NCBI GenBank assembly: GCA_030430205.1
Contig: JAUIGE010000001.1
Location: 186,001-250,000 of the forward strand
Origin: Bacteroidia bacterium
GTDB taxonomy: Bacteria > Bacteroidota > Bacteroidia > J057
Reading direction: 5' to 3'
Length of the DNA: 64,000 nt
Translations under genes and position numbers: made by a program
Part shown: one piece after another, positions 1-64,000 of the stretch
Position numbering within the stretch: the first letter of the stretch is position 1
How the letters are laid out: each line of letters opens with the position of its first letter
The notes under the pieces: generated by a model
Told to the model about the DNA's origin: nothing
Database searches by the model: none
Seen by the model: only the letters and a program-made list of their open reading frames with translations

Positions 1-230
1 TCTTCTCTTGCGTTGTAGTATCTGACATAATTCTATGATATAGATAATGCTAATTTTCGCGCCAAAGATCGGGCATTTAAATTGGATTTCATATCTATTG
101 AAAAACATTCACCCACAAGGCATTGAAACTGATTGATTGCTAGATTTACTTCCTTGAATAGGAAGAAATTCTAACTAAACAGCTGTCATTCCTTAACAAT
201 TATTAGCTGCCGTTTTTTTGTCGGGAAGTT
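1..230. other. Left-edge region without a recognisable gene
   Basis: This A+T-rich stretch lies 3' of cdsA. Both strands are broken by frequent stop codons and I see no coding frame, tRNA or strong hairpin. It may hold the 3' untranslated end of cdsA and a promoter for a gene outside the window. Confidence 0.4.
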
Positions 231-1055
231 TTACCCTATCAATGACAAATAGAAATAGATAAAAGGGAGAGAAATATAGGTCCCATCAAAGCGATCAAGT
301 ATGCCGCCATGCCCCGGCAAAATAGAGCCTGAGTCTTTCAACGCAAGACTTCTTTTAAACATAGACTCTACCAGGTCCCCCAGTTGGCTAAATACAGCGA
401 TAATGCCCCCCACAATGATCCAATTGAAGGCTATGCCTTCACTGGCAAAATCTGTGAACTCAAAAGCCAAAGCCAGACCGATGCAGAGCAAGGCACCACC
501 GATGCTCCCTTCCCAGGTTTTCTTGGGACTGATACGGGGATAAAGTGGATGTTTGCCTATCGCTTTTCCCACAAAATAAGCACCCACATCCAGGCCCCAG
601 GTAAGTAGCAGGATTCCCAAAGGAATCCGGTAGTCATAGCTTTCTTCAGGAAAACTAAGGGAAAAAAGCAGCAAAAGAGGCAAGTAGCAATACAACAATC
701 CGGTGACCATCGTCCCAATGCTTCGAAGGGGTTGTTTTTCTTTTACATGAAACAAAACTATGATGCTGAGCAAAGGCAGGACAAGTAAAAGGGATTTCCA
801 TATTAACAACTCTTTTCCCGCAGAATATTCTGTCAAATAAATCCCAAGATATGCAGCCCAAAGCAGGCCTGTCATAAGCAAAAGGCTTCTGCTGTATATT
901 TTTTCCACTTCGTTTAAGCGGAAAAACTCAACCAGCCCCAACAAAGACACCAACGCACAAAAGAGCATGAGGCCATAAGGTGAATACACAATGGCTGCTA
1001 TGGCTGCTGTGCCGGCTATGACGCCTGTTAATATTCTTTGTAAAAGGTTGTTCAT
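231..1055 (-). CDS. cdsA: Phosphatidate cytidylyltransferase
   Basis: Makes CDP-diacylglycerol from phosphatidic acid and CTP, the branch point of phospholipid synthesis, in the inner membrane. The 274-residue protein is almost entirely hydrophobic with about seven to eight membrane segments, as is usual for the family. The C-terminal part carries the CdsA signature: SPKKTWEGSIGG at residues 176-187, GDLVESMFKR at 226-235 and PGHGGILDRFDG at 247-258, with the aspartates expected to bind Mg2+. The gene follows the CPBP protease gene on the same strand, 41 bp away, and that gap contains four tandem TTTCGGG heptamers, so the two may share a transcript. Family assignment is secure. Confidence 0.96.
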   Translation of the reverse strand: MNNLLQRILTGVIAGTAAIAAIVYSPYGLMLFCALVSLLGLVEFFRLNEVEKIYSRSLLLMTGLLWAAYLGIYLTEYSAGKELLIWKSLLLVLPLLSIIVLFHVKEKQPLRSIGTMVTGLLYCYLPLLLLFSLSFPEESYDYRIPLGILLLTWGLDVGAYFVGKAIGKHPLYPRISPKKTWEGSIGGALLCIGLALAFEFTDFASEGIAFNWIIVGGIIAVFSQLGDLVESMFKRSLALKDSGSILPGHGGILDRFDGTYISLPFIYFYLSLIG

Positions 1056-1061
1056 TTTTTG

Positions 1062-1089
1062 TTTCGGGTTTCGGGTTTCGGGTTTCGGG
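1062..1089. repeat. Four tandem TTTCGGG heptamers (hairpin-element family, copy 1)
   Basis: Four perfect copies of TTTCGGG lie between the start of cdsA and the stop of the CPBP gene. They are followed at about 1110-1168 by a degenerate run of CTCGCTTCCCG-like units that extends into the CPBP coding region. Related elements occur near 9.9, 14.1, 20.1, 23.6, 39.5 and 50.2 kb. Confidence 0.85.
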
Positions 1090-1096
1090 TTCTCCC

Positions 1097-2077
1097 CTAT
1101 CTCTCATCTTTGGTCTCGCTTCCCGCTTCTCGCTTCTCGACTCCCGCCTCTCGCTTCCCACCTCTCCCATAAAACACATAAAAAAGGCCAGCAAAAATGA
1201 CAAGCGCGGGTAGCCATAGCGTCCAGGGTATATGTGGCGTGCCCTTCAGGACTTCTTGGTCAGCCCATCCATATTTGAATGCCCCCCAGGCAAAAACTAC
1301 ATTAAATAGGTTGTAGGTGAAATGAGCAATGATGCTGGGCCAGAGGCTGCCAGATCGGTACAGCAGGTAGCCTAATAAGGCTCCCAAAAACAGCCTGCCA
1401 AAGAAGCCATAAAACTGCAAATGCATCAGGCTAAATATCGCTGCGGAAATCCAGATGGCAGCATGCTGCCCTGTCACTTTCCCCAGCTTTTGCTGGAGAA
1501 ATCCCCGGAAAAACAATTCTTCACAGACAGCAGGAATGATGGCAAAAACAGCAATATTTCCCAATAACACCCCCCAGGAGGTATCTCCCAACAATTTCAT
1601 TAACACCAGGGTGGCACGCGCTTCCAGGGATTCGAGGGTGCTTTCCAGCCCGGACATAAATGAAGGCAACTCAAAGCTTGCGGTGTCAAAAGTGATCACT
1701 TGCACAAGGGGCAGGCTAACCAGGATGAGCAGGGCTCCCATCAAAACTGAAAAGCCATCGGCTTTTTTTTCCAGGCTGAGTTCGCGGCGGGGAGCGCCTA
1801 AAAAAGCTGCCATCATAAGGGCAGGAAGGCCCCAACTGAGGATATTATTGCCCGCATTCACCCACCGAAGGGCATTGGCAGCACCGGGTAAGTCCAGCTG
1901 TTTGCCTCCCACCAAATCCATGATGGCATCGAATCCCAATCCGCTCGTAAGACCCACTATAGATATAAAAAGGGGCAATAGCGTTAATTGAGAAACAAAA
2001 TACAGGGTAAATACGAAGGCAATCGCCAACATCGGGTTCAATCTACCTGCTTCGCGAAAAGAGTCCCACATAATCAA
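1097..2077 (-). CDS. CPBP family intramembrane metalloprotease
   Basis: Predicted polytopic membrane protease of the CAAX-protease/bacteriocin-processing (Abi) family. The family motifs are visible: EELFFRG (the EExxxR motif), then FSLMHLQFYGFF (FxxxH) and a later HFTYNLFN (HxxxN), which together hold the metal site within membrane helices. The substrate cannot be inferred; in bacteria members of this family have been linked to peptide or prenyl-protein processing. At 326 residues it is of ordinary length. The last 20 or so residues are a Glu/Arg/Lys-rich tail translated from degenerate heptamer-type repeat DNA, so the natural C-terminus probably ended near YVFYGRGG. Upstream lies the divergent dusB. 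Confidence 0.9.
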   Translation of the reverse strand: MIMWDSFREAGRLNPMLAIAFVFTLYFVSQLTLLPLFISIVGLTSGLGFDAIMDLVGGKQLDLPGAANALRWVNAGNNILSWGLPALMMAAFLGAPRRELSLEKKADGFSVLMGALLILVSLPLVQVITFDTASFELPSFMSGLESTLESLEARATLVLMKLLGDTSWGVLLGNIAVFAIIPAVCEELFFRGFLQQKLGKVTGQHAAIWISAAIFSLMHLQFYGFFGRLFLGALLGYLLYRSGSLWPSIIAHFTYNLFNVVFAWGAFKYGWADQEVLKGTPHIPWTLWLPALVIFAGLFYVFYGRGGKREAGVEKREAGSETKDER

Positions 2078-2098
2078 TTTTTCCTCACGGATTTTATG

Positions 2099-2130
2099 TT
2101 TGAATTCGACAAATTAACATAAGATATTTG
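2099..2130 (+). promoter_or_regulatory. Candidate promoter for dusB
   Basis: TTTG at 2099-2102 is followed after 20 nt by GATATTTG at 2123-2130, one mismatch from the Bacteroidota -33/-7 pattern (TTTG, about 19-21 nt, TAnnTTTG). It would give a leader of about 65 nt before dusB. Pattern match only. Confidence 0.35.
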
Positions 2131-2203
2131 TAAGCTTTTGGTGACTGTTAAAATTTCTTGGAAATTTTGTGGAATCTTTGTGTAAACTTTATCTGATAAG
2201 TAT

Positions 2204-3205
2204 ATGGTAAAAATCGGTAACATAGAGGTAGGAGAATATCCCTTTTTGCTTGCTCCCATGGAGGACGTGAGTGATCCGCCTTTCCGGGCTTTGTGCAAGG
2301 AGGAAGGAGCAGATGTTGTCTATACCGAGTTTATCAATGCTGATGGCCTGATCCGCAATGCGCGTGACTCAGTAGAGAAATTGGATATTTATCCAGAAGA
2401 ACGCCCGGTGGGCATTCAGATATATGGCGCCAACCTGGAGCCGATGATTGAGAGCGTAGAAATCGTAGAAAAGGCTCAACCGGAAATCATAGACATCAAC
2501 TATGGGTGTCCGGTGAAGAAAGTGGCCGGACGAGGCGCAGGTGCAGGCATCCTCTGTGACATCCCCAAAATGGAGATGATGACCCGCGAAGTGGTCAAAG
2601 CTTCCTCCCTGCCTGTGACGGTCAAAACCCGTCTGGGCTGGGATGACTGCAGCATCCGTATCGTAGAAGTGGCCCTCCGCCTGCAGGATGCAGGCATCAA
2701 GGCCCTGAGCATCCACGGGCGCACACGCGCCCAGATGTACAAAGGCGAAGCCAATTGGGGACCCATACATGAGGTGGCAAGCCACCCTGATATCGAAATC
2801 CCGATCTTTGGCAATGGCGATGTAAATACGCCCGAAAAAGCGCATGAAATGCGCATCAACTACCCCAATATTTCGGGGATCATGATCGGGCGGGGTGCAA
2901 TTGGAAATCCCTGGATTTTTAAACAGATAAAACATTATCTTGCCACTGGAAACAATCTGCCTGAACCCACCCTGGCCGAAAAGGCTAATATGGCCCGTCG
3001 CCACCTGCTCATGTCCGTCAAATGGAAGGGCGAAAAAGTCGCCATCGGCGAAATGCGACGCCATTACAGCAATTATTTCAAAGGAATTCCTAACTTTAAG
3101 CCCCTAAGGCTCAAATTGGTAACTTCCGATGACTTAGAAGAGCTACTGGATACTTTTGCTTTGATAGAAGAAAATTATCCAGAGCAATTATCAATAAATT
3201 CGTAA
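2204..3205 (+). CDS. dusB: tRNA-dihydrouridine synthase (DusB type)
   Basis: Reduces uridines in the D-loop of tRNAs to dihydrouridine using FMN and NADPH. The 333-residue sequence has the full Dus TIM-barrel pattern: the N-terminal PMEDVSDPPFR loop, the catalytic-cysteine motif DINYGCPVKKV followed by GRGAGAG, the FMN-phosphate-binding SIHGRTRAQMYKG, and the IMIGRGAIGNPWIF motif near the end of the barrel, followed by the helical C-terminal domain. Length is normal. Divergent from the CPBP gene; the next gene starts 50 bp downstream on the same strand. DusB is preferred over DusA/C by general resemblance, which is less certain than the family call. Confidence 0.95.
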   Translation: MVKIGNIEVGEYPFLLAPMEDVSDPPFRALCKEEGADVVYTEFINADGLIRNARDSVEKLDIYPEERPVGIQIYGANLEPMIESVEIVEKAQPEIIDINYGCPVKKVAGRGAGAGILCDIPKMEMMTREVVKASSLPVTVKTRLGWDDCSIRIVEVALRLQDAGIKALSIHGRTRAQMYKGEANWGPIHEVASHPDIEIPIFGNGDVNTPEKAHEMRINYPNISGIMIGRGAIGNPWIFKQIKHYLATGNNLPEPTLAEKANMARRHLLMSVKWKGEKVAIGEMRRHYSNYFKGIPNFKPLRLKLVTSDDLEELLDTFALIEENYPEQLSINS

Positions 3206-3255
3206 CTTATTCCACAATCTATTTACCCGTGTACTTCATAAATCACTTACATACT

Positions 3256-5571
3256 ATGAAACTTCGATTGCTGATGCTCGGCCTCAGTTTGGGTCTCGTT
3301 CTTCCCGCTTTTGCTCAGATTGACGTTACCCAGTTAACTGCCGACACCAAAACCTTTATTTTCGACGATGACAAGAATACGGTCAAAAACTACATCTACC
3401 AGGAGTTGGAAATGAAGACTTCCTGCTGCGGTGATGCCCGTATTTATCTGGAAGTAAAGATTGCCCCTTCTGGCTATGTATTGAGTGCAAAAACCTTAAC
3501 GGGAAAGAACGATTGCTACAAACAGTCAGCAATCGACATTGTCAAAAACATCAAATGGGATGCTGCTGGCTTCCAGGGACCCAAATCTGTCTATTTCGAG
3601 ATCAAACCCGAGATAGAGTGCGGAGACCGTGCCAATGCTTATGAAGCACTCCCCACCTTTAACAATGCTGAGCTGGACGTAAATGGCGTCCCTCTCAACT
3701 ACGCTGGCACTACTGGTGTCTCAGCGCTGGAGGCTTCCGGAGGAGCGCCAACCGGCATGCCCAATCCGAAGGTAGATCCTGCCCTGGCTACCAATACAGC
3801 CGGAGGTGATGAAGGCGACGAAGGAGAAACTTCAGAGGAAGAGGAAGATGCCGGCACCACTACGCCGCCGGCAAAAGTAGCTACTACTACCCCTCCTGCT
3901 GGTGACAAAGCTGCAAATGCAGGCGCAGCCAAAAGCGAGCCAGCCAAAAGCGAGCCTATAGCTGCCAATACCCCTCCAGCCAAAACTACCACCACGACCA
4001 CACCCGCCAAAAGCGAATTGGACAAAGCACGTGAAGTGGCGGCTATCAAAGAAGACAGAGGCGCCCAGGCTGATGAAATCGCCAAACTTAAAGCTGAGCT
4101 TGAAAAAGTAAAAAAGCAGGAAGAAGAGCGCAAAGAGCAGGCACGTCTTGCAGCTGCCCAGGAAGAGCGCCAGCGTATGGAAGATGAAAGAAGGCAGCGC
4201 GAAGAGGCTAAGCGCGAAGAAGATCGGCTTCGCAGAGAAGCTGAGCGCAATCGCCAGGATGACCGCTATGCTGATAATAACAACAGCCGCCCCAATAACA
4301 GCCGCAACAGTGGATATGACGATCCTTACGCAAACAATAACAGAAGCGATAACAGATACGATAGCCAGGGTCCAACCGATCCTCCTCGCAGCCAAACAGA
4401 AGCACAGCGCAAAGAAGACGAAAAGCGTCAACTCGACCAGGAGATGCGCGATTTGCAGAATAAAATGCGTGAAATAGAAGAGGCTGAGCGTCGCGCAAAT
4501 GCAGATAAAGCCAGGATGCAGCAAGACCTTGCCCGCATACAGGAGCGCGCCCTTCTCAAAGGAGAAGAAATCCAGCAGGCGCGTGAGCGCGAAGAGCTTG
4601 AAAAACTCGAAGCACAGCGTCGTGAGATAGAGCAAAAGAAGCGTGAGCAGGAAGAGCAGGTACGCCGTGCCATGGACGAAATCAAGCGCATGCAACTCGA
4701 TATGGAGCGTAAAATGGCTGACCTCGAGCGCATGGAAAAAGACCTGGCTGCACGTGAAGCTGCAAAGCTGAATACACAAGCTCAAGTCACCAAAAATCAG
4801 GAAATGCGCAAAGCTGAGATCGAGCGCCAGATTGACGCCATCAAGATGCAGGCAGGATTTGCAAGTGGAGGCACTACTGGAAGGTCACCTATCTCCAATT
4901 CGCCTTCCGTTCCTATCAACATTTCTCCGAATGACTCCAACGCACTGTCACTGCTCGTACAGCAGATCGCACAGCTGCGCAACGATATCAGCGCACTGCA
5001 AAACTATGTGGTCAACAACCAGAGCGGAGGCTCTTTCACAGCAGGCAGCCGCGGAACAACCACAACCCGCCCCGCCTCTCGTGTAACTACAAGTACAGGA
5101 AGTAACGCTGAGCAAAGCGGTTCCTGGAGCAAAGTAGACTACCGCAAGCCAGGTGAAAAAGATGCTGCGATCTATGCACCATTCGGTTCAAATGAAGGCG
5201 TAAAAAAAGCCAATGAGCATACCAATATGGAGGTAGGCAAAATGACCGAGCCTAAATTTGCGGGCGATTCACAGGCGATGAAAAAAGAAATCGCTCAGAA
5301 GCTACAGGCTGCTGGTGCTTGCGGGTTGGTACAGACCAGTTTTATCATCACCGTATCACCTGCTGGGCAGGTCATCGGATATGATATCACTTTCGCCAAT
5401 ACGCCTCAGCTCAAAATGCAATTGGGACCCATCCTCAAAGATTTGAAGTTCCAGTCGACTCCTACTACCCGTATGCCTTCCCGCGCTCTTTATCAGCTCA
5501 AAGCTGAGATTGTATGCGAAGGTGTTGAGCGAATCAACATCAAAGATGTGCCTGATTTGATCAACCCATAA
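3256..5571 (+). CDS. Exported coiled-coil protein with two TonB-C-like end domains
   Basis: Unnamed protein of 771 residues. The start at 3256 was chosen over an in-frame ATG at 3229 because it begins a good signal peptide (MKLRLLMLGL..., cleavage after AFA near residue 20). Order: an N-terminal globular domain at about 22-125 with cysteines 57, 58, 87 and 122; a low-complexity acidic then Pro/Thr/Lys segment (about 150-255); a long Glu/Arg/Lys/Gln-rich coiled coil (about 258-550) interrupted by an Asn/Arg-rich patch; a Ser/Thr-rich linker; and a C-terminal globular domain (about 675-760) with two cysteines. Both end domains show the pattern of a TonB C-terminal fold (beta strand, PSG or PAG turn, helix, beta strand) and resemble one another. 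No membrane helix follows the signal peptide, so it is predicted to be periplasmic. Function unknown; a rod-like envelope spacer or peptidoglycan-associated protein is a guess. Followed by a strong terminator. Confidence 0.75.
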   Translation: MKLRLLMLGLSLGLVLPAFAQIDVTQLTADTKTFIFDDDKNTVKNYIYQELEMKTSCCGDARIYLEVKIAPSGYVLSAKTLTGKNDCYKQSAIDIVKNIKWDAAGFQGPKSVYFEIKPEIECGDRANAYEALPTFNNAELDVNGVPLNYAGTTGVSALEASGGAPTGMPNPKVDPALATNTAGGDEGDEGETSEEEEDAGTTTPPAKVATTTPPAGDKAANAGAAKSEPAKSEPIAANTPPAKTTTTTTPAKSELDKAREVAAIKEDRGAQADEIAKLKAELEKVKKQEEERKEQARLAAAQEERQRMEDERRQREEAKREEDRLRREAERNRQDDRYADNNNSRPNNSRNSGYDDPYANNNRSDNRYDSQGPTDPPRSQTEAQRKEDEKRQLDQEMRDLQNKMREIEEAERRANADKARMQQDLARIQERALLKGEEIQQAREREELEKLEAQRREIEQKKREQEEQVRRAMDEIKRMQLDMERKMADLERMEKDLAAREAAKLNTQAQVTKNQEMRKAEIERQIDAIKMQAGFASGGTTGRSPISNSPSVPINISPNDSNALSLLVQQIAQLRNDISALQNYVVNNQSGGSFTAGSRGTTTTRPASRVTTSTGSNAEQSGSWSKVDYRKPGEKDAAIYAPFGSNEGVKKANEHTNMEVGKMTEPKFAGDSQAMKKEIAQKLQAAGACGLVQTSFIITVSPAGQVIGYDITFANTPQLKMQLGPILKDLKFQSTPTTRMPSRALYQLKAEIVCEGVERINIKDVPDLINP

Positions 5572-5601
5572 AAAATATTTGCAGGTCCCTGCATCTGAGT
5601 G

Positions 5602-5630
5602 AAGCCGGTCATTTTGACCGGCTTTTTTTA
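5602..5630 (+). terminator. Rho-independent terminator
   Basis: The stem AAGCCGGTCA / TGACCGGCTT with a TT loop is followed directly by a T-run ending at 5630. It closes the transcript of the coiled-coil protein and separates it from the acyl-CoA dehydrogenase gene. Confidence 0.9.
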
Positions 5631-5663
5631 TTGCCCTTGCTCCGAATTCCGTACCTTTCCCCT

Positions 5664-7337
5664 ATGAAAAGCACGGCAAACGAACAGCTAAAAAACGAGG
5701 TGCTGAGCAGCGATGCGCGGAAAAGTCAGAATTTTTTCCGGAGTGACCTCATTTTGCATCATGCTTTAAGCCGCTACACGACACTTCCTGCCTGGGAGTT
5801 TATGTATGAAAAGTGGGAGGATTTGGGAGAATTGGCCGCAGGGCCCATGAACGAGCTCTCCCTCCTGGCGGACCACAAGCCGCCCGAACTCATCAAGCGC
5901 GACGCGCTGGGCCGCGACATCAACGAAATTCGTTTTCATCCCTCCTATTGGGAACTGATGAAAATCGCTGTGGAGTCGGACATGCTCCGGGTAAAATGGG
6001 AGCCTGACCTTCGCAAAAAACTGGGAGGCGCAAACCACCTTCTCGGCTTTGCTACCTTTTACCTTTTTGCGATGAGCGAGTTGGGGCAGGATTGCCCACT
6101 TTGCATGACGGATGGAGCGGCTTTGCTGCTGGATCGTTTTGCAGAGGAAGAAGACAAAATGCGTTTGCTTCCCCATATTTTCACCGAAAATCACGAAGAC
6201 TTCCGAACAGGCTGCATGTTTCTGACCGAAAAATCGGGCGGCTCAGACATCGGGAGAAACCTGGTGAAGGCAACTCAACTGGAAGGAAACAGCTATTTGC
6301 TGAATGGCGAAAAATGGTTTTGCAGCAACGCCAATGGCGACATCATCTTTACCCTCGCCCGCACGGATGAATCCGTGGAAGGTATAGGCGGCCTCTCCCT
6401 TTTTCTGGTAGAAAAAACGCTTCCCGACGGAAGTCGCAACCCCATAGACATCGTCCGACTTAAGGACAAACTGGGCGTGCGCTCCATGGCGAGCGCTGAG
6501 TGCATCTTTCGCGATACGCGGGCGAAACTGATCGGAGCTGAGTTCATGGGCTTTAAGCTCATGGCAGAGATGGTCAATCTCTCGCGCATTCACAATGCGC
6601 TGGCTGCTGTGGCCGGTGGCCGCAGAGCGATGATTGAGGCCTATCAGTTTCTCTCTTTCCGCAATACCTTCGGCAAAAATGCCCTCGATCACGCGCTGCT
6701 GCGCGTCAAATTTGAAGAACTAGCCGCTATTCATTGCGGCAGCTTCTATATGCTCTGGCGCGCGATTCGCGCCTTTGACAAAGCCTCCCTAGGCGATGAA
6801 AGGGAAGCACAATTCCTTCGCCTGCTCACGCCCATGCTCAAAAAACATACTGCCGAAACGGCAGTTTACCTCGTCAGAGAAAGCATGGAGCTTATGGGAG
6901 GCATGGGCTATATAGAAGATGGCGTTTTACCCAAAATCATGCGTGATGTGCTCGTTTTGCCCATTTGGGAAGGGACCAGCAATATCCAGATCCTGGATAT
7001 GCTGCGGGCAAGCAAAAAGTCTGAAGGACTTGATGTGATGGTTGAATTGATTCATCAGCAGCAGGATGAACCGCTTTCCTTTGCTTTGGAAGAGTTGCTG
7101 GAGACAGGCGAAAAGCTTCATGAACTTCCCCGGGATGAGCAGGAAGTACAGGGAAAATACTTTTTTGAGCGGCTGACCCAATTGCTGCAAATCGCTTTGT
7201 TGCTGGAGGAGGACACAAGCCAGAATCCGGAAATACCTCCTGTCATCGCCTATTTTCGCCGACAACTTGTCGGCGAAAAGCTTGCGAAGCCGATTTCGAG
7301 GGAAGAGGTGGAAAGAATGATCGGCTGGGTGTTTTAG
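5664..7337 (+). CDS. Acyl-CoA dehydrogenase family protein, AidB-like
   Basis: FAD-dependent acyl-CoA dehydrogenase-fold protein of 557 residues. The start at 5664 (MKSTANEQ) is preferred to an upstream TTG at 5631, which abuts the terminator T-run. The long N-terminal domain (first 130 residues or so, with RFHPSYWELM) and the motif FLTEKSGGSDIGRN are typical of the AidB group rather than of the shorter classical dehydrogenases. FAD- and substrate-binding stretches follow: GEKWFCSNANGD, LGVRSMASAECIF, the arginine-rich RNTFGK segment, and ELMGGMGYIEDGVLPKIMRD followed by IWEGTSNIQ near the C-terminus. AidB proteins are linked to protection from alkylation damage and may also bind DNA; the substrate here is unknown. 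It precedes hmgA by 59 bp but need not belong to the tyrosine pathway. Confidence 0.88.
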   Translation: MKSTANEQLKNEVLSSDARKSQNFFRSDLILHHALSRYTTLPAWEFMYEKWEDLGELAAGPMNELSLLADHKPPELIKRDALGRDINEIRFHPSYWELMKIAVESDMLRVKWEPDLRKKLGGANHLLGFATFYLFAMSELGQDCPLCMTDGAALLLDRFAEEEDKMRLLPHIFTENHEDFRTGCMFLTEKSGGSDIGRNLVKATQLEGNSYLLNGEKWFCSNANGDIIFTLARTDESVEGIGGLSLFLVEKTLPDGSRNPIDIVRLKDKLGVRSMASAECIFRDTRAKLIGAEFMGFKLMAEMVNLSRIHNALAAVAGGRRAMIEAYQFLSFRNTFGKNALDHALLRVKFEELAAIHCGSFYMLWRAIRAFDKASLGDEREAQFLRLLTPMLKKHTAETAVYLVRESMELMGGMGYIEDGVLPKIMRDVLVLPIWEGTSNIQILDMLRASKKSEGLDVMVELIHQQQDEPLSFALEELLETGEKLHELPRDEQEVQGKYFFERLTQLLQIALLLEEDTSQNPEIPPVIAYFRRQLVGEKLAKPISREEVERMIGWVF

Positions 7338-7350
7338 AGTTTGGAATTAT

Positions 7351-7376
7351 TATCTTTGCAATTAATGTCATTGCAA
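7351..7376 (+). promoter_or_regulatory. hmgA promoter box overlapped by an inverted repeat (candidate operator)
   Basis: TATCTTTG at 7351-7358 matches the Bacteroidota -7 box TAnnTTTG exactly; no clear -33 TTG lies at the right distance. Overlapping it is a perfect inverted repeat, TTGCAAT (7356-7362) and ATTGCAA (7370-7376), with a 7-nt spacer. The position over the transcription start suits a repressor. It shares the ATTGC/GCAAT core with the palindrome in front of hpd, so the MarR protein encoded at 12284-12718 is the obvious candidate. Confidence 0.5.
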
Positions 7377-7396
7377 CTAAAATTTATCTATTAATT

Positions 7397-8560
7397 ATGC
7401 CTATTTACCATAAACTCGGAAAGATTCCCCCGACCCGGCATATCGTTTTTGAAAAGCCTGGAGGCGGGTTATACTATGAGCAACTGTTTGGCACCATCGG
7501 ATTTGATGGGATGTCTTCACTTTTGTATCATACACACAGGCCTACCCTGGTAAAGGAAATACGCGAATCTATAGACCTTTCTCCTAAAGCTGCGGTTGCC
7601 AAAAATATGACTTCGCGCAAGCTGATGGGTTTTCAGGCAGAGCCGAAAGACGATTACCTGGAAAGCCGCGTACCGCTGCTTTTCAACAGTGACATCGTCA
7701 TTGGGGTGCAGGCACCCCGCAAATCGCTGCGCGAATATTTCTACAAAAACGCCGATGCCGATGAAATGCTTTTCATTCACAAAGGCACAGGAACCCTGCG
7801 CACTTTTGTAGGAAATATTCCCTTTGAATATGGCGATTACCTCATCATCCCCCGAGGCATGATCTATCAAATTGACTTTGATACAGAAGACAACCGCATT
7901 TTGTATTCAGAATCTTTTCACCCCATCTACACACCCAAGCGCTACCGCAACTGGTTTGGACAGATGCTGGAGCATTCTCCATTTTGTGAGCGCGATTATA
8001 AAATGCCAGAGAACCTGGAGACCTATGATGAAGAGGGAGATTTTGTGATGAAAGTGAAAAAACAAGGCCATTTGCACGAAATGGTCTATGGTTCACATCC
8101 TTTTGATGTGGTTGGATGGGATGGCTACAATTTCCCTTACGGTTTTTCCATTCACAATTTCCAGCCCATAACCGGCCGCGTACACCAGCCACCACCCGTT
8201 CATCAGACTTTTGAAACGAAAGCTTTTGTGATTTGCTCCTTTTGCCCTCGCCTTTATGATTATCATCCCAAGGCGATTCCCGCGCCATATAATCATTCGA
8301 ATATAGATTCGGATGAAGTGCTGTACTATGTGGATGGCGATTTTATGAGCCGCAATAACATTGGCCCGGGTTATATAACTTTGCACCCGGCAGGCATCCC
8401 ACATGGCCCACATCCCGGCGCTTATGAGCGCAGCATCGGTCAGACTGAAACAGCAGAGCTGGCGGTGATGATTGATACATTCAAGCCTCTGCAAATCACT
8501 GAAGAAGCGCTAGGACTGGATGATGGGAAGTATTATAGATCGTGGCTGGATCACGATTGA
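7397..8560 (+). CDS. hmgA: Homogentisate 1,2-dioxygenase
   Basis: Opens the aromatic ring of homogentisate to maleylacetoacetate with a non-haem Fe(II). The 387-residue protein starts with the family-typical PIYHKLGKIPPTRH and has two cupin-like parts. Metal and substrate ligands are visible in the C-terminal cupin: PYNHSNIDSDEVLYY followed by HPAGIPHGPHPGA. It is shorter than the eukaryotic and pseudomonad enzymes (about 430-445 residues) but matches the shorter bacterial group. It is directly followed by fahA, 41 bp downstream on the same strand, the enzyme two steps later in the pathway. Confidence 0.95.
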   Translation: MPIYHKLGKIPPTRHIVFEKPGGGLYYEQLFGTIGFDGMSSLLYHTHRPTLVKEIRESIDLSPKAAVAKNMTSRKLMGFQAEPKDDYLESRVPLLFNSDIVIGVQAPRKSLREYFYKNADADEMLFIHKGTGTLRTFVGNIPFEYGDYLIIPRGMIYQIDFDTEDNRILYSESFHPIYTPKRYRNWFGQMLEHSPFCERDYKMPENLETYDEEGDFVMKVKKQGHLHEMVYGSHPFDVVGWDGYNFPYGFSIHNFQPITGRVHQPPPVHQTFETKAFVICSFCPRLYDYHPKAIPAPYNHSNIDSDEVLYYVDGDFMSRNNIGPGYITLHPAGIPHGPHPGAYERSIGQTETAELAVMIDTFKPLQITEEALGLDDGKYYRSWLDHD

Positions 8561-8601
8561 GTTTGATATTAAGTTTGAGTTTAAGTACAAGAAGATAAAA
8601 T

Positions 8602-9846
8602 ATGGCATCATTAACTCCATGGATTTCGATTCCACAGGATTCCGACTTTAGCATTTACAATTTGCCTTTCGGCATATTTTCACGGCAGTATGAGCCGCCT
8701 CGCGCCGCGATCGCCATAGGCGATAAGTTGATCGACTTATTTCCCCTGGCAAAGCAGGGATTTTTTGATGAACTGGTGCCTACGCGCACCGTATTCGCGG
8801 AGCCGACCCTCAACAGTTTTATTGCCCTGGGCAAAAAAATCACGAACGGTGTTCGTCTCCTGGTTCAAACATGGCTTTGTGAAGAAGGCTCTCCATTGCA
8901 TCAAAACCAAGACCTCATCTATCCGCAGGCAGATGTAAAAATGCATTTACCTGTGAAAATAGGCGACTACACTGATTTCTACTCCAGCATTGAGCACGCG
9001 ACCAATGTCGGCAAAATGTTTCGCGATCCGGAAAATGCGCTTCTTCCTAACTGGAAGCATATTCCTGTCGGCTACCATGGCCGGGCCTCTTCGATCATCC
9101 CCAGCGGCCAGCCGATTCTTCGCCCTAAAGGGCAGGTGGTCGCAAAAGATGCGAAAGATCCGTCTTATCAGCCTTCCGGCAGATTGGACTTTGAGTTGGA
9201 GATGGCTTTTATCATTGGAAAAAATACAGAATTGGGCGACTCCATTTCTACAGCCGAGGCCGAAGATTACATCTTTGGGATGGTGCTATTCAATGACTGG
9301 TCCGCCAGAGATATTCAGAAATGGGAATACGTTCCGCTCGGGCCTTTTTTAGGAAAAAGCTTTGCCTCTTCCGTCTCTCCCTGGGTGGTGCCTTTGGAAG
9401 CGTTGGACCCTTTTCGGGTTCCTGGCCCGGAGCAAAACCCTCCTGTTTTGCCCTATTTAAACTATATGGGCAACAAAAATTATGACATCGCCTTAGAAGT
9501 GGGCATACAGCCCCGAGGCGCAACAGAAACCATCGTCAGCCGATCCAATTTCCAATATATGTACTGGAATATGGCCCAGCAATTGGCACATCACACCATC
9601 AACGGCTGTAATGTGAATGTGGGAGACATGATGGCTTCTGGTACGATCAGTGGAAAAAGCGAAGATTCCTACGGTTCCATGCTGGAACTCGCCTGGGCAG
9701 GCAGCAAGCCGCTCAAGATGAGCGATGGCTCAGAACGCGTCTTCATCAACGACTACGACACCGTCATCATGCGTGGCCATGCTGAAAAAGATGGCGTGCG
9801 GGTTGGATTTGGAGAGGTTAGGGCGCAGGTGTTACCGGGGAAATAG
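8602..9846 (+). CDS. fahA: Fumarylacetoacetase
   Basis: Hydrolyses fumarylacetoacetate to fumarate and acetoacetate, the last step of tyrosine breakdown. The 414 residues fit the family. The N-terminal SH3-like domain is followed by the FAH catalytic domain: DYTDFYSSIEHATNVG with the proposed catalytic histidine and metal-binding aspartate, PVGYHGRASSI, LDFELEMAFIIGKNT with the metal-binding glutamates, and LFNDWSARDIQKWEYVPLGPF. The gene follows hmgA and ends just before an imperfect hairpin element that separates it from the convergent aminotransferase gene. Maleylacetoacetate isomerase, which should act between HmgA and FahA, is not in the window. Confidence 0.97.
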   Translation: MASLTPWISIPQDSDFSIYNLPFGIFSRQYEPPRAAIAIGDKLIDLFPLAKQGFFDELVPTRTVFAEPTLNSFIALGKKITNGVRLLVQTWLCEEGSPLHQNQDLIYPQADVKMHLPVKIGDYTDFYSSIEHATNVGKMFRDPENALLPNWKHIPVGYHGRASSIIPSGQPILRPKGQVVAKDAKDPSYQPSGRLDFELEMAFIIGKNTELGDSISTAEAEDYIFGMVLFNDWSARDIQKWEYVPLGPFLGKSFASSVSPWVVPLEALDPFRVPGPEQNPPVLPYLNYMGNKNYDIALEVGIQPRGATETIVSRSNFQYMYWNMAQQLAHHTINGCNVNVGDMMASGTISGKSEDSYGSMLELAWAGSKPLKMSDGSERVFINDYDTVIMRGHAEKDGVRVGFGEVRAQVLPGK

Positions 9847-9854
9847 GGAAGAAG

Positions 9855-9922
9855 TTTCGGGTTTCGGGTTTCGGGTTTCGGGTGAATACCGGAACTCGAA
9901 ACTCAAAACCCGAAACTCGAAA
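9855..9922. repeat. Imperfect hairpin element (copy 2) between fahA and the aminotransferase
   Basis: Four TTTCGGG heptamers (9855-9882) face a partly complementary arm of CCGGAACTCGAAACTC- and CCCGAAACTCGAAAC-type sequence (9889-9922). The element ends exactly at the minus-strand stop codon (9923-9925). It could form a long imperfect hairpin and act as a bidirectional terminator. Confidence 0.8.
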
Positions 9923-11050
9923 CTATCCTAAAACTTTCTTCATCCCTTCAACAAAAGCGACATTCCCCTCATGCGTGCCGACGGTCACGCGGATATGTCC
10001 TGGAGCGCCATTATTGGCGCCTGAGCGGATCATCACCCCTTCCGCCAACATTTTGTTGACGAGTTCATCCACCGCTATGGGGGATTTGAAGAGGATGAAA
10101 TTCGTGTGACTTTCCCAGTAGCGAATGCCTAATTCGTCAAAGGCAGCATACAGAAAGGGTTTTTCTGCTTTCATCAGGTTCTGTGTCGCCTCTACATGCT
10201 CCACATCTCCCAGGGCTGCGATAGCCCCTTCTACGCTCATCGCACTGATGAAGAAAGGCCTGCGCAATTTTTGCAGGTAGTCTGCTATGCGTGGTGTGCA
10301 AAAGGCGTAGCCTGCTCGCATACCCGCAAGGCCGTAGGCCTTGGAGAAGCTGTGCAAGCCGATCACGTTTTTCCCTTCGAGCACATAGTCCTTTGCAAAA
10401 GGAAAGCAGCTTTGATCTGCAAAATGCCAGTACACTTCATCATGAAGCAGGATGACATGTGGAGGTAGGTTATTCACCAGGCGATCCATCGTCTCCCTGG
10501 GAATCATGGTTCCTGTCGGATTGTTGGGATTGGTCACGAAGATCAATCGGGTATTATCATTGATGGCATCGAGTATGCCCTCCACATCCAACTCAAACTC
10601 ACCTTCCAGTAAAGGGACATTTACCACTTTGGCTCCATTGAGCTGGGAAAAAATTTCATATACATGAAAGGTAGGGTTAGAAAGGATGCACTCCAGGCCG
10701 GGCTCCAGAAATCCTCTGGCGAGCATATCAATGATCTCCAGGCCGCTATTGGCGGTCACAAACTGATCAGGCGTCAGTTCGCCCTCAAAGTGCGCTGAAA
10801 GCGCCTCCCGGAAGGGATCGTCGGTACGATAAGCGTATTCATGGAGGTTGGCCAGGCTCTTTCGGATGGCTTCGAGGGCCTTGGGTGAAGGCCCGAGAAC
10901 GTTCTCGTTGGAAGAAAGCTTGTACAGCTTTTTGCCTTCTACAAGCTCCTGTACTTCGGCCGTGGTGCGGCCGGCTTTTTGGTTCAGATCAGCCTGAAAC
11001 TGATCTATATGCGCCTTAAAAGGCGAAATTTTTGTTGTCGTGCGGCTCAT
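9923..11050 (-). CDS. HisC-like aminotransferase, probably tyrosine transaminase
   Basis: Class I/II PLP aminotransferase of 375 residues. By sequence it belongs to the histidinol-phosphate aminotransferase group: LSSNENVLGPSP near the N-terminus, TNPNNPTGT, HDEVYWHF, the PLP-lysine motif SFSKAYGLAGMRAGY, and a C-terminal arginine in IRVTVGTHEGN that binds the substrate carboxylate. No other his gene is near. It lies 11 bp downstream of hpd, whose substrate 4-hydroxyphenylpyruvate is what tyrosine transamination yields, so the context points to tyrosine (or general aromatic) aminotransferase activity. HisC-fold enzymes are known to accept aromatic amino acids in several bacteria. A role in histidine synthesis remains possible if no other hisC exists in the genome. 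Confidence 0.85.
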   Translation of the reverse strand: MSRTTTKISPFKAHIDQFQADLNQKAGRTTAEVQELVEGKKLYKLSSNENVLGPSPKALEAIRKSLANLHEYAYRTDDPFREALSAHFEGELTPDQFVTANSGLEIIDMLARGFLEPGLECILSNPTFHVYEIFSQLNGAKVVNVPLLEGEFELDVEGILDAINDNTRLIFVTNPNNPTGTMIPRETMDRLVNNLPPHVILLHDEVYWHFADQSCFPFAKDYVLEGKNVIGLHSFSKAYGLAGMRAGYAFCTPRIADYLQKLRRPFFISAMSVEGAIAALGDVEHVEATQNLMKAEKPFLYAAFDELGIRYWESHTNFILFKSPIAVDELVNKMLAEGVMIRSGANNGAPGHIRVTVGTHEGNVAFVEGMKKVLG

Positions 11051-11061
11051 AATTTTTCCTT

Positions 11062-12195
11062 TTACAAGGTTCCTCTTATCTCCTGCTCACGCTCAATCGC
11101 TTCAAAGAGAGCTTTGAAGTTACCCTTGCCAAAAGAGGTAGCGCCTTTGCGCTGGATGATCTCAAAAAACATCGTAGGCCTTGGGCCTACAGGCTTGGTG
11201 AATATTTGCAACAAATAACCTTCATCATCACGATCCACCAAAACGCCCAGCTCTTTGAGCGGTTCTAAATCTTCATCAATGGGACCTACGCGGTCCAACA
11301 ATACATCATAGTAGGTTGTTGGAACACGCAGAAATTCTATGCCGCGAGCTTGCAACTCCTTTACTGTTGCTATCACATTGTCTGTAGCGACCGCTATGTG
11401 CTGCACACCAGCGCCCTCATAAAAATCCAGGTATTCATCTACCTGAGACCTTTTCAAGCCTTCAGCAGGCTCATTGATAGGAAATTTGATGCGGCCGTTA
11501 CCGTTGCTCATCACTTTACTCATGAGTGCGGTATATTCCGTAGAAATGTCTTTGTCATCAAAAGACATGATCTGGGTGAAGCCCATCACATCTTCATAAA
11601 AATTGACCCACTCATTCATTTGACCCAACTCAACATTACCTACCATGTGGTCGACATACTTTAAGCCCACTGGCTCAGGATTGTAGTCGGTTTCCCACTT
11701 TTTGAAAGCAGGCAGAAAGAGACCTTTGTAGTCTTTGCGTTCTACAAAAAGGTGAATGGTTTCACCATAAGTATAAATCCCTGCGCGAACCACTTGTCCA
11801 TCTTTGTCTTTTTCAACAACAGGCTCCATATAGGATTTAGCGCCTCTTTTGATCGCTTCCTGATAAGCATAGGTAGCATCATCCACCCAAAGGGCGATCA
11901 TTTTTACCCCATCACCATGCTTATCTATGTGACGGCCGACATCTGTTCCGCTTTTGAGTGGAGAAGTGAGGATCAGTCTGATTTTATCCTGAACAACTAC
12001 ATAAGACTCCCGATCCGTCAATCCTGTCTCCAGGCCAGCATAGGCCATAGATTGGAATCCAAAGGCGGTTTTGTAGAAATGTGCTGCCTGCTTGGAATTG
12101 CTGACATAGAGCTCCAGATAATCCGTGCCATTGATAGGCATGAAGTCGGCAGCGTTCTCGTAAATTTTGGGTATGTTATTCGTTGTAATCGGCAT
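11062..12195 (-). CDS. hpd: 4-Hydroxyphenylpyruvate dioxygenase
   Basis: Converts 4-hydroxyphenylpyruvate to homogentisate using Fe(II) and O2. The 377-residue sequence has the two-domain glyoxalase/VOC fold. The 2-His-1-Glu iron site can be read as the histidine in YVDHMVGNV, the histidine in VQHIAVATDN and the glutamate in MFFEIIQRKG close to the C-terminus. Length is normal. It is followed after 11 bp by the aminotransferase, so the two probably form an operon. A 14-bp perfect palindrome lies 30 bp upstream, in the gap to the MarR gene. Confidence 0.97.
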   Translation of the reverse strand: MPITTNNIPKIYENAADFMPINGTDYLELYVSNSKQAAHFYKTAFGFQSMAYAGLETGLTDRESYVVVQDKIRLILTSPLKSGTDVGRHIDKHGDGVKMIALWVDDATYAYQEAIKRGAKSYMEPVVEKDKDGQVVRAGIYTYGETIHLFVERKDYKGLFLPAFKKWETDYNPEPVGLKYVDHMVGNVELGQMNEWVNFYEDVMGFTQIMSFDDKDISTEYTALMSKVMSNGNGRIKFPINEPAEGLKRSQVDEYLDFYEGAGVQHIAVATDNVIATVKELQARGIEFLRVPTTYYDVLLDRVGPIDEDLEPLKELGVLVDRDDEGYLLQIFTKPVGPRPTMFFEIIQRKGATSFGKGNFKALFEAIEREQEIRGTL

Positions 12196-12224
12196 GACTA
12201 AAATAAATTATTTATGCTACAATA

Positions 12225-12238
12225 ATTGCCATGGCAAT
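12225..12238. promoter_or_regulatory. Perfect 14-bp palindrome ATTGCCATGGCAAT (candidate MarR operator)
   Basis: The palindrome lies in the 88-bp gap between the MarR gene and hpd, 30 bp before the hpd start codon. MarR dimers generally bind short palindromes that overlap promoters of adjacent genes. The core ATTGC/GCAAT also occurs as an inverted repeat at the hmgA promoter. Binding by this MarR is inference from proximity and symmetry. Confidence 0.5.
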
Positions 12239-12283
12239 ATACCACTTTTTGGAAAGATGGCCAAACAACTGCCAGGCGGCTCT

Positions 12284-12718
12284 TTATTCAAAGTTCGTAA
12301 AAATCTGATTCAGAATCCGGGTAAAGTGCTGATAATCTTCTTCTCCCAGTTTTTGCCAGCCTTGCTCGCGTAGCCCTTGCACGAGGGGCTGTGCTTTTTC
12401 GACCACCTGCTTTCCCTGAAGTGTCAGGAAAACGCGATGCCTTCTTCTGTCATTTTCAAAACGTTGACGCTCAGTAAAGCCTTTTTTTTCGAGCAAATCG
12501 AGAATACGGGAGATGGTAGGGGTATTTTTAAAAATTTGTGCAGCCAGGTCGGTTTGAGAGAGGCCGTTGTCATAATAGAGCTTTTCGAGCAATACCCACT
12601 GCTCAGGAGTAATATCCAGGCCTAGCTGGGCAAAGGCCTGACTGAAGCCGAGTTTCACTTTACGGCTGGTTCTTTCGAGGAGATAACCAAAGTATTTGTG
12701 ATCGCTTCCCTTATCCAT
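12284..12718 (-). CDS. MarR family transcriptional regulator
   Basis: Winged-helix regulator of 144 residues, a typical MarR length. The start at 12718 (MDKGSDHKYFGYLLERTSRK) is preferred because the 11 residues encoded upstream run into a terminator. The recognition region is visible as GLSQTDLAAQIFKNTPTISR, and the wing follows with ERQRFENDRRRHRVFLT (the DxRxxxxxLT pattern). It stands immediately upstream of hpd on the same strand, so it probably controls the tyrosine degradation genes, likely with a pathway metabolite such as homogentisate or hydroxyphenylpyruvate as ligand. The ligand is a guess. The only upstream space is the 3' terminator of tRNA-Glu, so its own promoter is unclear. 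Confidence 0.9.
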   Translation of the reverse strand: MDKGSDHKYFGYLLERTSRKVKLGFSQAFAQLGLDITPEQWVLLEKLYYDNGLSQTDLAAQIFKNTPTISRILDLLEKKGFTERQRFENDRRRHRVFLTLQGKQVVEKAQPLVQGLREQGWQKLGEEDYQHFTRILNQIFTNFE

Positions 12719-12730
12719 GATATAAAGGTA

Positions 12731-12768
12731 TAAAAAAAATAAGCCTGACAATCATTGACTGTCAGGCT
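12731..12768 (-). terminator. Rho-independent terminator after tRNA-Glu
   Basis: On the minus strand the stem AGCCTGACA / TGTCAGGCT (12742-12768) is followed by a run rich in T (TTATTTTTTTTATA). It lies 5 bp past the 3' end of tRNA-Glu and just before the marR start, so marR must be expressed by read-through or from a promoter overlapping this hairpin. Confidence 0.85.
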
Positions 12769-12772
12769 ACTG

Positions 12773-12844
12773 TACCCCGTAGGGGAATCGAACCCCTGTT
12801 GCCAGAATGAAAATCTGGAGTCCTAACCGCTAGACGAACGGGGC
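12773..12844 (-). tRNA. tRNA-Glu (UUC)
   Basis: A complete 72-nt cloverleaf on the minus strand. The anticodon stem CCAGA/TCTGG encloses the loop TTTTCAT, giving anticodon UUC. The T-arm GGGGTTCGATTCCCC is intact. The acceptor stem has six Watson-Crick pairs and a G1-U72 wobble; the discriminator is A and no CCA is encoded. Confidence 0.97.
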
Positions 12845-12883
12845 TAAAACTTTATTTCAAAATGCATTTTTTAAAATGCCATG

Positions 12884-12914
12884 CAAATGTAGTGGTAGAG
12901 GACCAACTTGTCAA
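12884..12914 (-). promoter_or_regulatory. Promoter of tRNA-Glu
   Basis: On the minus strand TTG (12912-12914), 20 nt, then TACATTTG (12884-12891): an exact match to the Bacteroidota -7 box at proper spacing. The predicted start near 12877 gives a leader of about 33 nt. Confidence 0.65.
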
Positions 12915-13010
12915 GCCTTTTGAAAAAAAATTATGGAAGTCTTTAAAATAGCTAATCCGGCAATTTGGCCCAAATTGACTGGTCCCAAACTTTTCCTTGA
13001 TTCGGACCAT

Positions 13011-13040
13011 TTGAAATTGTTAATCTGAAATGTATTTTAG
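13011..13040 (+). promoter_or_regulatory. Candidate promoter of gap
   Basis: TTG (13011-13013), 19 nt, TATTTTAG (13033-13040), two mismatches from TAnnTTTG. The spacing is ideal and the leader would be about 40 nt. Confidence 0.4.
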
Positions 13041-13062
13041 CGCCGATTTAAGAATTGTTTAA

Positions 13063-14085
<1,023 letters not shown>

Positions 14086-14090
14086 CCGGA

Positions 14091-14131
14091 TTTCTGGTTC
14101 CTGGTTTCAAATTGAAACCAGGAACCGGAAA
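14091..14131. terminator. 20-bp hairpin between gap and pth (hairpin-element family, copy 3)
   Basis: TTTCTGGTTCCTGGTTTCAA (14091-14110) pairs with the 20 nt at 14112-14131 with a single G-T position and a one-base centre. It fills nearly the whole gap between two convergent stop codons and ends exactly at the pth stop codon (14132). It probably terminates both transcripts. Its sequence resembles the TTTCGGG-type elements. Confidence 0.75.
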
Positions 14132-14707
14132 TTATTCGCCCTTCTTCTTTTGATTGAAGCTATTCATGGTATGAGCGATCCCCACGCTCACAAATGATAA
14201 AATGCCTTCCACACACTCATCCAATATAGGTGGCATGGCTTCAAATTCTTCATCTGTAAAATCTGAAAGGACATAGTCTACCTGCGAGCCGCTGGGGAAA
14301 TCATTTCCAACACCAAAGCGCATGCGCGAATATTTGGTGGTTCCGAGTAGTTCCTGGATATTTTTGAGGCCATTATGGCCTCCATCGGAGCCCTTGGGCT
14401 TGATTCTACAACTCCCAAAAGGCAAAGCGAGGTCGTCTGTGACGACCAGGATATTCTCCAGCGGAATTTTTTCCTGCTGCATATAATACCTGACAGCCTT
14501 TCCACTCAGGTTCATATAGGTGGTAGGCAGGACGAGGAAAAGTGTTTTTCCTCTATGTTTTATTTTGGCAGTGAAGGCATGACGGTTTTGCTCCGGACTT
14601 ACCCCAAATCGCTCCATCAGGCGATTCAAAATCATAAAACCTACATTATGGCGAGTATCAACATACTCGCTTCCGATATTGCCCAAGCCTACTATAAGAT
14701 ACTTCAT
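14132..14707 (-). CDS. pth: Peptidyl-tRNA hydrolase
   Basis: Releases peptides from peptidyl-tRNA that dropped off the ribosome. 191 residues, normal for the family. Seen: LIVGLGNIGSEYVDTRHNVGF with the catalytic histidine and the tRNA-binding asparagine, the aspartate in VVTDDLALPFG, and the GSDGGHNGLKNI motif. It is the last gene of the tRNA-Gln-prs-rplY-pth cluster; pairing of rplY with pth is common across bacteria. It converges on gap with a shared hairpin terminator. Confidence 0.98.
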   Translation of the reverse strand: MKYLIVGLGNIGSEYVDTRHNVGFMILNRLMERFGVSPEQNRHAFTAKIKHRGKTLFLVLPTTYMNLSGKAVRYYMQQEKIPLENILVVTDDLALPFGSCRIKPKGSDGGHNGLKNIQELLGTTKYSRMRFGVGNDFPSGSQVDYVLSDFTDEEFEAMPPILDECVEGILSFVSVGIAHTMNSFNQKKKGE

Positions 14708-14789
14708 AAGGACCGGAAAATTAAATAGCCAACCCCTGAATAGGAGCTGGCTATGTATTTATACAACAAACAAAGTTGTGTTATCTATT

Positions 14790-15392
14790 TTACTCTTCAG
14801 TTGTCTCTTCGGTTTCCTCATCCTCATCATCAGTAGAGGTAGCGGAACGCAATGCGCGAGGAATTTCAACCCCTGCTATCGCAGCGGAAAGGCTCGAAGT
14901 GATGTTGAGATCTGTTTTCAGGTCTCCCACTTTGATGGACTGTCCCAGCTCCAGGGCACTTACATTGACCTCAATAAACTCAGGCAGTTCTGAAGGAATA
15001 CCTTTTACTTTCAGCTTACGCAATTTAGGCATAAGGCGTCCGCCTTTGATTACTCCTTTAGGAGTGCCTACCATCTTAAGTGGCAGCACCACTTCTACAG
15101 CCTGTCCTTCTGCGAGCTGCAAGAAGTCAATGTGGAGGATTTTATCCGTTACAGGATGGTATTGTGCTTCGCGAACCACTGAGGGGCTTACTTTACCATC
15201 GACCTCAATCTGGACGATATAGGTTTCCTGTGTAAACAAAATGGTTTTTGCGGTCGCATAATCCAGCATAATTGAGTTGGCGGTATTGCCACCATACAGG
15301 ACTGCAGGAACTTTTCCATCTCTCCTCAATTGCTTGGTAGCAGCCTTGGACAAATCAGTGCGCGGCTGAGCCGGAATGGATGTTGTCTTCAT
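14790..15392 (-). CDS. rplY: 50S ribosomal protein L25, Ctc form
   Basis: Binds 5S rRNA in the large ribosomal subunit. At 200 residues it is the long CTC type: an N-terminal L25 domain (about 1-90, with LRRDGKVPAVLYGG) plus a C-terminal TL5-like beta domain (about 95-185). It ends in an acidic tail, TDDEDEETEETTEE. The start codon lies 7 bp after the prs stop codon, which implies cotranscription. Confidence 0.96.
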   Translation of the reverse strand: MKTTSIPAQPRTDLSKAATKQLRRDGKVPAVLYGGNTANSIMLDYATAKTILFTQETYIVQIEVDGKVSPSVVREAQYHPVTDKILHIDFLQLAEGQAVEVVLPLKMVGTPKGVIKGGRLMPKLRKLKVKGIPSELPEFIEVNVSALELGQSIKVGDLKTDLNITSSLSAAIAGVEIPRALRSATSTDDEDEETEETTEE

Positions 15393-15399
15393 TTCTTCT

Positions 15400-16341
15400 T
15401 TAGTCTATGATAAAAAGTGAACTAATGGATTCGAAATTGTGAATCTTTCTAAAAGCTTTTGCCAATAGGGGTGCTATGGTGAGCACTTTTATTTTCTTTG
15501 ACTTCTTTTCTGCCGGAATCGGAATGGTGTCTGTCACCACCAATTCTTCCAGTTGGGAAGCGTCTATTCGCTCATGAGCGGGTCCTGAAAGGACAGGGTG
15601 GGTTACGATGGCTCTTACTGAAAGAGCTCCTTGCTCCAGCAAGACATCTGCTGCTTTGCAGAGGGTTCCGGCAGTATCTGCCAGGTCATCCACTAAAACC
15701 ACATTCATCCCTTTTACATCTCCAATGACACGCATCGAAGCCACTTCATTGGGCTTTTCACGATGCTTATCAATGATAGCCAGGCTACCATTGAGGTAGG
15801 TGGCATACATCCTTGCACGCGCCGAACCACCGATATCGGGGGAAGCAATGCAGAGATTCTCCAATTTCAGGTTTTTTAAATAAGGAACGAAGACCGCAGA
15901 AGCATCCAGGTGATCCAGTGGTATGTTGAAGAAACCCTGAATCTGACCGGCATGCAAGTCCATGGTCATGATACGATCGGCACCTGCTGCTGTCAGTAGA
16001 TCAGCGATCAGTTTTGCTCCTATTGAAACCCGGGATTTGTGCTTCCGATCCTGTCGTGCATACCCATAATAAGGAATAACAACAACAATTTGATTGGCAG
16101 AAGCACGTTTTGCTGCATCTATCATCAACAGCAATTCCATCAAGTTTTCAGAAGGTGCGAAAGTAGACTGAACCAAAAAGAGGTTGGCTCCTCTGATTGA
16201 CTCTTCGTAGAAGACCTGCATCTCCCCGTCACTAAACGTAAGGACTTCCAGGTTGCCCAGGGAAGAGCCGAAAAAGTCTGCTATCTTCTCCGCAAGATAC
16301 CTAGATGCAGTGCCGGAGAATATTTTGATTGGTGAAGACAT
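15400..16341 (-). CDS. prs: Ribose-phosphate pyrophosphokinase
   Basis: Makes PRPP from ribose 5-phosphate and ATP for nucleotide, histidine and NAD synthesis. 313 residues, standard. Motifs: FSDGEMQVFYEESIRG near the N-terminus, the ATP-binding region YYGYARQDRKHKSR, TMDLHAGQIQGFF with the catalytic histidine, and the PRPP loop VLVDDLADTAGTL. Cotranscribed with the tRNA-Gln gene 11 bp upstream and with rplY and pth downstream. Sharing a transcript with a tRNA means the mRNA is made by tRNA processing or read-through. Confidence 0.97.
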   Translation of the reverse strand: MSSPIKIFSGTASRYLAEKIADFFGSSLGNLEVLTFSDGEMQVFYEESIRGANLFLVQSTFAPSENLMELLLMIDAAKRASANQIVVVIPYYGYARQDRKHKSRVSIGAKLIADLLTAAGADRIMTMDLHAGQIQGFFNIPLDHLDASAVFVPYLKNLKLENLCIASPDIGGSARARMYATYLNGSLAIIDKHREKPNEVASMRVIGDVKGMNVVLVDDLADTAGTLCKAADVLLEQGALSVRAIVTHPVLSGPAHERIDASQLEELVVTDTIPIPAEKKSKKIKVLTIAPLLAKAFRKIHNFESISSLFIID

Positions 16342-16352
16342 TTTTTGTCTTG

Positions 16353-16424
16353 CTGACCCACAAGGACTCGAACCTTGAACGACAGAACCAAAATCTGCTG
16401 TGTTACCAATTACACCATGGGTCA
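16353..16424 (-). tRNA. tRNA-Gln (UUG)
   Basis: A 72-nt cloverleaf on the minus strand. The acceptor stem TGACCCA/TGGGTCA is perfect, discriminator G, no encoded CCA. The anticodon stem GCAGA/TCTGT encloses TTTTGGT, giving anticodon UUG. Its 3' end lies 11 bp before the prs start codon with no terminator between. Confidence 0.97.
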
Positions 16425-16448
16425 GTGTGTGTTGTTAGAAACGGATTG

Positions 16449-16478
16449 CAAATTTATACAAAAAAATATGATTGGCAA
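16449..16478 (-). promoter_or_regulatory. Promoter of the tRNA-Gln-prs-rplY-pth cluster
   Basis: On the minus strand TTG (16476-16478), exactly 19 nt, then TAAATTTG (16449-16456): a perfect Bacteroidota promoter. The predicted start near 16442 is 18 nt before the tRNA. Confidence 0.75.
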
Positions 16479-16556
16479 TATGGATTGTGTTTTTTTTCAA
16501 AAGCTTTTTCAAAAAAAAAATTGAGCCGTTATTGCACGAAAAGAACATATAAGAAT

Positions 16557-16583
16557 AAAAAAAGCGCCTTTGTAAAAGGCGCT
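16557..16583 (-). terminator. Minus-strand terminator in front of ridA
   Basis: Stem AGCGCCTTT / AAAGGCGCT with a 3-nt loop (16563-16583); on the minus strand it is followed by a T-run, on the plus strand it is not. The only minus-strand transcript that can reach it is the TolC/fusion-protein message, after crossing the RidA gene in antisense. The hairpin also lies in the probable 5' leader of the RidA gene. Confidence 0.75.
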
Positions 16584-16615
16584 GCAAAGTTAACATTTCG
16601 TTAAAAACCTCCAAA

Positions 16616-17035
16616 ATGAATTCTCAAGCATTTAACTCGGACAGAGCCCCCCAGGCCGTAGGCCTGTATCCACATGCCCGCAAGGTGGGCAATCTGCTAT
16701 TTTTATCCGGAGTGGGACCCCGAAAAAAAGGCAGCAAAAGCATCCCCGGTGTTGAGTTAAGCGAAAAAGGAGAAATCCTTAGCTACGATATCGAAGCGCA
16801 ATGCCATGCTGTTTTTCAAAATATTCGCTATATACTCGAAGACGCAGGTTCTTCCTGGGAAAATCTGATAGACATAACGGTCTTTTTGACCAATATGAAA
16901 GACGATTTTCCTACCTACAATCGCTTATATGCGGAATACTTCAAAGATGTGCAGCCTTGCAGAACTACCGTTGAGATCAACTGTCTGCCTACCCCCATAG
17001 GGATTGAGCTAAAGGTGGTTGCCTGGATTGATTAA
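16616..17035 (+). CDS. RidA family protein, resembles 2-aminomuconate deaminase
   Basis: YjgF/YER057c/UK114 fold enzyme of 139 residues, a trimer that deaminates enamines or imines with released ammonia. The conserved arginine and proline region appears as PCRTTVEINCLPTPIGIELKV. The N-terminal half (SGVGPRKKGSKSIPGV, then YDIEAQCHAVFQNIRYILEDAG) resembles, from memory, the 2-aminomuconate deaminases of the kynurenine/2-aminophenol routes more than housekeeping RidA, which is about 128 residues. No other gene of that pathway is in the window, so the substrate is uncertain. The stop codon overlaps the convergent fusion-protein gene by 4 bp. Confidence 0.85.
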   Translation: MNSQAFNSDRAPQAVGLYPHARKVGNLLFLSGVGPRKKGSKSIPGVELSEKGEILSYDIEAQCHAVFQNIRYILEDAGSSWENLIDITVFLTNMKDDFPTYNRLYAEYFKDVQPCRTTVEINCLPTPIGIELKVVAWID

Positions 17036-18417
17036 TCCTTTTCCCAGGGTTTTTTCTTTTCCTTCTCTATTTCTATGGTGACGGCAGTGCTGTCTGTCAG
17101 GGTTTTGGTCAGGGTCGTGTAGGGACCGATCACGACCTGCTCACCGGCCTGCAGGCCGGATTTCACAACGATATAGTTATCGTCGCTGATGCTGGTGGTG
17201 ATGGCGCGCTCGCGCGCGAGGCCGTCTTTCACGACATAAACCACTTCCTGTGGTTTCTCGTCTTTCGTTTTTCGCTTCTTCTCCCCTTCTTCTCCCTCAC
17301 TTTTACCGTCATCCTTTTTATCCCCATCCTTTTCTTCTTTGCTGAGGGTAACAGCCTGTATGGGGACACTGATTGCCCCTTTTTCCCATTCGGTAAAAAT
17401 ATCTACCAGGGCAGTCATACCCGGGCGAAAAGGACTTTCAGCTATTTGAAGTTCACTGTTGCTAACAAGCGTGGCTTTTTTCTCAGAAGCATAAGAGCTG
17501 GGAGAAATTTTCACTTTAACCTCAAAGCTGGTCACCTGGTCATTTCCTGTAATAGAGCTGGTCGCGGAGTAGGCGATTTCGGTTACCGTACCAAAAAATG
17601 ATTTATCCGGGAAAGCGTCTACTTCAATGCGCGCTGAGTCTTTCAGGTTTACATTGACGATGTCATTCTCATTGATTTCGACCAGTACTTCCATGCTGGA
17701 AAGGTCTGCTATACGCAGGATTTCCGTTCCCTGCATCTGGGCAGTACCCACAACCCGCTGCCCCACTTCTACGCTGAGCTTGGTGATGGTACCATCCATA
17801 GAGGCGTAGATATTGGTACGGTCAAGGCTCTGACGCGCCTGCTTGACCGAAGCGGCGGCGCTCTGCGCCTGGTAATAAGCGGCCTGTACATTCAGCTTCG
17901 CTGACTCATAGCGCGATCTGGATATCTTATATCTCAGCTCATTGCTTTCGTATTCCATTTTTGAAATAACCTCTTGCTTATAGAGGTCTTTATTTCTTTC
18001 CAGGTTGATAGAATCCTGGAGCATATTGGCTTCGGCTTCCTTGACAGAGGCGCGCGCCTGTAACTCTGCGGCTTTTGCAGAATTGAGGGATGCCTCGGTA
18101 CGTTCAAGGGTAGAGCGGTAATCGTCCGGGCGAATGGTGACCAGAAGGTCTCCTTTTTTGACACGCATACCCTCTTCTACATAAAGGCTGACAATCTCAC
18201 CAGACACGTCCGGCGCTACGGGCACCTCTATTGTAGGCTGTATGACACCTGACTCAGATACTTTGGCAAAGATGTCCCGAACCTCAGCCTTTTCGGCTTC
18301 GACTTTCAGGCCATCTTCTGTAGTTGCACGCTTGACCACGATCAGTGTGATCAGGACAGCGACAAGGCCAAGGACTATCCACAGGGTCGGTTTTCGTTTT
18401 TTGGGTTTATTAACCAT
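17032..18417 (-). CDS. Efflux membrane fusion protein (HlyD/MacA type)
   Basis: Periplasmic adaptor of 461 residues. N-terminal membrane anchor (PTLWIVLGLVAVLITLIVV, about residues 10-28), a first half-lipoyl segment with APDVSGEIVSLYVEEGMRVKKGD, a helical hairpin (about 105-200) that should contact TolC, then the second lipoyl half and beta-barrel domains. Near the C-terminus lies a highly charged Lys/Glu/Asp/Gly insert of about 35 residues (around 375-410) that is not typical. It lies downstream of the TolC gene on the same strand (60 bp). No ABC permease/ATPase of MacB type or RND pump follows; the downstream neighbour is the convergent RidA gene. Confidence 0.93.
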   Translation of the reverse strand: MVNKPKKRKPTLWIVLGLVAVLITLIVVKRATTEDGLKVEAEKAEVRDIFAKVSESGVIQPTIEVPVAPDVSGEIVSLYVEEGMRVKKGDLLVTIRPDDYRSTLERTEASLNSAKAAELQARASVKEAEANMLQDSINLERNKDLYKQEVISKMEYESNELRYKISRSRYESAKLNVQAAYYQAQSAAASVKQARQSLDRTNIYASMDGTITKLSVEVGQRVVGTAQMQGTEILRIADLSSMEVLVEINENDIVNVNLKDSARIEVDAFPDKSFFGTVTEIAYSATSSITGNDQVTSFEVKVKISPSSYASEKKATLVSNSELQIAESPFRPGMTALVDIFTEWEKGAISVPIQAVTLSKEEKDGDKKDDGKSEGEEGEKKRKTKDEKPQEVVYVVKDGLARERAITTSISDDNYIVVKSGLQAGEQVVIGPYTTLTKTLTDSTAVTIEIEKEKKKPWEKD

Positions 18418-18477
18418 GGAAAAGATTTTGGGAAAATTAGAGGATTAGAGAATGAGAAGATTTGAGGATGCTTACTT

Positions 18478-19908
18478 CTACTCTAGTACTATCGGCTTTC
18501 CTTCGTAAAAATCGAGGATTTTGGTTTTGAATATGAAGTCATATTTGGTCCGCACCTGGTCATTTTGTGCACGGATCAGGTTGTTTTTTGCCAGGAGGTA
18601 ATCGACAGAATTGATGACGCCGAGGTTGAACTGTTTTTCCGAATTCTGAAAAGTAGTTTCCAGCGCTGTCACTTGTTTCTGTGTAGCATCGTAGGTGGCT
18701 TTGGAAGAAGCCACATCCAGGTAAGCCTGCTGGATGGTTTGCTTCAACTGCTGCTTGGCGAGTTGCGAATTATAAGCCGCATTGCGCGTTTGTATTTCAG
18801 CCTGCTGCATCTGGTTGGTGTTGAAGCCTCTGCTGAAGATCGGAATGCTCATGCCTGCTCCTATGCTGAGATTTCGCTGATCAAAAAGCTGATTGAAGAG
18901 GGGATAGCCACCAAATACCGGTGCATCCTGCTGAAAGATGATTTCTTCTGTCGCTCCCATAAACTGCACTCCCAGCGTATCAAATACGGTTTTCAAACCG
19001 GTGATCTGCTGGCGTGCGCTGGAGTAACCGGTAAAAACATTCGCCTGTAGGCCAATGGAAGGCAGGCGGCCCGCATTGGCAATTTTTTCATTGAACTCTG
19101 CCGCCGAAATGCGCAGCTCAGCTGCCCTGATATTGGGCTGAGTAGTCAGCGCCGTACGATAAATATCGTTGGTGCGGGCAGCGGCCAGGTTGTAGTCGGG
19201 GAGCTCCAGGCTCTCCGGGCGGTCTATCTCAAAAGATTCAGACGGATCCAAAGTCAGCAATTGCTGAAGGTTGAGATAAGCCAGCGAAAGCTGGTTTTGG
19301 ATATTGATGAGATTCAGCTCCTCTGTGGCAAGTTGAGCATCCAGGTCAAGCAGGCTTGCCATCGGCTGGGTGCCTGCATCCACCAGTTTTTTGGTGCGCC
19401 CGCGGCGCTCTTTGATGGTGGCAAGCTGCGCTTCGGCGCTGTTTACCAGTTCATAGTTGAACAGGATATTGAGGTAGGCATTCACCACCTGTAGGGTGAT
19501 ATTGTTTTGCATCTGCGCCTGATCCATCTGGCTGGCAGCCAGGTTTACTTCATTGCGCTTGATAGTATTGACTGTCTGAAAGCCTGAAAAAATATTCACA
19601 TTACTGGTAAGCGAAAGGTTACCCGAGCGAATATTGGTGTTGGAAAACTCATTGGTGAAGGGATCATTCACATAACCAATGTTATCACTGAAGTTTACAT
19701 TCCCGGATAAGTTGGGATAGCGGTTAAGTTTGGACTGGTCCAAATTGTATTGGCTGCTCTCTACATTGAGGTGGGACTGTTTGATCTGGATATTGTTTTC
19801 CAAAGCGTAAGCCACACAACGCTGGAGGTCCCAAGTTTCGCTCTGCGCCTTGAGGCTCATGCTACTCAGGAAAAGGATGCTAACAAGCAGAAAAAGACGA
19901 TACATCAT
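18478..19908 (-). CDS. TolC family outer membrane efflux protein
   Basis: Outer-membrane channel of 476 residues with signal peptide (MMYRLFLLVSILFLSSMSLKAQ). Two homologous OEP halves are visible, each with long amphipathic helices rich in Gln/Asn/Leu: WDLQRCVAYALENNIQIKQ opens the first, and the second ends with QFNLGVINSVDYLLAKNNL followed by YDFIFKTKILDFYEGKP. The typical TolC pattern N-x-x-L-R-A-Q appears as NNLIRAQNDQ. First gene of a two-gene unit with the fusion protein; it should work with that adaptor and a pump encoded elsewhere. Confidence 0.95.
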   Translation of the reverse strand: MMYRLFLLVSILFLSSMSLKAQSETWDLQRCVAYALENNIQIKQSHLNVESSQYNLDQSKLNRYPNLSGNVNFSDNIGYVNDPFTNEFSNTNIRSGNLSLTSNVNIFSGFQTVNTIKRNEVNLAASQMDQAQMQNNITLQVVNAYLNILFNYELVNSAEAQLATIKERRGRTKKLVDAGTQPMASLLDLDAQLATEELNLINIQNQLSLAYLNLQQLLTLDPSESFEIDRPESLELPDYNLAAARTNDIYRTALTTQPNIRAAELRISAAEFNEKIANAGRLPSIGLQANVFTGYSSARQQITGLKTVFDTLGVQFMGATEEIIFQQDAPVFGGYPLFNQLFDQRNLSIGAGMSIPIFSRGFNTNQMQQAEIQTRNAAYNSQLAKQQLKQTIQQAYLDVASSKATYDATQKQVTALETTFQNSEKQFNLGVINSVDYLLAKNNLIRAQNDQVRTKYDFIFKTKILDFYEGKPIVLE

Positions 19909-20089
19909 AACTTAAAATCTTTAGGCCCAAAGAATTAATGGTAATCGGCGAATTAGACGTTAGGCGCTGGGATGTATTACATTCAGCAGGAAAAAAGGAA
20001 GAGATGCGAGAGAATTAGCAATTTTTGCTGAAATTTCCCTTTAACCCAACTTTAACAAAATCCCTCCACGCCATTCAATCCAATTTTCT

Positions 20090-20097
20090 TAACTTTG
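20090..20097 (+). promoter_or_regulatory. Candidate -7 box for the uppS-bamA unit
   Basis: TAACTTTG matches TAnnTTTG exactly; no clear -33 TTG is seen at the right distance. It would leave a leader of about 110 nt containing the repeat element. Confidence 0.35.
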
Positions 20098-20114
20098 CCG
20101 ATTCGAATCAAGAA

Positions 20115-20198
20115 AGTTCCTGGTTTCTTGCTCCTGGTTTCTGGTTTTTTGCCTACCCAAACCCGAAACACGGACGCCAAAACCCGAAACACCAAACG
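20115..20198. repeat. Hairpin-element family, copy 4, in the uppS leader
   Basis: One arm has units of TTCCTGGTTTC and TCCTGGTTTCTGG type (20115-20146), the other has CCCGAAACAC and CCCGAAACACC units (20155-20198). The arms are only partly complementary. It ends about 16 bp before the uppS start codon. Confidence 0.6.
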
Positions 20199-20213
20199 AA
20201 TCAACGATTCTCC

Positions 20214-20963
20214 ATGGATCTGAAAGATCAACTAGATATAGCAAAACTCCCCCAACACGTCGCCATCATCATGGATGGCAATGGTCGTTGGGCCAAGAAA
20301 AGAGGCAATATGCGCGTTTTTGGTCACCGATCTGCCGTGAAGGCTGTGCGGGATGTGACCGAGGGAGCAGCAGAATTGGGGGTAAAGTACCTGACGCTCT
20401 ATGCGTTTTCTACCGAAAACTGGAACCGCCCCAAACTGGAAGTCAATGCGCTGATGCAATTGCTGGTCGATACCCTCGCCAAAGAATTGCCGACGCTCAT
20501 GGACAACGATATTCGCCTGAGTTCGATAGGAAGGATAGAAGATCTGCCGGGCAATTGTGCTTCCCGCTTGCAGGAAGTCATCGAAAAGACCAAAGATAAT
20601 AAGCGAATGACCTTATCTTTGGCGTTGAGCTATGGCTCACGCAGCGATATGACCCTTGCTATGCGTCTAATAGCAGACAAAGTAGCCAGCGGCCAGATCG
20701 CCCCGGAAGCCATAGACGAAAATCTGATCAAAGCCCATCTGAGTACGCACGATATGCCCGACCCGGAATTATTGATTCGTACTTCGGGTGAGTTTAGGAT
20801 CAGTAATTTTTTATTGTGGGAAATCGCTTATACAGAGCTGTTTATCACAGACAAACTTTGGCCGGACTTCCGCAGGGAGGATTTATATTCGGCCATTTTA
20901 GACTACCAGAAGCGCGAAAGACGTTTCGGAAAAATCAGTGAGCAAATCAACAATCATTCATGA
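20214..20963 (+). CDS. uppS: Isoprenyl transferase (undecaprenyl diphosphate synthase)
   Basis: Cis-prenyltransferase that makes the C55 lipid carrier for peptidoglycan and O-antigen. The start at 20214 (MDLKDQLDIAKLPQHV) gives 249 residues, the family norm; the open frame extends 63 codons upstream, but that part is repeat DNA. Motifs: IMDGNGRWAKKRG with the catalytic aspartate, LYAFSTENWNRP, and the C-terminal pyrophosphate-binding RTSGEFRISNFLLW followed by TELFITDKLWPDF. The more usual wording RTSGEQRLSNF is slightly altered. The stop overlaps the bamA start by 4 bp (ATGA), so the two are translationally coupled. Confidence 0.97.
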   Translation: MDLKDQLDIAKLPQHVAIIMDGNGRWAKKRGNMRVFGHRSAVKAVRDVTEGAAELGVKYLTLYAFSTENWNRPKLEVNALMQLLVDTLAKELPTLMDNDIRLSSIGRIEDLPGNCASRLQEVIEKTKDNKRMTLSLALSYGSRSDMTLAMRLIADKVASGQIAPEAIDENLIKAHLSTHDMPDPELLIRTSGEFRISNFLLWEIAYTELFITDKLWPDFRREDLYSAILDYQKRERRFGKISEQINNHS

Positions 20964-23461
20964 GACGCATTCTCTTACTTAGTTTTAGCCTGATGCTGCT
21001 GTGGGCATCTTCTTTTGCCCAGCAAAGCCCGGGCGAGCCCAAAATTTATATCCTCTCCGGTCTGGAGGTAGAAGGCGCTCAATATGTAGATGCCAACTCC
21101 ATCAAAAACCTGAGCGGTCTTACCGTAGGCGCTCCTGTGCGCATACCCGGCTCGGATATTTCAGACGCGATCAAGCGGCTCTGGAAAAAAGACCTTTTCT
21201 CAGATGTCAGCATCCGCCAGGACAATATCGCAGGCAAAAACATCTTCCTGACCATCCTGGTCACCGAAAGGCCGCGCATCTCTCGCTTTTCTTTCGAAGG
21301 CATCAACAAAGCTCAGGCAGATGAATTGAAAGAAAAAATCAATTTTATCAGCGGTACCATCCTTACAGATGCCAAAAAGTCTACCGCGACCCGCGTGATC
21401 CGCAATTACTATGTGGAAAAAGGCTTTTACAATACCGAAGTGGAAATCGAAGAATTGCCTGACGAAATCCTGAAAAATGGCGTCGTCGTCAGCATCAAAG
21501 TGGACCGCGGCGATCGCATCAAGATCAATTACCTCAGCATTGAAGGAAATACCGCTTTTAACGACAAAAAAATCAAGCGCAAACTCAAGGGTGTTAAGGA
21601 GAAAAGGTGGTGGAGGCTTTGGGCAAAATCAAAATACATTCCCAAAACCTTTCGCGAAGCAAAAGATGCCGTCGTCCAGGCGTATAATGACGCAGGCTAT
21701 CGCGATGCGATGGTAGAGCAAGACACGGTCTTCAGACATGACGATAAAACCGTCAATGTTGGGATGAAGATTTATGAAGGGCAGAAATATTATTTCCGTG
21801 ACATCGACTGGGTCGGAAATTATAAATACAATTCCGAGACGCTGGAGCGTATCCTAAACCTCAAAAAAGGAGATACTTACAATACCACCGAGTTGAATGA
21901 ACGCCTTTCGGGCGATCCTAACGGGGGAGATGTAAGCTCACTCTATATGGATGATGGCTACCTCTTTTTCCAGGTTATGCCTGTTGAAGTTGCCGTAGAG
22001 GGCGACTCTATCGACCTGGAGATCCGCATACAGGAAGGGCCCCAGGCCACGATCCGCAATGTCATCATTGAGGGCAATACCAAAACCAGTGACTATGTTA
22101 TCCTGCGCATGTTGCGCACATATCCCGGCAAGAAATTTAGCCGTTCGGATATCATCCGTAGCCAGCGTGAGATCCTCAACCTGGGGTATTTCAACCAGGA
22201 GACCCTGAATGTAGTGCCGATTCCCGATATGCAGACCGGTACGGTCGACATCAAATATATCGTGGAGGAACGTCCTTCGGACCAGTTGCAGTTGCAAGGC
22301 GGCTGGGGTGGACGGATTCGCGACGTGAATAACAATGTGATCGGTGGTGGCTTCGTAGGCACCGTACAGGTGCAGTTCAACAACTTCTCCACCAAGCGGA
22401 TGTTCCGCCCGAGAGAGGAATGGGCAGGGCCCGTACCTTCCGGAGACGGACAAAAGCTGAGTCTTGCCATTCAGATGAATGGAGTTGGATACCGCAACTT
22501 CTCCTTCTCTTTCATTGAGCCTTGGTTTGGGGGCAAAAAGCCTAACTCTTTGGGCTTAAGTACCTCTTATGTTGTTTTCCAAAACGTAGCCTCCAACTAC
22601 AGAAACAGCATTTTCTCTACCTCAGTAGATTACGGACGCCGCCTGAGTTTTCCGGACGACTTCTTTCGTTCGCAGACCTCTTTGACTTACAAATACTTCG
22701 ACGTAACCAATCCAACAACCGTATTCTCCCGCAGCTTTATCCGTCAGGATGGCACACCGGAGCCGGATGCTTTTGTGAATGTGATTGCTTTCCGTCAGTC
22801 ATTTGACCGCACAAGTATAGATGCGCCTATTTATCCGAAGAGTGGCTCTATCGTGAATCTCTCAGTAGAAGCGACGCCTCCTTATTCGCTTTTCAGCAAT
22901 AAAAACTATGCGGAACTCAATCCTTCGGAGAAGTTCAACCTGCTCGAATACCATAAATGGCGCTTCAACAGCAGCTGGTTCTGGCGTCTCTTTGGTAATG
23001 TGGTGCTGAATGCAAAAATAGAAGCGGGCTTTGTAGGCCGCTATAACAAAGACATAGGCGTTTCGCCATTTGAGCGCTTCTACCTGGGTGGAGCAGGCCT
23101 TGTGGGCACATTCGCCCTGGACGGGCGAGACATCATCCCGCTACGCGGCTACCAGGACAACTCGATCAACAACGACCAGCAAGGTCATATCATCTATAAC
23201 CGCTACATCATGGAGCTGCGCGTGCCGCTTACCCTGAACCAATCGGCTCCTATCTGGCTCCTCGGCTTTGCCGAGGCAGGCAATGGCTACACCAGCTTCC
23301 GCAACTACAACCCCTTCAGGGTGAGGCGTTCACTGGGTGCAGGGGTGCGTGTTATGCTGCCGATGGTCGGCCTGCTGGGTATAGACTGGGCCTATGGCTT
23401 TGAGGACACCAATTCTATCGGGGGACGTCAGTTCCACTTTATCATTGGACAGCAGTTTTAA
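20960..23461 (+). CDS. bamA: Outer membrane protein assembly factor BamA
   Basis: Inserts beta-barrel proteins into the outer membrane. 833 residues: signal peptide (MRRILLLSFSLMLLWASSFAQ), a series of POTRA domains (about 25-420; five expected for BamA), then a 16-strand barrel. The Omp85 loop-6 motif is seen as DIIPLRGYQDNSI and the protein ends in phenylalanine (IIGQQF), the usual outer-membrane C-terminus. It overlaps uppS, which links lipid-carrier and outer-membrane synthesis as in other Bacteroidota. A close paralogue follows after a terminator. This copy, being coupled to uppS, is the better candidate for the essential one. Confidence 0.95.
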   Translation: MRRILLLSFSLMLLWASSFAQQSPGEPKIYILSGLEVEGAQYVDANSIKNLSGLTVGAPVRIPGSDISDAIKRLWKKDLFSDVSIRQDNIAGKNIFLTILVTERPRISRFSFEGINKAQADELKEKINFISGTILTDAKKSTATRVIRNYYVEKGFYNTEVEIEELPDEILKNGVVVSIKVDRGDRIKINYLSIEGNTAFNDKKIKRKLKGVKEKRWWRLWAKSKYIPKTFREAKDAVVQAYNDAGYRDAMVEQDTVFRHDDKTVNVGMKIYEGQKYYFRDIDWVGNYKYNSETLERILNLKKGDTYNTTELNERLSGDPNGGDVSSLYMDDGYLFFQVMPVEVAVEGDSIDLEIRIQEGPQATIRNVIIEGNTKTSDYVILRMLRTYPGKKFSRSDIIRSQREILNLGYFNQETLNVVPIPDMQTGTVDIKYIVEERPSDQLQLQGGWGGRIRDVNNNVIGGGFVGTVQVQFNNFSTKRMFRPREEWAGPVPSGDGQKLSLAIQMNGVGYRNFSFSFIEPWFGGKKPNSLGLSTSYVVFQNVASNYRNSIFSTSVDYGRRLSFPDDFFRSQTSLTYKYFDVTNPTTVFSRSFIRQDGTPEPDAFVNVIAFRQSFDRTSIDAPIYPKSGSIVNLSVEATPPYSLFSNKNYAELNPSEKFNLLEYHKWRFNSSWFWRLFGNVVLNAKIEAGFVGRYNKDIGVSPFERFYLGGAGLVGTFALDGRDIIPLRGYQDNSINNDQQGHIIYNRYIMELRVPLTLNQSAPIWLLGFAEAGNGYTSFRNYNPFRVRRSLGAGVRVMLPMVGLLGIDWAYGFEDTNSIGGRQFHFIIGQQF

Positions 23462-23463
23462 TT

Positions 23464-23511
23464 AGCAGATTTACAGATGAGCAGATTGGCAGATTAGGAG
23501 ATCTGCAGACT
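23464..23511. repeat. CAGATTTGCAGATGA-type degenerate repeat
   Basis: Directly behind the bamA stop codon, units of the form GCAGATTT-ACAGATGA-GCAGATTG-GCAGATTA occur in a row. Similar stretches follow the third OmpH gene (28106-28140) and precede the UvrD gene (35479-35506). Confidence 0.6.
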
Positions 23512-23544
23512 TGTCCGGAGCTAAGTCAAAGGATGGAAGAAATG

Positions 23545-23580
23545 AAGGTCAGGCCCAGTGGGTCTGGCCTTTAACTTTTT
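23545..23580 (+). terminator. Terminator between the two bamA genes
   Basis: A stem of about 12 bp with G-U pairs (arms 23545-23557 and 23561-23572, loop AGT) is followed by TTAACTTTTTATT. It makes the second bamA gene a separate transcription unit. Confidence 0.75.
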
Positions 23581-23642
23581 ATTAACATCTGCCATGCAAC
23601 GCATCGGCTGCCTTCATGCGTCTAGCATGTAATAGACCACTT

Positions 23643-23700
23643 CCCGGAACCCGAAACCCGAAACGCGGAACCCGAAACCCGAAACCCAAAACTCAAAACA
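23643..23700. repeat. CCCGAAA heptamer array before the second bamA (hairpin-element family, copy 5)
   Basis: About seven units of CCCGAAA/CGCGGAA/CCCAAAA type in direct tandem end 8 bp before the second bamA start codon. This copy has only one arm. Confidence 0.75.
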
Positions 23701-23707
23701 CAATCCT

Positions 23708-26191
23708 ATGATACGCATATGCCAACTGAGCATAGCAGCATTGCTATGTCTCACACAATCTATCTTTGCCCAAACACCAGATAATCAGGTGTATACACTT
23801 GTCAGCCTTCGCGTCGAAGGCCAGCAACAGCTCAGAGCGGAAGCCGTGGCTAAGCTAAGCGGGTTAAAAACGGGAGAGCAAATCTCCTTGCCTGCTGACG
23901 TCAGTCAGGCGGTGAAGCGGCTGTGGCAGCAGGACCTCTTCGCGGATGTCCGCGTCAGGCAGGACAGCATCATGGGAAAGGATATTGCCCTGTCCCTCAT
24001 CGTCACAGAACGGCCCAGAATCGGCTCTATTTCGCTCTCAGGCGTATCAAAAACGCAGGAGGAAGATTTGCGGGAGAGAATCAAGCTATTTGGCGGGACG
24101 ACCTGGACTGCGGCTAAACAGAAAAGCGCTGAGCGTGTACTGAGAAATTATTTTGTGGAAAAAGGCTTTTACCAGGCAGAAGTACATTTTTCCGAAAAAG
24201 CATCTCCCATTCTCAAAAACCGGGTGGACCTGACTATCGCCATTCAAAAGGGAAAATATACCCGAATCAACCGGATCGAATTTGTGGGAAATGATGTTTT
24301 TCCTGACAAAATGGCTTTGAAAAAGCTAAAAGGCGTCAAAACGAAAAAATTCTGGCGCGTATGGGCAAGGTCAAAATATGTGCCTCATCAGTTGCAGCAA
24401 GCACAGGAAATGCTGTTGATGGCCTATCGCAATGAAGGCTATCGCGATGCGATGGTGGAGCTGGACACGGTCTGGCTTGAAAACGAGCAGGCCGTAAACA
24501 TCCGCCTGCAGGTCTTCGAAGGAAGCCCTTATCACATTCGCCAAATCGAATGGAGCGGTAATAACCGCTACCACAGCGAGGCCCTCGGTGCAATTTTGGG
24601 GATCGAAAAAGGGGATATCTACCGATATGCCCAACTGATGCAAAAGCTGAATGCAGACCCGCAGGGGCGCGATATCAGCTCCCAATACATGGACGAAGGC
24701 TATCTCTTTTTCCAAATAGAACCCATCGAAAGCAGGATCGTCGGTGACTCTGTCGACCTACAGATTCGGATCACGGAAGGGCCGCAGACGACCATCCGCA
24801 ATGTGTGGGTGGAAGGCAATACCAAAACCAGTGATGAGGTGATCCTGCGCATGCTGCGCACCTATCCCGGCAAACAATTTAGCCGGACAGACATCATCCG
24901 CAGCCAGCGGGAGCTGCTGAGCCTGGGCTACTTCCATGAGGAAACCCTCAATGTCATTCCGATTCCCGATATGGAGACGGGCACCGTGGACCTGAAATAT
25001 GTGGTAGAGGAAAAATCTTCCGATCAGGTCCAGCTACAGCTCGGCTGGAATCCTGGCTCCGGCGATGATATCGGCGGCGGTGTGGTGGGAACAGTTCAGC
25101 TACAGCTGAACAATTTCTCAACCAAACGCTTGTTGGGGCCGCGCAGCGAGTGGGGGCATATGTACCCCGCAGGGGATGGACAGAGGCTGAATTTGGCGCT
25201 GCAAATGAATAGCTCCGATTATCAAAAAGTATCTTTTTCCTTTCTGGAACCCTGGCTCGGCGGCAAAAAGCCGCATTCACTGGGCATCAGTACTTCCTAC
25301 TCTGTTTTTTCGGATGCCGAAAGCGACTACAAAAATCGTATTTTTTCCACCTCCCTGGATCATGGACGCAAGATGAGTTGGCCGGATGATTATTTCCGCT
25401 CCTATACATCGCTTGCCTACAAATACTATGATGTGACGAACCCATCAGAGGTCTTTTCCCAAACTTTTATCCGCAGTGACGGCACTCCCGAATCACATGC
25501 ATTTGTAAATCAAATCTCTCTCAAGCAGACATTTGAGCGCAATTCACTGGATGCCGTGACCTTTCCAAAGAGTGGTTCTCTTATTTCCTTTTCCATGGAA
25601 GTCACCCCGCCTTACTCTTTATTAAGCAAAAAAGATTACAGCCAACTGGAGCCCGCGGAGAAATTCAATCTGCTGGAATACCACAAATGGACTTTTAACA
25701 GCAGTTGGTATTGGCGCTTGTTTGGCAATGTGGTCCTGAATGCAAAAATCCAGGCGGGATACCTCGGTAACTATAACAAAGAGCTGGGCGAATCGCCATT
25801 TGAGCGATTTTACCTGGGCGGCTCAGGGATTGGAAGTGGTTTTACCCTGGATGGCAGGGACTTCATCCCGCTCCGGGGTTATGACGACAATTCATTGGAC
25901 AATGATGGCGAGGGCTACAGCATCTACAACCGCTTTGTGCTGGAGCTGCGTGTCCCGATCATGCTGGATGGCCCTGTGCCGGTCTGGATGGTCGGCTTTG
26001 CCGAAGCAGGTAATGGCTATAATGGAGTTAAGGATTATAATCCTTTTCGTCTCAGGCGTTCAGCGGGTTTGGGGGTGCGGGCGCTCCTGCCGTCGATCGG
26101 TTTGATAGGGGTAGATTATGGCTATGGCTTTGACAAAGCCGATGGAAATGGGGGCCAGCAGTTTCATCTGATCCTGGGCAAAGAATTTTAA
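23708..26191 (+). CDS. BamA/Omp85 family protein, second paralogue
   Basis: 827 residues, alignable end to end with the preceding BamA: signal peptide (MIRICQLSIAALLCLTQSIFAQ), POTRA domains (to about 415) and a 16-strand barrel with the loop motif FIPLRGYDDNSL and a terminal phenylalanine (ILGKEF). Long segments match nearly word for word (for example TKTSD-VILRMLRTYPGK in the last POTRA), while the first POTRA domains differ more. It has its own upstream region, so it is likely expressed separately. It may be a specialised assembly factor for particular clients or a recent duplicate that partly replaces BamA. Confidence 0.93.
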   Translation: MIRICQLSIAALLCLTQSIFAQTPDNQVYTLVSLRVEGQQQLRAEAVAKLSGLKTGEQISLPADVSQAVKRLWQQDLFADVRVRQDSIMGKDIALSLIVTERPRIGSISLSGVSKTQEEDLRERIKLFGGTTWTAAKQKSAERVLRNYFVEKGFYQAEVHFSEKASPILKNRVDLTIAIQKGKYTRINRIEFVGNDVFPDKMALKKLKGVKTKKFWRVWARSKYVPHQLQQAQEMLLMAYRNEGYRDAMVELDTVWLENEQAVNIRLQVFEGSPYHIRQIEWSGNNRYHSEALGAILGIEKGDIYRYAQLMQKLNADPQGRDISSQYMDEGYLFFQIEPIESRIVGDSVDLQIRITEGPQTTIRNVWVEGNTKTSDEVILRMLRTYPGKQFSRTDIIRSQRELLSLGYFHEETLNVIPIPDMETGTVDLKYVVEEKSSDQVQLQLGWNPGSGDDIGGGVVGTVQLQLNNFSTKRLLGPRSEWGHMYPAGDGQRLNLALQMNSSDYQKVSFSFLEPWLGGKKPHSLGISTSYSVFSDAESDYKNRIFSTSLDHGRKMSWPDDYFRSYTSLAYKYYDVTNPSEVFSQTFIRSDGTPESHAFVNQISLKQTFERNSLDAVTFPKSGSLISFSMEVTPPYSLLSKKDYSQLEPAEKFNLLEYHKWTFNSSWYWRLFGNVVLNAKIQAGYLGNYNKELGESPFERFYLGGSGIGSGFTLDGRDFIPLRGYDDNSLDNDGEGYSIYNRFVLELRVPIMLDGPVPVWMVGFAEAGNGYNGVKDYNPFRLRRSAGLGVRALLPSIGLIGVDYGYGFDKADGNGGQQFHLILGKEF

Positions 26192-26230
26192 GGATTCCTT
26201 TTTTGCACGAAACTTATCAAGCGTGTTGAT

Positions 26231-26238
26231 TATCTTTG
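26231..26238 (+). promoter_or_regulatory. Candidate -7 box upstream of the OmpH genes
   Basis: TATCTTTG fits TAnnTTTG. A TTTG at 26202-26205 is 25 nt upstream, rather far. The leader to the start at 26345 would be about 100 nt. Confidence 0.35.
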
Positions 26239-26344
26239 CACTGATCCTGCTTTTAGCGCAATATTTGCCCTTTTTCGCGGTATCTTATATAGATTTTTGC
26301 GTCAAAAGAAGGAACAACGCATTTCAAACTCAACATATCTAAAT

Positions 26345-26878
26345 ATGAAAAAAACAATTGCATTGGGATTATTTGTAGGAGCATTGCTCCTTACAAGCTG
26401 GGGCCAGAAGGTAGGCTATGTCAATACAGAGCTTATCATGAATAAGATGGAAGAATATAAAGAAGCTCAAAAAGAAATAGACAGATTCTCTACCGAATGG
26501 CAATCCAAACTTGAGGAGATGTATGCAGAAGTGGAACGACTTTATACCGAGTATACAGCGATAGAAGTACTGCTGGAAGAAGACGATAAAGAAGCCAAGC
26601 AGGCAGAAATATTTGCCAAGGAGCGGGCAGCGAAAGAGTATCGGGAAGATAAGTTTGGGTATAACGGAGCCCTATTCCGCCTGCAGGAGGCCAAGGTACG
26701 CCCGATACAGGACAAAGTCATCAGTGCAGTGAAGACCGTAGCTAAAGCAAAGAAATTTGCCATGGTCTATGACAAGGCTGGCGAAACAACCTGGCTGTAC
26801 ACAGATCCCGCTTATGACCTCAGTGATGCTGTGGTGGATGAGTTGGGTTTGAAGGAAGATGAGAAGAAAAATAATTAG
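26345..26878 (+). CDS. OmpH/Skp family periplasmic chaperone, copy 1
   Basis: Predicted periplasmic holdase that carries unfolded outer-membrane proteins to the Bam complex. The start at 26345 (MKKTIALGLFVGALLLTSWGQ) gives a clean signal peptide and 177 residues; the frame is open 16 codons upstream. The Skp layout is visible: a short beta strand KVGYVNTELIMNKM, a long charged helical hairpin (about 35-120), and a closing strand KFAMVYDKAGETTWLYTDPAYDLSDAVV. It sits right after two bamA genes, with two further family members behind it. Confidence 0.93.
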   Translation: MKKTIALGLFVGALLLTSWGQKVGYVNTELIMNKMEEYKEAQKEIDRFSTEWQSKLEEMYAEVERLYTEYTAIEVLLEEDDKEAKQAEIFAKERAAKEYREDKFGYNGALFRLQEAKVRPIQDKVISAVKTVAKAKKFAMVYDKAGETTWLYTDPAYDLSDAVVDELGLKEDEKKNN

Positions 26879-26901
26879 AAAAACCGTTCGTTCGTTTTTC
26901 T

Positions 26902-26909
26902 TAACTTTG
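26902..26909 (+). promoter_or_regulatory. Candidate -7 box before OmpH copy 2
   Basis: TAACTTTG matches TAnnTTTG exactly, 36 nt before the start codon of the second OmpH gene. No convincing -33 TTG is visible. Confidence 0.35.
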
Positions 26910-26944
26910 CAATCCAAATTTTTTTTTAATACAAATACGCAGAC

Positions 26945-27502
26945 ATGAATTGGAAAACACTGTTGTTGGGATGTTTGCTGGGCATGGGCCTGCTTATCGG
27001 ATCATTTGCTCAGACAGGCGACAAAATTGGTTATGCCAATTTTGAGCTGATTCTGAGTTATATGCCAGAGGCAGAGACGATAGGCAAAAATGTTCAGGCT
27101 TTTTCTAATGAAAAAGCAAAATACCTCAAGGTAAAAGAAGATTACGCGAAGATAAAGATGCAGGAATACCAGCAGCGCGCACAGAGCGGCGCCACTGAAA
27201 CCGACTTGCAACCCCTTGTCCAGGAGCTTCAAAAACTTGATCAGGAGATCAAGAACTATGCAGCACAGGCTGAGCAAGAGCTTTATTTGAAGCGCCAAAG
27301 AGAACTGGAACCGGCATTGAACCGTCTTCAGGCGGCAATCAAAAAAGTGGCCGATGAAGGCAACTATAATTTTGTGTTGAATTCTACCGACTCTCAGGCA
27401 CGGTCTATCCTTGTGCATGGACCGGATGAGGCCAACCTGAACCTGGCTATTCTCAAGGAATTGGGAGTAGAAGTCAATGAGGATGATTCCTCCAATAAAT
27501 AA
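26945..27502 (+). CDS. OmpH/Skp family periplasmic chaperone, copy 2
   Basis: 185 residues with signal peptide (MNWKTLLLGCLLGMGLLIGSFAQ), opening strand KIGYANFELILSYMPEAE, a helical hairpin of about 90 residues rich in Lys/Glu/Gln, and closing strand YNFVLNSTDSQARSILVHGP. It is closer to copy 3 than to copy 1: both have the opening KIGYAN, a Met-Pro-Glu turn, and the same end pattern (Gly-Pro then a Leu-rich helix). Spaced 66 bp after copy 1 and 32 bp before copy 3. Confidence 0.93.
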   Translation: MNWKTLLLGCLLGMGLLIGSFAQTGDKIGYANFELILSYMPEAETIGKNVQAFSNEKAKYLKVKEDYAKIKMQEYQQRAQSGATETDLQPLVQELQKLDQEIKNYAAQAEQELYLKRQRELEPALNRLQAAIKKVADEGNYNFVLNSTDSQARSILVHGPDEANLNLAILKELGVEVNEDDSSNK

Positions 27503-27534
27503 CCCTTACACATAAAGACTCAATTACGCATATA

Positions 27535-28104
27535 ATGAAAATCAAAAACATATTCGTTTTCGCCGCTCTGCTCGTTGGTTTGTCCTTTTCGCTTCAGGCG
27601 CAAATCAAAATCGGCTACGCCAATATCGACTACATCCTGGCCAAAATGCCAGAAACACAGTCTATGCAGTCAAATCTGCAAACCTATGAGAAACAACTGA
27701 CCTCTTTTCTGGAAAAAAAGGAGACTTATTACCGCCAGAAGCTTCAGGAGTTGAGCCAATGGGCACAAACTCAGGGCATCACTTCTCAGGAAGATCCTCG
27801 CCTGGCTACCAAAGCAGAGGAGTTAGGCCTGAAAAAACTGGCTGAAGAGCTGCAAAAAGAAGCAGCTGCCGCCGAAGACAAACTTGCCAAAAGGCAGGTT
27901 GACCTGATGACGCCCATCACAGAGAAACTGGAGGCAAAAATCAAGGAAGTAGCCAAAGCTCAAGGTTATGACTATATCCTGAATCAGACGGATAGTGGCG
28001 GCGTCTCTATCGTGCTTTACGGCCCAGAGGACCGCAACCTGACCAAAGCTATCATGACAGCTTTGAATATCCCGATTCCAGCGGAGTTGCAGGATGGAAA
28101 ATAA
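27535..28104 (+). CDS. OmpH/Skp family periplasmic chaperone, copy 3
   Basis: 189 residues with signal peptide (MKIKNIFVFAALLVGLSFSLQA), strand KIGYANIDYILAKMPETQ, a long helical hairpin (about 40-125), and closing strand YDYILNQTDSGGVSIVLYGPEDRNL. Forms an array with copies 1 and 2; many Bacteroidota have two OmpH genes at this place, so three is one more than usual. A terminator separates it from murI. Confidence 0.93.
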   Translation: MKIKNIFVFAALLVGLSFSLQAQIKIGYANIDYILAKMPETQSMQSNLQTYEKQLTSFLEKKETYYRQKLQELSQWAQTQGITSQEDPRLATKAEELGLKKLAEELQKEAAAAEDKLAKRQVDLMTPITEKLEAKIKEVAKAQGYDYILNQTDSGGVSIVLYGPEDRNLTKAIMTALNIPIPAELQDGK

Positions 28105-28105
28105 T

Positions 28106-28140
28106 TTGCAGATGTGCTGAATGGCATATTTGCAGATGAG
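28106..28140. repeat. TTTGCAGATGAG-type degenerate repeat
   Basis: TTTGCAGATGTG and TTTGCAGATGAG units follow the stop codon of OmpH copy 3, like those behind bamA and before the UvrD gene. Confidence 0.5.
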
Positions 28141-28154
28141 ATGAAAAAAATTGT

Positions 28155-28208
28155 TGCCGCAATTACTGGGATGCATGTTGAATGCTAGCTGTAATTGCGG
28201 CTTTTTTT
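28155..28208 (+). terminator. Terminator before murI
   Basis: Stem GCCGCAATTAC (28156-28166) / GTAATTGCGGC (28191-28201), 24-nt loop, then seven T residues. The T-run ends one base before the murI start codon (28209), so murI must use read-through or a start inside this hairpin. Confidence 0.85.
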
Positions 28209-29021
28209 ATGAATAAAAATTTACCTATTGGAGTATTTGACTCAGGCCTGGGCGGCCTGACGATCGTCAAAGCCCTGCAAAGGGCTTTACCGAAGGAGTC
28301 GCTTGTCTATTTTGGCGATACCGCCCACCTCCCCTACGGCGATAAATCGCCGGAACTTGTCAAGGGATACTCCCTTGAGATTGCCCGCTTTCTGCTCTCA
28401 CAGCCTGTCAAGGCCATTATCATTGCCTGCAACACGGCTTCAGCCGTGGCTTACCAGACTGTACAAAATTTTGCCGGTCAGATTCCGGTTTTTGATGTTA
28501 TCCGCCCTGCGGTACGGGAATTGCTAAGCCATACGAGCAATGGAAATGTCGGGGTAATCGCAACGAAAACCACCATCCATTCGGGTGTATATGGCAGGCA
28601 ATTGATGGCTGCCAGAGCAGATATAAGGGTCACCGAAAAGGCTACGCCTTTGCTTGTCCCGATGATAGAAGAAGGTTGGTTGCACAACCGCGTCAGCCAG
28701 GATGTGATAGATGCTTATATGTCTGACACCGGTTTTCGGGGGATCGATGCCTTGATTTTGGGCTGCACTCATTATCCGCTGATCAAGGGGCAAATTGAAG
28801 CGTATTTTCGTCAAAATGCTCAGCACAATGTGCATGTGGTGGATTCTTCTGAAGCCGTAGCAGGCTATGTACGAGAAGCTTTGGCTCAGTCTTCTCTGCT
28901 CCATGAAGGAAATACAGCAGCTTCACATCGGTACTTTTTGTCCGATTACACCGTTCACTTCCAGGAAGCCGCTAAACTCTTTCTGAATCAGGAAATTGTT
29001 TTTGAAAAGAAAGAGTTATAG
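28209..29021 (+). CDS. murI: Glutamate racemase
   Basis: Makes D-glutamate for peptidoglycan. The start at 28209 (MNKNLPIGVFDSGLGGLT) gives 270 residues; an upstream ATG at 28182 lies inside the terminator hairpin. The two catalytic cysteines are in IIACNTASAVAY and LILGCTHYPLI, and the glycine-rich FDSGLGGLTIVKAL and YFGDTAHLPYG motifs are intact. Its place behind bamA-ompH is conserved in the phylum. Confidence 0.97.
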   Translation: MNKNLPIGVFDSGLGGLTIVKALQRALPKESLVYFGDTAHLPYGDKSPELVKGYSLEIARFLLSQPVKAIIIACNTASAVAYQTVQNFAGQIPVFDVIRPAVRELLSHTSNGNVGVIATKTTIHSGVYGRQLMAARADIRVTEKATPLLVPMIEEGWLHNRVSQDVIDAYMSDTGFRGIDALILGCTHYPLIKGQIEAYFRQNAQHNVHVVDSSEAVAGYVREALAQSSLLHEGNTAASHRYFLSDYTVHFQEAAKLFLNQEIVFEKKEL

Positions 29022-29041
29022 GCTATCTAAAATTTCGTAAT

Positions 29042-29049
29042 TACTTTTG
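29042..29049 (+). promoter_or_regulatory. -7-like box immediately before the barrel-protein gene
   Basis: TACTTTTG fits TAnnTTTG and ends 7 nt before the ATG at 29057, so transcription would begin at or next to the start codon. No matching -33 is clear. Confidence 0.3.
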
Positions 29050-29056
29050 TTTTATT

Positions 29057-29932
29057 ATGATGAAACATATTCTCTTTGTCCTCGCATTTTCCCTGATTAG
29101 CTTTCACCTACAAGCCCAGTATGGCTATTATGGAGTAGAAAAAAATACTGCCAGCATGTGGAGCCTGGGTGTGAAAGCAGGAAGTCCCATCGTTTTGGGA
29201 GATGTAGATTATACCCTGGGTGGGGGCTATGAGGTGGGACTTTATGTACAAAAAAAGGTGACCAAAGTAATTGATTTCCGATTCTCTTTGGACAAAGGTA
29301 TCGCAAGCGGAATGAACGCTTTCCCCTCCTCTGGTATTCGCAACAATACTGCGCTAAACGGTGAAAGAGGCGCTGTTTTTCAGCCTGTTATTGCCTATGA
29401 CACCCTGGAAGATCGCTTTTTTCACAATTACAAAACCGATTATTACAACGCTACCCTTTTCCTCAAAATCAACTTAAACCGCATTTTTGCCCCTTATGCT
29501 GACAGCTGGGACATTTATGTTGCTGGAGGAATCGGTTCATTATTATATGCCAGTTGGATAGATGCCGCAGATCATCAGAACAATATCTATGACTTCTCAC
29601 AGATCACCATTAGTGATCCCATCGATACAGAGGACATCCGTCTTCAACTGGATGCCATGCGCGATGGAACCTATGAGACCATTGCTGAGGCGGACTTCTC
29701 GCGTGCGGGTTTAGGAAATTACCATGTCCTAACGACGGCATATACCGCCGCTGCCGGTTTTCGGTTTCAGATCAGCGAACGATCTTCTCTCGGCCTGGAA
29801 GCGCGCTATATCTATACCACAGAAGACCTGCTTGATGGCCAGCAATGGGACAAAAACAGCCAACTCACTACCGATGTAGATGCATTGGTTAGTGGAAGCG
29901 TCAGCTTTGACGTGATGCTGGGAAAGAGATAG
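29057..29932 (+). CDS. Predicted outer membrane beta-barrel protein
   Basis: 291 residues with signal peptide (MMKHILFVLAFSLISFHLQAQ). The rest alternates hydrophobic and polar residues with many Gly, Tyr and Phe, as in small outer-membrane barrels of the OmpA N-terminal or PorT/PorG kind: WSLGVKAGSPIVLGDVDYTL, YEVGLYVQKKVTKVIDFRFS and near the end SSLGLEARYIYTTEDLLDG. No peptidoglycan-binding OmpA domain is attached. Its neighbours (murI, bamA) fit an envelope role, but a specific function cannot be given. Confidence 0.75.
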   Translation: MMKHILFVLAFSLISFHLQAQYGYYGVEKNTASMWSLGVKAGSPIVLGDVDYTLGGGYEVGLYVQKKVTKVIDFRFSLDKGIASGMNAFPSSGIRNNTALNGERGAVFQPVIAYDTLEDRFFHNYKTDYYNATLFLKINLNRIFAPYADSWDIYVAGGIGSLLYASWIDAADHQNNIYDFSQITISDPIDTEDIRLQLDAMRDGTYETIAEADFSRAGLGNYHVLTTAYTAAAGFRFQISERSSLGLEARYIYTTEDLLDGQQWDKNSQLTTDVDALVSGSVSFDVMLGKR

Positions 29933-29940
29933 GCTGCAGC

Positions 29941-30408
29941 CTAATCTGTCAGGTAAAGCTGGACCACATAGTAGCCTCCGGCCTGATCCCGGGCGATACC
30001 GATGCCCGAATACTTAAAATTTCCTTTCAGATTTTTGTGATGACCCGGGCTATCTATCCAGGCTTGTAAGCTTTGCTCGGCCAAATTGGCACCAGATGAA
30101 GTATAAAACAGGTTTTCTGCCGCTTCATAAGACCGCATATTATATCTTTTTTGCATTTGCCTGACCCGATCATTGAAGCCATCATGCGAAAAACCTTTGC
30201 GGTGAGAGGCCATATCTTCAGCATGTACCTGCGCAATATCACATAAGCCCTGAAGCAAACGCATATCGCCCAGCTTCAATTCTGTGCGATAGTTATTCAC
30301 CAGGCGATGCAAATTCATTAGTTGTTGTTTTTCAAAACTATCTTGCGCAGAAACGCTTTGCATTTGAAAAAGAAGCAAGGGGAGAAAAAGCAGAAAAAAT
30401 CTATTCAT
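29941..30408 (-). CDS. CAP domain-containing (SCP/PR-1-like) exported protein
   Basis: 155 residues: signal peptide (MNRFFLLFLPLLLFQMQSVSAQ) followed by a single CAP domain. The family signatures are HRLVNNYRTELKLGDM, AQVHAEDMASHRKGFSHDGF with the conserved histidine, AAENLFYTSSG, and WIDSPGHHKNLKGNFKYSGIG with the second histidine. Bacterial CAP proteins are secreted and of varied or unknown function. It is convergent with the barrel gene (8 bp gap) and divergent from the TonB-dependent receptor. Confidence 0.92.
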   Translation of the reverse strand: MNRFFLLFLPLLLFQMQSVSAQDSFEKQQLMNLHRLVNNYRTELKLGDMRLLQGLCDIAQVHAEDMASHRKGFSHDGFNDRVRQMQKRYNMRSYEAAENLFYTSSGANLAEQSLQAWIDSPGHHKNLKGNFKYSGIGIARDQAGGYYVVQLYLTD

Positions 30409-30463
30409 ACAGAAAATACTTTTCAGGGCAACAACTGTCAGAAGTTCCTATTTATTTTGTAAG

Positions 30464-32386
30464 ATGTGCAAAATGGGCAGAAAATATGCTATCAGTTTAT
30501 GTGGGATTTTGATGCCTTTTATGCTAAAAGCGCAAACCGTCGGGGACACCTTGTCCTTTGATCTGCAAAAGGCCGTTGAGATCAACGCGCACTTCCAGCA
30601 GCGCTACCGCGCTGAAGCTGACTACAGCCAATTTCAGCGAGATTCGCTGGGTACTTTTGAGGCCATCGGCCTCACGGCCGATGCGGTACTGGCCCAGGCC
30701 GAGGGCCTCTATGTGCGCAACTACGGCGGCCACGGCGGCATCAAGACTATCAGCGTGCGCGGCTTTGCCAGCCAGCAAACCCAGCTCAGCATCAATGGCG
30801 TACCTTACCGCCAGGGCCAAAGCAACATCATCAATTTTGGCAACTTCCAGGCAGGCGCTTTCAGCGATATGCAGCTATACCGCTCCGGCGGAGGCCTGGG
30901 CGCGAATCCACTTGGTGGCCAGATCAATTTCGGGCTAAATCCACAAAAATCCGGCATTCTGCTCCACATGGGCATCGGCTCCTTTGGAGAAGAAGCAGCC
31001 GGAATCCAATCCACCTTAAAGCGAAACCATACAAGCCTGCAAGTGGGCTTACAGCATATCGGAGCTCAGGATGCCTATCCATTTGAGTTGAATGGCGAAA
31101 GCGGCACGCGCGAACATGCAGACTTTCAAAACCAGCAATACCAGTTTTTTTTACAACAAAAACTGCGCAAAGGCATGTCGCTCAGCTATCTGGCGATGGC
31201 CTATCAGCTGGCCCAGCAAGTGCCGGGCCCCGTCCTGACCGGCAGGCCGGTCAATAAAGAGGGCGAGTTGGCAGAGAGCGATCTCTTTCACTACCTGCGC
31301 TGGCAATACCAGCAATCCCTCCGGGAAGGAAAATTTCCCATCCGATGGGAAAGCACCTTGAGCCATCATTTCAATCAATTGGATTATGAAATTTCCAGCC
31401 AGAATCAGCTTTATGAGCTGCATGATGGCATGTGGTCTGTCCAGGCGGAGCAAGTCCGCATACGTCATCGCTTCCTGGCGACAGGGCAATACGAATACGC
31501 CCGCCTGGCGGGCAATAACCTGGCAATAGCCTTCCGGCCTGTGGAGCAGGTGAGCCGGGGCCAGGCCAACCTGGGCTTGCAGCATCAATGGCATCGCCCC
31601 TGGGGCGATCAGGGCCGTCGCCTTGCGACGGGGAGCACGCTGCGCCTCAACTTTCTGCAAGCCTATGGCTTGCTGCCCAACGCCGCCTTCCAGCTCAATA
31701 TGCGCTGGAGAGAAGGGAAAGAATCTTTCTTTCACCTACACTATGGCCACCGGATCCCTTCATTCAATGAGCTCTATTATTTCGGCTATGGCAATGCCGA
31801 CCTGAAGCCGGAAAGGGTCTTCAGCGGTGACCTGGGGTTTTTGTGGCGCTTTCGCTTAGGTATTCCTTTTTCCCTAAAAATCAGCTCTTTTCTCAACCAA
31901 ACCCGCGACAAAATCATTTCTATTCCTATAAACCCTGCGCGATGGAGCACGCTCTCGATAGGACGGGCACAGGCTTATGGCCTTGAAGTGGCGATAGAGG
32001 CGAAATGGAAGGATTGGCTGAACGCTTATTTTCATTATACTTTGCAGCAGGCGCAGGACCTGACCCGCCCAGAGCGGCCTTTTTTGCCCTATACGCCCCC
32101 CGAACTCATGAACTACGGCCTGGGGCTCAAGCGGGCAAACTGGCAGATGAAATTGCAAGGCAATTATTCCTCCTGGCGATTTGCCCTGCTGCAAAATGGG
32201 AGGCAAAGCTATTTGCCACCTTATCAATTGCTCAACTTTTCGCTGGCTTATCTTTTGAGTTGGAATAAGTTGCATGTGCAGATATATGGAGAAATTGAGA
32301 ACCTCGCCGATGAGCGATATGTGGTCATTCAATCTTATCCGATGCCGCCGAGGAGTTTTAGGATGGGGTTGAGGTTGAAATATTAA
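30464..32386 (+). CDS. TonB-dependent outer membrane receptor
   Basis: 640-residue receptor with signal peptide (the nearby ATG at 30473 is an equally possible start). A plug domain at about 60-165 contains VLAQAEGLYVRNYGGHGGIKT, the SVRGFASQQTQLSINGVPY motif and GGGLGANPLGGQINF; a 22-strand barrel follows, with FNELYYFGYGNADLKPE near residue 430 and the C-terminal ENLADERYVVIQSYPMPPR. It lacks the N-terminal carboxypeptidase-like domain found in SusC-type receptors, so it is of the siderophore/vitamin class. No SusD or periplasmic binding protein is adjacent; the substrate is unknown. Noticeably G+C-rich and Gln-rich compared with neighbours. Confidence 0.93.
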   Translation: MCKMGRKYAISLCGILMPFMLKAQTVGDTLSFDLQKAVEINAHFQQRYRAEADYSQFQRDSLGTFEAIGLTADAVLAQAEGLYVRNYGGHGGIKTISVRGFASQQTQLSINGVPYRQGQSNIINFGNFQAGAFSDMQLYRSGGGLGANPLGGQINFGLNPQKSGILLHMGIGSFGEEAAGIQSTLKRNHTSLQVGLQHIGAQDAYPFELNGESGTREHADFQNQQYQFFLQQKLRKGMSLSYLAMAYQLAQQVPGPVLTGRPVNKEGELAESDLFHYLRWQYQQSLREGKFPIRWESTLSHHFNQLDYEISSQNQLYELHDGMWSVQAEQVRIRHRFLATGQYEYARLAGNNLAIAFRPVEQVSRGQANLGLQHQWHRPWGDQGRRLATGSTLRLNFLQAYGLLPNAAFQLNMRWREGKESFFHLHYGHRIPSFNELYYFGYGNADLKPERVFSGDLGFLWRFRLGIPFSLKISSFLNQTRDKIISIPINPARWSTLSIGRAQAYGLEVAIEAKWKDWLNAYFHYTLQQAQDLTRPERPFLPYTPPELMNYGLGLKRANWQMKLQGNYSSWRFALLQNGRQSYLPPYQLLNFSLAYLLSWNKLHVQIYGEIENLADERYVVIQSYPMPPRSFRMGLRLKY

Positions 32387-32498
32387 GGAAAGAATTTGAC
32401 GCAGATGAGCGCAGGTCATTATGATTTTTTATGTTCGAGCAGTGTCAATCATAATTATCATAAAAAATCTGCGTCCACTCTTAACATAAAGCAAGCAC

Positions 32499-33209
32499 AT
32501 GTCATTTTTAAAAGCTGGTTGGCGCAAGCTCGCCCTCGCCAATTACGAAGTAGAACCGGAACTCCTGGCGCCTCTGGTGCCTTACCAAACAGAATTGGAT
32601 AGCTGGCAAGGCCGGTATTATGTCAGCCTGGTAGGCTTTCTCTTTGTTGATACGCGGCTGTTGGGCGGTGTGAAAGTGCCTTTTCACGTAAACTTTGAAG
32701 AAGTAAATCTTCGCTTTTATGTGCGCTATAAAGAAGATGGCGAATGGAAACGCGGGGTGGTCTTTGTGAAAGAAATCGTACCGAAATGGGCCATCACCGC
32801 CGTGGCGAATACACTCTACAGAGAGCACTATGCCACCCGAAAAATGCGCCATCTGTGGCGGGAAGATGAAGCAGAGCGCTATGTTAGCTATGGCTGGCGG
32901 GAAAAAGGGCAATGGCAGCATTTTGGGGTAAAAGCGGCTCTGACCAGTCAGCAGATTGCTGTGGGCAGTGAAGCAGAGTTTATTACGGAACATTATTGGG
33001 GATATACCCAAATCCACCCTCAAAAGACTTTTGAATACCAGGTCACCCATCCGCGATGGGAGGTTTATCCGGTTCATGCCCATGAAATCGATGTCGATTT
33101 TGGACTTGTATATGGCGAGCGGTTCAGCTTGCTGAACGAGATGGAGCCGACATCCGTGATGTTGGCGGAGGGATCGGAGATTACTGTTGAGGGGCGGCGG
33201 CGGGTTTGA
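32499..33209 (+). CDS. DUF2071 (YqjF-like) family protein
   Basis: 236-residue cytoplasmic protein. The family pattern is visible: FLKAGWRKLALANYEVEPELL at the N-terminus, then WQGRYYVSLVGFLFVDTRLLG, VNLRFYVRY, GVVFVKEIVPK and FITEHYWGYTQ. Function is not established for the family; some members sit with oxidoreductases. It ends 2 bp before the convergent UvrD helicase gene. Confidence 0.88.
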   Translation: MSFLKAGWRKLALANYEVEPELLAPLVPYQTELDSWQGRYYVSLVGFLFVDTRLLGGVKVPFHVNFEEVNLRFYVRYKEDGEWKRGVVFVKEIVPKWAITAVANTLYREHYATRKMRHLWREDEAERYVSYGWREKGQWQHFGVKAALTSQQIAVGSEAEFITEHYWGYTQIHPQKTFEYQVTHPRWEVYPVHAHEIDVDFGLVYGERFSLLNEMEPTSVMLAEGSEITVEGRRRV

Positions 33210-33211
33210 GC

Positions 33212-35458
33212 CTAGCCCAAAATCATCAATTTCGCATATTTCAACAACAAATTTTTCTTGCCACTTCCCTGAAAGAAGACGGTCGCTTTCTGCTGGCCTC
33301 CTACCATTTCCATGGAGATGACTTTTCCCACGCCGAATTTGGGGTGGCGAACCGTCATGCCGGTGGTGATTTTTTCAGGATCACTGGCGACAAAGTCGTC
33401 CGGCAGGGCCGTGGGAGCAGAAGAGGGAGCAAGTGGGCGGGGACGGGAAGTTTCTGCGAGGGGCCGAAGGTTTGCGGGTTTGCGGCGCGCATTGGGCTCC
33501 AGCGGATGCCTGGCGACGGGCTTGCGGCTGGGCACATGCATGTATTTTGCGTCTACTTCATCCACAAAGCGGCTGGGCTCATTGTATTGGATCTGGCCGT
33601 AGCGGTAGCGCGATTTCGCACAGGAAAGCGTCAGGCTTTCTTCTGCCCGGGTGATCGCCACATAGAAGAGCCTGCGCTCTTCTTCGAGCTCCAGGCGGGT
33701 TTCCGCCATGCTACTCGGGAAGATGCCTTCCTCCATGCCTACCACAAAGACCGACCGAAACTCCAGCCCTTTGGCGGAGTGGATCGTCATCAGGTTGACG
33801 ACATTGTCGTCATCAAGATTTTTATCTGCGTCAGTGAAAAGCGATATTTCTGCCAGAAAATGCTCCAGTTTGTCCTGGTTGACATGGTCTGGGTTTTCTG
33901 TAAATTCCTTGGCGGCATTGAGCAATTCCTGCACGTTTTCCCAGCGGGAAAGGTCCTCCGGCACTTCTGAGTTGTGCAAACTCTTGAGCATGCCCGACTC
34001 TTTGGCGATAAAATTCGCCGCTTCATAGGCGTCGCCATTTTTGGCTTCGACAGCGAAGCGCTCAATCATGCTGGCGAAATCTTTGACCACCGTGACCACG
34101 CGCCCGCCCATCCCGATGCGGTCTATGTTGCAAAAGACATCCCAAAGGGAAAGGTTCTTTTCATCGGCAAAAACGACCATTTTATTCAAAGAGGTTTTGC
34201 CCACGCCCCTTTTGGGATAGTTGATGACGCGCAGAAGTGCCTGCTCATCCACCGGATTGATGGCCAGGCGCAGGTAAGCGACGATGTCTTTGATTTCTTT
34301 TCGCTGGTAAAAGGAAAGACCGCCATAGATCCGGTAGGGAATATTGGCGCGCCGCAAGGCGTCCTCTATCGCGCGCGATTGCGCGTTGGTGCGGTAGAGT
34401 ATCCCGAAATCACGGTTGTGATAGGTCTTCATCTGCCGCTGCTCGCGGATGGAGTTGGTCACCAACTGTGCCTCCTCATGCTCGCTGCTTGCGATGAGCA
34501 GCTGGATCAGGTCGCCGCTTTCATTTTGCGTAAAAACCGTTTTCTTGATCTGGTCTTTGTTCTTCGCAATGATGCCATTGGCGGCATCTACTATATTTTT
34601 GGTGGAGCGATAGTTTTGCTCCAGCTTCACTTCCCGCGCTTCGGGATAGTCTTTTTTGAAATTGAGGATATTCTGAATATTCGCGCCGCGAAAAGCATAG
34701 ATAGACTGGGCATCATCGCCCACCACACAGATATTTTCATGGGCTGCCGCCAGCATTTTGCACAGCATATACTGCACATGGTTGGTATCCTGGTACTCAT
34801 CAACCATGATGAAGCGAAAGCGGTTTTGGTATTTCGCCAAAATATCCGGCTGCTCATGAAAGAGAAAAAGGGGCTTCATCAACAAATCCCCAAAATCCAT
34901 CGCATTGGCCTTTTTAAGGCGCTTTTCATATAACTCATAGATGAGCGCAGCCTTTTCGTCAAAGTCCGTTTTGACAAATTCTTTGAATTTGGCGGGCAGG
35001 ATCAGGCGGGTTTTATTGGAGGAAATCAGGTTGGCGATAACGCGCGGCTTGTACAGCTTGTCGTCAAGATTTTGCTCTTTGAGCAATATTTTGATGAGGG
35101 AGACGGAGTCGTCGCTGTCGTAGATGGTAAAATTGCGGGTGTAACCCATGCGCTCAGCTTCCGTGCGCAGCACGCGCGCAAAAATCGAGTGAAAAGTCCC
35201 CATCACTATCCCTTTGGCCTCCGGCCCCACAAGCTTGTAGATACGATCTTTCATCTCGCGTGCGGCCTTATTGGTAAAGGTCAACGCAAGCAACTCCTGG
35301 GGGTCCGCCAGACCCTGGGAGATCGTAAAAGCCAGGCGATATGTCAGCACCCGCGTTTTGCCGGAGCCTGCTCCAGCAATCACCATCATAGGGCCTTCGG
35401 CATTGACGACGGCTTCTAATTGGCTTTCATTCAGTTCTTTTAAAAATTCTATTTCCAC
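33212..35458 (-). CDS. ATP-dependent DNA helicase of the UvrD/PcrA type
   Basis: Superfamily 1 3'-5' helicase for repair and replication restart, 748 residues. Walker A is AGAGSGKT at 28-35, motif Ia TFTNKAAREMKDR, motif II VDEYQDTNHVQY, motif III GDDAQSIYAFRGA, motif IV EQNYRSTKNI, motif V LMTIHSAKGLEF and motif VI YVAITRAEESL. The C-terminus (about 690-748) forms a Tudor-like module, VRHPKFGVGKVISM, as in PcrA, which binds RNA polymerase in other bacteria. PcrA and UvrD cannot be told apart from this alone. A TAnnTTTG box directly abuts the start codon. Confidence 0.96.
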   Translation of the reverse strand: MEIEFLKELNESQLEAVVNAEGPMMVIAGAGSGKTRVLTYRLAFTISQGLADPQELLALTFTNKAAREMKDRIYKLVGPEAKGIVMGTFHSIFARVLRTEAERMGYTRNFTIYDSDDSVSLIKILLKEQNLDDKLYKPRVIANLISSNKTRLILPAKFKEFVKTDFDEKAALIYELYEKRLKKANAMDFGDLLMKPLFLFHEQPDILAKYQNRFRFIMVDEYQDTNHVQYMLCKMLAAAHENICVVGDDAQSIYAFRGANIQNILNFKKDYPEAREVKLEQNYRSTKNIVDAANGIIAKNKDQIKKTVFTQNESGDLIQLLIASSEHEEAQLVTNSIREQRQMKTYHNRDFGILYRTNAQSRAIEDALRRANIPYRIYGGLSFYQRKEIKDIVAYLRLAINPVDEQALLRVINYPKRGVGKTSLNKMVVFADEKNLSLWDVFCNIDRIGMGGRVVTVVKDFASMIERFAVEAKNGDAYEAANFIAKESGMLKSLHNSEVPEDLSRWENVQELLNAAKEFTENPDHVNQDKLEHFLAEISLFTDADKNLDDDNVVNLMTIHSAKGLEFRSVFVVGMEEGIFPSSMAETRLELEEERRLFYVAITRAEESLTLSCAKSRYRYGQIQYNEPSRFVDEVDAKYMHVPSRKPVARHPLEPNARRKPANLRPLAETSRPRPLAPSSAPTALPDDFVASDPEKITTGMTVRHPKFGVGKVISMEMVGGQQKATVFFQGSGKKNLLLKYAKLMILG

Positions 35459-35462
35459 ATGG

Positions 35463-35470
35463 CAAAAGTA
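35463..35470 (-). promoter_or_regulatory. -7-like box abutting the UvrD start codon
   Basis: TACTTTTG on the minus strand ends 4 nt before the start codon (35456-35458). If used, the message would be leaderless or begin just inside the gene. Confidence 0.3.
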
Positions 35471-35478
35471 GGAAATGA

Positions 35479-35506
35479 TTGGCAGATTTGCAGATGAACA
35501 GATTGT
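35479..35506. repeat. GCAGATTTGCAGATGAACAG-type repeat
   Basis: Four GCAGAT/ACAGAT units lie between the UvrD start and the TonB-like gene stop, third copy of this repeat type. Confidence 0.55.
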
Positions 35507-36259
35507 TCATAAATCCACCCAGGCTGTGCCTGGGACTCCCTCCCGGATCTCGGGCGTAAATTTCAAATCCTTTGCAAATTCATCCAATTTCGCCTGAAGG
35601 CGCTTAGAAAGCCTGCCCTCCAGCCGATGCTCTATGTAATTTCCGGAAGGATCAATCCGGATTGAAAGGCTGAGTTTTTGATTCTCTATTTTTCGAAAAA
35701 TGCCAGGCGGGAGGATCTCCGGGTTGAGGAGCTGGGCGGGTTCATTGATTGCGACAGGAAACCCATCAGATTTTACAAGTCCTATTGAATCAAAAGTAAC
35801 ATCGGCTGGTCCTGGAAATTCACGGATAAGTGTATCCAGCGGATTGACCATTTCTTCGCTTACCAAAGTTATTCGATGATTTTTGAGTTTTGCAGGAATT
35901 TTTTTTGCTTCTAATTCTGCATTTCCACCGCATTCACACAACATCCAGCTGGGGGCAGGTTGGGGTATTTTAAACATAACCCGGCACTTGGAAGGAGGAC
36001 ATGGTGGAAGGCGAAGCTGATAAGACTCTGGAGGTGACAAGGGAGGGGCGGGTGGAAATATGCAAAGACAACACCATGTTCTCTCTCTTTCTTTCTCCTT
36101 TGCCAAAGGCTCGGTCTTCATCCAGTTCCATCCCCAAAAAGCGCCCCATATCCAGCCGCATACCAGCGCAAGCGCGATCCACTCATGCCAGTGCTGGTTT
36201 TTGCGGAGGAAATAGGCACCATAGCGCTTTTCCCTGTTTTCGAAAATAATATCAATCAT
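35507..36259 (-). CDS. TonB-like protein with a cysteine-rich periplasmic segment
   Basis: 250 residues. It begins with the Bacteroidota TonB signature ENREKRYGAYFLRKNQHW, then a membrane helix (about 28-46), a Pro-rich stretch (PPAPPLSPPES) and a C-terminal domain ending FTPEIREGVPGTAWVDL, which matches the end of TonB domains. TonB passes inner-membrane energy to outer-membrane receptors. Unlike classical TonB, the spacer between residues 60 and 115 holds about nine cysteines (WCCLC, PPCPPSKC, LCECGG). The gene follows exbD by 6 bp; ExbB is missing. A TonB-dependent receptor lies 3 kb away. Confidence 0.8.
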   Translation of the reverse strand: MIDIIFENREKRYGAYFLRKNQHWHEWIALALVCGWIWGAFWGWNWMKTEPLAKEKERERTWCCLCIFPPAPPLSPPESYQLRLPPCPPSKCRVMFKIPQPAPSWMLCECGGNAELEAKKIPAKLKNHRITLVSEEMVNPLDTLIREFPGPADVTFDSIGLVKSDGFPVAINEPAQLLNPEILPPGIFRKIENQKLSLSIRIDPSGNYIEHRLEGRLSKRLQAKLDEFAKDLKFTPEIREGVPGTAWVDL

Positions 36260-36265
36260 GATTTT

Positions 36266-36829
36266 TTATTTCCCCGCCAATATTTCAAAATCAGCATCAT
36301 TCAACTTGTCCAATGTATACTTGGGCGCATCGGCGATTGCCATCTCATCGAGGATATCGATGAGGTTGCCAAAAGAGCTCGTAGCTTTTGCTTTGATCAA
36401 AAAGTAGGGATCCCAACAGCCTTCCGGCTCCTCGCCGTTTATCCCCTTTACATCATGGCAAAGAGGGCTATTTTGACGCAAAAACCGCTGGATAATCGGT
36501 CGGATTTCTATATAATCGCAACTTTTCGCTTCTGCCTCTGTCATGCCGACATAGTATTGAATGCGGTCTGCGCTGTCGAGCACGATGGTCATGATTTCTT
36601 TTTCATCTTTGTCTGTATAGACGGGTACTCCTTTTTCATCCGCAGGCGGAGAGGTCATCTCCATCACATAGTCCTTGTGGAGGACGGAAGTCAGGACAAA
36701 AAATGTCAAAAGGAGGAAGGCGACGTCTACCATCGCAGTCATATCTATATGACCTCTGCTGCGGGATCTGCCTTTGGAGCGCGTAGCGCCTGATTGAGAG
36801 TTGGAGGAATTCATTTCTGCCATGTTCAA
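36266..36829 (-). CDS. exbD: ExbD/TolR family biopolymer transport protein
   Basis: 187 residues, a single-pass inner-membrane component of the proton-driven TonB motor. A basic cytoplasmic head (RSKGRSRSRGHID) leads into the helix MTAMVDVAFLLLTFFVLTSV, whose aspartate is the one that takes part in proton flow. The periplasmic domain is longer than in E. coli ExbD and contains extra cysteines (SCDYIE, LCHD, GCWDP), paralleling the cysteines in the adjacent TonB-like protein. ExbB is not encoded next to it. Start could also be the Met at 36814. Confidence 0.92.
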   Translation of the reverse strand: MNMAEMNSSNSQSGATRSKGRSRSRGHIDMTAMVDVAFLLLTFFVLTSVLHKDYVMEMTSPPADEKGVPVYTDKDEKEIMTIVLDSADRIQYYVGMTEAEAKSCDYIEIRPIIQRFLRQNSPLCHDVKGINGEEPEGCWDPYFLIKAKATSSFGNLIDILDEMAIADAPKYTLDKLNDADFEILAGK

Positions 36830-36966
36830 TTTGGGTAAAAGGGTTTCACATCAGCTTTGCAGCTGTCAAAAGAAAAATCATGGATAGCAGTGTTCTTTGC
36901 GCTTTACCTATAAGAGCAAGCCCTCAGTCGAATTCCATAAACTGAAAGCATTTTTTACCAACTGCC

Positions 36967-38214
36967 CTATCTCCTTCTGCGCTTTTTCTTTTTCTTTACG
37001 GCCTGATCTTCCTCAGCCTCTTTCATCAGATTTTTCCAGTTACTGTTGTGATCTTCCGTGAAAGTCAGGGTTGAGTCATAGGTTGCGGCCTCGATTTCGG
37101 TGACCTGGATTTTGTCGCCTGTAAAGGCTTCGATGGCGTCCAGCAAAGGGCGCTCCTCTTTGCTGCAAAAGGCAATGGCTTCGCCTTTCAATCTTCCCCG
37201 GCCTGTACGGCCGCAGCGGTGCACATAGTTTTCCGGCTGCTCGGGCATGTCATAGTTGATGACATAGTCGACATTCGGGATGTCTATCCCGCGTGCGCTG
37301 ACATCTGTAGCAATCAAAACCTTGTTTTGGCCTGATTTAAAGGCATCCAGGACCGATATGCGGTCTTTTTGCTCTTTGTCTCCATGGATACAATTGCTTT
37401 GAAGGCCCGCCCGGGCCATGGCCTTCATGACGCGCTCGGCGCGAACTTTGGTACGGACAAAAACGAGAATCTTGCTTTCTGGATGTTCTCTTACGATACG
37501 CTCCAGAAAGAAGCGTTTGTCATCCATCTCTATGTGAGCGATGGAGTGATTGATGTTTTTGGCAACCGGATTTTTGGGAGAAACCTGTATGCGGATCGCC
37601 CGCTTTTGGTCTATGAGCGAGTAGGCGAGCTGTTTGATTTTTTTGGTAATGGTAGCGGAAAAGAAGAGCGTCTGTCGCTTTGTGGGCAAAAAACGCGTCA
37701 GGTCCTGTATGTCTTTGATAAAGCCCAGGTCAAGCATGTGGTCTGCCTCATCGAGTACCAAAATCTCCACCTTTTCCAGTTTGATATGCCCCTGGCTTAC
37801 CAGGTCAAACATACGCCCCGGCGTAGTGATGAGGATGTCGACGCCTTTGCTGAGGCGGGCGATTTGGGGGGCCTGTTCTACCCCGCCAAATGTGCACAGC
37901 ACCTTTACATGGGTGTGATTGGCGATACTTTCGAATACTTCGGTAAGCTGGAGGGCGAGCTCGCGCGTAGGCGCCATAACGAGACATTTGATGTCATCAG
38001 TACGCTTGCTGTTCTTGCGGCTGTGTAGCAAGTGGATGATCGGAATGGCAAAAGCGGCAGTCTTGCCGGTGCCGGTCTGGGCGATGGCCAGCACATCTTC
38101 CCCGTTGAGGACGGGAGGGATGGCTTTGAACTGAATATCCGTTGGCCGCTTAAAACCCAACTGGGTGAGGTTACGCTTGATCTCGTGGTCTATATGATAA
38201 TCGTCAAATTTCAT
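36967..38214 (-). CDS. DEAD-box RNA helicase
   Basis: 415 residues from the start at 38214 (MKFDDYHIDHEIKRNL), chosen because Q-motif helicases begin this way; the frame is open 10 codons further. Motifs: Q-motif GFKRPTDIQ, Walker A AQTGTGKT, PTRELALQL, TPGRMFDL, DEAD in LVLDEADHMLDLGF, SAT, and HRCGRTGRGR. The C-terminus is Lys/Arg-rich (KKKKKRRRR), suited to RNA binding. Resembles the RhlE group; used in ribosome assembly or RNA decay, especially in the cold. The start overlaps the end of the sterol-desaturase-like gene upstream by 11 bp. Confidence 0.94.
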   Translation of the reverse strand: MKFDDYHIDHEIKRNLTQLGFKRPTDIQFKAIPPVLNGEDVLAIAQTGTGKTAAFAIPIIHLLHSRKNSKRTDDIKCLVMAPTRELALQLTEVFESIANHTHVKVLCTFGGVEQAPQIARLSKGVDILITTPGRMFDLVSQGHIKLEKVEILVLDEADHMLDLGFIKDIQDLTRFLPTKRQTLFFSATITKKIKQLAYSLIDQKRAIRIQVSPKNPVAKNINHSIAHIEMDDKRFFLERIVREHPESKILVFVRTKVRAERVMKAMARAGLQSNCIHGDKEQKDRISVLDAFKSGQNKVLIATDVSARGIDIPNVDYVINYDMPEQPENYVHRCGRTGRGRLKGEAIAFCSKEERPLLDAIEAFTGDKIQVTEIEAATYDSTLTFTEDHNSNWKNLMKEAEEDQAVKKKKKRRRR

Positions 38215-39487
38215 TTGGGGCAGTGTTCTTATCGCGGAAGCCACTTTCTGCTTCTGCGTAGGTAAAATAAAGGCTTAGGATAAATGAAAGGACAGTATAA
38301 CCAATCACTGTATAAGTTGCGCCAGAAAAGAAGCTGTCCATCCCAAACCATCCATCAAAATAATAAACCAGGCCCAGGCAGCTCAGCAGCTTTAGGCCTT
38401 CTGCAATTACAGCTACAGGGTGGCGGTCCATCAAACTGGTATACGCAAAAATGCTCACCATCAGGAAGGCACTGTAGAGCAGCAAATCCTGAAAAGCAAA
38501 ATCAGCTATCCTGACAAGGCTGTAGTAAAGCAAAAGATTTGTAACAATCAGTTGAGTCCAGGACCAGGCTTTCAGCGCTGTGGATGCCGGGGGATGGTAT
38601 TGCCTGCGCGAAAAGACATCTTCAATCACCTCAACCGGATATTTCGCTTTTACATCCTCCGGACGCCAGCCCGTTGGCATAAACCAAAGCCGGATTTTAT
38701 CCCACCACTTTCGGGTACGCCATGCGTCTTTCAAGATTCCCCATGCATGCATAAAATTGATCAGAATGGGATTCCAGCTATTCACGGGTTTCTTGGTGCC
38801 ATATACGGGCGGCACATCGTCCAATTCTTCCTGAAAAGTGCCAAACCATTTGTCCCAAAGGATAAAAATAGCTGCATAATTTTTATCCAGGTACTCGGAA
38901 TTGATCGCATGATGCACCCGGTGATGCGAAGGCGTAACCAGAATTTTTTCCAGAAAACCCATTTTCCCTATCAAAACGGTATGGTACCAAAATTGGGCAA
39001 AAAGATGGATGGGAGCTATCAGGGCCACAACTTCTGCTGGAATCCCAATAATTGCCAAGGGAATGTAGAGGAAAAAATAAATGGCCGCGACTTCAGAAAT
39101 CGTCTGGCGCAAAGCGCAGGCAAGGTTGAAATCCTCGCTGCTGTGATGCACGATATGGCGATTCCAAAAGATATTGATCTCGTGGTTCCAGCGATGTGAC
39201 CAATAGCTGGCAAAGTCAATTCCTATAAATGCCAACAAATACAGCCAAAAGGGAGACTGTATCTCAAAAACCGCCCAATGTGACACCATCCAGTCATAGC
39301 TGAGGATGATGAGCGTCAGGCCCAAAATACTTTTAATGGTATTGGTAACGCCAGAGCTGAGGCTGGAAATAACGTCCATCGCCCGATTGATTTTTTTACC
39401 CATAAAATGGGCAGCCATGGCTTCGATGACAATCAGCAGTACAAAGCCAGGAATGGCATAAGTCAACGCGGCGGCGTATGCTTCCAT
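38204..39487 (-). CDS. Sterol desaturase / fatty acid hydroxylase superfamily protein
   Basis: 427-residue membrane di-iron oxygenase. Histidine clusters: SHRWNHE (HxxxH), NRHIVHHSSEDFN (HxxHH), and TPSHHRVHHAIN (HxxHH). Membrane helices lie on both sides, and a C-terminal region of about 140 residues with four more helices follows the fatty-acid hydroxylase domain, a layout seen in alkylglycerol monooxygenase-like proteins. It likely hydroxylates or desaturates a lipid; which one is unknown. Overlaps the helicase gene and is preceded by a hairpin element shared with nuoB. Confidence 0.9.
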   Translation of the reverse strand: MEAYAAALTYAIPGFVLLIVIEAMAAHFMGKKINRAMDVISSLSSGVTNTIKSILGLTLIILSYDWMVSHWAVFEIQSPFWLYLLAFIGIDFASYWSHRWNHEINIFWNRHIVHHSSEDFNLACALRQTISEVAAIYFFLYIPLAIIGIPAEVVALIAPIHLFAQFWYHTVLIGKMGFLEKILVTPSHHRVHHAINSEYLDKNYAAIFILWDKWFGTFQEELDDVPPVYGTKKPVNSWNPILINFMHAWGILKDAWRTRKWWDKIRLWFMPTGWRPEDVKAKYPVEVIEDVFSRRQYHPPASTALKAWSWTQLIVTNLLLYYSLVRIADFAFQDLLLYSAFLMVSIFAYTSLMDRHPVAVIAEGLKLLSCLGLVYYFDGWFGMDSFFSGATYTVIGYTVLSFILSLYFTYAEAESGFRDKNTAPNEI

Positions 39488-39495
39488 AGGGGAAA

Positions 39496-39567
39496 AGTTT
39501 CGGGTTCAAGGTTCTGGGTTTCGCATGAGAAGGGGCTCGGAACTCGAAACTCAAAACCCGGAACTTT
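39496..39567. repeat. Imperfect hairpin element (copy 6) after nuoB
   Basis: GTTTCGGGTTC- and GGGTTTCGC-type units (39496-39522) face CTCGGAACTCGAAACTCAAAACCCGGAACT (39537-39565, quoted in part as family pattern). The element ends against the nuoB stop codon at 39568. It lies between nuoB and the sterol-desaturase-like gene, both on the minus strand. Confidence 0.75.
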
Positions 39568-40050
39568 CTAGTCCTGTAACACAGAGTGCTCTTTCTTCAC
39601 TTTCTCCTGTATCGTCTGAAGGGTGTGAATAACCACTTCGGGGCGAGGCGGACAACCAGGAATATATGCATCTACGGGTAAAAACTGATCGATTCCCTGC
39701 ACCACGCCATATACGCGGTGCATACCGCCAGAAGAGGCGCAGGCGCCCATGGCTACACACCATTTGGGATCAGGCATCTGGTCCCAGATACGCTTGACGG
39801 CGTGAGACATTTTGTAGGTGGTCCAGCCGGCAACGATCATGAGATCGGCCTGGCGGGGGGAAAAGCGAAAAACTTCGCTTCCGAAGCGGGAGACATCATA
39901 CTGAGGGCCGGCAAAAGCCATCATTTCGATGGCGCAGCAGGCGAGGCCCATAGGCATGGGCCACATAGAGTTGGCGCGTGCCCAGTTGGTCAGTGCGTCT
40001 ACCTTTGTCAGCAAAAATCCTTGTTTAGCGAGTGCTTTCTCCAGCCCCAT
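39568..40050 (-). CDS. nuoB: NADH-quinone oxidoreductase subunit B
   Basis: Complex I subunit holding the N2 iron-sulphur cluster that hands electrons to quinone. 160 residues. The ligands are visible as [12 protein letters not shown] (two adjacent cysteines), [12 protein letters not shown] and [10 protein letters not shown]. It follows nuoA after 44 bp, the canonical order, but nuoC/D do not follow: the next gene is a lipid oxygenase. The remaining window subunits J, K and L are 8 kb away. Confidence 0.97.
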
Positions 40051-40094
40051 AATATTTCTCTTTTATCTTTTTATGAAAAAATGTTCTCTTTATA

Positions 40095-40475
40095 TCAAGT
40101 CCACTTCAGGCCACCTTTTTTGTACACATAAATATAGCCCACAAAGAGGATGACCACAAAAACCATCATTTCTATCAAAGGAAAAAGGGATGGCACCCCC
40201 AGCAGGCTCCCATCCAGCAGTTGCTTGTATTGCACAGCCCATGGGTACATAAAGACAACCTCTATGTCAAATAGGATAAATAGCATGGCAACCAGGTAAA
40301 ATTTGACAGAAAACCGCTCATGCGCAGACCCTACAGGGTCCATTCCGCTTTCGTAGGTTAGGACCTTTTTAGCATTGGGTTTGAGGGGGCCAAATAGTTT
40401 GGAAAGATTCCCTAATAAAATGCCCAGCCCTAAAGCGATCGCGATCAATACAAACAGTGAAATATAACCTTCCAT
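40095..40475 (-). CDS. nuoA: NADH-quinone oxidoreductase subunit A
   Basis: Small membrane subunit of Complex I, 126 residues with three transmembrane helices. Typical segments are [25 protein letters not shown], quoted here only by its key ESG loop, and the conserved [13 protein letters not shown]. Preceded by a good Bacteroidota promoter that overlaps the terminator of the upstream small gene. Confidence 0.97.
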
Positions 40476-40493
40476 AAAAAAGATGATTTGCTA

Positions 40494-40525
40494 CAAATGT
40501 ATTGACAATTCATGAGATAGCCCAA
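40494..40525 (-). promoter_or_regulatory. Promoter of nuoAB
   Basis: On the minus strand TTG (40523-40525), 21 nt, TACATTTG (40494-40501), an exact -7 match. Predicted leader about 12 nt. The -33 element is made from the T-run of the adjoining terminator. Confidence 0.55.
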
Positions 40526-40553
40526 AAAAAAAGGAGGCCTCAATGGGACCTCC
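40524..40553 (-). terminator. Terminator of the small 81-residue gene
   Basis: Minus-strand stem GGAGG(T)CC ... GGCCTCC (40533-40553) followed by nine T residues (40524-40532). Confidence 0.75.
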
Positions 40554-40578
40554 AGCAAATTCTTGTGACAAGTAGAAA

Positions 40579-40824
40579 TTAATTCAAAGAAACATTGCGA
40601 ATGGACTCTAGCTCATTCATCATTCTTTTGAGCTTGCGGCTTTGATTCTCCCCCAGGTTTCTTACCCCTACGCGCTCGGCCTCATGGATCATATCCATGC
40701 GGGTTCCGATTTCACGGAAAGAAAGGACGCCAGGCCCTTCAGTGTTTGTGCGGATACGCACGATTTCTCTTGTCAGGAATTGTTTCGTTGACTGAATTTT
40801 AGTGTGCAGTTCTTGTACAGACAT
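40579..40824 (-). CDS. Small conserved-looking protein of unknown function
   Basis: 81 residues, mainly helical and charged, no signal peptide or membrane segment. Contains STKQFLTREIVRIRTNTEGP and ERVGVRNLGENQSRKLKRMM. I do not recognise it. It has its own terminator, and a CATTTG-containing near-match to a -7 box lies about 45 bp upstream, so it is probably a real monocistronic gene rather than a chance frame. A DNA- or RNA-binding role is conceivable from the basic stretches but unsupported. Confidence 0.6.
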   Translation of the reverse strand: MSVQELHTKIQSTKQFLTREIVRIRTNTEGPGVLSFREIGTRMDMIHEAERVGVRNLGENQSRKLKRMMNELESIRNVSLN

Positions 40825-41028
40825 ATGTTTAAAACCGATTTAAAAGTGCAGAATTAACCTAGATAGAACACAAATGTCGTAATTATTTACTTTAAAGTCA
40901 AGCTCGCTTACAAATTTCCATGGAAACCTGCGCCCAAATAGCCCTATTTGACGTAATTTGCAGGAAAACCGCAAGCAAACAGAAAGAATTCGCAGGAGTG
41001 CAAACGATTTCGAAAAATCACATATTTC

Positions 41029-43182
41029 TCAACTTTTTTTCATTTCCCTCTGTTTTCCATTCCAAATAGCCACTCCAAGCCTGATTTTGTCATATTGTAT
41101 CTGTCCTTCCAACAATTCATATAAGTCTGTCAGATTATCCGAGCTGCTTTGGTAAATCGCCTGCTCAACAGCGTGGGCTTCCTCTTCATTTATATACCGA
41201 TACAAATCAATGGGATAGCCCTGCTCAAACAAATAAACCAAATGGGTGTAGAGACTCGCAGCACTCAGGCCTCTCTTCCGGGCTATATCCTGCAAGGACT
41301 CACCCTGCCGCAGCATTTCAAAGGTTAGGAGCTGCGTGCTTCCTTTGATATTTGCGCCTTTGGCGCGCTCTTCCAATATATAAGAGATGATCTCTTCTAT
41401 GAAGATATGGCCATACTGACGCAATTTGGCGTCTCCTACCCCGGAGATATCCCGCATCGCCAGCTCAGTGGTCGGCCTTTCGGCCGACATCTCCTGTAGC
41501 GTAGCATCGCTGAAAACCAGATAAGGAGGGATGCCTGCTCTGGCAGCCAAATTTTTGCGGAGCTCCCGCAACTGCTCAAAAAGCCCTTCTATCAGCTCCA
41601 TCCGCCTGGAGCGCGGCTTACTGGCCGCCTCGACAGGCGTTTTTGCTTTCTGAGGCTGGTAGAGCTGAACGTCCCGCTTGTTGAAAAGGACTTCTTTGCT
41701 GGCTGCGGTCAATTTGAGGGCATTGCCCTCATCATAAGCTATGTCTATCAGACCGGCATTGAGCATTTGCATAAGGTATGACTGCCAATCGTTAAAGGGA
41801 ATTTCTACACCTGCTCCATAGGTTTTGATCTTATCATAGCCCTTTTCCAGTATTTCTTTTTTCCCGGAAGCCCGCAGCACATCAATGACTGTACCTATAG
41901 GAACTTCCTCCTGCATGCGGTAGATAGCCGAAAGGGCTTTTTGGGCTATAATCGTCCCGTCTACATATTTTGGCGGGTTTTTGCATACATCACAGTTTCC
42001 GCAATCTCTGCCCAGGTCTTCCCCAAAATACGCCAGCAAAACCCTTCGCCTGCAGATTTTTGCCTCCGCATATTGTTGCATACGATCGAGTTTGGCGAGT
42101 TGCAGCTCCGGTTGTCCGCTCTCCTGCGCAAAGCTGCGCAGCTTGATGACATCTCCAAAGTTGTAAAACATCAGCGTATCGCTGGGCAGGCTGTCACGAC
42201 CGGCCCGGCCGATTTCCTGATAATATCCCTCGATATTTTTGGGCATATTGTAATGAATCACCCAACGCACATTCGATTTATCTATGCCCATGCCGAAGGC
42301 GATGGTGGCACAAATAATCGGCACTTTGTCATTGATAAAGTCTTGCTGAACCCTGGAGCGCGCATTTGCGCTCAGGCCCGCATGATAAAAGGCAGCAGGA
42401 ATGCCTTTTTCCTGCAAACTGCTTGCAAGGCTTTCAGTCCCTTTTCTACTCAGGCAATAAATGATTCCAGATGTTTGCGGCCGCAATTCAATGAAGCGCA
42501 ATATGGAATCCAGGCGCTTACGTCCCTGAATGACATGCAGGCTTAGATTGGGTCGGTCAAAGGAAGCGATAAATCGCCTGGGTTTGTGAAGCAGCAATTG
42601 CTGCTCTATATCCCTGCGGGTCAGCTTGTCAGCCGTGGCTGTGAGTGCGATGACAGGTACTTGCGGAAATAAGCGCTTCAGCTGCATCAATTGGGTGTAT
42701 TCTGGCCTGAAATCATGCCCCCAGGCTGAAATGCAATGTGCCTCGTCGATGGCGATGAGGCTGATTTGAAGACTTTGCAGAAAGGAAAGAAACTGCTGGG
42801 TGAGCAATTTCTCGGGAGAAATATACAAGAGTTTCAGCTCCCGGGTCCTCATCGCCTCGAAAACGCGCAATTGCTCATTGTCATTCTGGGAACTGTTGAG
42901 GAAGGCTGCGGGCACGCCATTGGCTTTGAGGCCTTCTACCTGATCTTTCATCAGGGCGATCAAAGGCGAAACAACCAGGGCAATGCCTTCTTTTACCAGG
43001 GCAGGAACCTGAAAGCAGACCGATTTGCCGCCGCCCGTAGGCATCAACACCAATGCATCACGGCCCTTGAGAACGGTCTCAATTATTTCTGCCTGCTGCG
43101 GGCGAAAACTGTCATAGCCAAAATATTGTTTGAGTACTTTTTGGGCTTTTAATTTTGAATTATTTAGGTTCGCTTCTGCCAA
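41029..43182 (-). CDS. recQ: ATP-dependent DNA helicase RecQ
   Basis: 717 residues. Walker A MPTGGGKS at 47-54, DEAH box AIDEAHCISAWGHDFRPEY at about 144-162, motif VI QEIGRAGRD. The zinc-binding part of the RQC domain is seen as CRRRVLLAYFGE followed by CGNCDVC. The winged-helix domain follows, then an HRDC domain (about 530-600, with MELIEGLFEQLRELRKNLA) and an extra C-terminal helix-turn-helix of the RecQ/RpoD-region kind (LQDIARKRGLSAASLYTHL). It unwinds DNA in recombination and stalled-fork repair. Divergent from the LON-domain gene. Confidence 0.97.
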   Translation of the reverse strand: MAEANLNNSKLKAQKVLKQYFGYDSFRPQQAEIIETVLKGRDALVLMPTGGGKSVCFQVPALVKEGIALVVSPLIALMKDQVEGLKANGVPAAFLNSSQNDNEQLRVFEAMRTRELKLLYISPEKLLTQQFLSFLQSLQISLIAIDEAHCISAWGHDFRPEYTQLMQLKRLFPQVPVIALTATADKLTRRDIEQQLLLHKPRRFIASFDRPNLSLHVIQGRKRLDSILRFIELRPQTSGIIYCLSRKGTESLASSLQEKGIPAAFYHAGLSANARSRVQQDFINDKVPIICATIAFGMGIDKSNVRWVIHYNMPKNIEGYYQEIGRAGRDSLPSDTLMFYNFGDVIKLRSFAQESGQPELQLAKLDRMQQYAEAKICRRRVLLAYFGEDLGRDCGNCDVCKNPPKYVDGTIIAQKALSAIYRMQEEVPIGTVIDVLRASGKKEILEKGYDKIKTYGAGVEIPFNDWQSYLMQMLNAGLIDIAYDEGNALKLTAASKEVLFNKRDVQLYQPQKAKTPVEAASKPRSRRMELIEGLFEQLRELRKNLAARAGIPPYLVFSDATLQEMSAERPTTELAMRDISGVGDAKLRQYGHIFIEEIISYILEERAKGANIKGSTQLLTFEMLRQGESLQDIARKRGLSAASLYTHLVYLFEQGYPIDLYRYINEEEAHAVEQAIYQSSSDNLTDLYELLEGQIQYDKIRLGVAIWNGKQREMKKS

Positions 43183-43242
43183 TTTTTTCCTTTTTTCGAA
43201 GATAGGGATAATAGGGGAAATTTTGTATTTTCAGGCAAAATC

Positions 43243-43878
43243 ATGGATAAACACTTTCCTTTATTTCCCCTGAGTTTGGTCGTCTTTCCACAGGAAAGGC
43301 TAAAGCTTCACATTTTTGAGCCACGCTATAAGCAGTTGATTCATGAGTGTCTGGAAGAAGGAATTACCTTTGGCATTCCTGCTGTTATAGAAAAAAAGGT
43401 CTCTGACATAGCGACAGAGGTAAAGTTGCTGGCAGTGGAGAAAAGGTATAAAGGAGGTGAACTGGATATCGTGACTGAAGGGATTCGTCGGGTGCGTATC
43501 GTAAAATTTTTACGGGAGGCTCACGCAAAGCCCTATCCCGGCGGGATAGTCCAGATTCTGGAGAATTATGAAGATGAGGACCCTGCTTCGCAGCAAAAAA
43601 TCATGGATTTGATGCAGCAATTGCACCAGGCTCTGGGCATACAGAAAGAAAGAGATGAGGCGGAAAAAAGAATTTATTCCTACAGCATCGCCCACAATGT
43701 GGGCTTCAATCTGGAGCAGGAATACGAGCTGCTACAGCTCGACAAAGAAAGTGACCGCCTGAACTTTATCCTGAACCATCTCGAACACATCCTGCCAGTA
43801 GTATTGGAAACAGAACGGCTCAAGGCCAAGGCAAAGCTCAACGGTCACTTCAAAAATGTCTTACCGCCAGATTTCTGA
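43243..43878 (+). CDS. LON substrate-binding domain protein
   Basis: 211 residues consisting only of the N-terminal domain of Lon protease: FPLFPLSLVVFPQERLKLHIFEPRYKQLI at the start (family motif, key residues PL-VVFP and HIFEPRY), then a beta-rich half and a helical half. There is no AAA or protease domain. Such stand-alone proteins are common; function not settled. Its stop is 3 bp from the stop of the convergent PNGase-like gene. Confidence 0.92.
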   Translation: MDKHFPLFPLSLVVFPQERLKLHIFEPRYKQLIHECLEEGITFGIPAVIEKKVSDIATEVKLLAVEKRYKGGELDIVTEGIRRVRIVKFLREAHAKPYPGGIVQILENYEDEDPASQQKIMDLMQQLHQALGIQKERDEAEKRIYSYSIAHNVGFNLEQEYELLQLDKESDRLNFILNHLEHILPVVLETERLKAKAKLNGHFKNVLPPDF

Positions 43879-43881
43879 CTT

Positions 43882-46800
43882 TTATTCGAGCACGATTGCT
43901 TTGGTTATGCGTCCTCTGTTGGTCGTTACGCTAACAAAATACAAGCCCGCAGGCCAGTTTGCCTGAAACTCAATTTGCTGATTCTGTATCTGCTTCATTT
44001 CCCTGCTTTCCATCTGGCTGCCCATCAGGTTGTAAATTGCAATTTTGACATCGCTTTTTTCCACCAAATCCACTTCCAGGAAAAACTGATCCTTTGCCGG
44101 ATTGGGGAATAGACTCAGCCTGCCCAAAGGAGAAAATTTCTCCTCCTCTACGCCTGTGATATTATCACAGGGAATATTGTTAAACTCCTCTCCCAGTCGG
44201 TATCCGACTGTAAACTGGTGGCGAATCTCGCCGCCAAAGTCCGCGTCAAAAAGCCGGATAATGCCGCCATTTGAATCCTCAAAGCGGAAGCTTCCTGTAC
44301 CTGCCTGCGCCCTATTGGCAAAGAAATCCAGACCATCCTGGCCCAGGTCTTCCAGGATCAGGGTATAGCAGCCGTTGGGCAAGGCCAGCGTATCGTTGTA
44401 GGCCGTAAGGTTGGAGAGAAAAGCCCTTTGGTACACGACTGTCCCGGCATCATCTATCACAAACCAGCGGTTTTCACTTGCCCTGCGGTTGGTGGACAGT
44501 TTGACGACAAACTTATCCGGATATTGTGGCGGAAGCTCAAAGGGAACTACGATTTGGTTGTTGCGTTCATAGCCATCCTTAACAGCGTTAGGATAACTTA
44601 CCGTAGCAAAAAAACGTGGATTGGGGCTGATATGCGCACCTGTCCAGTTAAACAAGGGCAGTTCTACTTCTGTTTCTTCCAGAAACTCCAGGTTTCCCTG
44701 CCAGCGATAGTAGCAGGGTTTGAAGCCGTCGACCACACCGTAGGTGATGATCGCACTGGTCAATTTTTGCTTGCCTCGGTTCCTGATAACGACTTTGGGA
44801 TTATCACAAATGGGATTGAAATGCCCATGTACATCGTTGGTATTGGGTGCGATCACATCTTCGATGGCGACATCCAAATCGTGATTAGGAGGGCCATAGC
44901 TTACCAGCTGGGTGCGCAGCACCCAATTGCCCTCTGCGGGCAGGCCCGCAGCATCTACTTCATAATCCAGGGTGACGGTGTCACCCGGGCTGACAAAGGG
45001 AGTCAGTTCATGGTCATAGGTCTTGACGCCATCGCCCGGGCACCAGCCCGCGCGGTCATAAATCCAGGTGCCGCCCTGCGGCTGTACCTGGTTGAATGCA
45101 CATTCATTCCACAACCACCACTCAAACTCTTTGTTGCCATTGACCCAAACGGAATGTTTGCGACGGCAAAACTCGGAGCAGTTTGTTCCGCCGGAACCGC
45201 CAAAGCCGTGGCCCGTGGTGCGCGTTTTGACGCGGTACATGGAGGCATTGGGGTCGAGGATTCGGGTTTCAGGCGCAGCCTGGCTCTGGTTGATAAAGGC
45301 TGAAAAGTTCCAGCTTCCGTCATAGATATTTTGTATGCGCTTCACCTCACGAGGCGCTTCTCCTTTGATCATCAGGAACTTCAGGTCCAACAGTTCCTGG
45401 TTATTCCCTGCCTGCAGGTACACATGATTTCTTAACAGAGGGGCATAGTCTGTCACATCAAAATACCAGGTGGTACCCTGTGGTCCCAGGTCCAGGTTGA
45501 TGCCATAAGGCGTGATGTAGCGTGCGATTTCATAGCGGACGATGTTGTTGTACCAACTTTTCAGGTAGCGGTAGAGCGTGGTATCTGCCTGCACATAAAC
45601 GGAATCCGTTTTGAGGCCTGTATTTTTATCATAATAGAAGCTGTAGCTATTCGCAAACCAACCCAGCAGGGTATCTGTGGGGGTATCGGGCTGGTTGGGC
45701 GCATCGTGGCGGATGATAAAATTGCCATCGGGATTGTTGAACAAGATCAATTGTTCTGCCCCATGTCTGACGGAGTCAGTCGACTGGAGAGAATCCAGCG
45801 TAGCACCGCTATAGGTCCTTTGTTCAAATACAACATCCGGACGGTTTACGCTTTCTTTCAAATCCCAATACAAATCTTCAGGCTTATAGCTTTTCCAGTC
45901 TGGCAGGCCATTGAGTTGCGCGTGGTAAGCGCTGGCTGAGGCATCCATGGCTTTTCCCCCATCCCCTTCATCAAATGGGTAATACCCGATCAGGTTGGCA
46001 TAATCAGGATGCGAATTATCTAAAGAGCGATTCATCCAGGCCTGAATATTCTGTGCACTCAGGGCTTTATTCCATACACGGACCTCATCTATATTTCCAT
46101 TAAACTCTCTTCCGTTCCACACCCCGATTCTAAAATCGGTCGCACCCGTATTGAGCGAGCTTGGCCCTGAGAGAACTTCCTGCCCATCATAGTACAAACG
46201 GGTTGTGCTGCCATTATGAACCACTGCAAAGTGGTGCCAACTGTCCTGGCTCCCAGGAAGGGTAATATCATAATCGGAGCCCCACTGCTGCACGCGCCAA
46301 CGCTCAGCGGTCAGCGTGCGGAATGAAAAATCGCGTGAGGCCGCTCCTGTAGATCCCGCCTGAAAAACACCTCCGCCGTCAAAACTACGGGCATAGACCC
46401 ATGCTTCTACGGTTCGGGCTTGCGAACCCATGATCTGAGCCTGCAGAGCACTTCCTGCATTTACATAATCCTGGGTTCCATCAAAATCCAGGTAATAATT
46501 GTCATTTGCTCCGACCAGACCGGAGGTAAATGCAGTCTGGCCATTAGCCAGGCTATGGGCCTGACCGTTTTGGGGGTCGCCTTCATACAGAAATTCTACG
46601 ATGAGGTTACTCGTTCCGTCCCAGCTGAAGTTTTGAGGAAAATAAAAGCTATGCCAGCCAGTAGAAGTGAATGTCGTATTCAACCGATATACCTGGCTAA
46701 AGCCGGTCTGGCTTACCGTATCGAGCGATAGGCTATCGAGACCTGTATGTTTGAAGCGAATGCTCAGGTTATTCAGCTTGCTCCCCAGAGCACTCAGGTT

Positions 46801-47385
46801 GACGCGCATGCCGGTGATGGGCCCGGCGGCCAATCCATTGGTGGATAATTCACTGGCGCGCCAGAGGTAACGGGCGCGGCCACTGAGGCGATCCGCCTGA
46901 AAAGCTTCGGTGGTCGTGTGCGTAGCCTGGGCTAGTTTTGCTGAATCCAGCTTCAGCGTCTGGCCATAAGTGATATACCTTTGCCATTCCTGGTAATAGG
47001 TATAAGTAGGCGTAAAGCTCAAAGAAACGGAGTCCGTGGAACTCCCATCTATAAACTGATAGGATTGCCTCGATCGAAAAGTCGAGTCATATATACCGGA
47101 AGAATCCGTCAAATAGGTATAAGTCAAATAATCCCATTCTCCACAGGGATACCCATCTCTCCTCGTGCTGGGATCGCACTTGAGGGTGTAGGACATGATG
47201 ATTTTTTGGAAAGATTCATTTGCATCAGGAAAAAGATAAGTCCCCTGATAGAGGTTCGCCGGTGCAGGATCATTGAAACTAAATGCTTGCACCACGACGG
47301 TATCTCCAGCTTGCTGACCCAGGCTAATAAGCGGAAAAGCAAAAAGGAGAAACAAAAAGGAAAAGAGTAGTGTGTTGTTTTTCAT
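43882..47385 (-). CDS. Secreted PNGase-F-like protein with LamG insert and T9SS sorting domain
   Basis: 1167 residues. Signal peptide (ends near LGQ, residue 24). Residues 30-290 resemble the N-terminal part of peptide-N-glycosidase F-related proteins (YPCGEWDYLTYTYL at 79-92 with Cys70 and Cys81). A LamG/concanavalin-like domain at about 297-495 (YLDFDGTQDYVNAGSAL, WHHFAVVHNGSTTRLYYDG, GNIDEVRVWNKAL) is inserted. The PNGase C-terminal half resumes at about 590-880, with NCSEFCRRKHSVWVNG and GTWIYDRAGWCPGDG. A jelly-roll-like region (about 960-1080) and a type A T9SS sorting domain at about 1090-1167 (LFPNPAKDQFFLEV, GLYFVSVTTNRG) follow. It should cross the outer membrane by T9SS and may act on glycoproteins; catalysis is unproven. 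A TACCTTTG box lies at 47410-47417. Confidence 0.85.
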   Translation of the reverse strand: MKNNTLLFSFLFLLFAFPLISLGQQAGDTVVVQAFSFNDPAPANLYQGTYLFPDANESFQKIIMSYTLKCDPSTRRDGYPCGEWDYLTYTYLTDSSGIYDSTFRSRQSYQFIDGSSTDSVSLSFTPTYTYYQEWQRYITYGQTLKLDSAKLAQATHTTTEAFQADRLSGRARYLWRASELSTNGLAAGPITGMRVNLSALGSKLNNLSIRFKHTGLDSLSLDTVSQTGFSQVYRLNTTFTSTGWHSFYFPQNFSWDGTSNLIVEFLYEGDPQNGQAHSLANGQTAFTSGLVGANDNYYLDFDGTQDYVNAGSALQAQIMGSQARTVEAWVYARSFDGGGVFQAGSTGAASRDFSFRTLTAERWRVQQWGSDYDITLPGSQDSWHHFAVVHNGSTTRLYYDGQEVLSGPSSLNTGATDFRIGVWNGREFNGNIDEVRVWNKALSAQNIQAWMNRSLDNSHPDYANLIGYYPFDEGDGGKAMDASASAYHAQLNGLPDWKSYKPEDLYWDLKESVNRPDVVFEQRTYSGATLDSLQSTDSVRHGAEQLILFNNPDGNFIIRHDAPNQPDTPTDTLLGWFANSYSFYYDKNTGLKTDSVYVQADTTLYRYLKSWYNNIVRYEIARYITPYGINLDLGPQGTTWYFDVTDYAPLLRNHVYLQAGNNQELLDLKFLMIKGEAPREVKRIQNIYDGSWNFSAFINQSQAAPETRILDPNASMYRVKTRTTGHGFGGSGGTNCSEFCRRKHSVWVNGNKEFEWWLWNECAFNQVQPQGGTWIYDRAGWCPGDGVKTYDHELTPFVSPGDTVTLDYEVDAAGLPAEGNWVLRTQLVSYGPPNHDLDVAIEDVIAPNTNDVHGHFNPICDNPKVVIRNRGKQKLTSAIITYGVVDGFKPCYYRWQGNLEFLEETEVELPLFNWTGAHISPNPRFFATVSYPNAVKDGYERNNQIVVPFELPPQYPDKFVVKLSTNRRASENRWFVIDDAGTVVYQRAFLSNLTAYNDTLALPNGCYTLILEDLGQDGLDFFANRAQAGTGSFRFEDSNGGIIRLFDADFGGEIRHQFTVGYRLGEEFNNIPCDNITGVEEEKFSPLGRLSLFPNPAKDQFFLEVDLVEKSDVKIAIYNLMGSQMESREMKQIQNQQIEFQANWPAGLYFVSVTTNRGRITKAIVLE

Positions 47386-47409
47386 AAGGATGGCATTAAC
47401 TTATTCTCA

Positions 47410-47437
47410 CAAAGGTAGCACAAAATGGAAAAACAAA
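47410..47437 (-). promoter_or_regulatory. Candidate promoter of the PNGase-like gene
   Basis: Minus strand TTTG (47434-47437), 16 nt, TACCTTTG (47410-47417). The -7 match is exact but the spacing is short. It overlaps the start of the divergent YdeI-family gene. Confidence 0.35.
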
Positions 47438-47901
47438 TCTTTGAAGCGATCATCAAATCGCACCCTGACTATCCCAATGCCGGATATGTAGAAATCCCCT
47501 TTGATGTGGAAGAAGTATATGGTAAAAAGCGCGTAAAAGTCCTTGCCCATATAGATGGCATTCCTTATCAGGGCTCGATCGCGCGTATGGCTACGCCCTA
47601 TCATATACTGGTTATCATCCAGGCGATCCGCCAGGAGATCGGCAAAGACCATGGAGACATGGTCACCGTGGAATTGGTAGAGGATACCCTTCCAAGAACC
47701 GTAGAGGTTCCTGAGTTATTGCAACAGGCATTTGCCAAACATCCGGATGCACAGGCTTTCTTCGAAAGCCTTTCCTATACCAATCAAAAAGAATATGCAC
47801 GCTGGATCACCTCCGCGAAGCGGGAGGAGACGCGGATGAGTCGCCTTGAAAAGACGGTGGAGAAGTTGTTGGCGGGGAAGAAGAATCCTACCCAAAAATA
47901 A
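47425..47901 (+). CDS. YdeI/OmpD-associated family protein (DUF1905)
   Basis: 158 residues. An N-terminal DUF1905 domain (about 4-90, with YVEIPFDVEEVYGKKRVKVLA and a conserved GIPYQGSIARM loop) is joined to a C-terminal OmdA/YdeI helical domain (about 105-145, with LSYTNQKEYARWITSAKREET). Relatives have been linked to antimicrobial peptide tolerance, but the biochemical role is unknown. Its 3' end overlaps the convergent nuoL gene by 14 bp. Confidence 0.92.
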   Translation: MEKQIFEAIIKSHPDYPNAGYVEIPFDVEEVYGKKRVKVLAHIDGIPYQGSIARMATPYHILVIIQAIRQEIGKDHGDMVTVELVEDTLPRTVEVPELLQQAFAKHPDAQAFFESLSYTNQKEYARWITSAKREETRMSRLEKTVEKLLAGKKNPTQK

Positions 47902-49834
47902 GGAATCCCAGCATCAGCACCACGCCCAAAGTCAGCAACACAACATAGTTGCTGATAATGCCCGTCTGCAATTTGCGGAAAATCTCACCCAGGCGGCCCA
48001 CACCGGTGCCGGTGCCCATGACCAATCCATCGATGACTTTGTCATCAAATCGGCGAACAAAGGTATTGCTCAGCCATTCAAATGGCTGGATGATGATGAG
48101 CTGATACAGCTCGTCGAAGTAGAATTTATTCTCCATCGCGGCATAGAGGCCGCCGAAGCGTTGCTTGAGGATGGCGTCGCCCTGAACACCGTTTTTGCGG
48201 TAGAAGCTGCGGGCAAAGAGCACACCGCCGATAGCGATGAGGATGGAAAGGGCCATCAGGCCTATTTCAATTGCCGCATTGGCATTTTCAATTTCGAAGA
48301 CCATACTTTCACCCACTCCTCCAAGCCAGTGATTCAGCACATGAAATTCTCCATGGCCAATCAGATAAGGCAAGCCTACGAAACCTCCCACAATTGCCAG
48401 TCCCGCCAAAATCCAAAGTGGAATCGTCATCAGAGAAGAGCTCTCATGCGGCTGGGCATCCTGTGGGAAGCGCTGCTCTCCTTCAAATGTCAGGTAAGCA
48501 AGGCGCGTCATATAAAATGCCGTCAGGAAAGCCGTCAGTATACCGACACCCCAAACGAGGAAGTAAATGGTATGCCCGTGTTCAGCATGGATGAAGACAT
48601 TGGTGAGGATTTCGTCTTTGGAGAAAAAGCCTGCGAAAAGCGGAATACCGGAGATCGCGAGGGTCGCGATCCAGAAAGTCGTTCCGGTGGATTTCATGTA
48701 TTTGCGCAAGCCGCCCATGGTGCGGATGTCCTGTGGATCTTCCACAGAGTGAGTATGATCCATGCCATGGATAACCGATCCTGAGCCCAGGAAGAGACAG
48801 GCTTTGAAAAAAGCATGTGTCATCACATGGAAGATCGCAGTCGTATATGCACCGACACTCAGGGCCATAAACATGAAGCCCAGCTGAGAAACGGTAGAGT
48901 ATGCTAATACTTTTTTGATGTCATTTTGAGCGATGGCGGTGAGGGCCGCAACTATCGCGGTTAGCGCCGCGACGATGCCGATCAGCATCAATACGCCTTC
49001 GGCGCCGGCGAAGAGAAAGCTCATGCGCGCAATCAGGTAGATACCTGAGGTTACCATCGTAGCCGCGTGGATCAGGGCTGACACAGGCGTAGGGCCTGCC
49101 ATGGCGTCTGGCAGCCAGACGAAAAGCGGAATCTGTGCAGATTTACCGGTAGCTGCGATGAAGATCAGCAGCGCGATCCAGAAAGTGGTCTGCTCGCTCA
49201 TCGAGCTCACAGCTTCGGATATAGATCCGAACTCCAGGCTGCCCACATGCTGAAACAGCATGAACATGGCGATGAGCATCGCGAAATCACCGATACGGTT
49301 GGCTACAAACGCTTTTTGCGCAGCCACCGACTTCATCATATCTGTGTACCAGAATCCAATCAGCAAATAGGAACAAACACCTACACCTTCCCAACCGAGG
49401 AACATCACCACCATATTGTCGCCCAAAATCAGGTTGAGCATGGCGAAAATAAAGAGGTTGAGGTAAGCGAAATATTTGTAAAAACCTTTGTCACCGTGCA
49501 TATAGCCGATGGAGTAGACATGGATCAGGGCCCCCACGCCAGTCACCACCATTCCCATCAGAATCCCCAACTCATCGAGATTATAATTGAAACTGATATT
49601 CAAATTTCCTGCTTCCATCCAACTCAGCCCAAAGAGGCTGAAAGTGGTGTTTTCCGGATCAAAGCTCATTCGCGCCAACAAAATCAGGAAAAAAGGCAAA
49701 GCAACCGCCAAAGTGGCAAGGGTACCGATCAGTTTTTCCTGCTTGCGAAAGCTTTCGCTCATCAGGCCACCCAGGCCGATGATGATAGATCCGAGAAGGG
49801 GAAGAAGTATGATGAATTCGTTCATTTTTACCAC
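47888..49834 (-). CDS. nuoL: NADH-quinone oxidoreductase subunit L
   Basis: Largest antiporter-like membrane subunit of Complex I, 648 residues with about 16 transmembrane helices. Typical motifs are [37 protein letters not shown] (quoted in part), [16 protein letters not shown], and the lysine/histidine-bearing helices [16 protein letters not shown] and [17 protein letters not shown]. The long lateral helix near the C-terminus appears to be present. It overlaps nuoK by 7 bp upstream. nuoM and nuoN, which usually follow, are absent here. Confidence 0.97.
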
Positions 49835-50142
49835 TTAAAAATATTCATATGGTTGATATCGACATCCTGCTTGTTGCGGAAAAGAGCCAGGACGATCGAA
49901 AGGCCGACAACGGCCTCAGCGGCGGCTACGCACATCACAAAAAAGACAACCATGGAGCCATCAGGATCTCCATACATTTTGGAGAAAGTCACCAAAGCGA
50001 GATTGACGGCATTGAGCATCAGCTCTATACACATAAAAACTACAATCGCGTTGCGGCGGGTCATGACGCCGATGGCGCCCAGCGTAAACAGGATCACGCT
50101 GACCATCAAGTAGCTGAATGTGTTGGGGGTTAAGAAATCCAT
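49828..50142 (-). CDS. nuoK: NADH-quinone oxidoreductase subunit K
   Basis: 104 residues, three transmembrane helices. The two membrane glutamates used in proton transfer are in [12 protein letters not shown] and [17 protein letters not shown]. Its stop overlaps the nuoL start (7 bp), and a hairpin element of the TTTCGGG family separates it from nuoJ. Confidence 0.96.
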
Positions 50143-50152
50143 AGTTTTTGTC

Positions 50153-50223
50153 GTTTCGGGTTTCGCGTTTCGCGTTTCGAGATCCGGGAACGAACGCGGA
50201 ACTCAGAACACCAAACACGGAAC
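50153..50223. repeat. Imperfect hairpin element (copy 7) between nuoJ and nuoK
   Basis: GTTTCGGGTTTCGCGTTTCG-type units (50153-50180) face GAACGCGGAACTCAGAACAC and following units (50189-50223). The element ends directly at the nuoJ stop codon (50224). It sits inside what is otherwise a compact operon. Confidence 0.75.
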
Positions 50224-50739
50224 TTATTCTTTATCATATTGATACTTTCTCGCAACAGCGATAGCACCTATCAGCGCTGCGATCAGGATGACAGAAATCA
50301 TTTCAAAAGGGAAAATGTAGTTGGTCATCAGCTCTTTGCCGATTTCCTTGACTCCGCCATAGGCAAAAGCGCCTTCGACGCGCTCATCACTGGCAAAGCC
50401 TTTTAACACATAAAACATTTCGCCCAGGAAGGCCAGCCCAATAATAAAAGCGAGTCCTTTTGTCATGTCAAACTTTCGGGGGCCTTCTTCATGGCTCAAA
50501 TTCAGCAGCATGATCACAAAAAGAAACAATACCATGATCGCGCCTGCGTAGACCAAAATCTGGATCACCGCCAGAAATTCAGCGTTGAGCGAGAGGTAAA
50601 GCCCCGCGATGCTAAAGAAGTTGAGAATGAGGCAGAGGGCTGCATAGACTGGGTTGCGGTTAAGCAACAAGCCGATAGCGCCGCCAATGCCGACGATAGA
50701 GAAGAACCAAAAGAGAACCGTTTGTAGCGTTGCTTCCAC
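50224..50739 (-). CDS. nuoJ: NADH-quinone oxidoreductase subunit J
   Basis: 171 residues, five transmembrane helices, with the conserved LSLNAEFLAVIQILVYAGAI helix and VLFLFVIMLLNL. First gene of the J-K-L set. nuoI or nuoH, expected just upstream, is replaced by a divergent small gene, so the set begins at nuoJ. The 80-bp spacer before nuoK is an inserted repeat element, not regulatory sequence I can recognise. Confidence 0.96.
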   Translation of the reverse strand: MEATLQTVLFWFFSIVGIGGAIGLLLNRNPVYAALCLILNFFSIAGLYLSLNAEFLAVIQILVYAGAIMVLFLFVIMLLNLSHEEGPRKFDMTKGLAFIIGLAFLGEMFYVLKGFASDERVEGAFAYGGVKEIGKELMTNYIFPFEMISVILIAALIGAIAVARKYQYDKE

Positions 50740-50829
50740 GATGGAGTTGTATTATTATGCTAACCTTAGTTGATGCGGCAAAAAAAAACAAATTTTTGCT
50801 CTATTGCTAATATTGAACCGAGAGGAGGG

Positions 50830-51078
50830 ATGAAAATAAGTTTCGCAACTTCCATTTATGAAGTTTTGCAGAATAATTGTATCGGAATGGTCTACTCCTC
50901 GTCATTAAGGCGGGAGGGATTATGGACATTTTTTGATTCCACAGGAAAGATAGAGTCCATGGGACACCACTATTGGGATTGTTTAGTTGGCACCTGGTAT
51001 TATTTTGATGAGGAAGGAAATCAAAAATCGAGCGAGAATTATTTTTCAGATTCTTTCCTCATCGTATGGTTTGAGTAA
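50830..51078 (+). CDS. Small MORN-like repeat protein
   Basis: About 83 residues from the ATG at 50830 (MKISFATSIYEVLQN); an in-frame ATG at 50770 would add 20. GLWTFFDSTGKIESMGHHYW and VGTWYYFDEEGNQKSSENYF form two copies of a MORN_2-type motif (G-x-W-x-x-F/Y-D-x-x-G). Such repeats often come in longer arrays; here there are two, so this may be a remnant or a small protein. Function unknown. Confidence 0.5.
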   Translation: MKISFATSIYEVLQNNCIGMVYSSSLRREGLWTFFDSTGKIESMGHHYWDCLVGTWYYFDEEGNQKSSENYFSDSFLIVWFE

Positions 51079-51139
51079 TCCGCGCCGCGATGCAGTGGAG
51101 GCGGTATCTTAGCTTAATGACATTGATCTGCTCAAGCTC

Positions 51140-54100
51140 CTAATTCTTCTTCTTCGGAAACTTCAACTTATCCTTCAATTCGTCCAACTTGGCTTTGGCT
51201 TCATCGCCCAATTGTTTTTCCAATTCTTCTTTGGCCTTTTGCTTTTCTTTTGCCAGAGCGCTTTTGGCAGAATCTGCGGCTGCCTGTTTGGCGCGGTCTA
51301 TGGCTGCCCTTGCAGAGTCTGCAGCCTGACTTTTCAGGTCTTTGACCGTTTTTGCGAGGCTGTCGGTTTTGATATCCAGCCCCGTTTGCTCTTTGAGCCT
51401 TTTCTCAGCTTCGCTGGCGAGCTGATCTTTGAGGTTCGAAGCGGTTTCGCTTTTGCCTGCCGTCACCTTGGGCTCAGCTACTGTGCCGCCGATATTGAAA
51501 CTCAGGCGTATGCTGTCGCCCGTCTGTAGGCTCGCGCCTGCGAGCTTAGAGATGGCATCCGTCGCCGCCGTTGTTGCTTTATTTTTGGGAAAAGCTACTG
51601 CCAGTTGGTAATCCATATTTCCACTCAGGGATTGCTGCCCGCCCATGACCATACGAATCCCCTTGGATTCTATGCGAAAGGGTTTCACATCTATTATGCC
51701 ATTGGCGATCTCATACCAGCCTTTCATTTCGCTCAAATTAACACTTTTGAGGTCATCCATTCTGGTCAGGCTGGCTACCTGGCTGAAGATTTTATTCCCT
51801 GTCATGCTGCCTTTGAGAAATTGAAAATAGCCTTCGCTGGCAACCTCTTCCAAAACAGGCATCATGTGTTCATTCAGTCTCCCCCTCAGGGTAAAAGTGG
51901 TGTTGGCATTACCGTCGATCGCTTTGGCGACGGGTGCAAAAGCCTGCAAGGTGCTGAAGTTATCGTAAGCAGTAGCTACATTCAGGTTTTGAATATCCAT
52001 GAGGAAGGCATAAAGCGGCTTTTTGACATCTTTGGTATCATAAAAACCCGACATGGCCATAGGAGAACCCAGCAAACTGAAGACCAACTCATCCATGCTG
52101 AGCCTTTCATCGGCCAGGGTCAATTTCCCTTTCAGGTCCTTCAACACATAGGTGTCGTAGATCACCTCACCAAAATCCGCGTTGACCTTCAGGTCCATCT
52201 TGGCCGGGACAGGAAATACCTCCATCGGAACTTCTTCCGCCGTGCCAGCGGAAGCCGCCTGCGGCGTCTCTTCTTCCTCCAGCCACTCATTTACGTCAAA
52301 GCGCTTGCTTTGCATGCTGAGGCTGCCGGAGATGGGCTGATCGTCGAGCAGGGCATAGGCGAGGTAATTATTGAAAAAGCCGCTGACGGCATAGTCGCTC
52401 TTGCCCAGCATGCCGTTGACATTGCTGATCTGCATGCGATCCGGCGTGAAGGCCATATTGCCTTGTGCCACCGTCACCGCAGGCCCAACGGTCGCATCGT
52501 AATAGCGTAGGTTTTCGATCTGCACCCGACCGCTGGTCGGGAGCTCTGTATAGCGTTCGGCTTCCACATCGGACATACGTCCGCTGGTTTCCAAATCTTC
52601 GATGGTGACAAGGCCCGAAAGCTCCATGCCTTCGATGGGATAGAGCTTCATGATCTTTTCGAGATCGAGCTTGCCCCGCGCTTTGAGCGCGTAGGAGGGA
52701 TCGTCGAAGTTTTCGACACGCAAGGAGCCATCTATGGGCAATCCGTCCATCATAAAGTGGAAGCCAGGCATCTCAAAAATCGCTTTTTTGAGGTCTGCCT
52801 CTACCCCGATCAATTTTGCATCAAAACGAAAATCCGCGAGTTCAGCCCCATATTCATCGTTTTTCACATAGCCCTCCGCCAGGCTCATCACTGCGTCTAC
52901 GACAGGAAAGGTGCCTTGCACTTCATCATATATGCCATCGGCTTTTGCATCTATCTTGAAAAGGCCTTTTAAGGTATTGCCCTCCATGGGAACCATCTGG
53001 CTGAGTTCTGCCAGATTGATGTTGGCAAGCACATTTCCCTTGATTTTCATTTTATCGAGGCCTTCCAACTGAAGCTTTACATCAACCGGGTTTTTGCCAA
53101 AATCTGTGTGCAGTTTGCGAATATCAATCAGGATTTTTTCAAATGTACCGTCGGGTTCGTGTACATGCATATCCAGCTGGATATTGCTCAGGGGCTGAGG
53201 CAGATCAGGGTATTGAACCTTGCCGTCGGCAATGTTTAGGTCCACGCCAAAGCCTGGCATCTCTGTATCATTGTATGTGCCGCGCACATAGCCTTCGAGG
53301 GCAAGTTTGCCGTCTGTTTTGATATTTTTGAAGTCGGCGGTATAGACTCCTGGAATCAGTGAAAAGATGCTGCCGAAATCTGTTTGCGGGCTTTTAAAGG
53401 TGAAATCCATCTTGATGTCATCGCCCGGCATTTCTATTCCGCCATCAAAGGCGAGCCTGAGCGCATTGATGCGAATATTGTTGTCAAGAAATTTGACGAT
53501 CAGCTCATTCGCGATGTCGATATTCATGTCCATATCGGCTTCCAGCTCAGTATCGGAGAGATAGGCGACACCGTCGTAGACAAAGCTTGTTTTTGCGCTT
53601 TGCGTAGTCGTACGCAGGTCAAAATTGCTTTCCGTAAAATCACCGCTGCCCTTGTGGGTACAGCCGATAAGCTCCGCCCGCATGGGCAGGCTGGCATCGT
53701 CGTAGATGATCTGGCCATCTTCGATGGCGTAGCTTTGCAAAGCAATTTTCATTTGGCCACTTGCCTCAGAATCGTCTTCTGTTTCAACTGCAGCGCTGTC
53801 TGCCAGCGCTATATCGTAATTGGCGCGGCCATCTTTCAACACACGAATCAGCACTTTAGGCTGCCTGAGGTTGAGTTTGCGCAGGCGAATTTCATCTCCT
53901 GAAATAACGCTTTCGAGGTCTGCGACCAGTTCCAGCGCAGCAGTACTCAGGAGGGTATCCCCCTCAAAAGGGGCTTTATTCACCACCATCAAGTCTTTGA
54001 TGGTGATGCGCGCATTGGGGAAGTTTTGGAAAAAAGAAAGGCCCACATCGCCAAAGAAAACCTCAGCATTGAGGCTGCTGTTGAGTTCGGTACGAACGAT

Positions 54101-54205
54101 TTCCTGGATTTTGTCTTTGAACAAAAAGGGAGCTGCGGCCAGCAGGAGGATGATGGCAAGCAACAAAATGGCGAAAATGCGGAGGATGCGTTTGAAGAGT
54201 TTCAT
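51140..54205 (-). CDS. AsmA family protein
   Basis: 1021 residues. An N-terminal membrane anchor (LFKRILRIFAILLLAIILLL, about residues 3-22) is followed by a very long periplasmic beta-rich region with the family pattern near the start (FFGDVGLSFFQNFPNARITIKDL). The final 130 residues are a Lys/Ala/Glu-rich coiled coil ending KFPKKKN, preceded by the AsmA_2-like DYQLAVAFPKNKA. AsmA-like proteins are thought to bridge the periplasm and move phospholipids to the outer membrane or aid outer-membrane assembly. Flanked by intergenic gaps on both sides, so probably monocistronic. Confidence 0.93.
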   Translation of the reverse strand: MKLFKRILRIFAILLLAIILLLAAAPFLFKDKIQEIVRTELNSSLNAEVFFGDVGLSFFQNFPNARITIKDLMVVNKAPFEGDTLLSTAALELVADLESVISGDEIRLRKLNLRQPKVLIRVLKDGRANYDIALADSAAVETEDDSEASGQMKIALQSYAIEDGQIIYDDASLPMRAELIGCTHKGSGDFTESNFDLRTTTQSAKTSFVYDGVAYLSDTELEADMDMNIDIANELIVKFLDNNIRINALRLAFDGGIEMPGDDIKMDFTFKSPQTDFGSIFSLIPGVYTADFKNIKTDGKLALEGYVRGTYNDTEMPGFGVDLNIADGKVQYPDLPQPLSNIQLDMHVHEPDGTFEKILIDIRKLHTDFGKNPVDVKLQLEGLDKMKIKGNVLANINLAELSQMVPMEGNTLKGLFKIDAKADGIYDEVQGTFPVVDAVMSLAEGYVKNDEYGAELADFRFDAKLIGVEADLKKAIFEMPGFHFMMDGLPIDGSLRVENFDDPSYALKARGKLDLEKIMKLYPIEGMELSGLVTIEDLETSGRMSDVEAERYTELPTSGRVQIENLRYYDATVGPAVTVAQGNMAFTPDRMQISNVNGMLGKSDYAVSGFFNNYLAYALLDDQPISGSLSMQSKRFDVNEWLEEEETPQAASAGTAEEVPMEVFPVPAKMDLKVNADFGEVIYDTYVLKDLKGKLTLADERLSMDELVFSLLGSPMAMSGFYDTKDVKKPLYAFLMDIQNLNVATAYDNFSTLQAFAPVAKAIDGNANTTFTLRGRLNEHMMPVLEEVASEGYFQFLKGSMTGNKIFSQVASLTRMDDLKSVNLSEMKGWYEIANGIIDVKPFRIESKGIRMVMGGQQSLSGNMDYQLAVAFPKNKATTAATDAISKLAGASLQTGDSIRLSFNIGGTVAEPKVTAGKSETASNLKDQLASEAEKRLKEQTGLDIKTDSLAKTVKDLKSQAADSARAAIDRAKQAAADSAKSALAKEKQKAKEELEKQLGDEAKAKLDELKDKLKFPKKKN

Positions 54206-54348
54206 ATAGGTAGTAACGGCTGTTTTGTTTGGGGGTAAAAATACGATTTTTTCTGGGGGATAGACTTCCTTTTGGGTAAAAGAAAAGGGATGACTTTATT
54301 GTTATATTATTATTATCATGTGCACATTATTAACCAAAAGAGTAGATT

Positions 54349-55350
54349 ATGACAGGTAAAATTGGATTCATTTTTCTCTATATTTTTTTCCCCCTGATCC
54401 TAACAGCTCAGCAAAACGCGACGATGGCCACCGTTATTGCTACGAAGCTTAACCTTCGGGCCAATCCTTCTCTCACGGCACCTGTGGTAGGCCAGTTGCG
54501 TTTTGGAGAGAAGGTCAGGCATATTCACCAAGCGTCTCAGACCCAACAAATAGTTGAATATGAAGGGGTCAAAGGCTACTGGATGAAGGTGATTTATAGG
54601 GAAAAAGAGGCGTTTGCTTTTAGTGGATACCTGAGTTTTCACAGCCTGATCAAGGAAAATCCTGCTACAGGTATCAATACGGATTTTCGTATCATGAGCG
54701 CAAGCGGAGGTTGCGGGGATATCGCTTATCGGCCTGACTGGCACTGGTACGGAATTTTTCAAACAGAAAAAGGTGATTCTTTGCTTGAAGTTGATATAGA
54801 GATTTATGCTGATGCGAGTAGTGATAAAGAACATGAGGTAAAAATTTCCATGAATCGGCACCAGGCTTATCTCCTGATCGGGTCAAAAACCCCTTTGCAG
54901 GAGTGCTATTTGGGAAATATCCTTGCTAACAAAGATGGCAATTTCCCTTCTCCTTTAGGATTTCTATATCCCGGCCAGCGCCGGGATGTGTGGGTAAGCT
55001 CCCAATCCGGCCATTCTTTGACAAAGACCCTCTATGCCACAGGGGCAGTACATACGATCGGCTATTGCCCCGAATTTGAAAACTATCAGCTCTTTCTTTG
55101 TGAAGACAAAAAAGGAAAGATTCCCCATGACTCATGCCAGGAGCTGATGCAGGAGTTTAGCTTTACTGGGGAATGCAATATGGTCAGTCCTGATTGGCAT
55201 GGCGATCTCGATGGGGATCAAGAGCTTGATTTGATATTTTTGGCTGCTTCTAACTCAGGGGCTGAATATAGCCTATTTTTGAGTTCAGCAGCAAAAAATG
55301 GGGAGCAGGTGAAAAAAGTGGCCATTTTTTCAATTGATAATTGCTACTAA
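54349..55350 (+). CDS. Exported protein with bacterial SH3 domain
   Basis: 333 residues with signal peptide (MTGKIGFIFLYIFFPLILTAQ). An SH3b domain at about 26-90 is recognisable by TKLNLRANPSLTAPVVGQLRFGEKV and the closing WMKVIYREKEAFAFSGYL (quoted in part). The remaining 240 residues are not recognised; they contain the calcium-loop-like DWHGDLDGDQELDLIFL, which resembles an FG-GAP/EF-hand-type motif. Probably secreted or periplasmic, perhaps wall-binding. Confidence 0.8.
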   Translation: MTGKIGFIFLYIFFPLILTAQQNATMATVIATKLNLRANPSLTAPVVGQLRFGEKVRHIHQASQTQQIVEYEGVKGYWMKVIYREKEAFAFSGYLSFHSLIKENPATGINTDFRIMSASGGCGDIAYRPDWHWYGIFQTEKGDSLLEVDIEIYADASSDKEHEVKISMNRHQAYLLIGSKTPLQECYLGNILANKDGNFPSPLGFLYPGQRRDVWVSSQSGHSLTKTLYATGAVHTIGYCPEFENYQLFLCEDKKGKIPHDSCQELMQEFSFTGECNMVSPDWHGDLDGDQELDLIFLAASNSGAEYSLFLSSAAKNGEQVKKVAIFSIDNCY

Positions 55351-55369
55351 AGCTGTGGCATGGGGATTA

Positions 55370-55888
55370 TTATGCTAAAAAGGAAGGCGTCAAGTGATAC
55401 AAACGGTCCATCATCTGGCTCTCCTCATTCCAAAATTCTTTGATCAATACAAAGCCTGCACGCTCCAGGATTTTAACAGAGCCAACATTGTCGGCAAAGA
55501 CATAAGCGACCAGCTTTGAGATCGCTTTTGACTCAAAAGCATATTTGAAGAGCGCTTCTGCCGCTTCCTGCCCATAGCCATTTCCCCAATATTTTTCCAG
55601 AAGGCGAAAGCCTATCTCATCCTCGCCATCTTCATTGACGAGTAAAGCGACCGTTCCCACAAAAGCCGCATCGGCTTTTCGCTCGATGGCCCATATCCAG
55701 AAATCATTTTCTGGCGCGCTGTATTTGAGGATACAATCCTCGAGGGATTGCTGGTTCTCCTCGCGGCTTTGGCCGCGGCCTGTGGTGTATTGCATCACCT
55801 GGAGATTGCTTTGCATCTCATGAAAAGGCTCGATGTCATCGAGGCGGAGGGGGCGGATGCCGAGGCGGGAGGATTGGAAGATGTACAT
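55370..55888 (-). CDS. GNAT family N-acetyltransferase
   Basis: 172 residues from the start at 55888 (MYIFQSSRLGIRPLRLDD); the frame runs 56 codons further but that part overlaps a perfect hairpin and looks non-coding. RimJ/RimL-like layout: SRLGIRPLRLDDIEPFHEM, IWAIERKADAAFVGTVALL, EIGFRLLEKYWGNGYGQEA with the acetyl-CoA loop, and VAYVFADNVGSVKILERAGF. The substrate could be a ribosomal protein terminus or a small molecule. Confidence 0.9.
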   Translation of the reverse strand: MYIFQSSRLGIRPLRLDDIEPFHEMQSNLQVMQYTTGRGQSREENQQSLEDCILKYSAPENDFWIWAIERKADAAFVGTVALLVNEDGEDEIGFRLLEKYWGNGYGQEAAEALFKYAFESKAISKLVAYVFADNVGSVKILERAGFVLIKEFWNEESQMMDRLYHLTPSFLA

Positions 55889-55910
55889 GGGGTGTGGATA
55901 TACACGCCGC

Positions 55911-55943
55911 AAACCAAACAGGTTTTGGAAACCTGTTTGGTTT
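55911..55943. terminator. Perfect 15-bp hairpin between two minus-strand genes
   Basis: AAACCAAACAGGTTT (55911-55925), loop TGG, AAACCTGTTTGGTTT (55929-55943). There is no T-run on either side, so it may be a rho-dependent pause site, an mRNA 3'-end stabiliser or a small repeat rather than a classical terminator. Confidence 0.6.
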
Positions 55944-55982
55944 ATCGCGGCGAAAGTGGATAACATTCGACGAAAAAATATA

Positions 55983-57191
55983 TCACTTTTCAACCGGGTG
56001 ACCCAATTCCTCTCTGAAAAAAATCCCCAAACCATCCCAAAAACCATTTTCCTCAAACCTCAGGTATTGATCGCCAGACTTCATTTCCCAGCATGTGAAA
56101 CAGATTTCAAGCGTTCCAACAACTTCATCTTTTTCATTGAAAAAGACAAGTGCATCTCTGAATACTGGCTCACAACCGTTTACCGAGACTGTTTTTATCA
56201 TTTTGGGAGGAGGGGGCTGAATGACCAATTCCATGACTTTCTCTATTTCTGCAAGAGTCAATTCCTTTATTTTTTGAGCTGTATAAGCCCATTTCCCATC
56301 CTTGTAAATGTAATCTTCCTCATTGTATATGCTTTGCTGGCTCAAAGCAAATATTTCAAATTCTGCTTCTTCTTTTTCCTTCGGGCGATCGCTCCAATAG
56401 CCTTCTTTTTCTTTCCTTAAAAATTCCTGATTAAGGCTATCTCTTCTTTTATGAAGGGGACTGACTCGGTTCAAGGAATAAGAAATAACTTTCGAATAAG
56501 GCTTTGCAGGAACTTGAACCGAATCCTGTGATACCTCAATTCCCAAAGGGCGGATGTAGGAATGAAGTTGTAATTTGACAGGGTGAGCCAGGGTATTTTT
56601 GAAAAAAAGAATGAGCTTTTCCCATTGAGGAAAGGTAAAATAAAATCGTTCCCCTTCTCCCGTTTCCATGACATGGCAGGCGAAGGAAATATTGATCGTC
56701 CCAACGATTTCCTCCTTTGTATTGTAGAAAACTAAAGCATCCCGAAAAATGGGAGAACAAGCCTCTGTCTGAATTTTTATGCCTAAAGGCCGAGACATGA
56801 TATTTCGGAGATATTCCAGGTTCGGTTTTTCGAGTGTTCCCATTGCTTTGGAATAAGATGCAAACCCCTGAGGCTGATATATCGCTTTTGCCCTGCTTCC
56901 ATCCAATTGATGCATCCAATCAATTGCGGTATCCATAACTTTTTCCTCCAGATCATCACTCCACAAGCCCATTTTTTTTATCTCGTGGGACTGCCTCTCC
57001 AAACTATCCAGCTGCCTTTCAAGCGGTGTACCGCGATTAAAAGAATAAGAAACGACCTTGACATAAGGCACTTTCGGATAAAGGGTAGAATCCGCCACGA
57101 CATCCTCGTCCGCCGGGCGAATATAGGATTGTTGGCTTAGGCCAGTTGTCCAGATCATCAAGAAAAATCCCCAAATACAATATATTCTCAT
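55983..57191 (-). CDS. Exported protein with two tandem domains of unknown family
   Basis: 402 residues from the start at 57191 (MRIYCIWGFFLMIWTTGLSQQ), which gives a signal peptide. Two homologous halves, about 22-207 and 212-402. Shared landmarks: SYSFNRGTPLERQLDSL / SYSLNRVSPLHKRRDSL, GLWSDD / GYWSDR, C-S/E-P-I/V-FRDALVF-Y/F-N (145-157 and 340-352), VGTINISFACH / VGTLEICFTCW (163-173 and 358-368), and a closing FFKNTLAHPV / FFREELGHPV. The repeated cysteines could form disulphides. I know no matching domain. It follows the T9SS cargo gene by 25 bp, so the two are probably one operon. Confidence 0.75.
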   Translation of the reverse strand: MRIYCIWGFFLMIWTTGLSQQSYIRPADEDVVADSTLYPKVPYVKVVSYSFNRGTPLERQLDSLERQSHEIKKMGLWSDDLEEKVMDTAIDWMHQLDGSRAKAIYQPQGFASYSKAMGTLEKPNLEYLRNIMSRPLGIKIQTEACSPIFRDALVFYNTKEEIVGTINISFACHVMETGEGERFYFTFPQWEKLILFFKNTLAHPVKLQLHSYIRPLGIEVSQDSVQVPAKPYSKVISYSLNRVSPLHKRRDSLNQEFLRKEKEGYWSDRPKEKEEAEFEIFALSQQSIYNEEDYIYKDGKWAYTAQKIKELTLAEIEKVMELVIQPPPPKMIKTVSVNGCEPVFRDALVFFNEKDEVVGTLEICFTCWEMKSGDQYLRFEENGFWDGLGIFFREELGHPVEK

Positions 57192-57216
57192 GAGGGCAAA
57201 ACAAAATAGAGTTTCA

Positions 57217-58875
57217 CTACCGCAACAACAGCTTGCGCCCCACAACCGCCTCTCCATCGCTCAACCTGAGCAGGTACATAGCCGGAGCCAACCCTGCCAC
57301 AGGCAGGGAGATCTGGCGAGCGCCCTGATCCAATTGAAGGCTTTCATTCCATAGAATGCGGCCATTCAGATCCAGCAGGCTGAGCTCCAGGCTCATCTTC
57401 TCATCGCAAATGAGGTGTACGAAAGGGCTTTCGCCATTTGCTGAATAGCGAATGCCTGCGCTTTGCAGGGAGTGGGCTAGTTGACCTTCTTCGATTCGAA
57501 GAATGTGCTTGCGGGAAGAAGCCGACAGCTCGCTGTCGTCCAACTCTCCTCCACGCAGGTGGACGATCAGTTTTGCGCGGGGATTGGCGGATTTTCCGCC
57601 GATGAGGATGCGGGAGGATGCGGCGAAAGAGAGCTTTCGGCCAGGTGGAAGATAGATATGCACATTTCCTTCCTCCGTGACAGCATCCAATACGAGACGA
57701 TTGGCGATCCGCAATTCTGCCTGTTTGCCCAAACGCACTTCTGCTCCTTCTCTTAACAGCAATACCCCCAGGGGATCATTGCCGTAATCCATTTTTTGCC
57801 CATCTGCTACTTCCAAAAAGCTGCCTGAATGAAAGGCCATGCATCCACTCGGATGTTGGAAACTGATTTTGCCGCTTTCATGGCGGTAGCCATTCCCTTG
57901 CCGGAAAATTACTTCCAGGAAAAAAAAGCACATGGTTCCTCCGCGATTAACCACAACTACCTGATGCCGGAGACCATTGCCCCCCTCTACCGTATCTCCC
58001 CTCAGCTCCGTAAAGGGTTGACCGGTAAGGAAACCGAAGGGTTCAATGTTGAGAAAGATCGTCTCTTGACGATTGGAAGGGGGCGACAAGTTTACATCAA
58101 TGAAATAAGGATTATGAATCGTTGGATAAGTTGAATCATTATGCAACATCAGAATGGGGAAAGATACCGAAACGGATGGAGGCATAGGAAATGTACTAAT
58201 TGCCGTAAAACTTGTGGCTAAACTATACCCAAATTGTTCCTCGACTTGTAGTGTCGGGACAATGATTGTACTGCTGGAATCAACCTGGTCCAGTTGAAAA
58301 CGAATATAGATCTCCTTAATTAGCTGCGTCTCAAATTTTTCACTGGGAAAGCAAAAACCTGTTTCAAAAGTGATGGGATCCCGGGCAAAATTGCCACTAT
58401 ACCAGCGAATATCGGTACCGGTACCTGCAGAGTCAGGAATTTCAATTCCCATACGAACACTTGTACACAATTGATCCGGGCAGGTGGAGTCTGCCAGTAA
58501 AAAAGTCGTATTCCCACTTATGGAAAGCGGAGAATATCGGTTGGCCCAGAGTTGGTTTTTCCATAAGATATGGAAGTTGGGAGTAGGCATGATATACCGC
58601 ACAAATACCGGCTTTTGGGGATCTATGTCAGCTACATTTATTTTCGAATTTTTGAAACTGATGCAGCGGCTGCTATCTATCTCTCCATCCCAGCGATCAT
58701 TTTGGGTTTGATACACCTCCCAATTGGAGCTAGATTGGATGGTGACACTGCTGTCATATTTGCAGGGCCCTGCCTGGCTCACGCCTGTTCCAAAAAAATA
58801 GGATTGCGAAAAGGACTCCGGATTTAGCAGGCAGCAAAACAAAAAAAGTAAAGAAATACGGGAATACACTCTCAT
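57217..58875 (-). CDS. Secreted protein with T9SS type A sorting domain
   Basis: 552 residues with signal peptide (MRVYSRISLLFLFCCLLNPESFSQ). The body is beta-rich and not recognised; a stretch at about 350-440 (LEVADGQKMDYGNDPLGVLL, then LREGAEVRLGKQAELRI and LPPGRKLSFAASSRILIGG) looks like a right-handed beta-helix or repeated adhesion fold. The last 75 residues form a T9SS sorting domain: ELSLLDLNGRILWNESLQL, then ISLPVAGLAPAMYLLRLSDG and a basic end GRKLLLR. Surface-exposed or released; role unknown. Confidence 0.8.
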   Translation of the reverse strand: MRVYSRISLLFLFCCLLNPESFSQSYFFGTGVSQAGPCKYDSSVTIQSSSNWEVYQTQNDRWDGEIDSSRCISFKNSKINVADIDPQKPVFVRYIMPTPNFHILWKNQLWANRYSPLSISGNTTFLLADSTCPDQLCTSVRMGIEIPDSAGTGTDIRWYSGNFARDPITFETGFCFPSEKFETQLIKEIYIRFQLDQVDSSSTIIVPTLQVEEQFGYSLATSFTAISTFPMPPSVSVSFPILMLHNDSTYPTIHNPYFIDVNLSPPSNRQETIFLNIEPFGFLTGQPFTELRGDTVEGGNGLRHQVVVVNRGGTMCFFFLEVIFRQGNGYRHESGKISFQHPSGCMAFHSGSFLEVADGQKMDYGNDPLGVLLLREGAEVRLGKQAELRIANRLVLDAVTEEGNVHIYLPPGRKLSFAASSRILIGGKSANPRAKLIVHLRGGELDDSELSASSRKHILRIEEGQLAHSLQSAGIRYSANGESPFVHLICDEKMSLELSLLDLNGRILWNESLQLDQGARQISLPVAGLAPAMYLLRLSDGEAVVGRKLLLR

Positions 58876-58960
58876 AAGGACATGGTGTTAAGGGGTGATT
58901 AATGGAAAAGGCATATCTCTAAAACGGCAAAATAAAAGGCAGGGTGGCTGCAAACAAACA

Positions 58961-58991
58961 AAAGCCGCTCAGGGGGTCCCTGAGCGGCTTT
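58961..58991 (-). terminator. Terminator after the EF-hand gene
   Basis: Perfect 14-bp stem AAAGCCGCTCAGGG / CCCTGAGCGGCTTT with a 3-nt loop, followed on the minus strand by TTGTTTGTTTG. The second strand reads into TTTCAAAAG, so it mainly serves the minus strand. Confidence 0.8.
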
Positions 58992-59010
58992 CAAAAGATA
59001 AAATCTTTTT

Positions 59011-59709
59011 TTATCGGTTGATCCGAATATTGCCAGGCCAAAAGGCAGGCATATAGTTTCCATTGAGGAAAGGATTGCTTCGGAGGAAGGATTTGTGATC
59101 TGCGCGCCAGCTAAGTAACTCCGGCAATTGGCGGGCAGTCTCTCTGTCCTGGTACAGTTTGCGCGCAATCTGTGGGTTGGTAGCCAACCAGCAAAGGTTG
59201 CGTTGCAAATTGAGGAGGGCTTCGGGATTATTTTTGGTCCACCCAAAATCTTCGGATAGCGCGAGCATGAGATTTCCATGGGTGTACATCCACTCCAGAT
59301 TGGAAAACAGGCTGGCGACCAGTTGGGGATTGCTTTTAAGGAAGTCTATGCTGGGATCAGCAAGCTGAGGATATTGGCTTTTTAATTCACGAATCTCTTT
59401 TCTCTCCATCTGCTGCCGGAAAGAAAACTCGGATTCTATCCGCTGAGACATTTCATTGAAACTCAGCTTCCCATCCATATTGAGGTCTGTGAGCTGGTAA
59501 TTTCTTCCGTACAGGTAGTAGGCAAATTCTTTGTTGAAATGCTGAAGCTCGGCTTTATTCAAAAGCGCGTCATCATTTTCATCCGCAATAAGAAATCTTT
59601 CCTGTAAGTACCAATTCCCTACCAGGGTTTCTACTTCCTGTGCCTGAGTGAAAACGAATGAAAGTGAAAGGATGAGTGTGGTGATTAGTAAATTGAGGGG
59701 GCGTGTCAT
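59011..59709 (-). CDS. Exported EF-hand protein
   Basis: 232 residues with signal peptide (MTRPLNLLITTLILSLSFVFTQAQ). Two canonical calcium loops: DENDDALLNKAE and DLNMDGKLSFNE, spaced as an EF-hand pair at about residues 43-90. The rest is helical with many Asn/Leu/Trp and repeated Ser/Asn-Pro-Q/E turns (LKSNPQLVASLFSNL, TKNNPEALLNLQRNL, ATNPQIARKLYQD), resembling a solenoid of short helices. Periplasmic or secreted; function unknown. Confidence 0.8.
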   Translation of the reverse strand: MTRPLNLLITTLILSLSFVFTQAQEVETLVGNWYLQERFLIADENDDALLNKAELQHFNKEFAYYLYGRNYQLTDLNMDGKLSFNEMSQRIESEFSFRQQMERKEIRELKSQYPQLADPSIDFLKSNPQLVASLFSNLEWMYTHGNLMLALSEDFGWTKNNPEALLNLQRNLCWLATNPQIARKLYQDRETARQLPELLSWRADHKSFLRSNPFLNGNYMPAFWPGNIRINR

Positions 59710-60085
59710 GTCTCGTGTTTTTTCGTGCGTGTGTGCTGTCTATTCAAATATGATGCCTTTCTGAAATATTCCGCAGGAGCTAACCTTTTGGTGCCGGGGA
59801 TGATTATTTCTCTGCCTGAAGAAATAACATGTATAGCCTTATTCGGTTCAAATAACGCTTATTTGGCCTCACTTATTGGGTCTCTCTGAATATTTTAAGG
59901 AAAATAAGCTGGACAGGGATTGTCCTTTTTGCAGGACGAGGTTTTGTATCAAAATATATACAAAAAAATAGCCTCCTGGTGGAGGCTATTAATTCTCAAG
60001 ACAGCTAATTTTGAGATTTACACTTAACTAACAGACAGTATTTTTACGAAAAACAGGGAAACAATGTTTCAATTGTTTTTGAAAG
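59710..60085. other. 376-bp intergenic region
   Basis: Between the EF-hand gene and the barrel-protein gene. It holds a terminator at 59961-59990 for the latter. The rest has no coding frame, tRNA or clear promoter that I can see. Confidence 0.5.
59961..59990 (-). terminator. Terminator of the sigma factor/barrel-protein operon
   Basis: Stem AATAGCCTCC / GGAGGCTATT (59968-59990 region, 4-nt loop), followed on the minus strand by TTTTTTTGTAT. Confidence 0.85.
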
Positions 60086-61615
60086 CTATTTCTTGTTGGG
60101 CAGAAGATACATGAGGGAAAAGGTCCCTCCAATAGAATGCAGGCTTTGACGCTCACTGCCGATCCGTTGCAGTCCCAGTTGGATGTAAGGTTCTGTCTGC
60201 AGGGATAAATGGGAACTGAGCTTCACTTCTATACCAGGAGTTATTTGGAGAAAACCAACATAGGTATTGAGTCTATGCACATCCACATTGGGTTGAAGGC
60301 TATTCAGATAGGTTACCAGATCAGGATTATTCTCTGCTGTGGTGAAGTCAATGCCTGTCTGAGCCTGAGTTTGGCCTAAATTCCCTGCTGAGCGGGGATC
60401 ATAATGCAGATATTTCTCATCCAGGGTAATCACAGGCGTAAACCCTCCCTGGAAATAAAAATTGACCTTATTTTCTGTGCTAAATCTATAGCGAAGCAAA
60501 ATCGGAATTTCCAGTAACTGAATGTCGCCATGCAATCTGCTGATCCAATAAGTAGGCTGCCGGTTGAGAGACGAATTGTCTATGGCTACATTGAGTTGCA
60601 TGCGGTCAAAATGCTTTTCTCCATACTGAATCCCGCTTATCAGGCTTAGTTTATCACTGATCGGCAATTCTACCCGCAGTCCTGCCAAATAACCGGAAAG
60701 GCCTGTATCATTGAACTCAGCAGCAGAGAAAATCCTGCTGGCAGTAAGTCCCAGACGAATGGCTCGCAAGCCGTTGGAGCTAGCTTCCTTATCCAGGCCC
60801 TGAGGGCCTGAAGCCAGAGGAGGCATTATTTTATGTTGAAGAGGCCTGCCCTTACTTATCTGGAAGACCGTGCGCTTAGCCTGGACATTGTCAACCAAAG
60901 GCTCCGTTTGCGCAAGTTGCGGTTTCTCCTGATTATTTTCCGGCGAAACAAGGTGAGTTGGCAAGTGCTGAATTCGCGGAGTTGTTGCGCCTTCAGATAA
61001 GGACGCCTTTGCTTCATGGGCTATGCCTTCTGCTTTTGAATTATCAACTTCTTCCTGTGGCTTATCGGCCTGCTTTTTTGTTTCTGTTGGCACACTTTCC
61101 TGGCGAATATCATTCGCCATGCTGGTTGGCCCAGGCAGCTGCGTGTCGCCCCACCACAAGAATGCGAGCAGCAGAAGCAGCACTACATCCATTAAAGGAG
61201 CTACCTTTTGGAACCATGGCAAAGGCATTTCTGCATTGAGCAGACGATTCATCTCAGCCCAATCCTCCGCCTGCGGCGGAATCTCCATCGCCGCCAGCGG
61301 CTGGCGTATGCCGGTATCAAAATCGGCATCCAGCCGATCACCCAGAGTAGCCCAGTCCGCATCAAATGCGGCAAAACTCAAGCCTCCCAGCTTGGCTCGC
61401 ACGGCCATATCAAAGGGATGTCCCAACATCTCATTCATGGCATCCCAATCCGCAGGATCGTACGCAACAGAAGCTGCAGCCAGCCTGGAGGCCATTGCAG
61501 CATCAAAGTCGGCATCCAGCCTTTCAGCCAATGCCTCCCAGTCAGAAGGGCCCTCTGCCACTTCATAAGACTGAAGCTTCGTACGAATTAACCGATCAAA
61601 GTAATTATCCTGCAT
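60086..61615 (-). CDS. Four-repeat cytoplasmic domain + membrane helix + predicted outer membrane barrel
   Basis: 509 residues from the start at 61615 (MQDNYFDRLIRTKL), which overlaps the sigma factor gene by 11 bp. Residues 4-128 are four tandem repeats of about 31 residues, pattern FDxxxRxKLxxx...DWxxLxxRLDA (FD at 6, 37, 68, 99; DW at 25, 56, 87, 118). A single membrane helix follows (about 140-157, DVVLLLLLAFLWWGD), then a polar Gln/Glu/Pro/Lys linker (160-280), then a beta-rich region (285-509) of the PorT/outer-membrane-barrel kind (RLGLTASRIFSAAEFNDTGL, SGIQYGEKHFDRMQL, closing IGGTFSLMYLLPNKK). There is no signal peptide. The position behind a sigma gene suggests an anti-sigma or sigma-regulating role, but no known anti-sigma motif was found. 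Confidence 0.75.
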   Translation of the reverse strand: MQDNYFDRLIRTKLQSYEVAEGPSDWEALAERLDADFDAAMASRLAAASVAYDPADWDAMNEMLGHPFDMAVRAKLGGLSFAAFDADWATLGDRLDADFDTGIRQPLAAMEIPPQAEDWAEMNRLLNAEMPLPWFQKVAPLMDVVLLLLLAFLWWGDTQLPGPTSMANDIRQESVPTETKKQADKPQEEVDNSKAEGIAHEAKASLSEGATTPRIQHLPTHLVSPENNQEKPQLAQTEPLVDNVQAKRTVFQISKGRPLQHKIMPPLASGPQGLDKEASSNGLRAIRLGLTASRIFSAAEFNDTGLSGYLAGLRVELPISDKLSLISGIQYGEKHFDRMQLNVAIDNSSLNRQPTYWISRLHGDIQLLEIPILLRYRFSTENKVNFYFQGGFTPVITLDEKYLHYDPRSAGNLGQTQAQTGIDFTTAENNPDLVTYLNSLQPNVDVHRLNTYVGFLQITPGIEVKLSSHLSLQTEPYIQLGLQRIGSERQSLHSIGGTFSLMYLLPNKK

Positions 61616-62180
61616 ATTTCTCACTTTCGACTTTTGCAACCATCCGGGATGACAGGATCATGCGTTGGAGTTTGGCTCTTGCTTTTGCCAGGTTAGACTT
61701 AGATGTCCCTTCACTTATTCCTAATGCTTCTCCCACTTCTTTATGGGAGTAGCCTTCGATTACATACAAATTGAATACCGTACGATAGGCCGGAGAGAGC
61801 TTTTGAACCAGTTTCAAAATTTCTTCTTCACTTAGCTCTGAGACCACATCGTGATTGGCCGCCTCATGCACTGCATGATTGATCTCAACGAAGTTGGGTT
61901 TTTTGGCATTTTTTCGATAATGATCTATAGATGTATTGATCATGATTCGCCGTATCCATGCCCCCAAATTTGTCCCTTCCTTGAAGCGGGTCATATTTTT
62001 AAAGACCTTCATGAAACCCTCATGGAGCACATCCCTTGCTTCTTCCCTATCAGAAGCATAACGCATACATACCGCCATCATGCTACCATAATAGCGCTCG
62101 TACAAGAGTTTCTGCTGTGTGCGGTCCTGCCTTATACAGCCATGTACGACTTCTTCTTCATTGTACTTTGGTGCTCCCAT
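61605..62180 (-). CDS. ECF-type RNA polymerase sigma factor
   Basis: 191 residues. Region 2 is seen as YASDREEARDVLHEGFMKVF followed by GTNLGAWIRRIMINTSIDHYRK, which contacts the -10 type element. Region 4 is LSPAYRTVFNLYVIEGYSHKEV followed by LGISEGTSKSNLAKARAKLQ, the helix-turn-helix (quoted in part). The layout fits extracytoplasmic-function sigma factors. The downstream gene overlaps by 11 bp, so the partner is translationally coupled. Target genes and signal are unknown. Confidence 0.95.
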   Translation of the reverse strand: MGAPKYNEEEVVHGCIRQDRTQQKLLYERYYGSMMAVCMRYASDREEARDVLHEGFMKVFKNMTRFKEGTNLGAWIRRIMINTSIDHYRKNAKKPNFVEINHAVHEAANHDVVSELSEEEILKLVQKLSPAYRTVFNLYVIEGYSHKEVGEALGISEGTSKSNLAKARAKLQRMILSSRMVAKVESEKYAG

Positions 62181-62392
62181 TGGATCGTTTTTAAAAACGC
62201 CCCTTGTTTCGTAAGGGTTGCTTTGGGTTGTACTTTAAATGAGCCATTCGATATCAGCCTAAAATTTCTTACCTTTTTAATCCACCTCTTGATTTTTTCG
62301 AAAAAATGTAAAACTATCATTCAAGAATAATATTTGGCCCGTAATTTGTCCTTAGGTAAGCAACGTGTAATTTTCCTCCCATTAGTATTCCA

Positions 62393-62863
62393 ATGAAAAG
62401 ATTCCATTTCTTACCTGATTTAAAACTTGCTGCCATTGCTGTTCTGTTGTTGACAGCAGCTGTTGCAGTCTGTTTTAGCCCCAAATCCCGGTCAGATCTG
62501 CCGCCGACAGCCTTGCAGATAGTGGATAACCATGATATCCTGCATGTAGGCAAAGGCCAACCTGCCGGAGCGTCATCCCAATATATAAATGAAAACGCGA
62601 AAGTGACGATCTTTATTCGTGAAGATCAGCCTTCTCTTCAACTCAGGTACAACCTCCCTGGCACCCATGCCATCACTTTGAGGTTGTACGATCAAAGCGG
62701 CTCTCTACAGCATATTGAAAAGCTCATGAATGTTTATGAAGGCATGGAACGCGCTTTGGACCTGACTCATTTAGAGGAAGGCAACTATCGCTTACAGCTA
62801 AGTACTGAAAAAGGGACCTCTTTTTCACAGGAAATTGCGTTGCATACCCACAAGCAGATGTGA
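62393..62863 (+). CDS. Exported hypothetical protein, sorting-domain-like fold
   Basis: 156 residues: N-terminal hydrophobic segment (LKLAAIAVLLLTAAVAVCF, about 10-28; signal peptide or anchor), a short linker, then a beta domain (about 68-150). The pattern ITLRLYDQSGSLQHIEKL, then LDLTHLEEGNYRLQLSTEKG and SFSQEIALH resembles the fold of T9SS sorting domains, but it ends in HTHKQM rather than the usual basic residues. Divergent from the sigma factor gene, 212 bp apart. Function unknown. Confidence 0.65.
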   Translation: MKRFHFLPDLKLAAIAVLLLTAAVAVCFSPKSRSDLPPTALQIVDNHDILHVGKGQPAGASSQYINENAKVTIFIREDQPSLQLRYNLPGTHAITLRLYDQSGSLQHIEKLMNVYEGMERALDLTHLEEGNYRLQLSTEKGTSFSQEIALHTHKQM

Positions 62864-62874
62864 TTTTTGGAAGC

Positions 62875-63390
62875 CTAGCCTTTCTTCAGCCTCTTGATCA
62901 CCCGTTTTCCGCGTGATTTATACCCCGCCGAACCCCAATCCATCTGAGCTTCTATCACAGCAACAACTTCATCCCGCAACTCTGGATAAGGCATAGCAAT
63001 ATTTGCTGCGACATCCATGCTAAAAATGCGAAGAGCTACGGCTTTGGCAGGGGAAGCGATCCAGGCAAGTGCCAGGTCATATAACTCTCCCTCTATCTCT
63101 TCTGGAATTTTTATGAAACCCAGACTTCTAATCAAAGCCCGATGCACAGCATCATGTTTCTCTTTGCGCAGCAAAGGCAGGACATCACCAAAGTACGGCT
63201 CCATCAAAGCGGGATTGCTTTCCAGGGTATAGGACAAAACCCAGGCTGCCCGCTGAGGAATGGGAGGGGTTCCCTCCCGGATAAGTTTCCACAAATCATC
63301 AAATAGTTGCTTATCGCCCACTATCTGTGAGCTAAGGGCCATGGTATGCATTTTAGCATGCCTTTTGAGCAATTCCTGTTCGAGATTCAT
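62875..63390 (-). CDS. HEAT-like helical-repeat protein of unknown function
   Basis: 171 residues, all-helical and soluble. Short helix pairs such as QRAAWVLSYTLESNPALMEP, VHRALIRSLGFIKIPEEIEG and ALRIFSMDVAANIAMPYPEL resemble HEAT/ARM repeats. The basic C-terminus (GYKSRGKRVIKRLKKG) suggests contact with nucleic acid or membrane. Relatives in this phylum are usually annotated only as hypothetical. Convergent with the preceding gene (11 bp). Confidence 0.7.
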   Translation of the reverse strand: MNLEQELLKRHAKMHTMALSSQIVGDKQLFDDLWKLIREGTPPIPQRAAWVLSYTLESNPALMEPYFGDVLPLLRKEKHDAVHRALIRSLGFIKIPEEIEGELYDLALAWIASPAKAVALRIFSMDVAANIAMPYPELRDEVVAVIEAQMDWGSAGYKSRGKRVIKRLKKG

Positions 63391-63431
63391 GGAGGAAAGT
63401 CTATGGGATGATGGATGGCGCTTATGCCATT

Positions 63432-63875
63432 TTACTCATACTGATACCGAAGCGTTGAACCGCTGTTAAATCCTTCTATATCCAGCACAATTTCTGAATA
63501 ATTGGTATCTCTCAGGCCTAACAGGCTGAATCTAAGCGTGGTATCTATGGCTGCTTCGCAAGCATCCTGATCATCAAAAGAAAGGACAAGCGGGGCTACA
63601 GGTGGTGCCGATTCATTTAAAGCCCCAATGTATATCAGGTCAAAATTTGCCGTCCCACACCCTCCTGCATAGTTGACCACTATTTCGAGACAATTGGAAT
63701 CAATCACAGCGCTTTTAAACTGAAAGGCGTCTCTCGGTGCTGTCAGAAAGCTATTTCTGCCTATAAGGAGAGTATCACAAGGATCTGCTGCCGGAACAGG
63801 CTCGTCATCCGGAGTACAGGCAAAAAAGAAAAGAAGGCTAAGTAGGCCCAAAAGGCTGATTAGATGCGTTTTCAT
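63432..63875 (-). CDS. Predicted lipoprotein of unknown function
   Basis: 147 residues. Hydrophobic signal ending in a lipobox-like LFFFACTPDD, so Cys20 is probably lipidated. Three further cysteines (PCDTL, NCLEI, GGCGTANFD) and one in DACEAAID suggest disulphides. The body is beta-rich with LEIVVNYAGGCGTANFDLIY; this word pattern recurs in small lipoproteins of Bacteroidota. No function can be given. Confidence 0.7.
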   Translation of the reverse strand: MKTHLISLLGLLSLLFFFACTPDDEPVPAADPCDTLLIGRNSFLTAPRDAFQFKSAVIDSNCLEIVVNYAGGCGTANFDLIYIGALNESAPPVAPLVLSFDDQDACEAAIDTTLRFSLLGLRDTNYSEIVLDIEGFNSGSTLRYQYE

Positions 63876-64000
63876 TGATGTTGTTTTAGGTTAAAACGAT
63901 GGTTTTAAAGAATACGGCAAGGCGGTCAAAAACGCTGCATACTCAGCTGATCAGGATTTGAACAAATCGCCAAACGTCCTCATAGGAATTGTACAAAGGC

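Follow-up and report, generated by a model that had tools for sequence, protein, structure and literature searches.

The question raised by this locus is whether the symmetric sequences in front of its tyrosine-degradation genes are operators of the MarR-type regulator encoded beside them. In the whole stretch of DNA that was analysed, 64 kb in length and referred to here as the window, the genes concerned are as follows.

12284-12718, minus strand: marR, 144 aa, the proposed repressor (Pfam MarR PF01047, 54.0 bits; cut-off 24.6)
11062-12195, minus strand: hpd, 4-hydroxyphenylpyruvate dioxygenase (TIGR01263, 443.8 bits; cut-off 277)
9923-11050, minus strand: HisC-like aminotransferase (Aminotran_1_2; TIGR01141, 268.1 bits, slightly below the cut-off of 276.55)
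7397-8560, plus strand: hmgA, likely a divergent homogentisate dioxygenase (Pfam HgmA_N, 45.7; cut-off 20.2)
8602-9846, plus strand: fahA, fumarylacetoacetase (TIGR01266, 565.7 bits; cut-off 375.3)

The window MarR is placed in its family by a winged-helix domain scoring above the Pfam gathering score, and the homogentisate pathway is identified by hpd and fahA, both of which pass curated cut-offs. The product of hmgA is not a TIGR01015 equivalog, its 60.3 bits lying far under the cut-off of 510.75. Despite this it is likely to be a divergent form of homogentisate dioxygenase, because the HgmA_N domain is recognised and fahA is adjacent. A gap of 41 bp suggests that hmgA and fahA are probably in one operon, and linkage suggests that the HisC-like enzyme probably performs the tyrosine aminotransferase step; genes related to it adjoin marR-hpd in other genomes.

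Comparison of hpd promoters that lie beside relatives of the window MarR revealed the palindrome TTGYNATNRCAA, which overlaps the -7 box of Bacteroidota, TATATTTG. With no more than one mismatch this 12-mer is present in 37 of 43 hpd upstream regions (44 minus L129, which contains a run of N; near-duplicates kept), against a mean of 1.6 and a maximum of 6 in 200 shuffles. A second copy lies exactly 15 bp downstream in 21 of the 43, while other spacings from 10 to 25 account for 0-2 each. Information content is 1.25 bits per position in the core and 0.14 in the flanks, and conservation extends beyond the -7 box through RCAACTATT. The site threshold was failed by five of the 44 regions (L129, L152, L161, L167 and L192); in L152, L161 and L192, hmgA precedes hpd. 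Removal of the near-duplicates L115, L137 and L143 and of the same-genus L116 from the 39 that passed left a set of 35 sites (A2). L116 is on the same contig as G001, a genome of the same genus as the window. Of 35 related promoters, 12 carry a TTG 19-20 nt upstream of the -7 box. A profile, R1, was trained solely on hpd sites of other genomes, excluding the window, its genus and every hmgA site. The training sites were picked by pattern, which makes the conservation seen within the 12-mer circular in part; less affected are the CTATT tail, the shuffle control, the copy at 15 bp and the R1 matches beyond the training set.

Within the window, the following elements can be proposed at the two promoters.

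12226-12237, minus strand: predicted hpd operator copy 1, TTGCCATGGCAA, core of a 14-bp palindrome, 0 mismatches to TTGYNATNRCAA
12211-12222, minus strand: predicted hpd operator copy 2, TTGTAGCATAAA, degenerate, 15 bp downstream of copy 1, 4 mismatches
12234-12241, minus strand: putative hpd -7 box, TATATTGC, overlapping the operator and placed as the conserved TATATTTG is elsewhere
12262-12265, minus strand: putative hpd -33 element, TTTG, 20 nt before the -7 box, read from sequence
7365-7376, plus strand: predicted hmgA operator copy B, ATGTCATTGCAA, 1 mismatch to the 12-mer
7350-7361, plus strand: predicted hmgA operator copy A, TTATCTTTGCAA, degenerate, 15 bp from copy B, 2 mismatches
7351-7358, plus strand: putative hmgA -7 box, TATCTTTG, fitting TAnnTTTG

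The original prediction had drawn attention to a perfect 14-bp palindrome, ATTGCCATGGCAAT, between marR and hpd, and this is indeed located at 12225-12238 in the 88-bp gap separating the two genes. The R1 match here (12205-12237 in the window scan) takes in the degenerate copy 2, and the -7 box is one base shorter than the conserved box of other genomes. The inverted repeat described before hmgA, TTGCAAT-TAATGTC-ATTGCAA at 7356-7376, was likewise found as described, overlapping TATCTTTG within the 59-bp gap that precedes the gene; the R1 match at 7347-7384 spans copies A and B. A single operator GCAAT-N7-ATTGC was considered for hmgA and rejected, because a tandem arrangement at 15 bp agrees with the profile as well as with the hpd sites. 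The 7-7-7 register is better read as two degenerate copies of the hpd operator set 15 bp apart. With this reading the contrast in spacing (0 versus 7), which had been taken to allow different modes of binding, vanishes, since hmgA fits the same 12-bp operator at the same pitch. In the ATTGC/GCAAT core described as shared, the half-sites are in opposite order at the two sites (ATTGC...GCAAT against GCAAT...ATTGC), so like was not being compared with like.

Taken alone, neither repeat stands out from chance in the window, which contains 15 perfect palindromes of 14 bp and 334 inverted repeats whose 7-bp arms are 0-20 apart, or 0.31 per 60 bp. It is their resemblance to an operator conserved across other genomes that goes beyond chance. 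The best 15-bp pairs of plain TTGYNATNRCAA in the window are those at hmgA (7350, 3 mismatches in total) and hpd (12211, 4 mismatches), but the spacing proves little inside the window alone, because each other spacing from 12 to 23 likewise yields 0-2 pairs with up to four mismatches. With R1, the hpd and hmgA sites make up the first four rows of the window (E 0.00012 to 0.09, the second row being hmgA at E 0.016) and are its only clear matches, the fifth row having an E of 1.2; no R1 site was found upstream of the window's marR. Across the 7.24-Mb genome to which the window belongs, the hpd site ranks first (18.7 bits, E 0.0138) and the hmgA site fourth (E 1.19), and no pathway gene lies within 1.5 kb of the eight other rows (seven places). 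At one of these, L199, an ORF that appears MarR-like by eye lies about 370 bp away. Two simpler patterns were set aside. ATTGC-N9-GCAAT, searched in the same genome, has the wrong half-site order and spacing for both sites and is uninformative; ATTGNCATGNCAAT with up to one mismatch outnumbers its reversed form in 13 of 13 genomes, even where no ortholog was found, an excess that may come from base composition.

Outside the training set, R1 matches occur at hmgA, hpd, aminotransferase and phenylalanine hydroxylase promoters. The operator precedes hmgA in L152, L164, G114 and five Dyadobacter genomes; in four of nine Dyadobacter genomes, the loci examined included no listed R1 match at a gene of the pathway. 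Five hmgA upstream regions are represented among the 80 loci kept (the best 80 of 418 relatives): the match is clear in L152 and L164, weak in L173 (E 0.041) and unconvincing in L161 (E 0.75), and L192 has no R1 row. Conservation in orthologous intergenic regions, proposed with the original prediction as its test, therefore holds at hpd and extends to hmgA in several other lineages, while the hmgA match is absent from G001. The E-values of R1 are optimistic: in a scan of 100 relatives 51 had a row at E <=0.05, and values of 0.01-0.05 are at noise level. Of the 21 rows at E <=0.01, two fall at hpd (G004 and G005); G052 has one upstream of a marR gene, and a further row of G005 lies, by coordinates, next to the end of another marR. 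Among the other 17, those examined showed neither a pathway gene nor marR.

We consider it probable that the hpd and hmgA sites are operators of the MarR encoded at 12284-12718, which would act as a repressor by masking the -7 box together with the start site. It was observed that the motif is conserved at hpd, that it overlies the -7 box, that marR is linked to it, that the two sites are among the first four R1 rows of the genome and that the motif recurs at other pathway genes; linkage, conservation and the R1 ranks together bear out the idea of a MarR-linked tyrosine-degradation regulon with related sites at both promoters. That the operator is real but bound by another regulator, either a MarR paralog or a member of another family, with the neighbouring MarR a bystander, seems unlikely. 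G004 has a strong hpd site and no clear MarR ortholog was found in its 1670-contig assembly, G002 has a 43% MarR relative yet no R1 match at hpd, and two more distant marR genes (30-35% identical; L257 and L272) are preceded at 34-57 bp by R1 sites, which suggests that paralogs may share specificity. Against this, 45 of the 80 loci have marR in the fetched flank of hpd, hmgA or fahA, a linkage more clustered on the tree than in 500 shuffles, and R1 gave no row at E <=5 in 24 control hmgA loci (22 of which also contain hpd, in full or in part), all from genomes with no MarR closely related to this one (best match <=73 bits).

A more serious reservation concerns hmgA alone. Its site could be a chance resemblance, with hmgA outside the regulon in this organism; we regard this as possible though doubtful, and since it is compatible with the preferred explanation for hpd, the odds of the two overlap. 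The match is degenerate and its genome-wide E-value is high, and no R1 match is seen at hmgA of G001, G003, G005, G007 or G008; nevertheless it is still the fourth row in 7.24 Mb, falls in the short gap before the gene with both copies at the 15-bp pitch, and has counterparts before hmgA in the lineages named above. It is very improbable that the conserved block is merely a promoter element whose symmetry involves no regulator. The block does overlap TATATTTG, which corresponds to the -7 consensus of Bacteroidota promoters, TAnnTTTG, as given in PMC6847099 and PMC9723704, but conservation runs past the box, a second copy follows at 15 bp, and no such block was seen at the 24 control loci.

If the sites are operators of the neighbouring MarR, a dimer would bind TTGYNATNRCAA so as to overlap the -7 box and expected start site at both promoters, and a second copy 15 bp away, degenerate here, could receive a second dimer. 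Bound MarR would prevent RNA polymerase from engaging hpd-aminotransferase and hmgA-fahA. A pathway compound, possibly 4-hydroxyphenylpyruvate, homogentisate or another aromatic acid, may then loosen MarR and allow expression.

HpaR is a MarR family regulator of homoprotocatechuate degradation, a form of aromatic catabolism. It is the best NCBIfam match of the window MarR, but the TIGR02337 score of 52.9 bits is under the cut-off of 121.2 and the protein is therefore not an HpaR member. The closest solved chains by profile search, Lin2960 (3oop), 8xt8, MepR and SlyA, match over the whole length as MarR proteins; this similarity is of family only and implies no common function. Among regulators of the pathway itself, as outlined in PMC5343134, the nearest parallel is HmgS, a MarR family protein predicted by comparative genomics in Alteromonadales and Pseudoalteromonadales to control hmgAB. 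Like the window MarR it is a local regulator predicted for homogentisate genes; compared by description alone, it belongs to another phylum, and here hpd is the best-conserved target. The same source describes HmgR of Pseudomonas putida (IclR family, with homogentisate named as anti-repressor) and HmgQ (LysR family), which place the pathway under local control but are of different protein families. According to that text, TyrR/PhrR-type regulons of Gammaproteobacteria include phhAB, hpd and hmg genes, a breadth also hinted at here by the wider set of sites, but involve another protein family and a wider regulon including biosynthesis and transport. As MarR control of the pathway had already been predicted in Proteobacteria (HmgS), the Bacteroidota circuit is not new in kind.

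In the open-access literature searched, we found no assignment of regulator, motif and targets to any Bacteroidota pathway for aromatic amino acids, and the present analysis proposes all three. It is conceivable, though we suggest it only tentatively, that they represent a Bacteroidota regulon for aromatic amino acid catabolism, a functional counterpart of TyrR/PhhR, in which a single group of MarR proteins employs a double operator and two dimers at 15-bp pitch, on roughly opposite faces of the DNA, clasp the -7 box. Its targets would vary by lineage among hpd, hmgA-fahA, the HisC-like tyrosine aminotransferase, phenylalanine hydroxylase and dehydrogenases of the Glu/Leu/Phe/Val type. The analysis gives a likely function to this MarR group and to the HisC-like aminotransferase, and offers a concrete model of how a repressor may block the unusual promoter of the phylum through an operator placed over TATATTTG. 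Should homogentisate or 4-hydroxyphenylpyruvate prove to be the inducer, the MarR and its operator could serve as a sensor part.

The window lies within a 7.24-Mb genome (G000:C14), in which an acyl-CoA dehydrogenase gene, hmgA and fahA on the forward strand are followed by an aminotransferase gene, hpd and marR on the reverse strand. The hpd and fahA products score above their NCBIfam cut-offs and the HisC-like aminotransferase slightly below its own, while hmgA matches Pfam HgmA_N only and falls far under the TIGR01015 cut-off, which marks it by sequence as a divergent member.

Features of the window
7350-7361: putative hmgA operator, copy one, TTATCTTTGCAA
7365-7376: putative hmgA operator, copy two, 15 bp from the first, ATGTCATTGCAA; both degenerate
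7397-8560, forward: hmgA
8602-9846, forward: fahA
9923-11050, reverse: aminotransferase
11062-12195, reverse: hpd
12284-12718, reverse: marR
12772-12844, reverse: tRNA-Glu
13087: gapA-like ORF, identified from reading its translation

The two repeats of the original prediction are present, a 14-bp palindrome at 12225-12238 inside the 88-bp marR-hpd gap and a 7-7-7 inverted repeat at 7356-7376 inside the 59-bp gap preceding hmgA. However, repeats of both kinds are common in the window, which holds 15 palindromes of 14 bp without a mismatch and 334 inverted repeats whose 7-bp arms stand 0-20 bp apart, and comparison across genomes was therefore required. Seven MarR sequences, used as queries against the genome collection, gave 418 relatives, of which the best 80 were kept, mostly from Saprospiraceae and Lewinellaceae and also from Flexithrix, Larkinella, Persicitalea and Dyadobacter. 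Among these best 80 of 418, and with several contigs short, 45 marR genes had at least one of hpd, hmgA and fahA within the flanking sequence fetched. By pattern score, 39 of 44 hpd upstream regions carry a site with the consensus TATATTTGYCATRRCAACTATTG, which contains the 12-bp palindrome TTGYNATNRCAA, and the left half of this palindrome is common to the Bacteroidota -7 box (TAnnTTTG in the excerpts of PMC9723704 and PMC6847099). In 37 of 43 hpd regions the 12-mer is present with no more than one mismatch, whereas 200 dinucleotide-shuffled sets averaged 1.6 such regions and never had more than 6. In 21 of the 43 another copy follows downstream at a distance of exactly 15 bp, as compared with 0-2 at any other spacing from 10 to 25. 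Conservation averages 1.25 bits per position for the core and 0.14 for the flanks, and 12 of 35 sites have TTG at 19-20 nt upstream of the box (0-1 for every other distance between 14 and 27). The conserved block thus looks like a promoter with an operator on top. The MarRs linked to hpd are dispersed on the tree, with 13 label changes, at least 6 of them forced (500 shuffles averaged 31.5 and never came down to 13), which argues that the linkage was gained or lost repeatedly. Five loci (L119, L121, L124, L125, L127) have a tandem pair of marR genes, and none of hpd, hmgA and fahA lies in the flank that was fetched.

The training set of R1, a sequence-only profile, was 35 hpd sites, leaving out the window, its genus and any hmgA gene. 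Over the whole genome R1 ranks the window's hpd site first (18.7 bits, E 0.0138) and the window's hmgA site fourth (12.6 bits, E 1.19). When the window was searched with filters off, both sites came up on both strands as the four top rows (E 0.00012, 0.016, 0.028 and 0.09), and the next row had E 1.2. With the plain pattern at a 15-bp pitch, the two best pairs in the 64 kb are at hmgA (3 mismatches) and hpd (4). Since pairs with up to 4 mismatches also occur at the other spacings between 12 and 23 (0-2 at each), the 15-bp pairing within the window is weak when taken by itself. From these R1 and plain-pattern matches the hmgA site is read as two putative degenerate operators. The 7-7-7 repeat consists of the right halves of both copies, TTGCAA being palindromic by itself, and the originally predicted contrast between spacings of 0 and 7 disappears. 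If -12 is assigned to the T that opens the -7 box, as in a passage of PMC6847099, transcription would be expected to start inside the hpd palindrome and, for hmgA, between the copies. The window's hpd box at 12234-12241 on the reverse strand, TATATTGC, has one base less between TA and TTG than TATATTTG and fits TAnnTTGY, the box that a passage of PMC9723704 assigns to a promoter class of its own in Flavobacterium psychrophilum.

Conservation in orthologous regions is divided, the hpd site being widely kept as described and the R1 hmgA site not found in the same-genus genome G001 or in G003, G005, G007 and G008. The hpd site is retained in G001 (weakly, E 0.05), G005 and G007 (about 240 bp upstream), and among five hmgA upstream regions read in the 80 loci two sites were clear, one weak and two unconvincing. 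At E up to 5, R1 had no match in 24 control hmgA loci (97.9 kb), 22 of them with all or part of hpd as well, taken from Bacteroidota genomes in which the best MarR match scores no more than 73 bits. Nor did it match any of nine hpd loci (L074-L082), including L074 of G002, which has a 43% MarR relative, and L082, a second hpd of G004. In these two genomes the pairing of site and regulator is broken in opposite directions, as G004 has a strong site at its other hpd but no clear MarR ortholog in its 1670-contig assembly.

In 47 further genomes reached through MarR loci (scans of 30 and 20, three in common), R1 gave 19 sites at E up to 0.01, none of them training sites or near-copies. The E-values of R1 are optimistic, as a row at E up to 0.05 was obtained in 51 out of 100 relatives, with 21 rows at 0.01 or better, mostly without a link. 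Nine of the 19 lie upstream of hmgA, hpd, aminotransferase or phenylalanine hydroxylase genes, and six have no evident link.

R1 sites at E up to 0.01 in the further genomes
Upstream of hmgA: G100, G107, G114, G129
Upstream of hpd: G123, G142, G139
Upstream of an aminotransferase sharing about 50% identity with that of the window: G121
Upstream of phenylalanine hydroxylase (a biopterin-dependent aromatic amino acid hydroxylase): G143
Near the start or upstream of a Glu/Leu/Phe/Val-type dehydrogenase: L250 (G127), L299 (G142); 2 of 19
Between E1 dehydrogenase and AMP-binding enzyme genes: G139; 1 of 19
About 215 bp before prephenate dehydratase: G144; 1 of 19

Second R1 rows fall at hpd in G145 and G124. 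At weaker E than 0.01, the hmgA promoter is among the two best rows in five of nine Dyadobacter genomes (G129, already counted, and G130, G132, G134, G137), no marR lying within 1.5 kb of it; among the examined matches of the remaining four, none is at a pathway gene. In L245 (G120) a site stands at another Glu/Leu/Phe/Val-type dehydrogenase gene at only E 0.035. The best R1 site in the genome of Neolewinella agarilytica precedes, by about 20 bp, a gene for a biopterin-dependent aromatic amino acid hydroxylase (PF00351; L283:743-1480, reverse). R1 sites also lie 57 bp (L257, G052) and 34 bp (L272, G066) upstream of marR genes whose products are 30-35% identical to the window's, and these point to MarR proteins as the probable binders of the operator.

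Other motifs were seen as well. Upstream of hmgA in G003 (L038, about 1409-1472), two perfect TTGACATGTCAA palindromes, akin to the operator yet distinct from it, stand about 51 bp apart, one directly after a TATCTTTG box; the best MarR match of this genome is 31% identical, and the motif could perhaps belong to a sister regulator. In G005 (L036) the inverted repeat GTTAGTA-TTTT-TACTAAC lies near the hmgA promoter and is unlike the hpd operator of that genome. By eye, a mixed-half variant, TTGTCATACTAA, occurs in L161 (Flexithrix, hmgA) and L010 (G060, marR), each with a second copy at 15 bp, and as TTAGTGTAACAA in L101 (G051, hmgA); its R1 score is weak or none.

Most likely, a MarR dimer on TTGYNATNRCAA would cover the -7 box and the start site and so repress transcription, this MarR being the presumed binder. 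A good second copy, where there is one, might hold a further dimer at a distance of 15 bp, about 1.4 turns, and roughly on the opposite face; a pathway compound may release MarR. Conservation, position, linkage and rank in the genome are the observations that back this mechanism. In passages of PMC5343134, regulators serving elsewhere are HmgR (IclR-family) and HmgQ (LysR-family), and MarR-family control of homogentisate genes is predicted, through HmgS, in Alteromonadales. No Bacteroidota counterpart was among the entries listed in searches of open-access papers. MarR control of homogentisate genes has thus already been predicted, and what would be new here is the Bacteroidota case, within a known type of control.
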